A DNA stretch of 31,790 nt, from positions 1-31,790 of the IMG/VR virus record IMGVR_UViG_3300032086_000144; one strand, written 5' to 3'. The position numbers and the translations under genes are program-made. The notes beneath the pieces were generated by a model. That model saw only the letters and a program-made list of their open reading frames with translations. It was not told where the DNA came from and did no database searches. The first letter of the stretch is position 1, and each line of letters starts with the position of its first letter. Below are positions 1-31,790 of the stretch, piece after piece. Source of the DNA: a virus.

Positions 1-137
1 GGGCTGATCGTGCTGTGCAGAATGGCTTTGCAGCATTGGAATCCATGCCTGATTGGTATCAGTACACGCTAGGTGTAATTGTTGCTGCAAGCTTTGGCGT
101 TCGATCAGCAACTAAATTTTTCGGAGGGAAGAAATGA
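1..137 (+). CDS. holin-like membrane protein, C-terminal end only (5' truncated)
   Basis: The frame opening at base 3 encodes 44 residues and stops in an ATGA overlap with the endolysin start. It contains a hydrophobic stretch (YTLGVIVAASFGV) followed by a short basic tail (RSATKFFGGKK), as at the end of a small phage holin. The position directly before a peptidoglycan endopeptidase supports a lysis role. The end is analogous in place and shape to the three-segment holin at 31270-31728 (FWFGGRAVGKYMKVKP against ASFGVRSATKFFGGKK), yet the DNA is clearly different. It therefore looks like an alternative holin allele at the same locus. The rest of the gene lies outside the window, so family assignment is inference. 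Confidence 0.6.
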   Translation, partial: ADRAVQNGFAALESMPDWYQYTLGVIVAASFGVRSATKFFGGKK

Positions 138-199
138 GTTATAAACTAGGAAAGCGCAGCTTAGAAAGGCTGGAGGGTGTTGACGAGCGGATGCAATCA
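134..199 (+). repeat. left copy of the contig-end repeat (pairs with 31725-31790)
   Basis: Sixty-four of 66 bases match the right end. The two differences (GAG/GAA and GAC/GAT) are synonymous in the endolysin frame. Identity begins exactly at the endolysin ATG, and the upstream DNA differs completely. The simplest reading is a circular or terminally redundant genome assembled from strain variants. A true gene duplication is less likely because the right copy is cut by the contig end. Confidence 0.85.
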
Positions 200-604
200 G
201 TTGTCCGGTACGCCATATCGGTGACCAAGCAAGACTTCTCTGTGATCTGTGGACTCAGAACCATCGAGGAGCAACGTGCATTGGTTGCTAAGGGCGCTAG
301 TCAAACCATGAAAAGCAAACATCTTGACGGATTGGCCGTTGATCTTATGGCGTATGTTGATGGTGGGCGTTGGGAATTAAATCTTTATGACGAGATTGCA
401 GACGCAATGGCCGAGGGCGCAAGAGCGATTGACGTTGGTATTTGCTGGGGTGCTGCTTGGTCAACTGCATCTTTGCCATACCCTATGGATATGCGGCGAT
501 GGAATGGCACAATGGAAGATGCCATGAATGCGTATGTAGATAAAAAACGCGATATGAAAAAACGCGCATTTATTGATGCCCCTCATTTTGAATTGATAGT
601 CTAA
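134..604 (+). CDS. M15-family peptidoglycan endopeptidase (endolysin)
   Basis: This 156-residue protein is a zinc peptidase of the VanY / phage T5 endolysin type that cleaves the peptide part of peptidoglycan for host lysis. The family signature SxHxxGxAxD is present as SKHLDGLAVD with ligands H63 and D70. The C-terminal PHFE motif supplies H151, and R42 lies in the usual GLRT position. There is no signal peptide, so it should wait in the cytoplasm for a holin. The start overlaps the preceding holin-like stop by ATGA and follows GGAGGGAAGAA. The first 66 bases recur at the right end of the window with two synonymous changes. Confidence 0.93.
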   Translation: MSYKLGKRSLERLEGVDERMQSVVRYAISVTKQDFSVICGLRTIEEQRALVAKGASQTMKSKHLDGLAVDLMAYVDGGRWELNLYDEIADAMAEGARAIDVGICWGAAWSTASLPYPMDMRRWNGTMEDAMNAYVDKKRDMKKRAFIDAPHFELIV

Positions 605-789
605 TGAAACGTAAGTTTGCACCTGTTCCCAAGGATAAAAAGTCTGGCATTCCCAAGAAGTATGTGAAGGGTTCGAAAGATCCTGATGCAACCCGGCGTG
701 AAATTCTACGAACCAGGGCGCTGTATCGCATGGGTAAGCTTACACCGGAAATGATGGATAAGATCAGCAAGCAACGGAGCAAGCGGTAA
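604..789 (+). CDS. small basic phage protein, KSGIPKKYV type
   Basis: This 61-residue, strongly basic protein starts at an ATG whose A is the last base of the endolysin TAA stop. The motif KKSGIPKKYVKGSKDP followed by RREILRTRALYRMGK resembles a small protein family found repeatedly in marine phages and their packaging or lysis neighbourhoods. Its function is not known. There is no membrane segment or cysteine. Its placement among lysis genes and three other tiny basic proteins suggests a late, perhaps DNA- or virion-associated role, which is inference. Confidence 0.75.
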   Translation: MKRKFAPVPKDKKSGIPKKYVKGSKDPDATRREILRTRALYRMGKLTPEMMDKISKQRSKR

Positions 790-995
790 TGGCAAAGTTT
801 AGCGGCATACCTGGGGCAGATCGGTTTAGCTCTGCGACCTTGAACAAAGTTTATAAGCGCGGTCTTGGTGCTTATTACAGCAGCGGTTCTCGGCCAAAGG
901 TATCGGCTCATCAATGGGCGATGGGGCGTGTAAAGTCTTTTGTGTCTGGTAAGGGTGGCGCAAGAAAAGCTGATAAAGATCTATTGAAAGGATAG
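789..995 (+). CDS. DUF5824-like small basic protein
   Basis: The protein has 68 residues. The pattern FSSATLNKVYKRGLGAYY, then HQWAMGRVKSF and GKGGARKADKDLL, matches what I recall of the DUF5824 family, which is common in phages and has no established function. It begins at the last base of the preceding stop (TAATG) and is followed after four bases by another tiny gene. It is part of a late basic-protein cluster downstream of the endolysin. The family name is from memory and was not searched. Confidence 0.82.
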   Translation: MAKFSGIPGADRFSSATLNKVYKRGLGAYYSSGSRPKVSAHQWAMGRVKSFVSGKGGARKADKDLLKG

Positions 996-999
996 CAGA

Positions 1000-1128
1000 A
1001 TGCCGTATGAAAAGTATTCTCCCAAGCAAAAGAGATTGGCGGCGATGGCCGGTGATCGTAAGAAGATAACGGCTGCGGATCTCAAGGCTGTTGCTAAGAA
1101 GCGTATGCTGAAGAAAGGAAAAGCATAA
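1000..1128 (+). CDS. tiny basic protein (42 aa)
   Basis: An ATG at 1000 preceded by GAAAGGATAGCAG opens a 42-residue lysine-rich frame that begins MPYEKYSPKQKRLAAMAGD. KYSPKQKRLAAMAG is a recurrent motif in small phage proteins of unknown function. The stop is shared with the next start (TAATG). Its place in a tightly packed row of four similarly basic genes makes it likely to be real despite its size. Confidence 0.68.
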   Translation: MPYEKYSPKQKRLAAMAGDRKKITAADLKAVAKKRMLKKGKA

Positions 1129-1253
1129 TGCCCTACGGTAAAGGAACATACGGATCTAAAGTTGGCAGACCATCAAAGGCTGATAAGATGAACCCGACTT
1201 TGAAGAAGATGGCCATGAAAAAAATGAAGGCAAAAAAGAAAAAGACCGCTTGA
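1128..1253 (+). CDS. tiny Lys-rich protein, last gene of the rightward late operon
   Basis: The frame starts in the TAATG overlap and gives 41 residues beginning MPYGKGTYGSKVGRPSKADK and ending in a lysine run. The MPY...K start resembles the previous gene, so the two may be distant paralogues. Its stop codon lies inside the loop of the bidirectional terminator at 1242-1265, so this is the end of the rightward late transcription unit. Function is unknown. Confidence 0.68.
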   Translation: MPYGKGTYGSKVGRPSKADKMNPTLKKMAMKKMKAKKKKTA

Positions 1254-1265
1254 AGTTACGGTCTT
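1242..1265. terminator. bidirectional rho-independent terminator between convergent operons
   Basis: AAGACCG (1242-1248) pairs perfectly with CGGTCTT (1259-1265) across a 10-base loop. On the minus strand the stem is followed by TTTTTCTTTTTT, an excellent U-tract for ending the leftward operon. On the plus strand it is followed by AATTTGCTTT, a weaker tract for ending the late operon. The position between convergent transcription units fits. Confidence 0.82.
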
Positions 1266-1284
1266 AATTTGCTTTATTCCCTTC

Positions 1285-1369
1285 GAGGGTGGCATTCCAT
1301 TAACAAGTTTTTTGTGTAAACTGCTCCACTGAGCTTGTGGTTTTGTTACTCGCAGTAACCGTCACCCTC
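1285..1369. other. multi-stem structured element at the convergent junction
   Basis: GAGGGTGGC (1285-1293) pairs with GTCACCCTC (1361-1369) as nine pairs with one G-U wobble on the plus strand. It encloses CCAC/GTGG (1326-1329 with 1337-1340) and the perfect hairpin GTTACT-CGC-AGTAAC (1345-1359). The wobble becomes a C-A mismatch on the minus strand, so a plus-strand RNA is slightly favoured. It may be a structured 3' end, an RNA processing site or a small RNA. No coding frame explains it. Confidence 0.4.
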
Positions 1370-1373
1370 ACGA

Positions 1374-1559
1374 TTACATTGGCTTGCCTTGTATGTGCAA
1401 ATTGCGCAAAAACTTTTCCAATTCCTTACGCGCTCTCCATAAATTCTGCTGAACATTAGGATGTTTTGTACCGGTGCGAAGATAAGCTTGGAGACAGCGT
1501 TCTTCCTCCCGCTTTAGATGACGTAAAAGTGCGTGATCTTGGGGTGTGAGTTCTAGCAT
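1374..1559 (-). CDS. small helical protein, distal gene of the leftward operon
   Basis: This 61-residue protein begins MLELTPQDHALLRHLKREE and is predicted mainly helical and charged, with no recognised domain. A good ribosome binding site (AGAGAGGTAGAG) precedes the ATG. The gene starts inside the 3' part of the zinc-ribbon gene in another frame, with a 104-base overlap. It is the last leftward gene before the terminator. Function is unknown. Confidence 0.6.
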   Translation of the reverse strand: MLELTPQDHALLRHLKREEERCLQAYLRTGTKHPNVQQNLWRARKELEKFLRNLHIQGKPM

Positions 1560-1656
1560 TCTCTACCTCTCTGCGCATGTAACATTCGGCACAATATGTG
1601 TCATAGTCTGTTTTTATCAGAGCATCCTTGCCGCAGTCCAAACATTTCTCAGTCAT
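1456..1656 (-). CDS. small zinc-ribbon-like protein
   Basis: The protein has 66 residues. CLDCG and YCAECY form a CxxC...CxxC pair spaced like a minimal zinc ribbon (residues about 5-25), typical of small phage regulators or nucleic-acid-binding proteins. The start overlaps the preceding stop by ATGA, which supports it. The C-terminal half is Ser/Arg-rich and lies in the overlap with the next gene, so a shorter functional product or a frameshift into the next frame is possible. Function is unknown. Confidence 0.55.
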   Translation of the reverse strand: MTEKCLDCGKDALIKTDYDTYCAECYMRREVENARTHTPRSRTFTSSKAGGRTLSPSLSSHRYKTS

Positions 1657-1886
1657 GGTCTGGCCCTCGGCCTAATCGCAGAAGAAACAACATCTGTTTC
1701 CACGCAGGTCATAAAGATGTCATTGCCGTAGAGCTTGACAATGTGATCGTAGATTGGATCAGCCAACCCCTGATCCATTACTTGCTGACAGTGGCTCTCT
1801 GAGGCGTAGACGATGGACGCTAGTGGCGCTGCATCATACGCTGCCATTTCATAGTCAATCATTAACACAGTGAAAAACTCAATCAT
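1653..1886 (-). CDS. conserved phage protein ending VVSSAIRPRARP
   Basis: This 77-residue protein was given the ATG at 1886 because GGGAG lies 9 bases upstream and the overlap with the preceding gene is then short. An ATG at 1901 would add five residues. The layout (hydrophobic N-terminus, YASESHCQQVMDQ in the middle, CVETDVVSSAIRPRARP at the end) resembles a family of small marine-phage proteins I have seen without an assigned function. It overlaps the next gene by ATGA. Confidence 0.66.
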   Translation of the reverse strand: MIEFFTVLMIDYEMAAYDAAPLASIVYASESHCQQVMDQGLADPIYDHIVKLYGNDIFMTCVETDVVSSAIRPRARP

Positions 1887-2235
1887 CCTTGCGTCTCCCA
1901 TCTTTGAATTTGATCTTGTGATGCCGGGCTACATTATCAACTGAGTTCCAAGTAACGCCCATTGCTTGTGCTGTTTGCATCTTTGTTAATCCCTGACGCG
2001 CATATGATTCATATTCTTCTATGCTGAATCCTTTGCGTCCCCGTATGGTGTCTGTGAATAGCGGCCAATCCAGAGAATAACGCTCCGCCATGCTTGAGAT
2101 TGAGGTTGTTGCTTTGCCCAGAACCATTGCCGCTTGTGATCGGCTCATTCTTTTATCAATCATTTCTTGCAGCAACGCGGCGCGTTTTGTGTGCATATCT
2201 TGGGTTATGCTTGCCCATCTCTCTTGCCAGTTCAT
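1879..2235 (-). CDS. tandem helix-turn-helix DNA-binding protein (putative regulator)
   Basis: The 118-residue protein shows two helix-turn-helix-like segments: RMSRSQAAMVLGKATTSIS (about residues 29-47) and GLTKMQTAQAMGVTWNSVD (about 83-101), the latter followed by HHKIKFKDGRRKDD. The second looks like GcrA-type or homeodomain-like HTH units known from alphaproteobacteria and their phages. Two units in one small chain suggest binding to a bipartite or direct-repeat operator. It is coupled by ATGA to the ERF gene, so it may modulate the same operon or the switch to late genes. The exact family is unsure. Confidence 0.68.
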   Translation of the reverse strand: MNWQERWASITQDMHTKRAALLQEMIDKRMSRSQAAMVLGKATTSISSMAERYSLDWPLFTDTIRGRKGFSIEEYESYARQGLTKMQTAQAMGVTWNSVDNVARHHKIKFKDGRRKDD

Positions 2236-2933
2236 TGTGATTGCAACCTGAATGTTTTCTCAACCTGCTTCATGCTTTCATCTGATAGCATATCGATGTG
2301 CGCGAAGTTGGCTTCCCACAGTTCCTCAAACTGTTTCTTGGATCTTTTCTGCGCTCCGTATGACCGGGCAAGATTGATAACTGCCTCACGATATTCTTCA
2401 TCTGTCTGGCATTTCTGTTTCTCTGTGCCATTGTGATAGAACACTGTCCAAGGTGCCGCTTGTGATATCTCTGTTTCATGTGAAACATTCTCCGGCTCAA
2501 GAGGCTGGACGCTGATATCCGGCGTGGCTTTCTGTTCTTCCATTGCTTTTTCCTTGCGAGAAACTGCCGCGATTTCATTGGCACTTGCATAAGATCCACC
2601 ATGCAAACCAAGTGACGCCAGAGCGCGACCGATCGCAGATGTTTCGCAGTTTTCTAACGCCGATGTTTTGTTGACGTTGCTGGAACCTCTGATTTCCTCA
2701 GCCATACCGCTTCCGATTGTCTGGCCCTTGTGCGTTACGATAGCCTTCACAACCACACGCTTCCCATCGTCCACCAATATCTCGGTATCGATCCCCATAT
2801 GCTCACCAAAGGCCATGCGGAATTGTTCAACGCGCACAAATACTTCTGTGTATTTCTTGCCGCCGCGCTGGGTGACGCCGTGCGTTCTGTTTAAATCGTT
2901 CACGGCTTTCATTGCATCGATTAGATTACTCAT
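2232..2933 (-). CDS. erf: ERF-family single-strand annealing protein
   Basis: This 233-residue protein carries the core hallmark of ERF-type recombinases near residues 90-112: ALENCETSAIGRALASLGL, preceded by the GSGMAEEI region. ERF proteins anneal complementary single strands in RecA-independent phage recombination and genome circularisation. The C-terminal third is low-complexity, then has a conserved-looking helical end. It sits with a Gp157-like partner upstream (ATGA overlap), an arrangement common in phage recombination operons. No phage exonuclease is visible, so a host nuclease may supply resected ends. Confidence 0.85.
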   Translation of the reverse strand: MSNLIDAMKAVNDLNRTHGVTQRGGKKYTEVFVRVEQFRMAFGEHMGIDTEILVDDGKRVVVKAIVTHKGQTIGSGMAEEIRGSSNVNKTSALENCETSAIGRALASLGLHGGSYASANEIAAVSRKEKAMEEQKATPDISVQPLEPENVSHETEISQAAPWTVFYHNGTEKQKCQTDEEYREAVINLARSYGAQKRSKKQFEELWEANFAHIDMLSDESMKQVEKTFRLQSQ

Positions 2934-3415
2934 TTTATCCTCACTGTTACGCCGGGGTTGCCGACTTCTACATTTGCGCCGGGAACAAACTCACCGGCTT
3001 CTAATTGCTGTTTGATTGCTGTGAGATCCGGTGTTTCTGTGATCTTCATAAGCTGAGAAGGTATCTCGCTCGGATCTTCAATGACAACTTTCTGTCTGGG
3101 CTTGGTGCGCGAGACTGTACCGAGCGGATGATCCGCTTTCTTTAGACCCATAGCGTCCAGCAAATGCCCTATGACTTGCGTTGTGGCGTCTGCTCTGGCA
3201 TCGTATCGCTTTGCGCGTTCCGTGTACTGTGCGGCCATCTCCTTGGCTGCTTGCTGACTTGCCTTGGCCCACTGTCTTTGCTCAATCAGCTTGCCCAAGA
3301 CGTCCATTGCGTCTGTCTCACCATCCAGTGTGTCCAGAAGCGTGTCCTCATCATCGCCGCAGATCTCTCGGATACTGTCGGACATGCGTTTAATTTCTTC
3401 AAAGTTGATGTACAT
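2930..3415 (-). CDS. Siphovirus Gp157-like protein
   Basis: This 161-residue protein has the Gp157 plan: an acidic N-terminal part, a long helical/coiled middle (about residues 40-95), the turn LLDAMGLKKADHPLGTVS, and a C-terminal KVVIEDPSEIPSQL...AIKQQLEAGEFVPGANVEV. Family members accompany single-strand annealing proteins in phages and have been linked to phage resistance phenotypes in Streptococcus; the biochemistry is unresolved. It is preceded by GGAAGGAAA and directly follows the structured RNA element at 3461-3557 on the leftward transcript. Confidence 0.88.
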   Translation of the reverse strand: MYINFEEIKRMSDSIREICGDDEDTLLDTLDGETDAMDVLGKLIEQRQWAKASQQAAKEMAAQYTERAKRYDARADATTQVIGHLLDAMGLKKADHPLGTVSRTKPRQKVVIEDPSEIPSQLMKITETPDLTAIKQQLEAGEFVPGANVEVGNPGVTVRIK

Positions 3416-3460
3416 TTTCCTTCCTTTTTTGCAGCATTGAATTTACACTGAATGTGCGAA

Positions 3461-3557
3461 GCCCGGTGCAGGTGCTTACGTTATCGCTGGTCCCACACTG
3501 CCTCAAGGAGAACAGCCCACTGAGTACCTGCAATCTCCTCCCTGACACGCGCCGGGC
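3461..3557. ncRNA. candidate pseudoknotted structured RNA in a leftward-operon gap
   Basis: In the 205-base gap between two leftward genes, GCCCGG (3461-3466) pairs with CCGGGC (3552-3557). Immediately inside, TGCAGGTGC (3467-3475) pairs with GTACCTGCA (3524-3532). The loop AGGAGA (3506-3511) is complementary to TCTCCT (3534-3539) in the 3' bulge, which would make a pseudoknot. The last pairs use G-U wobbles that are proper only on the plus strand, but most pairs hold on both. It could be a leader/riboregulator for the Gp157-ERF genes or an antisense RNA. It matches no known RNA family that I recognise. Confidence 0.4.
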
Positions 3558-3620
3558 CACCTTATGCGCCGTTGTGTTTTCATTCTCCTGTTCCCCGCAG
3601 CGGCGCATCTTTTTTGCATC

Positions 3621-3965
3621 CTAATCAAAATCTTCTGGCCCCAACTCAGGCAGGTTTCTCGCAAGTTGCAATTCGCTCGGCTGTGATCTTAGACGAAAGA
3701 AACCAAGATGTTCTGGGTATATATCCATGAACCACCGGGCATAGAGTGCGCTGAAGTTGTTATTTATCTTAAACGTAGACCTTCCTTCGTCGTCTGCCTG
3801 GTCTGTTTCCCACCGAATCCGCTCAAAGACTCCCTTTGCGGAATAGTTATTGAACCCACGCCCGATTACCTCGGACGTGAATTTTACAAAATACTCCCAA
3901 ACTTTGGGGTTTTCCTTGTGAAACTGGATTGCAGCTTCTTCGATCTCTTCGTATCGCGTTTTCAT
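3621..3965 (-). CDS. conserved phage protein (FxxxNPKVWEYFVK...FKINNNFSALYAR type)
   Basis: This 114-residue protein has an N-terminal FHKENPKVWEYFVKFTSEVI, then ARGxFERIRWET and KINNNFSALYARWFMDIYPE near the end. The pattern matches a small family regularly found in phage early regions beside replication or recombination genes. Its function is not established. The IRW...NNN...YAR core suggests a compact helical domain. It is translationally coupled by ATGA to the gene upstream. Confidence 0.76.
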   Translation of the reverse strand: MKTRYEEIEEAAIQFHKENPKVWEYFVKFTSEVIGRGFNNYSAKGVFERIRWETDQADDEGRSTFKINNNFSALYARWFMDIYPEHLGFFRLRSQPSELQLARNLPELGPEDFD

Positions 3966-4486
3966 GCTGCGTCCTCCTGATCGCCTCGCAGCTTTGAGGC
4001 TATCTCTTCAATCGGCTGCAGATTTACACCGAAAGCCTCGGCGCATCCACGATACCGACTGAGCCAACGGGTCAAATCCGCTGCGGCTTGCCGCCTTAAT
4101 TCAGCCCTTGATGTCTCATCTTCTGGGTTATACGGAACATAGCCGCCGCCCTTACGTCTGTTTGACATTGGGCTGATGAAGGCTGGCGCTTCGTAGCTAA
4201 TGACTGTCGCAAGCTTGCTGATATCTACCTTTTCAACAGGTGGGATGTGAATTTGTATCCGCAATCCGCTGACCAATTGACGAGCCAAAGCCATGCGATA
4301 TTGACGCGCTGCTTCTTTGTCGCCGGTTCCAAAGAACCTTTCATAACAAGGATGGTCTGGTTTATCTTCAAGCCATTCTGTAAACTCATCAACCTTGAAC
4401 ATATTGCGCCTGGTTTCTGTGAGGTAGCTATCAACTATCTCTTGACGCTCATCCTTGTTCCATATTCTGTCTATTCTTTCTTCCAT
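3962..4486 (-). CDS. conserved phage protein with central PAFIS motif
   Basis: The protein has 174 residues, is rich in charged helices, and has no membrane segment. The segments SYLTETRRNMF, RQYRMALARQLVSGLRI, EAPAFIS and GGGYVPYNPED, then RWLSRYRGCAEAF, resemble a hypothetical family I associate with phages and prophages of proteobacteria. The reaction is unknown. It has a strong ribosome site (AAAGGAAGGAAG) and follows the pentamer repeat, so it is the first gene after the long leftward gap. Confidence 0.7.
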   Translation of the reverse strand: MEERIDRIWNKDERQEIVDSYLTETRRNMFKVDEFTEWLEDKPDHPCYERFFGTGDKEAARQYRMALARQLVSGLRIQIHIPPVEKVDISKLATVISYEAPAFISPMSNRRKGGGYVPYNPEDETSRAELRRQAAADLTRWLSRYRGCAEAFGVNLQPIEEIASKLRGDQEDAA

Positions 4487-4554
4487 TTTTCTTCCTTCCT
4501 TTTGTTGGATGGTGAGGGATCAGCACGACCCCCCACCTTGGTTTTAGCTTTGCT

Positions 4555-4815
4555 TGCCACACCGGACCGCATCACACCGGGCCGCGCCACGCCGGACCCC
4601 GACCGCCTTGCCTAAACAAGCCACACCAAATCTAACCTTAGCGCACCTTAACAAACCATGCCGAGCCGAACCATGACCGCCTTGCCTTAACAAGCCTGAC
4701 CTGCCCCGCCGTACCGCGCCACTCCACGACCGCCGTACCTTACCGGATCTAACCAAACCGTGTCGTACCGTAACAAACCCAGCCGAGCCATGACCGCCTT
4801 GCCTTACCGTGTCGT
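4555..4815. repeat. degenerate pentanucleotide (CCNNN / NNNGG) repeat tract with four 13-15 bp sub-repeats
   Basis: Most of this stretch reads on the plus strand as five-base steps with CC or CG in a fixed phase, for example CCATG CCGAG CCGAA. On the leftward transcript it is a run of GGNNN units. Superimposed copies of GACCGCCTTGCCT start at 4601, 4675, 4728 (variant GACCGCCGTACCT) and 4792. It fills most of the 382-base gene-free gap 4487-4868. No credible coding frame exists; the long minus-strand frame is Gly/Arg repeat-derived. Similar tracts occur beside phage recombination genes. Role unknown. Confidence 0.8.
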
Positions 4816-4816
4816 T

Positions 4817-4845
4817 CGGGTGGACAACGGCAAAGTATCCACCCG
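4817..4845. other. 8-bp stem-loop at the edge of the pentamer tract
   Basis: CGGGTGGA (4817-4824) pairs with TCCACCCG (4838-4845) over a 13-base loop, just after the stop of the RAMP-like gene in leftward transcription. No U-tract follows on either side, so it is more likely an RNA processing or stability element than a rho-independent terminator. Confidence 0.5.
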
Positions 4846-4868
4846 TATTGCTTGCCGATAACATCTCC

Positions 4869-5636
4869 TTATGCTGCCATTCTGCGAGCGCGTTCTTCAT
4901 CCAAGAAGCCCATCAACTCTGCTGTCATTTCATCCGCATACTCTGGATAATCCAACGCATACTTTTGTTCTTCCATTCCAAACTTGGTGATGCGCTTCCA
5001 ATCGTCCTTGTAGTCTTTCCAATTCGGCAACTCTTCGCCGGTTACTGTAAAGCAACCATATGCCCCGCGCCCTTTCTCTTGTCGAAAGTCTCCAAGTCCA
5101 ATGATAGAACCCGCATTCTGTAGAAGGGTGAAAACATCTGAGGCTGAAAGTGTAGGCATCACAAACTTGATGTCAATCTCTGCGCACCATTCCGGCAAGT
5201 AAGCCCTCGTTCGCATGTCTGGCGTCTTGTTTATGTTTGCCATTCGTACCGTGTCGATCTTCAGATATGGCTTGCCATAGATTTCTGTCTGCAATTGTGG
5301 CAAAAACAGAAGGCGCTGTGCATTTGTTCTCGCAACTCCCTTTGTTTCAATGGCCGCTGTAGACATTGCTTGCTTGATTGCCGCCGGGGGAAAATACAGA
5401 TGTGTATTCCCATGGCTTTTTTTATACACGGAATCCCGAAACTCTTCTTCTGGATTGTGTTTTATCTCGCGCTTTTCCGCTGTGGTTTTTGGCGTACCGC
5501 CTATGAGCAAATCGCGCTTGGCCTTGATGCTCATTGAATTGTAGTAAAATGGGGTCGCTCCGATAAGTCGCAACTTTATTTCACCATGTTTTAGCGCGGT
5601 AACTAACGCGCCCTCTGTGGACTTTTTAACTGGCAT
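4869..5636 (-). CDS. RAMP/Cas7-like phage protein of unknown function
   Basis: The 255-residue start at 5636 is set by an ideal AAGGAAGGAAGAA ribosome site; an in-frame TTG at 5663 is less likely. IKLRLIGATPFYYNSM near residue 20 and a late glycine-rich loop (GLGDFRQEKGRGAYG, residues about 180-194) match a family common in actinophages and proteobacterial phages. There the sequence ends ...IGLGDWR...GRF. The beta-rich N-terminus plus the G-loop recall RNA-binding RAMP/Cas7 folds, but this is inference from pattern. It sits in the recombination operon directly after a zinc ribbon gene and before the repeat tract. Confidence 0.72.
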   Translation of the reverse strand: MPVKKSTEGALVTALKHGEIKLRLIGATPFYYNSMSIKAKRDLLIGGTPKTTAEKREIKHNPEEEFRDSVYKKSHGNTHLYFPPAAIKQAMSTAAIETKGVARTNAQRLLFLPQLQTEIYGKPYLKIDTVRMANINKTPDMRTRAYLPEWCAEIDIKFVMPTLSASDVFTLLQNAGSIIGLGDFRQEKGRGAYGCFTVTGEELPNWKDYKDDWKRITKFGMEEQKYALDYPEYADEMTAELMGFLDEERARRMAA

Positions 5637-5796
5637 TTCTTCCTTCCTTTCTGTCAGTTTCAATTTCTCCGCTTCCCTTACAGATCAAACAATCATCCCA
5701 CTTTGTATCGATATACCCGATATCTCGTGTGAAGCTTTGGGGCCGGGGGATTTCATATTCAACCTGGCCGTCCCCGTCACAATATGGGCAGATCAT
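5626..5796 (-). CDS. small zinc-finger protein, DnaJ-type CxxCxGxG repeats
   Basis: The frame from ATG 5796 encodes 56 residues. CPYCDGDG near the N-terminus and CLICKGSG about 30 residues later form two DnaJ-like CxxCxGxG half-sites that should bind one zinc. Such mini zinc fingers are common in phage early operons and are usually uncharacterised. The ATG overlaps the preceding TM-peptide stop (ATGA). A TTG at 5847 would add a hydrophobic extension that is already encoded in another frame by the TM peptide, so it was rejected. Confidence 0.74.
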   Translation of the reverse strand: MICPYCDGDGQVEYEIPRPQSFTRDIGYIDTKWDDCLICKGSGEIETDRKEGRNAS

Positions 5797-5882
5797 TGCA
5801 AGATCCCCGCAATCACCATGCAACCATAAAAGATTGCAAACAAACAAACCGCACCCACCATATCACCGATAAAGTTTTTCAT
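5793..5882 (-). CDS. single-transmembrane micro-protein (29 aa)
   Basis: An ATG at 5882 overlaps the upstream stop and its own stop overlaps the downstream ATG, both as ATGA. The peptide starts MKNFIGDMVGAVCLFAIFYG and continues hydrophobic to its end, one membrane helix with a short polar start. MKNFIGD-type peptides recur in phage early regions. Function is unknown; membrane anchoring is predicted from hydrophobicity only. Confidence 0.66.
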   Translation of the reverse strand: MKNFIGDMVGAVCLFAIFYGCMVIAGILQ

Positions 5883-6079
5883 TGTATCGATTCCCATCTT
5901 TCTTTAGTCATTTGTCCTTGCCAGCCGTGGCCGGTTGATGTGTCAGATACATAGACAGTTGCGCTTGGTATCCAGCGCCCGCCGTTATCAAACCATTCAG
6001 TCAGGCGCTCATATGTGGCAACGCCTTTGTTGCCCCAGCTATCGCGCGTTTCTTTTGTTTTGATCTCTAAAGCTTGCAT
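5879..6079 (-). CDS. small phage protein of unknown function
   Basis: This 66-residue protein was started at ATG 6079 because GGAGG lies eight bases upstream; longer versions would overlap the previous gene. The sequence contains KTKETRDSWGNKGVATYERL and a Trp-rich second half ending MTKERWESIQ. It shows no membrane segment, cysteine pair or known motif. It lies second in the leftward early operon and is coupled to the TM micro-protein. Confidence 0.66.
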   Translation of the reverse strand: MQALEIKTKETRDSWGNKGVATYERLTEWFDNGGRWIPSATVYVSDTSTGHGWQGQMTKERWESIQ

Positions 6080-6102
6080 TGCTACGCCTCCGTTCACTTG
6101 CA

Positions 6103-6402
6103 TTACGCCGCTTGCTTGTTGTTGGTGTATTGGTGCCAAGCATTCACGCCCTCCATAAATGCTCTGATCCAATCGTAAGTTTCACGCGCCGTGCCGCGTG
6201 GGCTGATGTCACGCTCACCGCCGCCAGAATTGCACATTTGAGAAAGACGATAGCCACCGTATGCGCAATCAAGAACAAATGTATTAGGGTTTGCATGATA
6301 GCGACCGTCAAGACCTTTTGACCAAGCTTCTGTACGATAGCCAAAAGTTTGATTAAGTAGTTCAATTTGCTGGTACAGATCTTTTTTCGTAATGCGTGTC
6401 AT
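6103..6402 (-). CDS. conserved phage early protein (AYGGYRLSQM...GGG type)
   Basis: First gene of the leftward operon, 99 residues from ATG 6402 with AGGAAGGAA upstream; a longer upstream frame would run through the promoter and was rejected. ITKKDLYQQIELLNQTFG at the start, then LDCAYGGYRLSQMCNSGGGERDI and a WIRAFMEGVNAW end, match a widespread phage family in early operons. No function is established. The invariant-looking AYGGY...GGG core suggests a folded binding domain. Expressed from the strong leftward promoter, it could be an early host-interaction protein, which is inference. Confidence 0.78.
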   Translation of the reverse strand: MTRITKKDLYQQIELLNQTFGYRTEAWSKGLDGRYHANPNTFVLDCAYGGYRLSQMCNSGGGERDISPRGTARETYDWIRAFMEGVNAWHQYTNNKQAA

Positions 6403-6435
6403 GTCGTTTCCTTCCTGTAAAAAACAAATCACAAC

Positions 6436-6464
6436 TTGATAGATAAGTGATATCGGTTTATGTG
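6436..6464 (+). promoter_or_regulatory. rightward early promoter candidate
   Basis: TTGATA (6436-6441) and TATGTG (6459-6464) are 17 bases apart and face the ribbon-helix-helix gene. The -10 match is only moderate. The spacer contains the first AGTGATATCG copy, so both divergent promoters could be controlled by one protein. Confidence 0.45.
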
Positions 6465-6468
6465 TCAA
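6440..6468 (-). promoter_or_regulatory. leftward early promoter
   Basis: On the minus strand, consensus TTGACA (6468-6463) stands 17 bases from TATCTA (6445-6440), upstream of the leftward operon start at 6402. One AGTGATATCG operator copy fills the spacer and another lies just upstream of the -35 box. This is a classic arrangement for repression of a sigma70-type promoter. Confidence 0.66.
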
Positions 6469-6479
6469 TAGTGATATCG
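6446..6479. promoter_or_regulatory. two direct AGTGATATCG operators
   Basis: Identical 10-mers occur at 6446-6455 and 6470-6479, 24 bp start to start, each with the palindromic core GATATC. They overlap the divergent promoters and lie immediately before a ribbon-helix-helix gene. Direct repeats of short half-palindromes are typical RHH targets. Confidence 0.62.
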
Positions 6480-6497
6480 CAAGAAAAAGGAAAAAAA

Positions 6498-6725
6498 ATG
6501 TCAAAAAAACGCTTAGTTGCTGAAAACATTGTAGTTTTTCACACTCGAATGCCCGCCGAAACAAAGGAAAAGCTGGATCTCTATGCAGATAAGATGGGCG
6601 AAAGTGCTGCGCGGGTGCTGTCAAATCTGGTAGATCAACACCTGCCCAGCACAAAACCGGCGGTCACTTTCACAGAAAACGATGACCAAGTTGATCTTGA
6701 AACATGGCTCCGCAATCATGAGTAA
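6498..6725 (+). CDS. ribbon-helix-helix regulator (Arc/CopG-like)
   Basis: This 75-residue protein starts at ATG 6498 after AAAAGGAAAA. The segment NIVVFHTRMPAETKEKLDLY has the beta-strand/helix signature of RHH DNA-binding proteins, followed by a second helix (ESAARVLSNLVDQHL) and an acidic tail. RHH proteins bind as dimers to short direct or inverted repeats, and two such repeats lie 20-50 bases upstream over divergent promoters. It is the best candidate for the early repressor. It overlaps the resolvase gene by eight bases. Confidence 0.76.
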   Translation: MSKKRLVAENIVVFHTRMPAETKEKLDLYADKMGESAARVLSNLVDQHLPSTKPAVTFTENDDQVDLETWLRNHE

Positions 6726-7143
6726 AAGCATACACAAGGTAAGTTTCTGGTTGGCTGAGACGCCCATCGGCAAGGGTCGACCACGGTTTACCAGAGCCGG
6801 GCGCGTGTTCACGCCAAAGAAAACAAAAGATTTCGAGCTAAAGATTGCGGCCAGGGCAAGCGATGAAATGGTGTCTCTGGGGATTGATCCGTTCACCGTT
6901 CCGTGCAAGGTTTATATCTTGGCACAGTTCCCGATTCCTAAATCATGGCCCAAGAAGCGCGTAGAGGCCGCCACACGCGGGGAAGTGGTTCCCGGCAAGC
7001 CGGACATTGATAATGTGGCTAAGCTCGTTTTGGACGCTCTTAACGGCGTTTGCTTTGAAGATGATAAACTTGTTCAGACGTTAAAGATCACCAAGAAGTA
7101 CGGTCAGCCGTTGTTGTTGGTGCAAGTGGAGGCAGAAACATGA
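6718..7143 (+). CDS. rusA: RusA-family Holliday junction resolvase
   Basis: This 141-residue protein uses ATG 6718; an in-frame ATG at 6682 would deeply overlap the regulator. The N-terminal PIGKGRPRFTRAGRVFTP and the acidic motifs KPDIDN (D96, D98), LVLDALNG (D106) and FEDDKLV (D115/D116) are the family signature. The protein forms dimers that cut four-way junctions symmetrically and so resolve recombination and replication intermediates before packaging. It pairs functionally with the ERF annealing protein of the leftward operon. Confidence 0.93.
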   Translation: MSKSIHKVSFWLAETPIGKGRPRFTRAGRVFTPKKTKDFELKIAARASDEMVSLGIDPFTVPCKVYILAQFPIPKSWPKKRVEAATRGEVVPGKPDIDNVAKLVLDALNGVCFEDDKLVQTLKITKKYGQPLLLVQVEAET

Positions 7144-7232
7144 GAACAACAAAACAAGACAAGCTGTGCATTGCAGCGGCCATCATCTTAACCGTGGTTG
7201 CAATCATCGCAGTCAGTATGGGGCTGATATGA
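7140..7232 (+). CDS. single-transmembrane micro-protein (30 aa)
   Basis: ATG 7140 overlaps the resolvase stop, and its stop overlaps the initiator ATG 7229 (both ATGA). Residues after a short polar start (MRTTKQDKL) are a continuous hydrophobic helix (CIAAAIILTVVAIIAV). The exact double coupling is the main evidence that it is translated. Function is unknown. Confidence 0.62.
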   Translation: MRTTKQDKLCIAAAIILTVVAIIAVSMGLI

Positions 7233-8095
7233 AACCGGTCACGATCAGAGCAAAGGATCTGAGAAAGTTTGCGATCTTACCAATCAAAGCAATCACAGAT
7301 CCCGAGGTAACAAGAACCACGGCACTCTCTGTGCTGGCGGCTCTCTGTAGTTACTGCGATGAAACCGGCTGCACATTCGTTTCACAAGCAAGACTGGCAA
7401 GTGATCTCGGTATCTCTCGGCAAGCAGTCAACAAGCAGCTAAGAAAGCTGAGAGACTTAGAGTATATTGTCAGAGCCAAGCGGCGTTATAAAGGACAAAC
7501 AACCACCACGTACAAGGTCATCTATGACGATGTAAAAACAGAAGAAGAAGCACTTGCAAACTTATCACCAGCAGAGAGAATAGGACTAGAAGAACGCAGA
7601 GAAAAGCTAAGACAACAAATGGAAAACAAGCCATCAAAAGTCATCAATTTGCCTGTGGATAAGTCTGTGGATAAGTCTGTGGATAACTTTAAGGTGTCAA
7701 CCTCAGAAGTTTCACAGGGTGCAACCTCAGAAGTTTCACCCCCTGAAACCCCAGAAGTTTCACTAAACAGACCATTTAACAGTATAGTTAACAGTATAAG
7801 TGATGTCAGTAGACAGTGTTGTTCTTTGTTTTTAAGAATTGCTGAAAGTTATGGAACTCCAAGACAGGTCAATGATAGAGATTATCAGATCATGGAAAGT
7901 TGGGTTAAGGATGGGCTGACGGTCCAGATCTGGGGCGATATCCTGAAGGACCATGCGAAATGGTGCCACGATAACCGCAGAGATTACCCGCGAGGGCTGG
8001 CTTGGTTCGCGGTTCCAGTGCAAAAGAAGCTGGGAAATGCACCAAAACGCGGTAAGAATACAATCAATGCGGTAGTAAAAAAGCTAAGACCTTGA
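7229..8095 (+). CDS. phage replication initiator with winged-helix N-terminus
   Basis: The 288-residue protein begins at ATG 7229 in an ATGA overlap. The N-terminal domain contains a helix-turn-helix (SQARLASDLGISRQAVNKQL, residues about 52-71), then a basic wing-like segment and YKVIYDD. A charged helix and a repetitive linker (VDKSVDKSVDN and repeated SEVS) follow, then a C-terminal helical domain (DYQIMESWVKDGL...RGLAWFAVPVQKKL). This two-domain plan with a flexible linker is like lambda O and other phage initiators. The linker DNA holds DnaA boxes and iterons, so the protein probably binds within its own gene and recruits the host helicase. No helicase or primase gene is visible here. Confidence 0.8.
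   Translation: MKPVTIRAKDLRKFAILPIKAITDPEVTRTTALSVLAALCSYCDETGCTFVSQARLASDLGISRQAVNKQLRKLRDLEYIVRAKRRYKGQTTTTYKVIYDDVKTEEEALANLSPAERIGLEERREKLRQQMENKPSKVINLPVDKSVDKSVDNFKVSTSEVSQGATSEVSPPETPEVSLNRPFNSIVNSISDVSRQCCSLFLRIAESYGTPRQVNDRDYQIMESWVKDGLTVQIWGDILKDHAKWCHDNRRDYPRGLAWFAVPVQKKLGNAPKRGKNTINAVVKKLRP
7654..7798. other. candidate replication origin inside the initiator gene
   Basis: Three perfect DnaA-box complements TGTGGATAA occur at 7654, 7666 and 7678, twelve bp apart. Three 17-bp iterons (AACCYCAGAAGTTTCAC) follow at 7699, 7723 and 7747, exactly 24 bp apart. Two AT-rich TTAACAGTATA copies at 7776 and 7788, 12 bp apart, complete the row like a duplex-unwinding element. The order (DnaA boxes, iterons, AT-rich repeats) mimics plasmid and lambda-type origins, and placement within the initiator gene is known from lambda O. 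Confidence 0.78.
7699..7763 (+). repeat. three 17-bp iterons spaced 24 bp
   Basis: Copies 7699-7715 and 7723-7739 are identical (AACCTCAGAAGTTTCAC); 7747-7763 differs at one base (AACCCCAG...). They encode the SEVS repeats of the initiator linker. Their even spacing, just over two helical turns, suggests binding on one DNA face. Confidence 0.82.
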
Positions 8096-8331
8096 TATTA
8101 AACGATAAGTCATTTAACATAATACCTATTATGCGCCGTAATCGATTTAGTTCGGGCAACGCCAGCATCACGCGAGCCTTTTCGCAGCACGGCCAGCGCA
8201 CGTTTGCGCACGACCGACCCCCTTGCCCCCCACCCCCGCGCCTCTTGCTGCATACCCCCACAAAAATATTTTCTGGTTTTTTTCTGGATTGTGTGCCATA
8301 TCTATTTTTATCAATTAGGAAGGATTGAGTT
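8096..8331. other. non-coding gap with hairpin and C-rich runs
   Basis: This 236-base gap downstream of the initiator has no credible gene. It contains GCGCA-CGTT-TGCGC (8196-8209) and three C-runs of 5, 6 and 5 bases (8218-8222, 8226-8231, 8233-8237), followed by a T-rich stretch before the next gene. The C-rich side would be G-rich on the minus strand. It may hold a promoter for the next gene or part of an origin. I see no good promoter match. Confidence 0.45.
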
Positions 8332-8571
8332 ATGAAGAAGATGTATCGAGTTGTTCAGGGTCAGAAGCGTCGGAATGATCCTGAGAAGAAGGATTGGGTG
8401 AGATTGGGTATTGCGTTCAGCGACAGTAACGGGATGCGAGTTAAGTTGAATGCGTTACCATTGCCTGATGAGAATGGGGAGATTTGGTTAAACTTGTTTG
8501 AGGATGAGCCGAAGTCTGGTGGTCAGCAGATGCGGGGATCTTCTCAGACAGAAGATGCTATACCGTTCTGA
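8332..8571 (+). CDS. small protein with SSB-like C-terminal tail (putative ssDNA-binding protein)
   Basis: This 79-residue protein follows AGGAAGGA. A beta-rich core (YRVVQGQKRR...WVRLGIAFSDSNGMRVKLNALPL) is followed by a flexible segment and the C-terminus TEDAIPF. That tail is nearly the bacterial SSB-Ct (DDDIPF), which binds RecO, RecQ, helicases and polymerases. The core resembles a small phage family in replication regions and could be a minimal OB fold, but the fold is inferred. Its position beside the initiator and methylase supports a DNA-replication role. It overlaps the next gene by TGATG. Confidence 0.6.
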   Translation: MKKMYRVVQGQKRRNDPEKKDWVRLGIAFSDSNGMRVKLNALPLPDENGEIWLNLFEDEPKSGGQQMRGSSQTEDAIPF

Positions 8572-9068
8572 TGGTTAGTTATGAAAAGTCTGGTGAAAGT
8601 GATGAATGGTACACGCCTCAATATATTTTTGATGCGTTGGGAGTTGAGTTTGATTTAGACGTTGCAAGCCCCCCTGGTGGACCAAGGTATGTGCCTACTA
8701 AATATTATTATTCATCTAATTCACTCGAAAAAGAGTGGCATGGATTTGTTTGGATGAATCCTCCATTTGGTCATCAATCCACAAAGCGGAAGTGGTTGCG
8801 GAAGTTTTTTTCTCATAAGAACGGAATAGCGTTATTGCCTGACAGAACATCTGCTCCTTGGTGGCAAGAATATGCTGCACTATCGGATGTTGTTTTATTT
8901 TTATCGCCAAAAGTAAAATTTGAGCGTATAGATGGCAGTATAGGAGAGCATCCTGGTACTGGAACAAATCTTTTTGCTGTTGGTCAAGAAGGAAAAAATG
9001 CAGTATTAAGAGCTTCAAATCTTGGCTCTGTTTTCTTTCCAAGTGGTGATTGCAATGGCCAGGACTAG
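8571..9068 (+). CDS. dam: phage DNA N6-adenine methyltransferase (Dam family)
   Basis: This 165-residue protein begins with the phage Dam hallmark DEWYTPQYIFDALG (residues 11-24), then FDLDVASP and the catalytic NPPF at 63-66 in WMNPPFG. It transfers a methyl group from S-adenosylmethionine to adenine N6, most likely to protect phage DNA from host restriction or alter its expression. The usual second half with a LLPDRTSAPWW segment is present. Its length fits the family. It is coupled to the SSB-like gene by TGATG and overlaps the small terminase gene. Confidence 0.92.
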   Translation: MVSYEKSGESDEWYTPQYIFDALGVEFDLDVASPPGGPRYVPTKYYYSSNSLEKEWHGFVWMNPPFGHQSTKRKWLRKFFSHKNGIALLPDRTSAPWWQEYAALSDVVLFLSPKVKFERIDGSIGEHPGTGTNLFAVGQEGKNAVLRASNLGSVFFPSGDCNGQD

Positions 9069-9471
9069 ACAAACTCCGATTGGCAGATTTGGCGGGGTAC
9101 GTTTAGCACAGCGGCGTATTCGGACCAGTGAGACATTGGAGAATAACAAGGAGGCGGTTGCCCAGGAGTTGATTGCTCTTGGGACCACTTCGATAACTGA
9201 GATTATAAATCTTGATGGTTCTATGCGTCCGTTGGACGAGATACCGGATTATGCGTTACGGGCGATAAAGAAGATTGTTCCGATGCCGGATGGCCGTGTG
9301 TCGATTGAGTTGTTTGATAAGGTAAGTGTTTTGCGTATCTTGGCGAAGGCTGCTGGTTTCTTAGATAATCCTGAGAAAGAGAATGATAAGCCATCGATTG
9401 TTGGGATTAACATGCGTGGACCGGCGGCAACGACAGAGTATGCTGAGGTGGTGGATGAGGGTAAAGAATGA
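9055..9471 (+). CDS. terS: short terminase small subunit-like protein
   Basis: The 138-residue product starts at ATG 9055 (MARTRQTPIGRFGG); an in-frame start at 9022 would extend into the methylase. It carries the C-terminal half typical of Terminase_2-like small subunits: a TSITEIINLDGSMRPLDEIP stretch, YALRAIKKI, a beta segment (VSIELFDK) and VLRILAKAAGFLD. Small subunits recognise the packaging site. The usual N-terminal helix-turn-helix of about 60 residues is absent, which is unusual. TerL follows one gene later. Confidence 0.72.
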   Translation: MARTRQTPIGRFGGVRLAQRRIRTSETLENNKEAVAQELIALGTTSITEIINLDGSMRPLDEIPDYALRAIKKIVPMPDGRVSIELFDKVSVLRILAKAAGFLDNPEKENDKPSIVGINMRGPAATTEYAEVVDEGKE

Positions 9472-9946
9472 TTTTTATCCTACTCCGTTTTCAATAGCGG
9501 AGCGTCTAATTACAGAGGCCGACAGTTTAGGCGAAGTTGTGTGGGAGCCGTGCGCGGGTGATGGGCGACTGGTTGAAATGATGCGAGACAAAGGTAAAAC
9601 TGTAATCGCGGGAGACATAGCAACGGGACAGGATTTTTTCGAATATAGTTGGGCAGCCGCGCCCGTGATTGTTACTAATCCACCCTTCAAAGACATTAGG
9701 CGCTTCATCGATCATGCTTTTAGCATTGGCGTTCGACGAATGGCGCTCATTGTTCCTGAAAGAATATGGGCAAGCAAAACAGGTTTGGAGCAGTTTAACA
9801 AGCATAGACCAGCCAAATTTATCAATATGTCATGGCGCGAGGATTTTCTTAATAAAGGTGGATCGCCAGATCGAGCATTAGCTGCTGCCATTTGGACGCA
9901 GCCGCACAGCATATCAACGACATTTGAGGTTTGGAACAAACCATGA
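9455..9946 (+). CDS. SAM-dependent methyltransferase, putative N6-adenine type
   Basis: This 163-residue protein starts at ATG 9455 after GAGGTGG, overlapping terS by 17 bases. Motif I (EPCAGDGRL, 31-39) binds S-adenosylmethionine, and NPPF (75-78) is the adenine-N6 catalytic motif; DFYPTPFSIAERLI resembles the phage Dam entry segment. It is compact for the class, so it may lack a separate target-recognition domain. With the Dam gene just upstream it gives the phage two candidate DNA modification enzymes next to packaging genes. RNA or protein methylation cannot be excluded. Confidence 0.84.
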   Translation: MRVKNDFYPTPFSIAERLITEADSLGEVVWEPCAGDGRLVEMMRDKGKTVIAGDIATGQDFFEYSWAAAPVIVTNPPFKDIRRFIDHAFSIGVRRMALIVPERIWASKTGLEQFNKHRPAKFINMSWREDFLNKGGSPDRALAAAIWTQPHSISTTFEVWNKP

Positions 9947-11463
9947 AGGATATCCCCAGCCTTGATTTAAACTTTGAGAACAGCCCGACTGTTTGGAAGT
10001 TTCTGCATGATGACAGCTTTGTTCGGGGGTTGATGGGTCCGGTTGGATCTGGGAAGTCTTATGGGTGTGCGGCTGAGATTATGTTGCGGGCGGTACGTCA
10101 GAGGCCCAGCCCCAGAGATGGGATCAGATATTCTCGGTTTGTGATTGTTAGAAATACTTATCCTGAGCTAAGAACAACGACGATTAAGACGTGGCAAGAA
10201 TTGTTTCCAGAGGATGTTTGGGGTGGAATGCGCTGGCAACCGCCTATTTCGCACCATATTCGGATTCCGACGAGAGAGGACATTCCGGGCATTGATTGCG
10301 AAGTGATCTTCATGGCCCTTTCTTCTCCGCAAGATGTACGGAAGCTGTTGTCATTGGAGCTTACGGGAGCTTGGGTGAATGAGGCCAGAGAGTTGCCGAA
10401 AGCGGTGATTGATGGTTTGACGCACAGAGTTGGGCGATATCCGACAAAAGCGGATGGTTCTCCGACATGGTACGGCATTTGGATGGATACGAACCCGCCT
10501 GACAATGATCATTGGTGGCATGAGTTGGCAGAGAAAAATCCGATTGGTGGTCAATACCCGTGGACATTCTTCAGACAACCCGGCGGTGTTTTGGCGGTGG
10601 ATGGGAAAGATGTGCCGGAGAATCCAGAGGCGCAGGGCCATGTGTTTTCTGGGGGCAAATGGTGGAAAACCAATGAGGATGCGGAGAATAGAAACAATCT
10701 GCCGCCTGGATATTATCAACAGCTTCTTGGCGGAAAGAATGCGGATTGGATCAGATGTTATGCGCAGGGAATGTACACGTTTGTGCAAGAAGGGCGTCCG
10801 GTCTGGCCGGAGTATGACGATGAGTTGATGAGCGGGGATGTTGAGGTCGATCCGTATTATCCGATGCAGATTGGTGTTGACTTTGGATTAACACCGGCGG
10901 CGATCTTTGGGCAGAGAACACAGGCAGGGGCGTGGCGGATCTGCGATGAGCTTGTGACGTTTGACATGGGCCTTGAGCGATTTGGTCAGGAAATGATGGC
11001 GCTGATTGCTCAGAAATATTCTAAGCATGATATTCTGATCTGGGGCGATCCGGCGGGGAATAAACGGGATGAGATTTACGAGGTTACAGCCTTTGACCAT
11101 CTCAGATCACTTGGTTTCAAAGCACAACCAACAGAAAGCAATGCGTTTCAAGTCAGACGTGAGGCTGGGGCTAGTCCTATGGGGCGGCTGATAAATGGCA
11201 AGCCTGGTCTGATGGTAGATAAGAAATGCCTGAGATTGCGCAAATCTCTAAGCGGTGGATACTTTTTCAAGCGTCAAAGCATGGGCGCTGGGCAAGATCG
11301 ATTTAAAGATACGCCGGTGAAGAATGACCATTCACACTGCGGGGATGCGTTTGGATATCTTATGCTGGGCGGCGGTGAACAACGCCGGTTGCGTAGAGGG
11401 AGCTATGGTAATTCCTTCGCAGCACAAAGCTATTCTGCGGAAACGGAATTTAACGTGTTCTGA
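9943..11463 (+). CDS. terL: terminase large subunit
   Basis: The 506-residue protein starts at ATG 9943 (ATGA overlap); an in-frame TTG at 9931 is unlikely. The packaging ATPase has Walker A GPVGSGKS (about residues 32-39) and a Walker B/glutamate region LTGAWVNEA (about 140). The RNase H-like nuclease shows IGVDFG (about 310), WGDPAGNKRDE (about 367) and GDAFGY (about 467). It powers DNA translocation into the prohead through the portal and cuts concatemers. Packaging style (headful or cos) cannot be read from the sequence alone. Confidence 0.96.
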   Translation: MKDIPSLDLNFENSPTVWKFLHDDSFVRGLMGPVGSGKSYGCAAEIMLRAVRQRPSPRDGIRYSRFVIVRNTYPELRTTTIKTWQELFPEDVWGGMRWQPPISHHIRIPTREDIPGIDCEVIFMALSSPQDVRKLLSLELTGAWVNEARELPKAVIDGLTHRVGRYPTKADGSPTWYGIWMDTNPPDNDHWWHELAEKNPIGGQYPWTFFRQPGGVLAVDGKDVPENPEAQGHVFSGGKWWKTNEDAENRNNLPPGYYQQLLGGKNADWIRCYAQGMYTFVQEGRPVWPEYDDELMSGDVEVDPYYPMQIGVDFGLTPAAIFGQRTQAGAWRICDELVTFDMGLERFGQEMMALIAQKYSKHDILIWGDPAGNKRDEIYEVTAFDHLRSLGFKAQPTESNAFQVRREAGASPMGRLINGKPGLMVDKKCLRLRKSLSGGYFFKRQSMGAGQDRFKDTPVKNDHSHCGDAFGYLMLGGGEQRRLRRGSYGNSFAAQSYSAETEFNVF

Positions 11464-11945
11464 TGGGACTGATCCAGCTACCAACCTTTCAAATGCGAAC
11501 CGATGAGCAAATCGTTCCGCTCACACTCAGCCATGTTTATAATATTAAGCTGGGGCCGCATGAGGAAGAATACGCCAGACATATACCGCACTACAGAGAT
11601 TATGTTTGGGACTATTCTGTGCTGGGCTGGTCATGGACTGCTATCGGGCGCGGCAAGGTCATTGCTATCTTCGGAGTAAGGGATATATGGCCCGGTTTGG
11701 TCGAAGCTTGGTTTATTCCGGGCGAGGGCTTGGATCGCCACGCAAGGTCAACTTTGATCGGTGCAAGGGCGCTTTTGCGTGAAGTGATGTCTGATACAGA
11801 TATCAGACGTATGCAAATCTTCGTAAAAGTGGACAATACCCGCGCATTAAGGTTTGCTAAGGCACTACATTTTGAGGTAGAGTGCATATTAAGAAAGTTT
11901 GGCCCAGAGGGGGCTGACTACTATGCGATGGCGAGGTTTGAGTAA
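11463..11945 (+). CDS. GNAT-fold, T7 gp13-like virion protein
   Basis: This 160-residue protein has an acetyltransferase-like layout: WTAIGRGKVIAIFGV and WFIPGEGLDRH in the middle, then IFVKVDNTRALRFAKALHF, which resembles the GNAT end with LHFEVE. Proteins of this shape (T7 gp13 and related DUFs) occur in podovirus structural modules. Whether any keeps acetyltransferase activity is unclear. The classic acetyl-CoA loop is weak here. It overlaps TerL by TGATG and precedes the small basic genes and the portal. Confidence 0.72.
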   Translation: MGLIQLPTFQMRTDEQIVPLTLSHVYNIKLGPHEEEYARHIPHYRDYVWDYSVLGWSWTAIGRGKVIAIFGVRDIWPGLVEAWFIPGEGLDRHARSTLIGARALLREVMSDTDIRRMQIFVKVDNTRALRFAKALHFEVECILRKFGPEGADYYAMARFE

Positions 11946-12193
11946 TGGCTGGACTAGGTGGTAGGCGGCGGAGAAGAGAGCCAAGCGTTGAAGAAGTTCG
12001 CGCTCAAGAGCAAGCAATAGCGGCGCAAGAACGGGCTGAAGAACGTGCGACGACCCAAGAACGAACAGAGATGCGGGGCGCACAAGCCAGAAGAAGATTA
12101 CTTCGTCGCGGTGGTTTAAGATTATTATTCTCCCCAGCACGTCAAGAAGGACCGGGAATGGCAACGACCAGAATGTTGGGCGGGGGATCTTGA
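11945..12193 (+). CDS. small Arg-rich protein
   Basis: The 82-residue product begins MAGLGGRRRRREPSVEEVRA, has a long charged helix of Glu/Arg/Ala, then RRRLLRRGGLRLLFSPA. It likely forms a coiled coil and could bind DNA or the portal vertex. No family is recognised with confidence; small proteins with a GLxxLLFSPA-like end recur near portal genes of podophages. It starts one base into the previous stop (TAATG). Confidence 0.7.
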   Translation: MAGLGGRRRRREPSVEEVRAQEQAIAAQERAEERATTQERTEMRGAQARRRLLRRGGLRLLFSPARQEGPGMATTRMLGGGS

Positions 12194-12194
12194 T

Positions 12195-12539
12195 ATGCCG
12201 AAGGGCGGGACTCAGCCACTAAAGGCACAAGCAAAAAAAGAAACGCTTGGATCTGATATTCGCATGGGTCTTGGCCTTGAACCAAAGTCGCCAAGCTTTC
12301 GGGCGCGTTCTGCAAAAAGCCAAAGAGCGCACGAGGAAATGCTGGAGCGATCAAGAAGAAACGAAAAGAAGCGCGAGAAGCGGAGAAGTAAACGCCCATC
12401 TGCGCAAATGCTTTTCGAGCAAGAGAAAGCCGCAAAACTGGCAGAAGAACGGGCCGAAGGACAAAAAAAGCGTAAGGCGTTTGAAAAGGCTCAGGGCGAA
12501 AGATACGCTCGCCGCCGCCGGTTGCTAATGAATATCTGA
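12195..12539 (+). CDS. small basic coiled-coil protein
   Basis: The 114-residue chain is strongly basic and helical, with charged residues throughout (REKRRSKRPSAQMLFEQEKA and further). It opens MPKGGTQPLKAQAKKETLG. It has no membrane segment or cysteine. Together with its neighbours it forms a row of four basic genes between TerL and portal, which suggests assembly or DNA-condensing roles, as inference. The ATG lies one base after the preceding TGA. Confidence 0.66.
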   Translation: MPKGGTQPLKAQAKKETLGSDIRMGLGLEPKSPSFRARSAKSQRAHEEMLERSRRNEKKREKRRSKRPSAQMLFEQEKAAKLAEERAEGQKKRKAFEKAQGERYARRRRLLMNI

Positions 12540-12550
12540 TAGGAAGCAGT

Positions 12551-12760
12551 ATGACAAAAATCAAAGAAGATTCTCGCGTTTACCAAAAAGCTGATCCCCA
12601 GCCACAACGCGCAAGAAATGAAAAGGGGCAATTGGTTTCAGATGATCCATCTACCCCAGACGTGAATGAAGCTTGGGAAGGCGGAAAGGCTCCAAAGAAA
12701 AAAGCCGCCCCAAAGAAAAAGGCAACAAGTAGTGGTAAAAAAAGCGTATCAAAATCCTAA
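12551..12760 (+). CDS. small protein with lysine-rich histone H1-like tail
   Basis: The 69-residue product follows AGGAAG. An N-terminal polar half (RVYQKADPQPQRARNEKGQL) is followed by an acidic hinge and a repetitive KAPKKKAAPKKKATSSGKK tail. This composition recalls DNA-binding tails, so it may coat or condense DNA. The last 29 bases overlap the next gene in another frame. Function is unknown. Confidence 0.66.
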   Translation: MTKIKEDSRVYQKADPQPQRARNEKGQLVSDDPSTPDVNEAWEGGKAPKKKAAPKKKATSSGKKSVSKS

Positions 12761-13019
12761 AGGCGGATTGAACGCTGCCGGTCGCGCTTACTTCAAGCGC
12801 AAAGAGGGATCTAATTTAAAAGCCCCTGTCAAATCCGGCGACAATCCCCGCAGAGCGTCCTTCCTGGCTCGAATGGCGGGGAACCCCGGGCCGGATCGTG
12901 ACAGCAAGGGCCGACCGACACGGAAATTGTTGTCGCTCCGCGCCTGGGGCGCTTCATCTACAGCGGATGCCAAACGTAAAGCTGCCGCTATAAGCAAGAG
13001 GAACAAGGCAAATGCCTAA
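12732..13019 (+). CDS. DUF6321-like protein
   Basis: A GTG at 12732 gives VKKAYQNPKGGLNAAGRAYF, the start seen in the family I recall as DUF6321; an ATG at 12666 would add 22 residues overlapping the previous gene. GSNLKAPVKSGDNPRRASF, GRPTRKLLSLRAWGAS and a basic end follow. These proteins occur repeatedly beside phage portal genes; function is unknown. It overlaps the portal start by eight bases. The family name is from memory. Confidence 0.76.
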   Translation: MVKKAYQNPKGGLNAAGRAYFKRKEGSNLKAPVKSGDNPRRASFLARMAGNPGPDRDSKGRPTRKLLSLRAWGASSTADAKRKAAAISKRNKANA

Positions 13020-14568
13020 GCTATCAACGAGAGAAGTCATTGCGCGAGAGGCAAAAGCACAAGCTCGCAAAGATGAATGGCGTACAATCTACGAAGATTG
13101 CTATGAATTTGCCTTGCCGCAACGAAACTTATACAACGGCTATTACGAAGGCAAAACGCCCGGCAAAAACAAGATGCAGCGTGTATTTGATTCCACTGCC
13201 ATGTCCTCAACCAAGCGTTTCGCCAACCGACTTCAATCTGGGTTGTTCCCCCCTAATCGGCATTGGTGCCGGTTAGAACCCGGTTCGGCTGTACCTGAGC
13301 AAGATCAACCAAGAGCGCAGCAAATACTTGATGCCTATGTTGATATTATGTTTGACCAGCTACGTCAGACAAGTTTCGATCTGGCTATGGGTGAGTTTTT
13401 GCTGGATCTCTGCGTGGGTACAGCGGTTATGATGGTAACTCCGGGCGATGAAGTTACTCCCATCCGCTTTCTTGCGATACCACAGTATCTTGTGGCCATT
13501 GAGGAAGGCGCATATGGCATGGTCGATAATGTCTATCGCAAGCTGCGTATCAAGGCGGAATCCATCACAAGAGAGTTCCCAGACGTTCAGATTACAACAG
13601 AATTGCAAGATGCAATAGATCGTCGTGGTTCTGAAGAGCTTGATCTGTTTGATGCGGTTATCTTCGATCAAGAGACAGGCCGATATCATTATCACGTTAT
13701 TTGGCCAGCCAAGGCACAAGAGATTGTTTATCGTGAAATGCCATCCAGCCCTTTCATTGTTGCTCGGTTCAGTAAAACAGCCGGTGAAATATACGGGCGC
13801 GGTCCTTTGGTTGATGCAATTGCAGATATCAAAACGCTAAACAAAACTCTGGAGCTTGTTCTCAAGAACGCAAGTCTAGCCATCTCAGGCGTGTATCTCG
13901 CCGCCGATGACGGTGTTCTAAATCCTCAAAGCATCAAAATACAGCCCGGTGCGATTATTCCTGTTGCCCGAAATGGTGGTCCACAAGGCGCATCCCTGGC
14001 CCCTCTGCCTAAGGCTGGAGACTTTAACACAAGCCAAATCGTTATTCAGGATCTCAGAGTAAACATCAAAAAGATCTTGATGGACGACACGCTCCCGCCC
14101 GATACCATGTCTGCGCGATCCGCCACAGAGATAGCACAGCGTCAACGTGAATTAGCTTCTAATCTTGGCTCGGCATTTGGCCGTTTGATGACCGAGATTA
14201 TGACGCCTCTGGTTTCGCGCATCCTATTCGTTCTGGACCGTCAGGGCTTGATTAACATGCCCCTCAAGGTCAATGGTGTGCAGATCAAAGTCACGTCGGT
14301 ATCGCCTCTTGCCGAGGCTCCCAAGATGGAAGAGGTCAATCAGCTTCTGAGCTTTATGCAGATTGCCAATTCTATGGGACCAATGGGCCAAGCAATTATT
14401 AACGTCCCAGAAAGTATTTCGTTCATTGCGGAAAAAATGGGGATCGATCAACGTGTATTAAATACACCGGAAGAGCAACAAATGATGATGCAGCAAATGC
14501 AGCAAGCTATGATAGAACAGCAGCAACCTATGCCCACTGATGAAACAGTAGCAGAGGCCATGCAATGA
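13012..14568 (+). CDS. portal / head-to-tail connector protein (T7 gp8-like)
   Basis: The 518-residue length matches podovirus head-tail connector proteins. The N-terminus (EWRTIYEDCYEFALPQRNLY) followed by RVFDSTAMSSTKRFANRLQSG and FPPNRHWCRLEP is the family signature. Twelve copies should form the DNA channel at the capsid vertex. The C-terminus is Gln/Met-rich (QQMMMQQMQQAMIEQQQ) and may face the interior. Placement between the packaging genes and the scaffold is normal for T7-like modules. Confidence 0.95.
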   Translation: MPKLSTREVIAREAKAQARKDEWRTIYEDCYEFALPQRNLYNGYYEGKTPGKNKMQRVFDSTAMSSTKRFANRLQSGLFPPNRHWCRLEPGSAVPEQDQPRAQQILDAYVDIMFDQLRQTSFDLAMGEFLLDLCVGTAVMMVTPGDEVTPIRFLAIPQYLVAIEEGAYGMVDNVYRKLRIKAESITREFPDVQITTELQDAIDRRGSEELDLFDAVIFDQETGRYHYHVIWPAKAQEIVYREMPSSPFIVARFSKTAGEIYGRGPLVDAIADIKTLNKTLELVLKNASLAISGVYLAADDGVLNPQSIKIQPGAIIPVARNGGPQGASLAPLPKAGDFNTSQIVIQDLRVNIKKILMDDTLPPDTMSARSATEIAQRQRELASNLGSAFGRLMTEIMTPLVSRILFVLDRQGLINMPLKVNGVQIKVTSVSPLAEAPKMEEVNQLLSFMQIANSMGPMGQAIINVPESISFIAEKMGIDQRVLNTPEEQQMMMQQMQQAMIEQQQPMPTDETVAEAMQ

Positions 14569-14822
14569 GTTCGCCAGACGGTTGGGAAGGAATAAGTCAA
14601 GCGTTTGTCGAGCCGCCAAAGGCGGATGATCTGGACATACTTTATGGACGGGTCTTTAAATCTGAGGAAGGTCAGAAGGTGTTACATCACCTGAGACAGA
14701 TAACTATAGAACAACCATCTTGGTATCCAGGCGAAGATCCTAGTCACGGTTTTGTGAGAACAGGCATGACTGAGCTTGTGCGCCTGATTGAGCGCAGGGT
14801 GGGAAGGAGCAATAATGTCTGA
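14565..14822 (+). CDS. Bbp19-like small phage protein
   Basis: This 85-residue protein overlaps the portal stop (ATGA). The pattern YGRVFKSEEGQKVLHHLRQ and then FVRTGMTELVRLIERRVG resembles Bbp19-type domains found between portal and scaffold genes in podophages. The role is unknown; it is short, soluble and helical. Its ribosome site lies in the end of the portal gene. Confidence 0.7.
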   Translation: MSSPDGWEGISQAFVEPPKADDLDILYGRVFKSEEGQKVLHHLRQITIEQPSWYPGEDPSHGFVRTGMTELVRLIERRVGRSNNV

Positions 14823-15582
14823 ACAAGCAGAAGCAATTGAAGTCTCTGAGGAGGCTCCTCTGGTTAATTTTCAAAGGCCAGAAGAACAGCCGCAAGAACA
14901 AGAACAACCGTTTCAATTACGGCCAGAAGAAAATGAAGAGGTTGATATTGATGATGGTGAACCGCTGGAACGTCCTGACTTTTACCCAGAAAAGTTTTGG
15001 GATGATGATGGCCCTGATGTTGAGAAGTTGGCAAAAAGCTATGCAGAGCTTGAAAAGGCTTTTAAAGCAGGTAAACACAAAGCGCCGGATGGTGATTATG
15101 ACACTAAAGATCTGGTGGATAAGGGTTTGGACTTGGAAGATCCTTCAGTCCAGGCGTTTCAAGATTGGTCTAAAAAATACGGTATCTCGCAACAAGCTTT
15201 TGAAGAGCTTGCGGGGCAAGTCCTAGAGTTTTCTCAAGGTGGCCAAGAGGCCATAGAATATGATCGGCGACAAGAAATGCAGAAGCTTGGTGAGCGAGGC
15301 CAAGAAAAGATTGCGTATCTTGAGCGTCATATTACCCGCGCATCATTGACAAACTCAGAGCGCGAGGCTTTGGCCTACAGCCTGAACAGTGCCGATGCAA
15401 TCAATGCAATGACCAAGTTTATTCAGGGTTATACGAATGAAGGCATACCGACAACGCCGGTTGTGGACACGCCTGAAATGACCAGAGAAGATCTTGCTTC
15501 AGCGATTGCAGACCCGCGTTGGCAGACTGATGCAGCATGGCGAACAAAGATTGAAAAGCAATGGGCGGCGGCAAATAGCTAG
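14815..15582 (+). CDS. scaffolding protein (T7 gp9-like)
   Basis: This 255-residue protein starts at ATG 14815 after GGGAAGGAG. The acidic N-terminus (many Glu/Gln) is followed by YPEKFWDDDGPDVEKLAKSYAELEKA and long helices, ending with DPRWQTDAAWRTKIEKQWAA. Low-complexity acidic and helical design, position before the capsid and the conserved helical end match podovirus scaffolds, which guide prohead assembly and then leave. Assignment rests mainly on context. Confidence 0.85.
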   Translation: MSEQAEAIEVSEEAPLVNFQRPEEQPQEQEQPFQLRPEENEEVDIDDGEPLERPDFYPEKFWDDDGPDVEKLAKSYAELEKAFKAGKHKAPDGDYDTKDLVDKGLDLEDPSVQAFQDWSKKYGISQQAFEELAGQVLEFSQGGQEAIEYDRRQEMQKLGERGQEKIAYLERHITRASLTNSEREALAYSLNSADAINAMTKFIQGYTNEGIPTTPVVDTPEMTREDLASAIADPRWQTDAAWRTKIEKQWAAANS

Positions 15583-15758
15583 ATTTTGTTGCAATCACTA
15601 CATTTTGCGTGTATAGGCAGATTAAGGGCTAACCGCTGCGCGGCCCCTTGATGTGGTAATCCACTGGTGGGCGCGGCCACTTTCGCGCAAGCGACTGCCC
15701 GGTTTACATCGGCTAACAGTAAGCGTTTTGAGTTGAAACCTAATAGGAGGCTTCTGCT
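15583..15758 (+). promoter_or_regulatory. structured capsid leader (no gene)
   Basis: This 176-base gap holds two stable hairpins: AAGGG-CCGC-TGC-GCGG-CCCTT (15624-15649, with small bulges) and a GC-rich stem around 15669-15700 (GGGC/GCCC or GCGCG/CGCGC). A very strong ribosome site (TAGGAGG) ends the leader. Capsid mRNA often has its own promoter or processing site. I see no convincing -35/-10 pair here. Confidence 0.5.
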
Positions 15759-16592
15759 ATGGCGCAGAGTATTACTAATGCCTTTGTAACGCTTTTCGAT
15801 GAGGAAGTTAAACAGGCATACCAAGGCGAAGCGTTGCTTCGCGGCACAATGCGGACACGTACCGGTGTCCAGGGTAACACAGTAAAGTTCCCAAAAATCG
15901 GTAAAGGTGTTGCAACAGTTCGTGTTCCACAAACTGACGTAACTCCATTGAACGTAACCTATAGCCAGGTTACCGCCACAATGTCTGATTATATCGCAGC
16001 AGAATATTCAGACATCTTCCATCAATCACACGTCAACTTTGATGAGCGCCGTGAATTGGTGCAGGTTGTTTCAAAAGCGATTGCTCGCCGTATGGACCAG
16101 CTTTGCATTGATGCACTTGATGCGGCTGCATCTCCATCAACTGTTGCAACATCTGTTGGTGGTGCGGCTTCAAACATGAACATTGAAAAACTTCGTGCGG
16201 CTGCGAAAGCACTGAACGACAAAAATGTTCCAGCCGAAGGTCGTCACTTGTTGATGCACTCTTCTCAGCTTGACGCAATGCTAGGTGAAACTGAAATCAC
16301 ATCAAGTGATTTTGCTACCGTCAAAGCATTGGTTCGTGGAGAAGTTACATCATTCATGGGCTTCAACATTATCACAATGGGTGATCGTGATGAAGGCGGT
16401 GTTCCTAAGCCATCAACCCGTACTTGCTTTGCTTGGCATCAAGACAGCATGGGTTATGCTGAAAGCATCTCTCAGAAGTCAGAAGTAAACTACATCCCAG
16501 AGAAAACATCGTTCCTCGTAAGTTCTATGTTCTCTGCTGGTGCGGTTGCTATTGACGATGAGGGCATCGTTAAAATCAGCTGTACTGAATAA
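15759..16592 (+). CDS. major capsid protein (HK97-fold)
   Basis: The 277-residue protein follows a TAGGAGG ribosome site as expected for a highly made protein. Early residues QAYQGEALLRGTMRTRTGV, the SxYIAAEYSDIFHQSHVNFDER segment and MHSSQLDAMLGETEITSSD match coat proteins of podophages in this size class. The C-terminal half has the beta-rich A-domain-like pattern. It forms the icosahedral shell around the scaffold. Confidence 0.93.
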   Translation: MAQSITNAFVTLFDEEVKQAYQGEALLRGTMRTRTGVQGNTVKFPKIGKGVATVRVPQTDVTPLNVTYSQVTATMSDYIAAEYSDIFHQSHVNFDERRELVQVVSKAIARRMDQLCIDALDAAASPSTVATSVGGAASNMNIEKLRAAAKALNDKNVPAEGRHLLMHSSQLDAMLGETEITSSDFATVKALVRGEVTSFMGFNIITMGDRDEGGVPKPSTRTCFAWHQDSMGYAESISQKSEVNYIPEKTSFLVSSMFSAGAVAIDDEGIVKISCTE

Positions 16593-16604
16593 GGAGACTG
16601 ACAT

Positions 16605-16883
16605 ATGGCTTTTGATAAAACAGGTTTCGGTGATGGGGGTCCAGGCAAAAAAGGCAATGCCCCTGTTATCTATACATATCAAACCGCAGATACGATAGCG
16701 ACTGTAAACACAGAAGGCTATTTCAACAGCTTGTCAGATACTCTGGCGGTTGGCGATTTGATTTATGTTGTGTCATCTACTGGCGGCACTCGCGTAAGCA
16801 CACTTACGCAAGTTCTGTCCAATACTGGCGGTGTTGTTGACGTTGCAGACGGTACGACACTGGCCGCAACGGACGGTGACTAA
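16605..16883 (+). CDS. small head or decoration protein
   Basis: The 92-residue product directly follows the capsid after AAGGAGACTGACAT. It is rich in Gly, Thr, Ser and Val (DTIATVNTEGYFNSLSDTLA, VGDLIYVVSSTGGTR), a beta-sandwich-like composition shared with small head proteins placed after capsids in phages of this type. It could decorate or cement capsomers. The call is by context and composition. Confidence 0.74.
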   Translation: MAFDKTGFGDGGPGKKGNAPVIYTYQTADTIATVNTEGYFNSLSDTLAVGDLIYVVSSTGGTRVSTLTQVLSNTGGVVDVADGTTLAATDGD

Positions 16884-16892
16884 TTATCCCCT

Positions 16893-16915
16893 GGGGGGCT
16901 GGGCAACTGGCCCCC
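16893..16915 (+). terminator. GC-rich stem-loop after the head genes
   Basis: GGGGGC (16894-16899) pairs with GCCCCC (16910-16915) over a 10-base loop, ten bases after the stop of the small head gene. There is no U-tract (TTCAAACTCTT follows), so it is a partial terminator or RNA stability element. T7 has a terminator at the matching place, after the capsid gene. Confidence 0.5.
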
Positions 16916-16937
16916 TTCAAACTCTTGGAGGGCTATA

Positions 16938-17555
16938 ATGGCAACTGGCGATACTGATGTAACAATTTGCTCTGATGCCCTTGTCCTTCTTGGCGCGGCT
17001 GCAATTACATCTCTGACAGATGGAAGTGATACAGCGGACGCTTGTAATAGACTTTATCCAGATCTTAAAAACCATCTTCTGACAGTTTATCCTTGGAGTT
17101 GGAGCCTTAAAAAAGTCCAACTTAGCAAGAATGTAACGGCTCCCATCAATGAGTGGGATAATGCTTTTGACTTCCCAGCGGATCTTATTGGAAGCCCGAT
17201 TGCTGTTTTTGATAGCAGCGCAAGCGGTACACGTCCAAGACGATATGGATGGGAAATATATGGCACTCAGTTATTTACTAACCTAGATACCATTTACATT
17301 GATTATCAGGCAACGGTAACAGAGGCTAATATGCCAGCCTATTTCGTGCGGTTCTTGCGCGTAGCGTTGGCTTCAGAGATTGCAATTACCGTAACCGATC
17401 AGGCAACAAAAGCGGATTACTTTCGTGCGCAAGCATATGGTTCACCGGGTGAATCTGGTCGTGGCGGGTTGCTGCGTGAGGCCATGAACATCGATGGGCG
17501 TGGTCAAGGTACGCAAATTGTGGAGGACTATTCTCTTATTCAGGCGAGGTACTGA
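16938..17555 (+). CDS. tail tubular protein A (T7 gp11-like)
   Basis: The 205-residue length and the pattern CSDALVLLGAAAITSLTDGSDTA...LYPDLKNHLLTVYPWSWS fit tail tube protein A, which forms the ring between the portal and the nozzle. YIDYQATVTEANMPAYFVRF and a C-terminal helical part follow as usual. It starts after GGAGGGCTATA and overlaps protein B by one base (TGATG). Confidence 0.92.
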   Translation: MATGDTDVTICSDALVLLGAAAITSLTDGSDTADACNRLYPDLKNHLLTVYPWSWSLKKVQLSKNVTAPINEWDNAFDFPADLIGSPIAVFDSSASGTRPRRYGWEIYGTQLFTNLDTIYIDYQATVTEANMPAYFVRFLRVALASEIAITVTDQATKADYFRAQAYGSPGESGRGGLLREAMNIDGRGQGTQIVEDYSLIQARY

Positions 17556-20095
17556 TGAGAATTACGCAATATCAGTCTAACTTTTCTACCGGAGAAATAG
17601 ATCCTCTTCTACGGGCCAGAACAGATCTTCAGCAATATCAGAATGCTTTAGAAGAAGCGACAAATGTTGTTGTGCAACCTCAAGGCGGAATTAGTCGTCG
17701 AGATGGTTTGGAGTTTGTTTTTGATTTTGGATCGAGCTTTACAGAATTTAAAATTATTCCATTCGAGTTTAGTACAAACGACAGCTATTTGTTGGTTTTT
17801 GTTGTTGGTCGAATTTACGTTTTTAAAAACAAAAATCTACAAAGAGATATTAATTCAAGTGGCAATGATTATATTACGGCCTCTGATATTACGGCAGCAA
17901 TGCTTGATGAGCTTGAATATACGCAAGCTGTAGATACCCTAATTCTTTGCCATGAAGATCTTCAGACAAAACGTCTTGTGCGCAATTCTGACACATCTTG
18001 GACGTTTGAGAACCTGCCTCTGACTAATCCGCCACAATATGCTTACGCGCTTGATGAGCATTCTCCTAATTTTACAATCACGCCCAGCGCAACAACTGGC
18101 AATATTACAATTACTGCATCCTCTGTGACCACTGATAACGGAACAGCACAAGCTGGTACGGCAAATACAATTACTTTAAAATCAGCTTCATCATATACAT
18201 CTGATGATGACCCAAATGGTATGTGGATAACGCTTACAGCCGGAACGGGTGCGGGACAGGAAAGATATATTTCAGATTATGTTGGATCAACAAAGGTCGC
18301 AACTGTCTATCCTGCCTGGACAACACAACCAGATAGCTCAACCAATTATAAGGTTGCAGCATTTGCGGCATCTGCGGCTAATAACTTTGCTCAAGTAGAA
18401 AACACTTTTGGCCGTGTAAAGTACATTTCATATGTCAGCGACACCATAATGAATGCTGTTGTTGAAGTTCCGTTCTTTGATACAAGCGGCGTTGTTGCTG
18501 GTAATTGGATTGGCGAATTTGGCTATGAAGATGTTTGGTCAAGCACTAGAGGCTGGCCAAGATCGGCAACTTTTCATGAAGGCAGATTGTATTTCGGCGG
18601 TTCTAAGTCCAGACCGAATACTGTCTGGGGTTCGCGTGTAATTGATTACTTTAACTTTGACTCTCATACCGGGCTTGATGATGAAGCTGTTGAAACGACG
18701 ATTAATACAAACCAACTGAATGCAATTGTGAATATCGTATCTGGTGCGGATCTGCGTATTTTCTCAACGGGTGGTGAGTTTATTGTTGTTCAATCAGAAG
18801 ATACACCAATTACGCCAAGTAATTTTTTGGTGCGACCACAAACCCGGCTTGGATCAAAGGCTGGTGTGCCAATTGAAGATTTAAACGGCGCAACGATCTT
18901 TGTTCAGCGTCAAGGCAAAGCTATCAATGCGTTCCAATTTGGAAACGATACCCGCTCTTATCAAGTGCAGAACATTGCTTTGCTATCATCTCACTTACTG
19001 AATACCCCGGTTGATATTGCTGTAAGAAGATCATCGTCAACAGATGAAGCGGATCGGCTGTTTGTTGTGAATAGTGGTGATGGATCAATGGCGGTATATT
19101 CTATCCTTACCGGACAGAATGTCATTGCACCCAGCAAGTTTACAACTGATGGTGAGTTTATTGCAATAGCTGTTGAATTAAGCGAAGTTTATGCAATTGT
19201 TAAAAGGACGGTGGATTCTGCAACTGTATATTATTTAGAAGTGTTTAATTCTGACTTTACACTAGATAGCGGTGTCAATGGTGGAGCAATAACAACTGTT
19301 CAATTAGGTCATTTACGTGGCAAAACAGTAAACATAATTAGAGATGGTATTTCAGAAAGCGCAAAAACAGTTAGCTCTGAAACCAATCAAATAGTTTTTG
19401 AGGTAGAAAATAACAGTGTGCCAGGCACAGGATTTTCGTCTGCATTAAATTTAAGGGCAACTTTTACTGGCACTGATTCATCTAATGCTGCTTTAGTTGA
19501 AATAATTAATTTTAATGATACGAATACAACCTCTTGGACGACAACGGGAAGTTTTAAATCTGTTAGCTCAATATATATAGATAACACAAGTGGAACGCCT
19601 TTTGCGGTATCAGGATATACTATAAACATTGGAATATCTGGTGATAACGACGCTATATTTGAAGATCCTTCAGATACGGTTGGCCCAACTGTTGATTTAA
19701 ATGGGATTGTAGTAAAGAACGGTGTTGCTGTTTTTGGCAGCATAACTTTAGATACGGCGGCAACATCTACTCACCAAGTCGGGCTAAATTATACGGTCCA
19801 AGCAAAAACAATGCCAACTGAGCCAACACTATCGTCTGGATCTATTCACGGCATGAAGAAAAGAGTTGTTCAGGTTGATGCTCTTGTGGACAAAACCAAA
19901 GATCTGAAGATCAATGGCAAGACGATTGCATTTGATACTGAGAGTGGGTCGTCCGTGATTGCTGAATACACCGGATTAAAAACCGCGCATGGTTTGCTGG
20001 GATATGCTAACACTGGACAAATAACATTAACACAAACAGATCCTTTGCCAATGACGGTCTTGGGTTTGGAGTATAAACTGAGTACGGGGTCTTAA
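17555..20095 (+). CDS. tail tubular protein B (T7 gp12-like nozzle)
   Basis: The 846-residue product begins with the classic start NFSTGEIDPLLRARTDLQQY and GGISRRDGLEFV. Repeats of beta-rich modules, the WSSTRGWPRSATFHEGRLYF segment and the C-terminal LMTVLGLEYKL-like end are shared by podovirus nozzle proteins. Six copies should form the distal tail tube. The block about residues 600-740 is rich in Ser/Thr and Asn, with AT-richer codons than its neighbours, perhaps an inserted host-range domain. Start coupling with protein A is TGATG. Confidence 0.92.
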   Translation: MRITQYQSNFSTGEIDPLLRARTDLQQYQNALEEATNVVVQPQGGISRRDGLEFVFDFGSSFTEFKIIPFEFSTNDSYLLVFVVGRIYVFKNKNLQRDINSSGNDYITASDITAAMLDELEYTQAVDTLILCHEDLQTKRLVRNSDTSWTFENLPLTNPPQYAYALDEHSPNFTITPSATTGNITITASSVTTDNGTAQAGTANTITLKSASSYTSDDDPNGMWITLTAGTGAGQERYISDYVGSTKVATVYPAWTTQPDSSTNYKVAAFAASAANNFAQVENTFGRVKYISYVSDTIMNAVVEVPFFDTSGVVAGNWIGEFGYEDVWSSTRGWPRSATFHEGRLYFGGSKSRPNTVWGSRVIDYFNFDSHTGLDDEAVETTINTNQLNAIVNIVSGADLRIFSTGGEFIVVQSEDTPITPSNFLVRPQTRLGSKAGVPIEDLNGATIFVQRQGKAINAFQFGNDTRSYQVQNIALLSSHLLNTPVDIAVRRSSSTDEADRLFVVNSGDGSMAVYSILTGQNVIAPSKFTTDGEFIAIAVELSEVYAIVKRTVDSATVYYLEVFNSDFTLDSGVNGGAITTVQLGHLRGKTVNIIRDGISESAKTVSSETNQIVFEVENNSVPGTGFSSALNLRATFTGTDSSNAALVEIINFNDTNTTSWTTTGSFKSVSSIYIDNTSGTPFAVSGYTINIGISGDNDAIFEDPSDTVGPTVDLNGIVVKNGVAVFGSITLDTAATSTHQVGLNYTVQAKTMPTEPTLSSGSIHGMKKRVVQVDALVDKTKDLKINGKTIAFDTESGSSVIAEYTGLKTAHGLLGYANTGQITLTQTDPLPMTVLGLEYKLSTGS

Positions 20096-20096
20096 C

Positions 20097-20555
20097 ATGG
20101 CGGCAGTCGCACCTATAGCAGCACCTTTGATGTTGGCTTCATCGGCGGTTAGTGCATACGGTCAAATCCGAGCCGGTCAAGCCCAGCGTGAAATGTATGA
20201 TGAGCAAGCCGCTCAAGCTAGAATGCGTGGGCGATCAGAGGCTATTGCATACAAGCAACAAGGCGCTGATGTTCTTCGTAATCTAAATGAAAACTTATCT
20301 GCAATTATTGCACGATCAGCGGCGGGAGGTGTTGATCCAACAAGCGGATCTGCGGCAGTCATGCAGCAATATGCAATGGCTGAAGGTATTCGAGAGAAGA
20401 ATATTGCAGCGGATAATGCGCTCTTAGCAGAGGGTCAGGCGGCAACCCAAGCACATCAATACCGCATGGCTGGTCGAGCCGCTCAACAAGCATCTTATTT
20501 CCAGGCGGCGGGTACGCTTGGGATGGGTATTTATAGATATGGACAGTTAGCATAA
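20097..20555 (+). CDS. internal virion protein, gp14-like
   Basis: The 152-residue chain has a hydrophobic, small-residue N-terminus (MAAVAPIAAPLMLASSAVSA), then an alanine-rich helical body with repeated AQ and QA steps and an IIARSAAGGVDPTSGSAAV segment. Those features match small ejection proteins that form part of the core and leave the capsid ahead of the DNA to extend the channel across the envelope. It starts one base after the previous stop. Confidence 0.85.
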   Translation: MAAVAPIAAPLMLASSAVSAYGQIRAGQAQREMYDEQAAQARMRGRSEAIAYKQQGADVLRNLNENLSAIIARSAAGGVDPTSGSAAVMQQYAMAEGIREKNIAADNALLAEGQAATQAHQYRMAGRAAQQASYFQAAGTLGMGIYRYGQLA

Positions 20556-23110
20556 TGGCTAGATTACCGAGATATCAAAGAGCGGGTGTTCGCACTCGGC
20601 AACCTCAAGCCATAGAGTTTGCGGGCATAAGAGAACAAGCCCAGCTTGGCCAACAGATATCTCGCAGTTTCGATGAAATGTCACAGTTTCTATACAAGAC
20701 AGGCGCAGAAGAGGCTGAGAGGCGCGGTATTGAGCGTATACGCACGGAAGGGGCGCAGCCGGTACTTGAGGCGCTTCGTGAACAAGGTGGCCCCAGAACC
20801 ATTGCAGAGAAGGCTGCGTATGAAGCCGGTAATCGTGTGGCCGTTGCTGAGATCCAAGCTGAAGCAGATCTTGAAATTACAAGAATTTTAAATGAAGGCC
20901 AAAAGAATAAAACATCATTCTCTGCCATTCAAGCGCAGCTAAAAGATGTTACTGATGGTTTTCCGGCGGCATTGTCTAACATCGATCCGGTATCTGCCGG
21001 GGTTCTTCGTACCAGACTTACAGAAGCCTCTGGCAAAGCGGAGATGCGATATTCTAAGTGGTGGACCGGAGAACAGACAAAGCTTCGTAAGGAAAAGCAA
21101 AACCGCGTTTCTGCAAATGAGGCAGAGTTTATTATTGGTAATGCTACGGTTCCGGGTTACACTGTTCAAGAGATTGAGCTTGATATTGAAAGCGGATCTA
21201 AAACACTTACGGATTTAGGTGTAAAACCTGAGTTGGTTGCAGAATGGGCCGATGGTGTAAGAGAAAAAGCCATCAAAGAAAAAACAACATTTGAATTTTA
21301 TCAAAAGCCTATTGAAGAACAACGCGAAGAAATAGAAAGCATTTTATCTGGCGATAAGACTTTGCCGGGTATGGATTTTGAAGATAGTGTTCGGTTTGTA
21401 AATGGATTGTTGCGGCCAGAATATAATCGGAATGTTGCGGCTGTTAAGGCTCAGTCTGATTATGTAGTAAACAAAATAGAAGATCAGCAAGAAGTCCTTG
21501 AAGATGGTGGTCGTCTTTCTCAGGAAATACTGGCGGATTTAAACAATGCGGTAGATGAAATTCTTACGGCTGATCCTCAACGTGGTCCTGCATTGCAAAG
21601 TGCTATGAAGTCTTTGCAAGAAACTGACGAGTTTTTTAGTGGCTTGCGTAGTCTGTCATTAACTGATGCTGAGGCTACGGTGTTTCAATTGCAGTCTGGC
21701 ATGGAAGGTCGTGGCGGCGAGGGGATTGATACGGTACTTGAACAAAAGCGATATGAGCAAGCAAGTAAGTTCTTAGACAATATGAGAACCCAAATCAGCA
21801 AAGATCCTATGGGTTATGCTCAACGTGTCGGCTTTATTCAGGATGTTGAACCAATAATAGATTTAGTTGATGGTCGCCCAGTTGTTAATGAAAGTGCTAT
21901 GCGGATCAGGCAAATTCAAGCGCAACAAGTGGCAAATCATTATGGTCTTGCCGCACCCAGACTTTTGTTTGGTGAAGAAGCTCGGCAAATTAGTCTGGTC
22001 TTAGATAAAGCGGAAGGCATGGCTAAATTAGATATGCTTGGCGCTTTAGCTTCATTCGATCAGGCGGCTGGTCAGGTATTGACGGATATAGCAGAATACA
22101 ATCCAGAGATGGCGCTTGTTGGTGCGTTGGTAAATGAAGGCAGAATTGAAACTGCAAACATTGCGATTGCTGGTTTTGAGCGTTTGAAGCTTGGAGAAAA
22201 ACCGGCTGAGTTTACGCCAGCAAATATAGATTTAGTGCATAGTAAATTTGGAAGAGCAATCACAACGCCCAAACATCATGCGGCGGTCAAAGAAGTTGCT
22301 AAGGCAATTTACACGGAAATGGCTGTAAGTAAGGGTGTTTTTACATTTGATGCTGATCTTTATGAGCGAGCCTATCAAGAGGCGGCAGGGCGAATGGAGC
22401 GCAATGGTAAGGTATATGGCGGTATTCAAGAGGTCCGTGGTATGCAAACCTTCGTAATGCCGGGGATGACAGGCGATCAGCTAGAACAATACTTAAATGA
22501 AATAAGTGTTGATGTTATTCAATCTGCAACGGGTCAGCAAATTAGTGGCAACTTAGCTCAAAAGATTAAAGAAAACGAATCATATAGATTTCGTAATGTT
22601 GGCGGCAATAAATACTCAATAGAATTTGGCGATAGGGGTGAGGCATTTGTTTTGGATGCAGATGGTCGGCCAGTTATTATTGATATTACACAATTACAAA
22701 AATCCTTTGGTTTAATACTGCCAGAAGTAAGCGCACCAGCAATGGGCACTGCGCAACCAATGCCCACTTCTGAAGAGATAACAACGGGCATAACGGGCTT
22801 AGAACAGATCACTGAAATATCTCCGGCAGCAGCCCAAGCACAACCTGGTTTAAGATTAGAGGATCTTCCAGAAGAGCTTGAATTTGTGCCTGGGTCTAAA
22901 GAAACCCGTGAATTGAGAAAAGCAATAGAAGACATTTCTGAAAGCCCTAGAAAAGAAATAATGATTAAAAACATTGAAAAAATGCTGGATTCAATTGAAG
23001 GAGTTAGAAACAGAAAAAGCACTAAAGCATATAAACAAATGATACGCAGAAAAATGGCTAAAAACCCAACATTCTTTATGTCTTATGATGATTGGTTGAA
23101 AACACAATGA
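20555..23110 (+). CDS. large internal virion protein, gp15-like
   Basis: This 851-residue protein is almost wholly helical, with repeated amphipathic segments and a basic N-terminus (MARLPRYQRAGVRTRQPQ). Its place between the gp14-like and gp16-like genes, and length close to T7 gp15 (747), support an ejection-channel role. No catalytic motif was seen; the end is helical and basic (MIRRKMAKNPTFFMSYDDWL). It is coupled to the next gene by ATGA. Confidence 0.82.
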   Translation: MARLPRYQRAGVRTRQPQAIEFAGIREQAQLGQQISRSFDEMSQFLYKTGAEEAERRGIERIRTEGAQPVLEALREQGGPRTIAEKAAYEAGNRVAVAEIQAEADLEITRILNEGQKNKTSFSAIQAQLKDVTDGFPAALSNIDPVSAGVLRTRLTEASGKAEMRYSKWWTGEQTKLRKEKQNRVSANEAEFIIGNATVPGYTVQEIELDIESGSKTLTDLGVKPELVAEWADGVREKAIKEKTTFEFYQKPIEEQREEIESILSGDKTLPGMDFEDSVRFVNGLLRPEYNRNVAAVKAQSDYVVNKIEDQQEVLEDGGRLSQEILADLNNAVDEILTADPQRGPALQSAMKSLQETDEFFSGLRSLSLTDAEATVFQLQSGMEGRGGEGIDTVLEQKRYEQASKFLDNMRTQISKDPMGYAQRVGFIQDVEPIIDLVDGRPVVNESAMRIRQIQAQQVANHYGLAAPRLLFGEEARQISLVLDKAEGMAKLDMLGALASFDQAAGQVLTDIAEYNPEMALVGALVNEGRIETANIAIAGFERLKLGEKPAEFTPANIDLVHSKFGRAITTPKHHAAVKEVAKAIYTEMAVSKGVFTFDADLYERAYQEAAGRMERNGKVYGGIQEVRGMQTFVMPGMTGDQLEQYLNEISVDVIQSATGQQISGNLAQKIKENESYRFRNVGGNKYSIEFGDRGEAFVLDADGRPVIIDITQLQKSFGLILPEVSAPAMGTAQPMPTSEEITTGITGLEQITEISPAAAQAQPGLRLEDLPEELEFVPGSKETRELRKAIEDISESPRKEIMIKNIEKMLDSIEGVRNRKSTKAYKQMIRRKMAKNPTFFMSYDDWLKTQ

Positions 23111-25440
23111 TACAGTTTGATCGATCAGATGCGTATGATTTTCCCGGCATGGTTGGTATTTCTGAGCCGGTATCTGACTTTGCAGAAAACTTTTTTGCTG
23201 CACAAGATAATATGCGTCTTAACGATCAGTCTCAAAGTAAAGAGCTTATTCTTAAAGATTTGTGGACGCCTATTGTTGAAGAGATGCGTGAGACATTCCC
23301 CAACCAAGGATTTGGCGGTCGTGATTTTGAGAACCCGGCAGACTTCTTAGGGATTGGACTAGGTGTTTATAGTTCAGCCGGTGGTCCACAGGACAGATAT
23401 AACTTTGCTGTAAATACTCTCCTGAATTTTATGAACGAAAATCAGGAAAGCTTACCGGATCATTTAAAAGGGATTACGGTTCAAAGCTTAGAAGATATTG
23501 CAAAGGAACGTGCGCAAGCTGCAAGAAAATATGCTGAGGAAATTGGTGCGAGAAACTTTACGTTTAGCGGAACGGTTGGTCAATTTGTTGGTGGTGTTTC
23601 TGGTGTAATTGATGATCCTATCAATGCGTTTGGTATTATGGGGGCTGCATCCAAAAATCTATGGCGGTTAGCATTTACTGAGGCTGCAATTGGTGCGGGT
23701 ACTGGCGCAATAGCAGAGGCCGGTGTTGCAGATTGGTATGAAGAATTAGGATATGATTACACATATCAAGACTTTCTTCGCAATGTTGCATACAATGCGG
23801 TGGGCAGCGCAACGTTTGGCGTGGGTATTCGGGTATCAGCGGATGCCGCAAAAAAGGGTTGGAATGCAATCAGCAAGTCTGGCAAGGCAAATAAAAACAG
23901 TCAAGCCTTAGCAGATGCAGCGGAAGCAAGAGAAGAGCTAGAGGCTGATAACCCATTTACAGATGCAGATTTGCCTTCGTCTCAGGCAGAGCATACTTCC
24001 AGAACAGTAAGCGCAGAAGCGGCGATTGAGAACAACACCTTACCAACAATGCCAAATGAGGCCACTATTCAGCCATCACCTGAGATGATTGAAGCGGCCA
24101 CTGATAATCTTAATGGCGTTATGTTCTCTGTAAATCCAAGAGATGTAAATGTTGATGCTAAACGCTTTCAGTTTAAAGAGGGCGGCGATGAGTATGGTGT
24201 TACTGAGCGGTTGCGAGGTGTAACTGAGTGGGATCCTATTAAAGCCGGGACTGTTATTTTCTGGGAAGATGTTGATGGTAAGATATTTGTGGCTGATGGA
24301 CACCAGCGTGTCGGTCTGGCTCGGCGCATCCAAGCACAGAAGCCCGATGAAAAAATAGAAATCATTGGTTATAAATTGCGTGAAACAGACGGTGTAAGCG
24401 CAGAGAAGGCCCGTGTAATAGCGGCAATGACAAATATAGCCCAAGGGACTGGTACAGCAATTGACGCCGCTAAGGTGCTTCGTATAGAGCCTGGGCGCAT
24501 TGCAGAGTTACCGCCTCAATCTGTTTTGGTAAGACAAGCGCGGGATCTTGTGAATCTCAGCAACCGAGCATTTGGTGCAATTGTAAATGAGGTTATCCCA
24601 GCAAACTATGGTGCGATAGTTGGTCGGTTGATTGATAATCCTGATTTGCAAGATGCTGCTATTTCTGTTCTTGCAAAGTCAGATCCGGCAAACCTTTTCC
24701 AAGCAGAGGCAATAGTTCGTCAGGTTCGGGAAATGGACACTGTGCAAGAAACGCAAGTATCTTTGTTTGGCGAAGAAATTATCACAGACAGCTTGTTTAC
24801 AGAACGCGCACGGGTTCTTGATAGAACAACTAAGCTTTTGCGTGGTGATAAGGCGGCGTTTGAAAGCCTAAGTAAAAACGCTGAACGTATTGAAGCAGAA
24901 GGCAATAAGCTTGCCAAAGAGCAAAACCAAAGGAGGGCCGACCAAGATGCCCAAGCGATCACGCTCCTACAGGCGCTTGCAAACCGAAAAGGCGTCCTCA
25001 GCGATGACCTCTCAGCGTCAGCAAGAACAGCTAGAGAAACAGGAAACTATGCAGCAGCAGCCCGAAACTTCGCCGATGCTGTCAGACGAGGAATTGAACG
25101 AGGCGATTTTGATGGGGCGTCAACTGGCGATGTTGGACGCGCTGTCGATGTTGCGCCGCAAAGCCGCGCAGACGCGATTGAAGAAGAGCCAACCCTAGAA
25201 GGATTTGATGAACCAACTGGACCAGCGGTTGAAGAGCAATTAGATCAAATGGTATTAGATCAGTTTCGAGATATGGAAAATATTCCTGAACAGGAGCTTG
25301 ATTTAGAAATACCACTGACAACTAGGTTTGATGAAGAAACTGGCGAGCTTTTGGCAGAAACAAAAACATTGCGTGATATTAAGGCTGATATCGATGCAGA
25401 GGATGCACTGATTAACCGTTTGGGAGTATGTGGTCTATGA
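23107..25440 (+). CDS. large ejection protein with ParB/DdrB-like domain
   Basis: The 777-residue start at 23107 (ATGA overlap) replaces an upstream TTG. A glycine/alanine-rich possible membrane stretch lies near residues 150-215 (AAIGAGTGAIAEAGV). Residues about 335-465 resemble a ParB/DdrB-like domain: VNPRDVNVDAKRFQF, the VADGHQRVGLARR core near 395-407 and NIAQGTGTAIDAAKVL. Such domains occur in phage polyvalent proteins injected with DNA and can bind or cut nucleic acid. The remainder is helical. The gp16 position is filled, but no lysozyme/transglycosylase motif was found. A different frame inside the gene carries a strong ribosome site. Confidence 0.82.
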   Translation: MIQFDRSDAYDFPGMVGISEPVSDFAENFFAAQDNMRLNDQSQSKELILKDLWTPIVEEMRETFPNQGFGGRDFENPADFLGIGLGVYSSAGGPQDRYNFAVNTLLNFMNENQESLPDHLKGITVQSLEDIAKERAQAARKYAEEIGARNFTFSGTVGQFVGGVSGVIDDPINAFGIMGAASKNLWRLAFTEAAIGAGTGAIAEAGVADWYEELGYDYTYQDFLRNVAYNAVGSATFGVGIRVSADAAKKGWNAISKSGKANKNSQALADAAEAREELEADNPFTDADLPSSQAEHTSRTVSAEAAIENNTLPTMPNEATIQPSPEMIEAATDNLNGVMFSVNPRDVNVDAKRFQFKEGGDEYGVTERLRGVTEWDPIKAGTVIFWEDVDGKIFVADGHQRVGLARRIQAQKPDEKIEIIGYKLRETDGVSAEKARVIAAMTNIAQGTGTAIDAAKVLRIEPGRIAELPPQSVLVRQARDLVNLSNRAFGAIVNEVIPANYGAIVGRLIDNPDLQDAAISVLAKSDPANLFQAEAIVRQVREMDTVQETQVSLFGEEIITDSLFTERARVLDRTTKLLRGDKAAFESLSKNAERIEAEGNKLAKEQNQRRADQDAQAITLLQALANRKGVLSDDLSASARTARETGNYAAAARNFADAVRRGIERGDFDGASTGDVGRAVDVAPQSRADAIEEEPTLEGFDEPTGPAVEEQLDQMVLDQFRDMENIPEQELDLEIPLTTRFDEETGELLAETKTLRDIKADIDAEDALINRLGVCGL
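24947..25198 (+). CDS. possible overlapping gene inside the ejection protein (low confidence)
   Basis: A perfect AGGAGG at 24931-24936, ten bases before ATG 24947, opens an 83-residue frame in +1 relative to the host gene. The product begins MPKRSRSYRRLQTEKASS and has a Gln/Glu-rich middle and helix DEELNEAILMGRQLAMLDAL. The host frame stays open and normal throughout, so this could be chance in a Gln/Ala-rich region. The ribosome site is the main support. Confidence 0.3.
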   Translation: MPKRSRSYRRLQTEKASSAMTSQRQQEQLEKQETMQQQPETSPMLSDEELNEAILMGRQLAMLDALSMLRRKAAQTRLKKSQP

Positions 25441-27908
25441 GTACGTTTAAGCAGTGTGTTCAGGATGGTGTAAAAGATGGTGAGATTACACAAGCACAAG
25501 CGGATGAATACGGCAACTTGTTTGATAATCTGGTCGAGCAATACAACAAACAATTAGGGTCAGGCCCAGCACAAACAAAAGCTGGGATTGATGCAGCGGC
25601 GGCGGTGCGCAAAAAGTCTATAGAGCGCAAGCGTCAAGCAATGCTACAAGCAATAACCTGGAAACAGATTAGCGTGGATATGGCAAGCTATCGCAATGTT
25701 GCTGGTCAACAGAATATGAACAAAGCGGCATTGGCTCTTTTTGAACAAGACATCAATTCAAAATATGCAAGCATTTCGCAGCTAGAGGCCACGATCCAGC
25801 GCGGCGCAACCCGAAAGATGGATAAGTTTTTAGCAACATTTCGTCGGGATCTGGTTGGTCGAGTGCGGAACAAAGCGCAACTTAACAATATGATAAAGGA
25901 AGTTTTCAACGAAAGCACTGGCGATGCCTCTGCTAGAGAATTGGCATTGGCGTGGAAAGAAGCGTCTGAATATTTACGCAAGCGTTTCAATGCGGCGGGG
26001 GGTGCTATTCCAAAGCGTTCTGATTGGGGATTACCTCAGCAACACAGTACCGTAAAAGTACGTGAAGTTGATTTTAACGAATGGCGAGATTTTATTATTG
26101 GCCGTTTAGATTTTGAGCAAATGAAAGATATGGAAACCGGACTGCGCTTTTCCAGAGAAAAATTAGAATTTGCTTTAAGAGATGTTTACGACACAATTAG
26201 CAGTGACGGAGCAAGCAAGATAAAGCCAAGCGGTCGGCCAACTGGCGGCAAGTCTTTGGCAAATAGAAATGCAGACCATCGTTTCTTAGTGTTTAAAAAC
26301 GCAGATGCTTGGATGGAGTACCAGCAAAAGTTTGGCAATGATAATCCCTTTGATGTGATGATGGGGCATATCAGCAATATGTCTAGGGACATTGCATTTA
26401 TGGAACGTCTGGGGCCAAACCCTATGGCGACTAAAAACTTTATTAAACAAACATTAGAAAAGTCTGCTAGTGGAGATCCTAAAGCAATAGATGCAGCCAA
26501 TTCTACAAACAGAAAAATTGATGAGCTTTATAATATTCTTAGAGGTACACATAACACCCCGGTAAATAGAAGGTACGGGACGACCTTTGCTGGAATAAGG
26601 CAGCTTTTACAAGCAGCCCAGCTTGGCGCTGCGGCCATATCTGCAATCACAGACGTAAACTTTAATCGCATCGCACGGCGCATGAATGGCTTGCCGCAAA
26701 CAAAGACGCTTATGCAATATATAAAACTGTTGCAGCCTTTAGGTGCTGAAGAAATGGGCAAACTTGCTATACGCATAGGATTAACGGCTGAAGGATGGTC
26801 TACCCTGGCGGCTGCACAAATGCGTTATACTGGCGAAATATCAGGTCCAGAAGTAACGCGCCGGGTTGCTGATTTTGTAATGAGAGCATCGCTTCTATCA
26901 CCAATGACACAAGCCGGGCGCTGGGCTTTCGGCATGGAATTTCTGGGGGCGCTGGCCGATAACGTAGGCAAGTCTTTCGATGAATTAGACCCGATGTTCC
27001 GTAAGGCTATGGAGCGTTATAATATTAACGGCGATCGTTGGGATATTATTCGGCAAACAGAGCTATACGATCATAAAGGCGCAAAGTTTTTACGGGCTGA
27101 AGATATAGAGTTTCGTGATGACATCGATCCTAGATTGGCTAGAGAATTAGCAACCGATATTATGCGGATGGTTGAGACTGAAACAAACTTTGCGGTTCCA
27201 TCAACATCAATCCGTGGCCGGGCTGCACTTACTGGTGATATTCCCCCAGGTACAATTGCTGGCGAGTTGGTACGATCATTTGCCATGTATAAAAACTTTG
27301 GTGTTACATTGATGATGACCCATATCGCGCGTGGAGCCGCCGCTCCAGGTGTTAAGGGTAAAGGTAGATATTACGCGGATTTAGTTCTTAGCACGACACT
27401 CATGGGCGCTTTGGCCATCCAGCTAAAAGAAATGTCTAAAGGCCGTGATCCTAGATCTGTTGAAGATCCTGAGTTTTGGGGTGCTGCATTCTTGCAGGGT
27501 GGTGGCTTCGGAATTTTTGGTGACTTTTTGTTTTCTGATGTCAACCGTTATGGCGGAGGCTTAGAGCAAACAGTGGCGGGACCAGTTGTTGGTCTTGCTA
27601 ATGATATAAGAAAATTGACTATTGGCAATATTTATCAGGCAGCGGAAGGTGAAGATACAAATGTAGCGAGTGAAATGATTGGCCTTGTTCACAGATATAT
27701 GCCAGGCACATCGCTTTGGTATTCGCGCCTTGCCTTTGAGCGGATGTTCTTTGATCAAGCAAAACTGTGGGCTGATCCCGATGCTGGCAAAAAGATCCGG
27801 CGTAATATTCGCAAGTATCAAAGAGAATATGGTCAAGATTACTGGTGGACACCTGGACAAATGCAACCGTCAAGAGGACCAGATTTTGACAATGTGTTTG
27901 GAAATTAG
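25437..27908 (+). CDS. very large internal virion protein (C-terminal WWTPGQ motif)
   Basis: The 823-residue start is at 25437 (ATGA overlap, GGGAG upstream); an ATG at 25428 is less likely. It is mainly helical and ends with EYGQDYWWTPGQMQPSRGP, a conserved end of giant internal proteins in marine podophages and prophages. Segments GTTFAGIRQLLQAAQLGAAA and TTLMGALAIQL are hydrophobic enough to cross or line a membrane channel. With the three preceding genes it probably makes the DNA-ejection apparatus. No enzymatic motif was identified. Confidence 0.82.
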   Translation: MSTFKQCVQDGVKDGEITQAQADEYGNLFDNLVEQYNKQLGSGPAQTKAGIDAAAAVRKKSIERKRQAMLQAITWKQISVDMASYRNVAGQQNMNKAALALFEQDINSKYASISQLEATIQRGATRKMDKFLATFRRDLVGRVRNKAQLNNMIKEVFNESTGDASARELALAWKEASEYLRKRFNAAGGAIPKRSDWGLPQQHSTVKVREVDFNEWRDFIIGRLDFEQMKDMETGLRFSREKLEFALRDVYDTISSDGASKIKPSGRPTGGKSLANRNADHRFLVFKNADAWMEYQQKFGNDNPFDVMMGHISNMSRDIAFMERLGPNPMATKNFIKQTLEKSASGDPKAIDAANSTNRKIDELYNILRGTHNTPVNRRYGTTFAGIRQLLQAAQLGAAAISAITDVNFNRIARRMNGLPQTKTLMQYIKLLQPLGAEEMGKLAIRIGLTAEGWSTLAAAQMRYTGEISGPEVTRRVADFVMRASLLSPMTQAGRWAFGMEFLGALADNVGKSFDELDPMFRKAMERYNINGDRWDIIRQTELYDHKGAKFLRAEDIEFRDDIDPRLARELATDIMRMVETETNFAVPSTSIRGRAALTGDIPPGTIAGELVRSFAMYKNFGVTLMMTHIARGAAAPGVKGKGRYYADLVLSTTLMGALAIQLKEMSKGRDPRSVEDPEFWGAAFLQGGGFGIFGDFLFSDVNRYGGGLEQTVAGPVVGLANDIRKLTIGNIYQAAEGEDTNVASEMIGLVHRYMPGTSLWYSRLAFERMFFDQAKLWADPDAGKKIRRNIRKYQREYGQDYWWTPGQMQPSRGPDFDNVFGN

Positions 27909-27946
27909 ATAAATATCTGGTATAGGGCTTATAAAGGAGTGGCAAA

Positions 27947-28195
27947 ATGGTGAAATCAAACCTCAGAGGCAGCAACCCGGCAGACGGTGCGGCTGCGGTA
28001 ACGCCCAATGATGGCGCGGATTTAGCGCATGTTGCAAGGGCTTTGTATGTTGGTGGCACTGGTGATATAAAGATCGATACCCCAAACGGTGATACGGTTA
28101 CATTCAGCGCCGTTCCGGTTGGTATCTTCCCGGTCAGAGCAAACAGAGTTTACAGCACCGGCACAACTGCAACTAACATTGTGGCCTTGTACTAA
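27947..28195 (+). CDS. spike base protein (rcc01079 / GTA type)
   Basis: The 82-residue product follows AAAGGAG. The pattern VTPNDGADLAHVARALYVGG, GDIKIDTPNGDTVTFSAVP and an end TGTTATNIVALY is the signature of the spike base protein known from the Rhodobacter GTA and from many phages. It forms the base on which capsid or tail spikes sit. Its presence supports an alphaproteobacterial host. It is coupled by TAATG to the next tiny gene. Confidence 0.88.
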   Translation: MVKSNLRGSNPADGAAAVTPNDGADLAHVARALYVGGTGDIKIDTPNGDTVTFSAVPVGIFPVRANRVYSTGTTATNIVALY

Positions 28196-28332
28196 TGTTT
28201 ATTGGGATCAGTACATCGATCCATGCTATGGTGGGGTACGCGGCTGCTGTTAGCAACTGGATTCTTGCAACGGGTGCTTGGAGGGATATAGGCGTTTGGG
28301 ATGATACTGATGTTTGGAAAGATGCACCATAA
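28195..28332 (+). CDS. tiny Trp-rich phage protein
   Basis: The 45-residue frame from ATG 28195 begins one base into the previous stop. It has a hydrophobic start (MFIGISTSIHAMVGYAAAV) and a Trp/Asp-rich end (WRDIGVWDDTDVWKDAP). Such W-rich tails recur in small genes next to spike or fibre genes. Its stop precedes the AAAGGAG site of the next gene. Function is unknown. Confidence 0.62.
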   Translation: MFIGISTSIHAMVGYAAAVSNWILATGAWRDIGVWDDTDVWKDAP

Positions 28333-28344
28333 AGGAGCTAGGTA

Positions 28345-29040
28345 ATGGGTACATTTATTGACGGTGAAAGCGGCTCCTCAGTCCGTACAAAGATAAACGC
28401 CGCCATAGAAAAGACAGAAGGCACAAGCGCAATCAGCACAATTGATGTTGATGGTGGTGCTATTGATGGCGTAACAATTGGTACTAACTCTGCGGTTACT
28501 GATCTTCGAGTTGATAACTTACAGTTAGATGGAAACACAGTTTCTAGTACAAACTTAAATGGCGATGTGAATATATCTCCAAATGGCACTGGCACAGTTG
28601 TAATTAATACTGATCTTGATGTTGATAACATTAACATTAACGGGAATGCTATTACCAGCACGGATGCCAATGGCAATGTTACAATCACACCAAACGGTAC
28701 GGGTAAAACTGCAACAACTAATCTGACCTACAATGAAGTACAGTATGCCAGCTTGGGAACAACGGGAACGCTGACACCTGATCCTGCAAATGGGTCTGTT
28801 CAGAAGATTACCTTGACAGGCAACATTACAATCAACGCGCTTGGTGGCACTCCTGCGGCTGGTGACAGCGTAACACTGGTTATTGTTCAGCCAGCATCAG
28901 GCAACTATACCTTGACTTCTACGATGAAGTTTGCGGGTGGTACTAAAACGCTTTCTACGACTTCAAACTACATTGATGTTCTTACGATTTACTATGATGG
29001 AACAAACTATCTTGCGAATCTTGCGACCAACTTTAGCTAG
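28345..29040 (+). CDS. tail-fibre/spike-like protein with repeated Asn-Gly-Thr-Gly motifs
   Basis: This 231-residue protein starts after AAAGGAG. Two related motifs, LNGDVNISPNGTGTVVI and ANGNVTITPNGTGKTAT, lie about 40 residues apart and look like beta-solenoid turns of fibre proteins. The C-terminal half (QKITLTGNITINALGG, SVTLVIVQPASGNYTL) is also beta-rich. The place after the spike base and before the propeller protein suggests a fibre shaft or head protein of the adsorption apparatus. Confidence 0.76.
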   Translation: MGTFIDGESGSSVRTKINAAIEKTEGTSAISTIDVDGGAIDGVTIGTNSAVTDLRVDNLQLDGNTVSSTNLNGDVNISPNGTGTVVINTDLDVDNININGNAITSTDANGNVTITPNGTGKTATTNLTYNEVQYASLGTTGTLTPDPANGSVQKITLTGNITINALGGTPAAGDSVTLVIVQPASGNYTLTSTMKFAGGTKTLSTTSNYIDVLTIYYDGTNYLANLATNFS

Positions 29041-29049
29041 GATACTGTA

Positions 29050-29889
29050 ATGCCATTAGTCTTTGGGAGATCAATACTTGGATTTGGGGTTGTTGCTGGA
29101 CCGCCCGCTCCTACTTGGACTGATCCAGATTTAGCTAATGCTAGTTATGATAGTGTTAGCTTTTATGTTGGTGCAGCGGATGGTGTGCCTTCAGATTTAT
29201 TCTTTAAGTCTGATGGCACTAAACTTTATATTACAGGTTTTATTGGAGATGACGTAAATGAATACGATTTGAGCACTGCTTGGGATATAACATCTGCTTC
29301 TTATGTGCAGAATTTTTCTATTGCGGCAAAAGAAACATCTCCACGGGTAACATTTTTTAAGCCAGATGGAACAAAAATGTATGTGTGCGGCACCAGCAGT
29401 CAAAGTGTCCACGAGTATGGCCTGAGCACTGCTTGGGATGTTTCTACGGCTAGTTTTTCCAGTTCCTTTAGCGTGGCAACGCAGGACACCTTACCATCTG
29501 GAATGTTTTTTAAGGATGATGGAACAAAATTTTTTGTAACAGGCGATAGCGGCAATGCTGTTTATGAATATTCTATGTCTACTTCATGGGATATAACTAC
29601 ATCTTCTTATTCTGGCAATAGCTTTAGTACCGCGTCACAAGACACATCGCCAGTCGGTATTTTTTTTGCTCCAGACGGCGATTATTGTTATATAATAGGA
29701 CAGGCGACAAATTTTGTATATGAATATTCTTTGAGTACGGCATGGGATGCGTCAAGCGCCTCATATGTTCAAGGATTTGATGTCTCAAGTCAGAATACCA
29801 ATTCTCAAGGTTTGTTTTTTAAGCTTGATGGCTCCAAAATGTACGTTGTAAATTCTAATACCGATACAATCTACCAATACTCAACATAG
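29050..29889 (+). CDS. predicted five-bladed beta-propeller adsorption protein
   Basis: This 279-residue protein has an N-terminal anchor-like segment (MPLVFGRSILGFGVVAG) and five tandem repeats of about 46 residues. Each repeat reads like FFKSDGTKLYITGFIGD, then EYDLSTAWDITSASY. The fifth stops early (TDTIYQYST), and N-terminal residues about 22-40 (TWTDPDLANASYDSVSF) match the missing end of a repeat, as in circularly closed propellers. A small propeller in the tail module is a good candidate for the host-binding tip. Sugar specificity cannot be read. Confidence 0.72.
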   Translation: MPLVFGRSILGFGVVAGPPAPTWTDPDLANASYDSVSFYVGAADGVPSDLFFKSDGTKLYITGFIGDDVNEYDLSTAWDITSASYVQNFSIAAKETSPRVTFFKPDGTKMYVCGTSSQSVHEYGLSTAWDVSTASFSSSFSVATQDTLPSGMFFKDDGTKFFVTGDSGNAVYEYSMSTSWDITTSSYSGNSFSTASQDTSPVGIFFAPDGDYCYIIGQATNFVYEYSLSTAWDASSASYVQGFDVSSQNTNSQGLFFKLDGSKMYVVNSNTDTIYQYST

Positions 29890-29896
29890 GTGAACC

Positions 29897-30079
29897 ATGA
29901 GCAAACAAACAGCAGCAAGCGCCCATGATAGGATAGACGGGATTGAACCAAGAATAGCTAGGCTAGAGGCTGAGTTATCTACGCTTCAACGCAGTGTTCA
30001 ACGTGTAGAGAATATCTTAATTGGTACGGCGGCATCGGTAATTGGTTTACTGATTACGGTACTAATGAGAATGGGATGA
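29897..30079 (+). CDS. small coiled-coil plus transmembrane protein (XhlA-like)
   Basis: The 60-residue chain has a short helical coiled coil (EPRIARLEAELSTLQRSVQRV) and a C-terminal membrane segment (IGTAASVIGLLITVLMRMG). This is the plan of XhlA-type holin-associated proteins that tether or tune lysis. The stop overlaps the next start (ATGA). Confidence 0.7.
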   Translation: MSKQTAASAHDRIDGIEPRIARLEAELSTLQRSVQRVENILIGTAASVIGLLITVLMRMG

Positions 30080-30243
30080 CATGCGTTCTGGTCGCAGTAT
30101 TGTGGGGCCAGAGTTTTTCTTTCGGATTATATAAAGTTTGTGCATATGATTGTGGTCAAGAAAGGCCCAGCCATGTTTGGTATGACAAGGCATATATAGC
30201 GCATCCTAATTACAACTGCCCAGCGAGGTTCTATGCAACATGA
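30076..30243 (+). CDS. small cysteine-rich secreted or membrane protein (55 aa)
   Basis: An ATG at 30076 in an ATGA overlap, and a stop in another ATGA overlap with the next gene, define a frame not otherwise annotated. A hydrophobic start (MTCVLVAVLWGQSFSFGLYK) looks like a signal or anchor. The rest contains CAYDCG and a late NYNCPARFYAT, so four or more cysteines could form disulfides in the periplasm. It may belong to the lysis or envelope set; function is unknown. Confidence 0.62.
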   Translation: MTCVLVAVLWGQSFSFGLYKVCAYDCGQERPSHVWYDKAYIAHPNYNCPARFYAT

Positions 30244-30707
30244 TAGACCCAGTGACCGCGATAGCAGGGGCAACAGCAGCATTTAATTTTTTAAAGAAGG
30301 GCGTTCAAGTTGGGCGCGATCTTCAAGACATGGGCAAGCAGCTACAAGATTGGGCTGGCTGCATGGCAGAGTTGGATCAGGCTGAGAAGATGGCAGAGAA
30401 GCCACCTTGGTATAAGGCTCTTGGCTCTGGTACTCAGGCTCAAGCGATGGAAGTTTTCTTAGCAAGAAAGAAAGCGCAGAAAATGCGTGATGAATTGCGT
30501 GAGATAATATCCCACCCCGCCATTCTTGGCCCTTCTCATTGGCAAGAGTTTCTTAGAATAGAAGCTGAGATTAGAAAACAAAAGCGAGAGCATGAGTTTC
30601 GCCGCATGGAAATCAAGCAAGCTATTATTGAATGGGCTGCTGGTATTCTTTTGTTTATTGTTTTGATGGGCGGTCTTGTTGGATTCGTATGGTTGGCTAA
30701 TGCTTGA
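30240..30707 (+). CDS. conserved phage protein with C-terminal membrane helix (lysis cassette)
   Basis: This 155-residue protein begins MIDPVTAIAGATAAFNFLKK with a mildly hydrophobic amphipathic start, then a charged helical body (ARKKAQKMRDELREII, RIEAEIRKQKREHEFR), and ends in one strong transmembrane helix (ILLFIVLMGGLVGFVWLANA). This family is common in marine phages next to holins and endolysins, with no proven function. A spanin-like role is possible but the orientation is unusual. It overlaps the next gene by eight bases. Confidence 0.72.
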   Translation: MIDPVTAIAGATAAFNFLKKGVQVGRDLQDMGKQLQDWAGCMAELDQAEKMAEKPPWYKALGSGTQAQAMEVFLARKKAQKMRDELREIISHPAILGPSHWQEFLRIEAEIRKQKREHEFRRMEIKQAIIEWAAGILLFIVLMGGLVGFVWLANA

Positions 30708-30930
30708 TCCAGTAGGCAGTCTCCCCTTTGCCATAGACGCCCAGAGAGCGCGTGAGAGCATCGAAAACCATCAAGCGCAGCAACAGGTGCAGAAAGAGCA
30801 TAACCGCGCTCACAAGCTCTCTAAGGCGCTGGAGAGACAACAACTTGATTTAATGCTCAGTTATGATAAGTTTGGCGCGTCCAATAGTGGACTTCAACCT
30901 CAAGGCCAGATCGTAGATATGGAGGTCTGA
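30700..30930 (+). CDS. small soluble helical protein of the lysis region
   Basis: The 76-residue frame is taken from ATG 30700, which gives a short overlap; longer versions overlap the previous helix. It has a polar helical centre rich in Gln and His (RESIENHQAQQQVQKEHNR) and no membrane segment. No family is recognised. It is followed directly by the next gene's GGAGG site, which lies within its 3' end. Confidence 0.6.
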   Translation: MLDPVGSLPFAIDAQRARESIENHQAQQQVQKEHNRAHKLSKALERQQLDLMLSYDKFGASNSGLQPQGQIVDMEV

Positions 30931-31188
30931 ATGGTACAAATCACAGCAAAATATATTGACAGTCTCAAGATACTTCCGCGCTTGATGATGCTGGCAGTGA
31001 CCGTCTTAACTTATCAAGCAGTACATTGGTTTATGTCATTGCCTGATCCATCGGTTGCACAATCAGGATTGGTGTCTGTGTGCATGGGTGCGCTTACTGG
31101 TTGCTTTGGCATCTGGATGGGCAAGGAATCCAAGACGACTGTAACTTCTGACAAGGTTGTTCACGAGGAAAAGTATGACAACCGTTGA
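30931..31188 (+). CDS. two-transmembrane holin-like protein
   Basis: The 85-residue protein has two predicted membrane helices (LMMLAVTVLTYQAVHWFM and LVSVCMGALTGCFGIWMG) with a charged C-terminal tail (KESKTTVTSDKVVHEEKYDN). Two-helix proteins in this position fit class II holins. GGAGG precedes the start. A second candidate holin follows after one micro-gene, so the roles could be holin and antiholin. Confidence 0.7.
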   Translation: MVQITAKYIDSLKILPRLMMLAVTVLTYQAVHWFMSLPDPSVAQSGLVSVCMGALTGCFGIWMGKESKTTVTSDKVVHEEKYDNR

Positions 31189-31273
31189 GGATTTTATGGT
31201 GTACCTGATGGTCAGGGCGCTTGAGTTTCTGCTCAATACCAAGATGAGTTTATATGGGACGGTGATGGTATGA
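31175..31273 (+). CDS. micro-protein (32 aa) between holin candidates
   Basis: ATG 31175 follows GAGGAAA and overlaps the previous gene by 14 bases. Its stop overlaps the next ATG as ATGA. The peptide (MTTVEDFMVYLMVRALEFLL and a further 12 residues) is amphipathic or weakly membrane-bound. Coupling on both sides is the main evidence for expression. Confidence 0.5.
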   Translation: MTTVEDFMVYLMVRALEFLLNTKMSLYGTVMV

Positions 31274-31728
31274 TTACACTTCTTGGAAGTCTGCTAGGGT
31301 TTGGTACGTCATTTCTGCCAGAGGTTTTGAATTACTTCAAAGCAGGGCAAGAGCATAAGCACAATCTTGAGCGGATGAAAGTTGAAATGGACCTGATGAC
31401 AAAGCGCAATGAGTTGCAGCTTAACATCATGGATAAGCAAGCAGAGATTAAAGAAACAGAAGGTTTATATAAGCATGACAGTATTGATGCAGGTTGGTTC
31501 ATTAATGGACTTAGAGGGTCTGTCCGTCCTGTCATTACTTACGTTTTCTTTGCTCTTTTTGTTGCCATCAAAGTAACGGCTCTTATTGCTCTGATGGATG
31601 CTGGGAATGACTTAGGCCGTTCTCTTTCTCTAATATGGGACGATGCTACATCTGGACTGTTTGCTGCTATAATCAGCTTCTGGTTTGGGGGTAGGGCTGT
31701 AGGCAAATACATGAAGGTGAAACCATGA
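31270..31728 (+). CDS. GTA-type three-transmembrane holin
   Basis: This 152-residue protein has an N-terminal hydrophobic part (LLGSLLGFGTSFLPEVLNYF), a charged coiled segment (KHNLERMKVEMDLMTKRNE) and two more membrane helices (VITYVFFALFVAIKVTALI and GLFAAIISFWFGGRAVG). This layout matches the 3TM holin of gene transfer agents and related phages. Its stop overlaps the endolysin ATG (ATGA). A different holin end occupies the same place at base 1-137. Confidence 0.8.
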   Translation: MITLLGSLLGFGTSFLPEVLNYFKAGQEHKHNLERMKVEMDLMTKRNELQLNIMDKQAEIKETEGLYKHDSIDAGWFINGLRGSVRPVITYVFFALFVAIKVTALIALMDAGNDLGRSLSLIWDDATSGLFAAIISFWFGGRAVGKYMKVKP

Positions 31729-31790
31729 GTTATAAACTAGGAAAGCGCAGCTTAGAAAGGCTGGAAGGTGTTGATGAGCGGATGCAATCA
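31725..31790 (+). CDS. endolysin N-terminus, second copy cut by the contig end
   Basis: These 22 codons equal the first 22 codons of the M15 endolysin at 134 with two synonymous changes. It shares the ATGA overlap with its holin. It is the wrap-around of the circular/concatemeric genome rather than a new gene. Confidence 0.85.
   Translation, partial: MSYKLGKRSLERLEGVDERMQS

What the first reader, a model, noticed from the sequence alone, without database searches (positions are those of the whole stretch)
4555..4815. Degenerate five-base periodic CC/GG tract in the recombination operon
About 260 bp follow a CCNNN phase with very varied N bases and no coding use, with a nested 13-15 bp motif repeated four times. 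The variety argues against simple slippage and suggests selection for the spaced G/C pairs on one strand. I associate similar pentamer tracts with phage recombination regions, but no role is settled. Possible roles: RNA structure or protein scaffold, recombination hotspot, recognition site for the neighbouring RAMP-like protein.
Basis: partly seen in the sequence, partly recalled or inferred. Interest (0 to 1): 0.68.

Follow-up and report, generated by a model that had tools for sequence, protein, structure and literature searches.

The report
Phage guide-RNA array against rival capsids
The odd five-base-period stretch is a compact array of guide RNAs of the recently described VIPR type, carried by an uncultured virus together with its RAMP-like protein, and two of its guides can be decoded to the capsid genes of other marine phages, so it looks like a weapon against competing viruses.

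Summary
The tract is real (lag-5 identity 0.51 against 0.29 shuffled, z = 8.1, 0/2000) and is the strongest period-5 signal in the window. On the minus strand it is repeated GGY-NN. A register-breaking unit (GGCG|GTC) cuts it into four modules, between two conserved hairpins, directly 3' of a RAMP-fold gene. The same array follows that gene in most related contigs (37-99% protein identity). Sequence family, fold, repeat grammar and location match VIPR systems (preprint PMC13142463). My HMM recovers the four published SUSP1 vrRNA positions.

I decoded the guides with the published one-base-skip rule. Module m3 matches at least 120 IMG/VR contigs (2 with a two-base skip, same letters), antisense in the coat-protein gene of HMO-2011-type phages, including cultured CRP-9 and CRP-13 (25/28 bases). 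Module m1 matches 14 contigs (22-23/24) in an HK97-type capsid gene. Guides of relatives gave 306 sites at skip 1 and none at skips 0, 2 or 3, nearly all with the skip on the codon wobble base. Near-identical phages carry different modules. The recombination idea is not supported. Expression and repression are inferred. The class is known; this member, its targets and a candidate accessory gene (3962-4486) are new here.

The parts
4869..5663 (-). vipr gene: RAMP/Cas7-like protein, 264 aa from the TTG start (255 aa from the ATG at 5636), with a C-terminal helical extension absent from SUSP1 Vipr
   Evidence: phrog_4652 hit E 5e-11, the same PHROG as SUSP1 Vipr at E 1e-96; hhalign to SUSP1 Vipr prob 96%, E 2.5e-9; AF2 pLDDT 82; best PDB matches Csm3/Cas7-type subunits, E 2.8e-5
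4818..4844 (-). 5' hairpin between vipr and the array (GGGTGGATAC...GTTGTCCACCC)
   Evidence: 10-pair helix, 98.9% of cells paired in 9 sequences, 3 pairs changed on both sides
4795..4811 (-). leader units CAC GGTAA GGCAA GGCG at the 5' start of the array
   Evidence: conserved in the relatives
4731..4794 (-). guide module m1, NN = AT TC TG TT AC AC AC TT TA CC AA AC; target: HK97-type major capsid gene
   Evidence: 14 IMG/VR contigs, 22-23/24 bases, 14/14 antisense with the skip on codon position 3
4678..4730 (-). module m2, interrupted by a 4-base unit (GGCA), perhaps decayed or two fused short guides; target unknown
   Evidence: parse; not searched
4604..4677 (-). guide module m3, NN = AT TC TC AT TT AA GC AA TA TT GT TT TA AA; target: coat-protein gene of HMO-2011-type phages
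   Evidence: >=120 IMG/VR contigs, 118/120 antisense at wobble phase; CRP-9 and CRP-13 25/28, CRP-1, CRP-345 and HMO-2011 24/28; skip-2 control 2 contigs
4553..4603 (-). guide module m4, NN = GG CC GT GC CC GT GC CC GT AA; decodes antisense to Gly-X-Y repeats ((L/F)TGATGATGP), specificity uncertain
   Evidence: >=120 contigs, 134/138 sites antisense phase 0; NN shared by all five close relatives
4511..4537 (-). 3' hairpin after the last module (GGTGGGGGGTC gtgct GATCCCTCACC), a single tail-like element for the whole array
   Evidence: 11-pair helix, 100% of cells paired in 10 sequences, covariation weak
3962..4486 (-). candidate vap (Vipr-accessory protein), 174 aa
   Evidence: homologue beside vipr in 60 of 80 loci including prophages; phrog_15946, unknown function; AF2 pLDDT 79, no PDB match

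Best explanation
The locus is a VIPR system: one RAMP-family protein (Vipr), an array of noncoding guide RNAs (vrRNAs) made of GGY-NN pentamers, and a conserved accessory gene. Vipr subunits are inferred to coat the RNA, holding each GGY and exposing each NN, and the RNP binds double-stranded DNA in which successive dinucleotides are separated by one skipped base. In coding DNA the skipped base is nearly always the third codon position, so synonymous changes do not let the target escape. In this phage the guides are packed head to tail, separated only by a register-breaking GGCG|GTC junction, and address capsid genes of other phages, so binding would block transcription of the rivals' head genes during co-infection. 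Shown here: the grammar, conservation of array and gene, family and fold of the protein, the one-base-skip match to rival capsid genes with wobble register, and module turnover. Inferred from the published SUSP1 and P. fulva systems: transcription, processing, RNP assembly and repression.
For: Grammar and placement. Array 3' of the gene in most IMG/VR relatives, in 14 of 15 cellular loci, and in two Gordonia phages. Positive control: the HMM trained on these relatives finds one stretch upstream and three downstream of SUSP1 vipr, as published (PMC13142463). Same PHROG as SUSP1 Vipr, hhalign E 2.5e-9, Cas7/Csm3-type fold. Targets: m3 >=120 contigs, m1 14 contigs, skip-2 control 2. Guides of relatives not used to fetch these contigs: 14 guides and 306 sites at skip 1 with E <= 0.01, zero at skips 0, 2, 3. 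Cultured phages chosen by capsid homology, not by guide: 46 guide-phage hits at skip 1, one each at skips 0, 2, 3. NN of 131 non-redundant guides fits codon positions 1-2 better than positions 2-3, 3-1 or an independent-base null. In homologous modules at 85-95% identity NN changes no faster than GGY. Some guides are sense and some antisense to the target gene, which fits DNA rather than mRNA as the target.
Against: No perfect full-length m3 target exists in IMG/VR; the best seen is 25/28, with 10 consecutive dinucleotides perfect. m4 decodes to a low-complexity repeat, so its hits are not specific. m2 carries an internal 4-base unit and no target was sought. The matches were found by patterns built on the one-base-skip rule (searches are the independent tests, though the contigs were chosen by the window's guides). 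Guides of the marine sister clade (L033-L062) gave no convincing targets. No expression data. The 3' hairpin occurs once per array rather than once per guide, unlike SUSP1 vrRNAs.
Confidence: 0.93

Rival explanations
1. The RNA and protein act on rival mRNA (antisense silencing) rather than on DNA: both specific window guides are antisense to their target genes and could pair with the mRNA.
For: m1 14/14 and m3 118/120 sites antisense; the fold is closest to Csm3/Cas7 of type III and type VII complexes, which act on RNA (general knowledge of those types).
Against: Guides of relatives L010, L011, L016 and L027 have the sense orientation in scaffold-like and terminase genes, so they could pair only with the template DNA strand. 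The SUSP1 system binds dsDNA in vitro (PMC13142463).
Confidence: 0.06
2. A structural or recombination element: the GGYNN tract is a recombination hotspot or binding scaffold for the phage's ERF-like recombinase, with no guide content.
For: It lies upstream of ERF-like and Gp157 genes on the same strand, and modules differ between near-identical phages.
Against: The tract follows vipr, not the recombination genes; NN is as conserved as GGY in related modules; decoded NN hits capsid genes with wobble register.
Confidence: 0.02
3. Ordinary simple-sequence DNA produced by slippage of a G-rich pentamer, or a translated repeat peptide.
For: Pentamer periodicity; one frame is open across the tract.
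Against: High diversity of units, modules bounded by a fixed junction, conservation across 37-99% protein identity, no conserved reading frame.
Confidence: 0.01

Closest known systems
VIPR (Viral Interference Programmable Repeat) of Escherichia phage SUSP1 and a Pseudomonas fulva prophage, PMC13142463
   Same: RAMP-family Vipr in the same PHROG (phrog_4652), GGY-NN pentamer RNAs in the neighbouring intergenic region, modules of about 9-16 units, one-base skip, wobble register, targets in competing phages.
   Different: Guides packed head to tail in one array with a 4-base register break instead of separate ~100-nt vrRNAs each with its own tail; one hairpin at each end of the whole array; longer Vipr (about 255 against 195 aa); an accessory gene with no evident likeness to the SUSP1 one (not formally compared); the targets found are virion genes rather than satellite or lysogeny-switch genes. 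[quoted passage not shown] S18, not readable here), which may be this architecture.
Class 1 CRISPR-Cas backbone subunits (Csm3 / Cas7, types III-A, III-E, VII)
   Same: Fold and the idea of a RAMP filament along a guide RNA that spaces the base pairing.
   Different: No CRISPR repeats and no other cas genes detected among the genes tested, five-base rather than six-base period, guide information in two of five bases.
Vipr homologues in Gordonia phages Ecliptus (gp19) and UmaThurman (gp39)
   Same: Homologous protein (28-29% identity) directly followed by a GGYNN array.
   Different: Shorter protein, junction GGCA instead of GGCG, annotated only as hypothetical proteins; the array is not annotated.

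Membership tests
VIPR | RAMP-family Vipr protein | tested here: met
   phrog_4652 shared with SUSP1 Vipr; hhalign E 2.5e-9; Csm3/Cas7-type fold E 2.8e-5; conserved G-rich segment GLGDFRQEKG aligned with GVGDWRP of SUSP1
VIPR | Tandem pentamers with constant GGY and variable NN next to vipr | tested here: met
   the same HMM finds all four SUSP1 vrRNAs
VIPR | 9-16 repeats per vrRNA | tested here: met
   window modules 10, 12 and 14 units plus interrupted m2; 414 modules in all loci, median 10, range 7-16
VIPR | Invariable structured 3' tail after the repeats of each vrRNA | tested here: inconclusive
   one conserved hairpin after the whole array; modules inside the array end in GGCG|GTC without a hairpin
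VIPR | Target recognition with a one-base skip | tested here: met
   in silico only:
VIPR | Targets in competing mobile elements, not in the carrier | tested here: met
   capsid and other virion genes of two phage groups; no match in the window itself; none in 395 genomes of the family of the Pararhodobacter locus
VIPR | Accessory vap gene beside vipr | tested here: inconclusive
   174-aa gene linked in 60/80 loci, but not compared with vap1-vap6, most of whose sequences are in a supplement not available here
VIPR | vrRNA expressed and co-purifying with Vipr; repression of the target | not testable with these tools
   needs RNA sequencing and binding or reporter assays
VIPR | Assignment to one of the seven types | not tested
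   type definitions are in supplementary figures not held
CRISPR-Cas | Identical direct repeats separating unique spacers, with cas genes | tested here: not met
   no such repeats, no Cas family hit for the tested genes in Pfam or for vipr and the candidate vap in PADLOC

The most novel reading that the evidence does not exclude
This clade is a distinct VIPR architecture in which many guides share one transcript, are told apart only by a register-breaking 4-base unit, and turn over between near-identical phages much like CRISPR spacers, with capsid and packaging genes as the recurrent targets. That would imply an unknown way of acquiring or exchanging guides and a strategy of stopping rivals late, at virion assembly.
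Probability: 0.35. Interest if true: 0.87.

Novelty: new member of a known kind. Interest (0 to 1): 0.76.

Why it matters
VIPR was described only in 2026, with experiments on an E. coli phage and a Pseudomonas prophage. This locus shows the same code in uncultured, largely marine viruses, confirms the one-base-skip rule on independent data, and yields concrete predicted targets, some in cultured phages (CRP-9, CRP-13, CRP-1, HMO-2011). It makes the question 'which viruses do uncultured phages fight, and with what' readable directly from sequence. The module turnover gives a dataset on how a guide array evolves without a CRISPR acquisition module.

Tried and rejected
A translated repeat: rejected, the open frame is not conserved. 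Recombination element: rejected, linkage is to vipr only. Targets among the phage's own relatives: scanning 264 guides against 0.5 Mb of relatives gave no excess at any skip. Two conserved guides of the marine sister clade gave 0 and 1 exact matches in IMG/VR; the one hit (L064) fails at the next dinucleotides and is out of wobble register, so it is chance. Full-length m3 exact: none. Host-genome targets: none for m1 or m3 with up to 3 mismatches in 395 genomes. blastn of the region against known phages: nothing. Fold of the 174-aa gene: no PDB match. The frame test was clear for window-type guides but did not beat the independent-base null for the marine sister clade. Failed calls: one malformed query, wrong coordinates, an unsupported centre, and one report with wrong field types.

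Full report
What was checked. The lag-5 excess is real: identity 0.51 over 4555-4820 against 0.29 in 2000 dinucleotide-preserving shuffles, none as high, and no other place in the window comes close. The exact array limits are 4553-4811.

Relatives. The RAMP-like gene next door (4869-5663, minus strand) has 62 relatives in IMG/VR at 37-99% identity. In nearly all that contain enough downstream sequence, a period-5 tract follows the gene on the same strand. A five-state HMM started from a loose GG prior and trained on these loci converged on the unit: G 0.92; G 0.52 or T 0.38; T 0.66 or C 0.28; then two nearly free positions.

Literature. A search for pentanucleotide repeats with Cas7 and phage found one relevant paper, a 2026 preprint (PMC13142463), which describes VIPR: a RAMP-family protein and guide RNAs of YNNGG repeats whose NN pairs with DNA while one base of the target is skipped. 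It is the only paper in the library that uses those terms. I could read the main text but not the supplement.

Membership. As a positive control the HMM was run on the first 50 kb of Escherichia phage SUSP1: it marks four stretches, one upstream and three downstream of the 195-aa gene at 28474-29061, exactly the published layout. The window protein and SUSP1 Vipr fall in the same PHROG (E 5e-11 and 1e-96); profile comparison gives E 2.5e-9 against SUSP1 Vipr alone and 99.7% probability against SUSP1 plus two Gordonia homologues. The AF2 model (pLDDT 82) matches Csm3/Cas7-type subunits of CRISPR complexes best.

Architecture. The array is a leader and four modules; three have 10, 12 and 14 units and m2 is interrupted by a 4-base unit. 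Modules are separated by a 4-base unit, so that GGCG|GTC breaks the register. Across 414 modules the median is 10 units, range 7-16. A hairpin precedes the array (98.9% of cells paired, three pairs changed on both sides) and another follows it (100% paired, weak covariation). A 174-aa gene (3962-4486) accompanies vipr in 60 of 80 loci, on either side of the array, while the ERF-like, Gp157 and RusA genes are found only in the closest relatives. It is therefore the candidate accessory gene, and the recombination operon is incidental.

Decoding. Two facts inside the arrays point to information in NN. First, homologous modules of different phages keep NN while GGY drifts: in the 85-90% identity bin the change rates for the five positions are .152 .206 .107 .095 .064. 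Second, NN of 131 non-redundant guides fits codon positions 1-2 (logL -3629) better than an independent-base null (-3650), positions 2-3 (-3685) or 3-1 (-3787).

Targets of the window's guides. In 118/120 and 14/14 cases the site lies antisense in the longest reading frame with every skipped base on codon position 3. The m3 gene is a major head protein (phrog_267, E 2e-68), closest among cultured phages to the coat protein of CRP-345, CRP-1 and HMO-2011 (63-65%); the m1 gene is an HK97-type capsid (PF05065, E 2e-50), closest to Rhizobium phage 16-3 types and Labrenzia phage vB_LagS-V1.

Independent tests. All other guides, none of which was used to fetch these contigs, were scanned over the same 134 contigs: 14 guides and 306 sites at skip 1 with E <= 0.01, and zero at skips 0, 2 and 3. 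They lie in the same two capsid genes at other positions and in a scaffold-like gene, portal, terminase, tail tube and tape-measure genes. Cultured phages, fetched by capsid homology, gave 46 guide-phage hits over 10 guides at skip 1 and one each at the other skips; m3 matches CRP-9 and CRP-13 at 25/28. The E-values assume independent bases. Neither m1 nor m3 occurs with up to three mismatches in 395 genomes of the bacterial family of one prophage carrier, nor in the window itself.

Turnover. Five relatives whose Vipr and accessory proteins are 98-100% identical to the window's share only the last module with it; the others differ, yet those phages also carry guides against one or both of the same two capsid genes at other sites.

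What is not shown. No transcript, processing, protein-RNA binding or repression was measured; those steps come from the SUSP1 and P. fulva work. m4 decodes to Gly-X-Y repeats found in many phages and is not specific. m2 was not assigned. The marine sister clade's targets are unknown. The host of the window's virus is not established: its portal and terminase are closest to Methylophilales phage MEP301 (60-67%), while the Vipr relatives in genomes are mostly in Alphaproteobacteria and the predicted rivals infect Alphaproteobacteria.

Noticed in passing
window 7653-7686 and 7693-7763: Inside the replication-initiator-like gene (7166-8095) lie 2.8 copies of CTGTGGATAAGT, whose complement contains TTATCCACA (the DnaA-box consensus, from general knowledge), followed by 24-base repeats: a likely replication origin inside the gene.
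   Followed up: no
window 4488-4558, minus strand: Weak Rfam match to the L2-Alphaproteobacteria ribosomal-protein leader (22.7 bits, below the 37.8 cut-off, E 0.003) over the 3' hairpin just upstream of the 174-aa gene; perhaps a shared leader shape, perhaps chance.
   Followed up: no
L079, L080, L081, L082: More distant Vipr homologues in MAGs carry GGCNN tracts interrupted by recurring TTTTCAAGGTTTCA-like segments, a different array layout.
   Followed up: no
L066 4597-4806; L067 4585-4898: Gordonia phages Ecliptus and UmaThurman have unannotated GGYNN arrays right after gp19 and gp39.
   Followed up: partly
L025, L060, L069, L070, L072: Some loci carry two arrays, in several of them one on each side of the accessory gene.
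   Followed up: no
window 4872-5020, minus strand: This Vipr has a C-terminal helical extension (residues about 206-254 in the model) that SUSP1 Vipr lacks.
   Followed up: no
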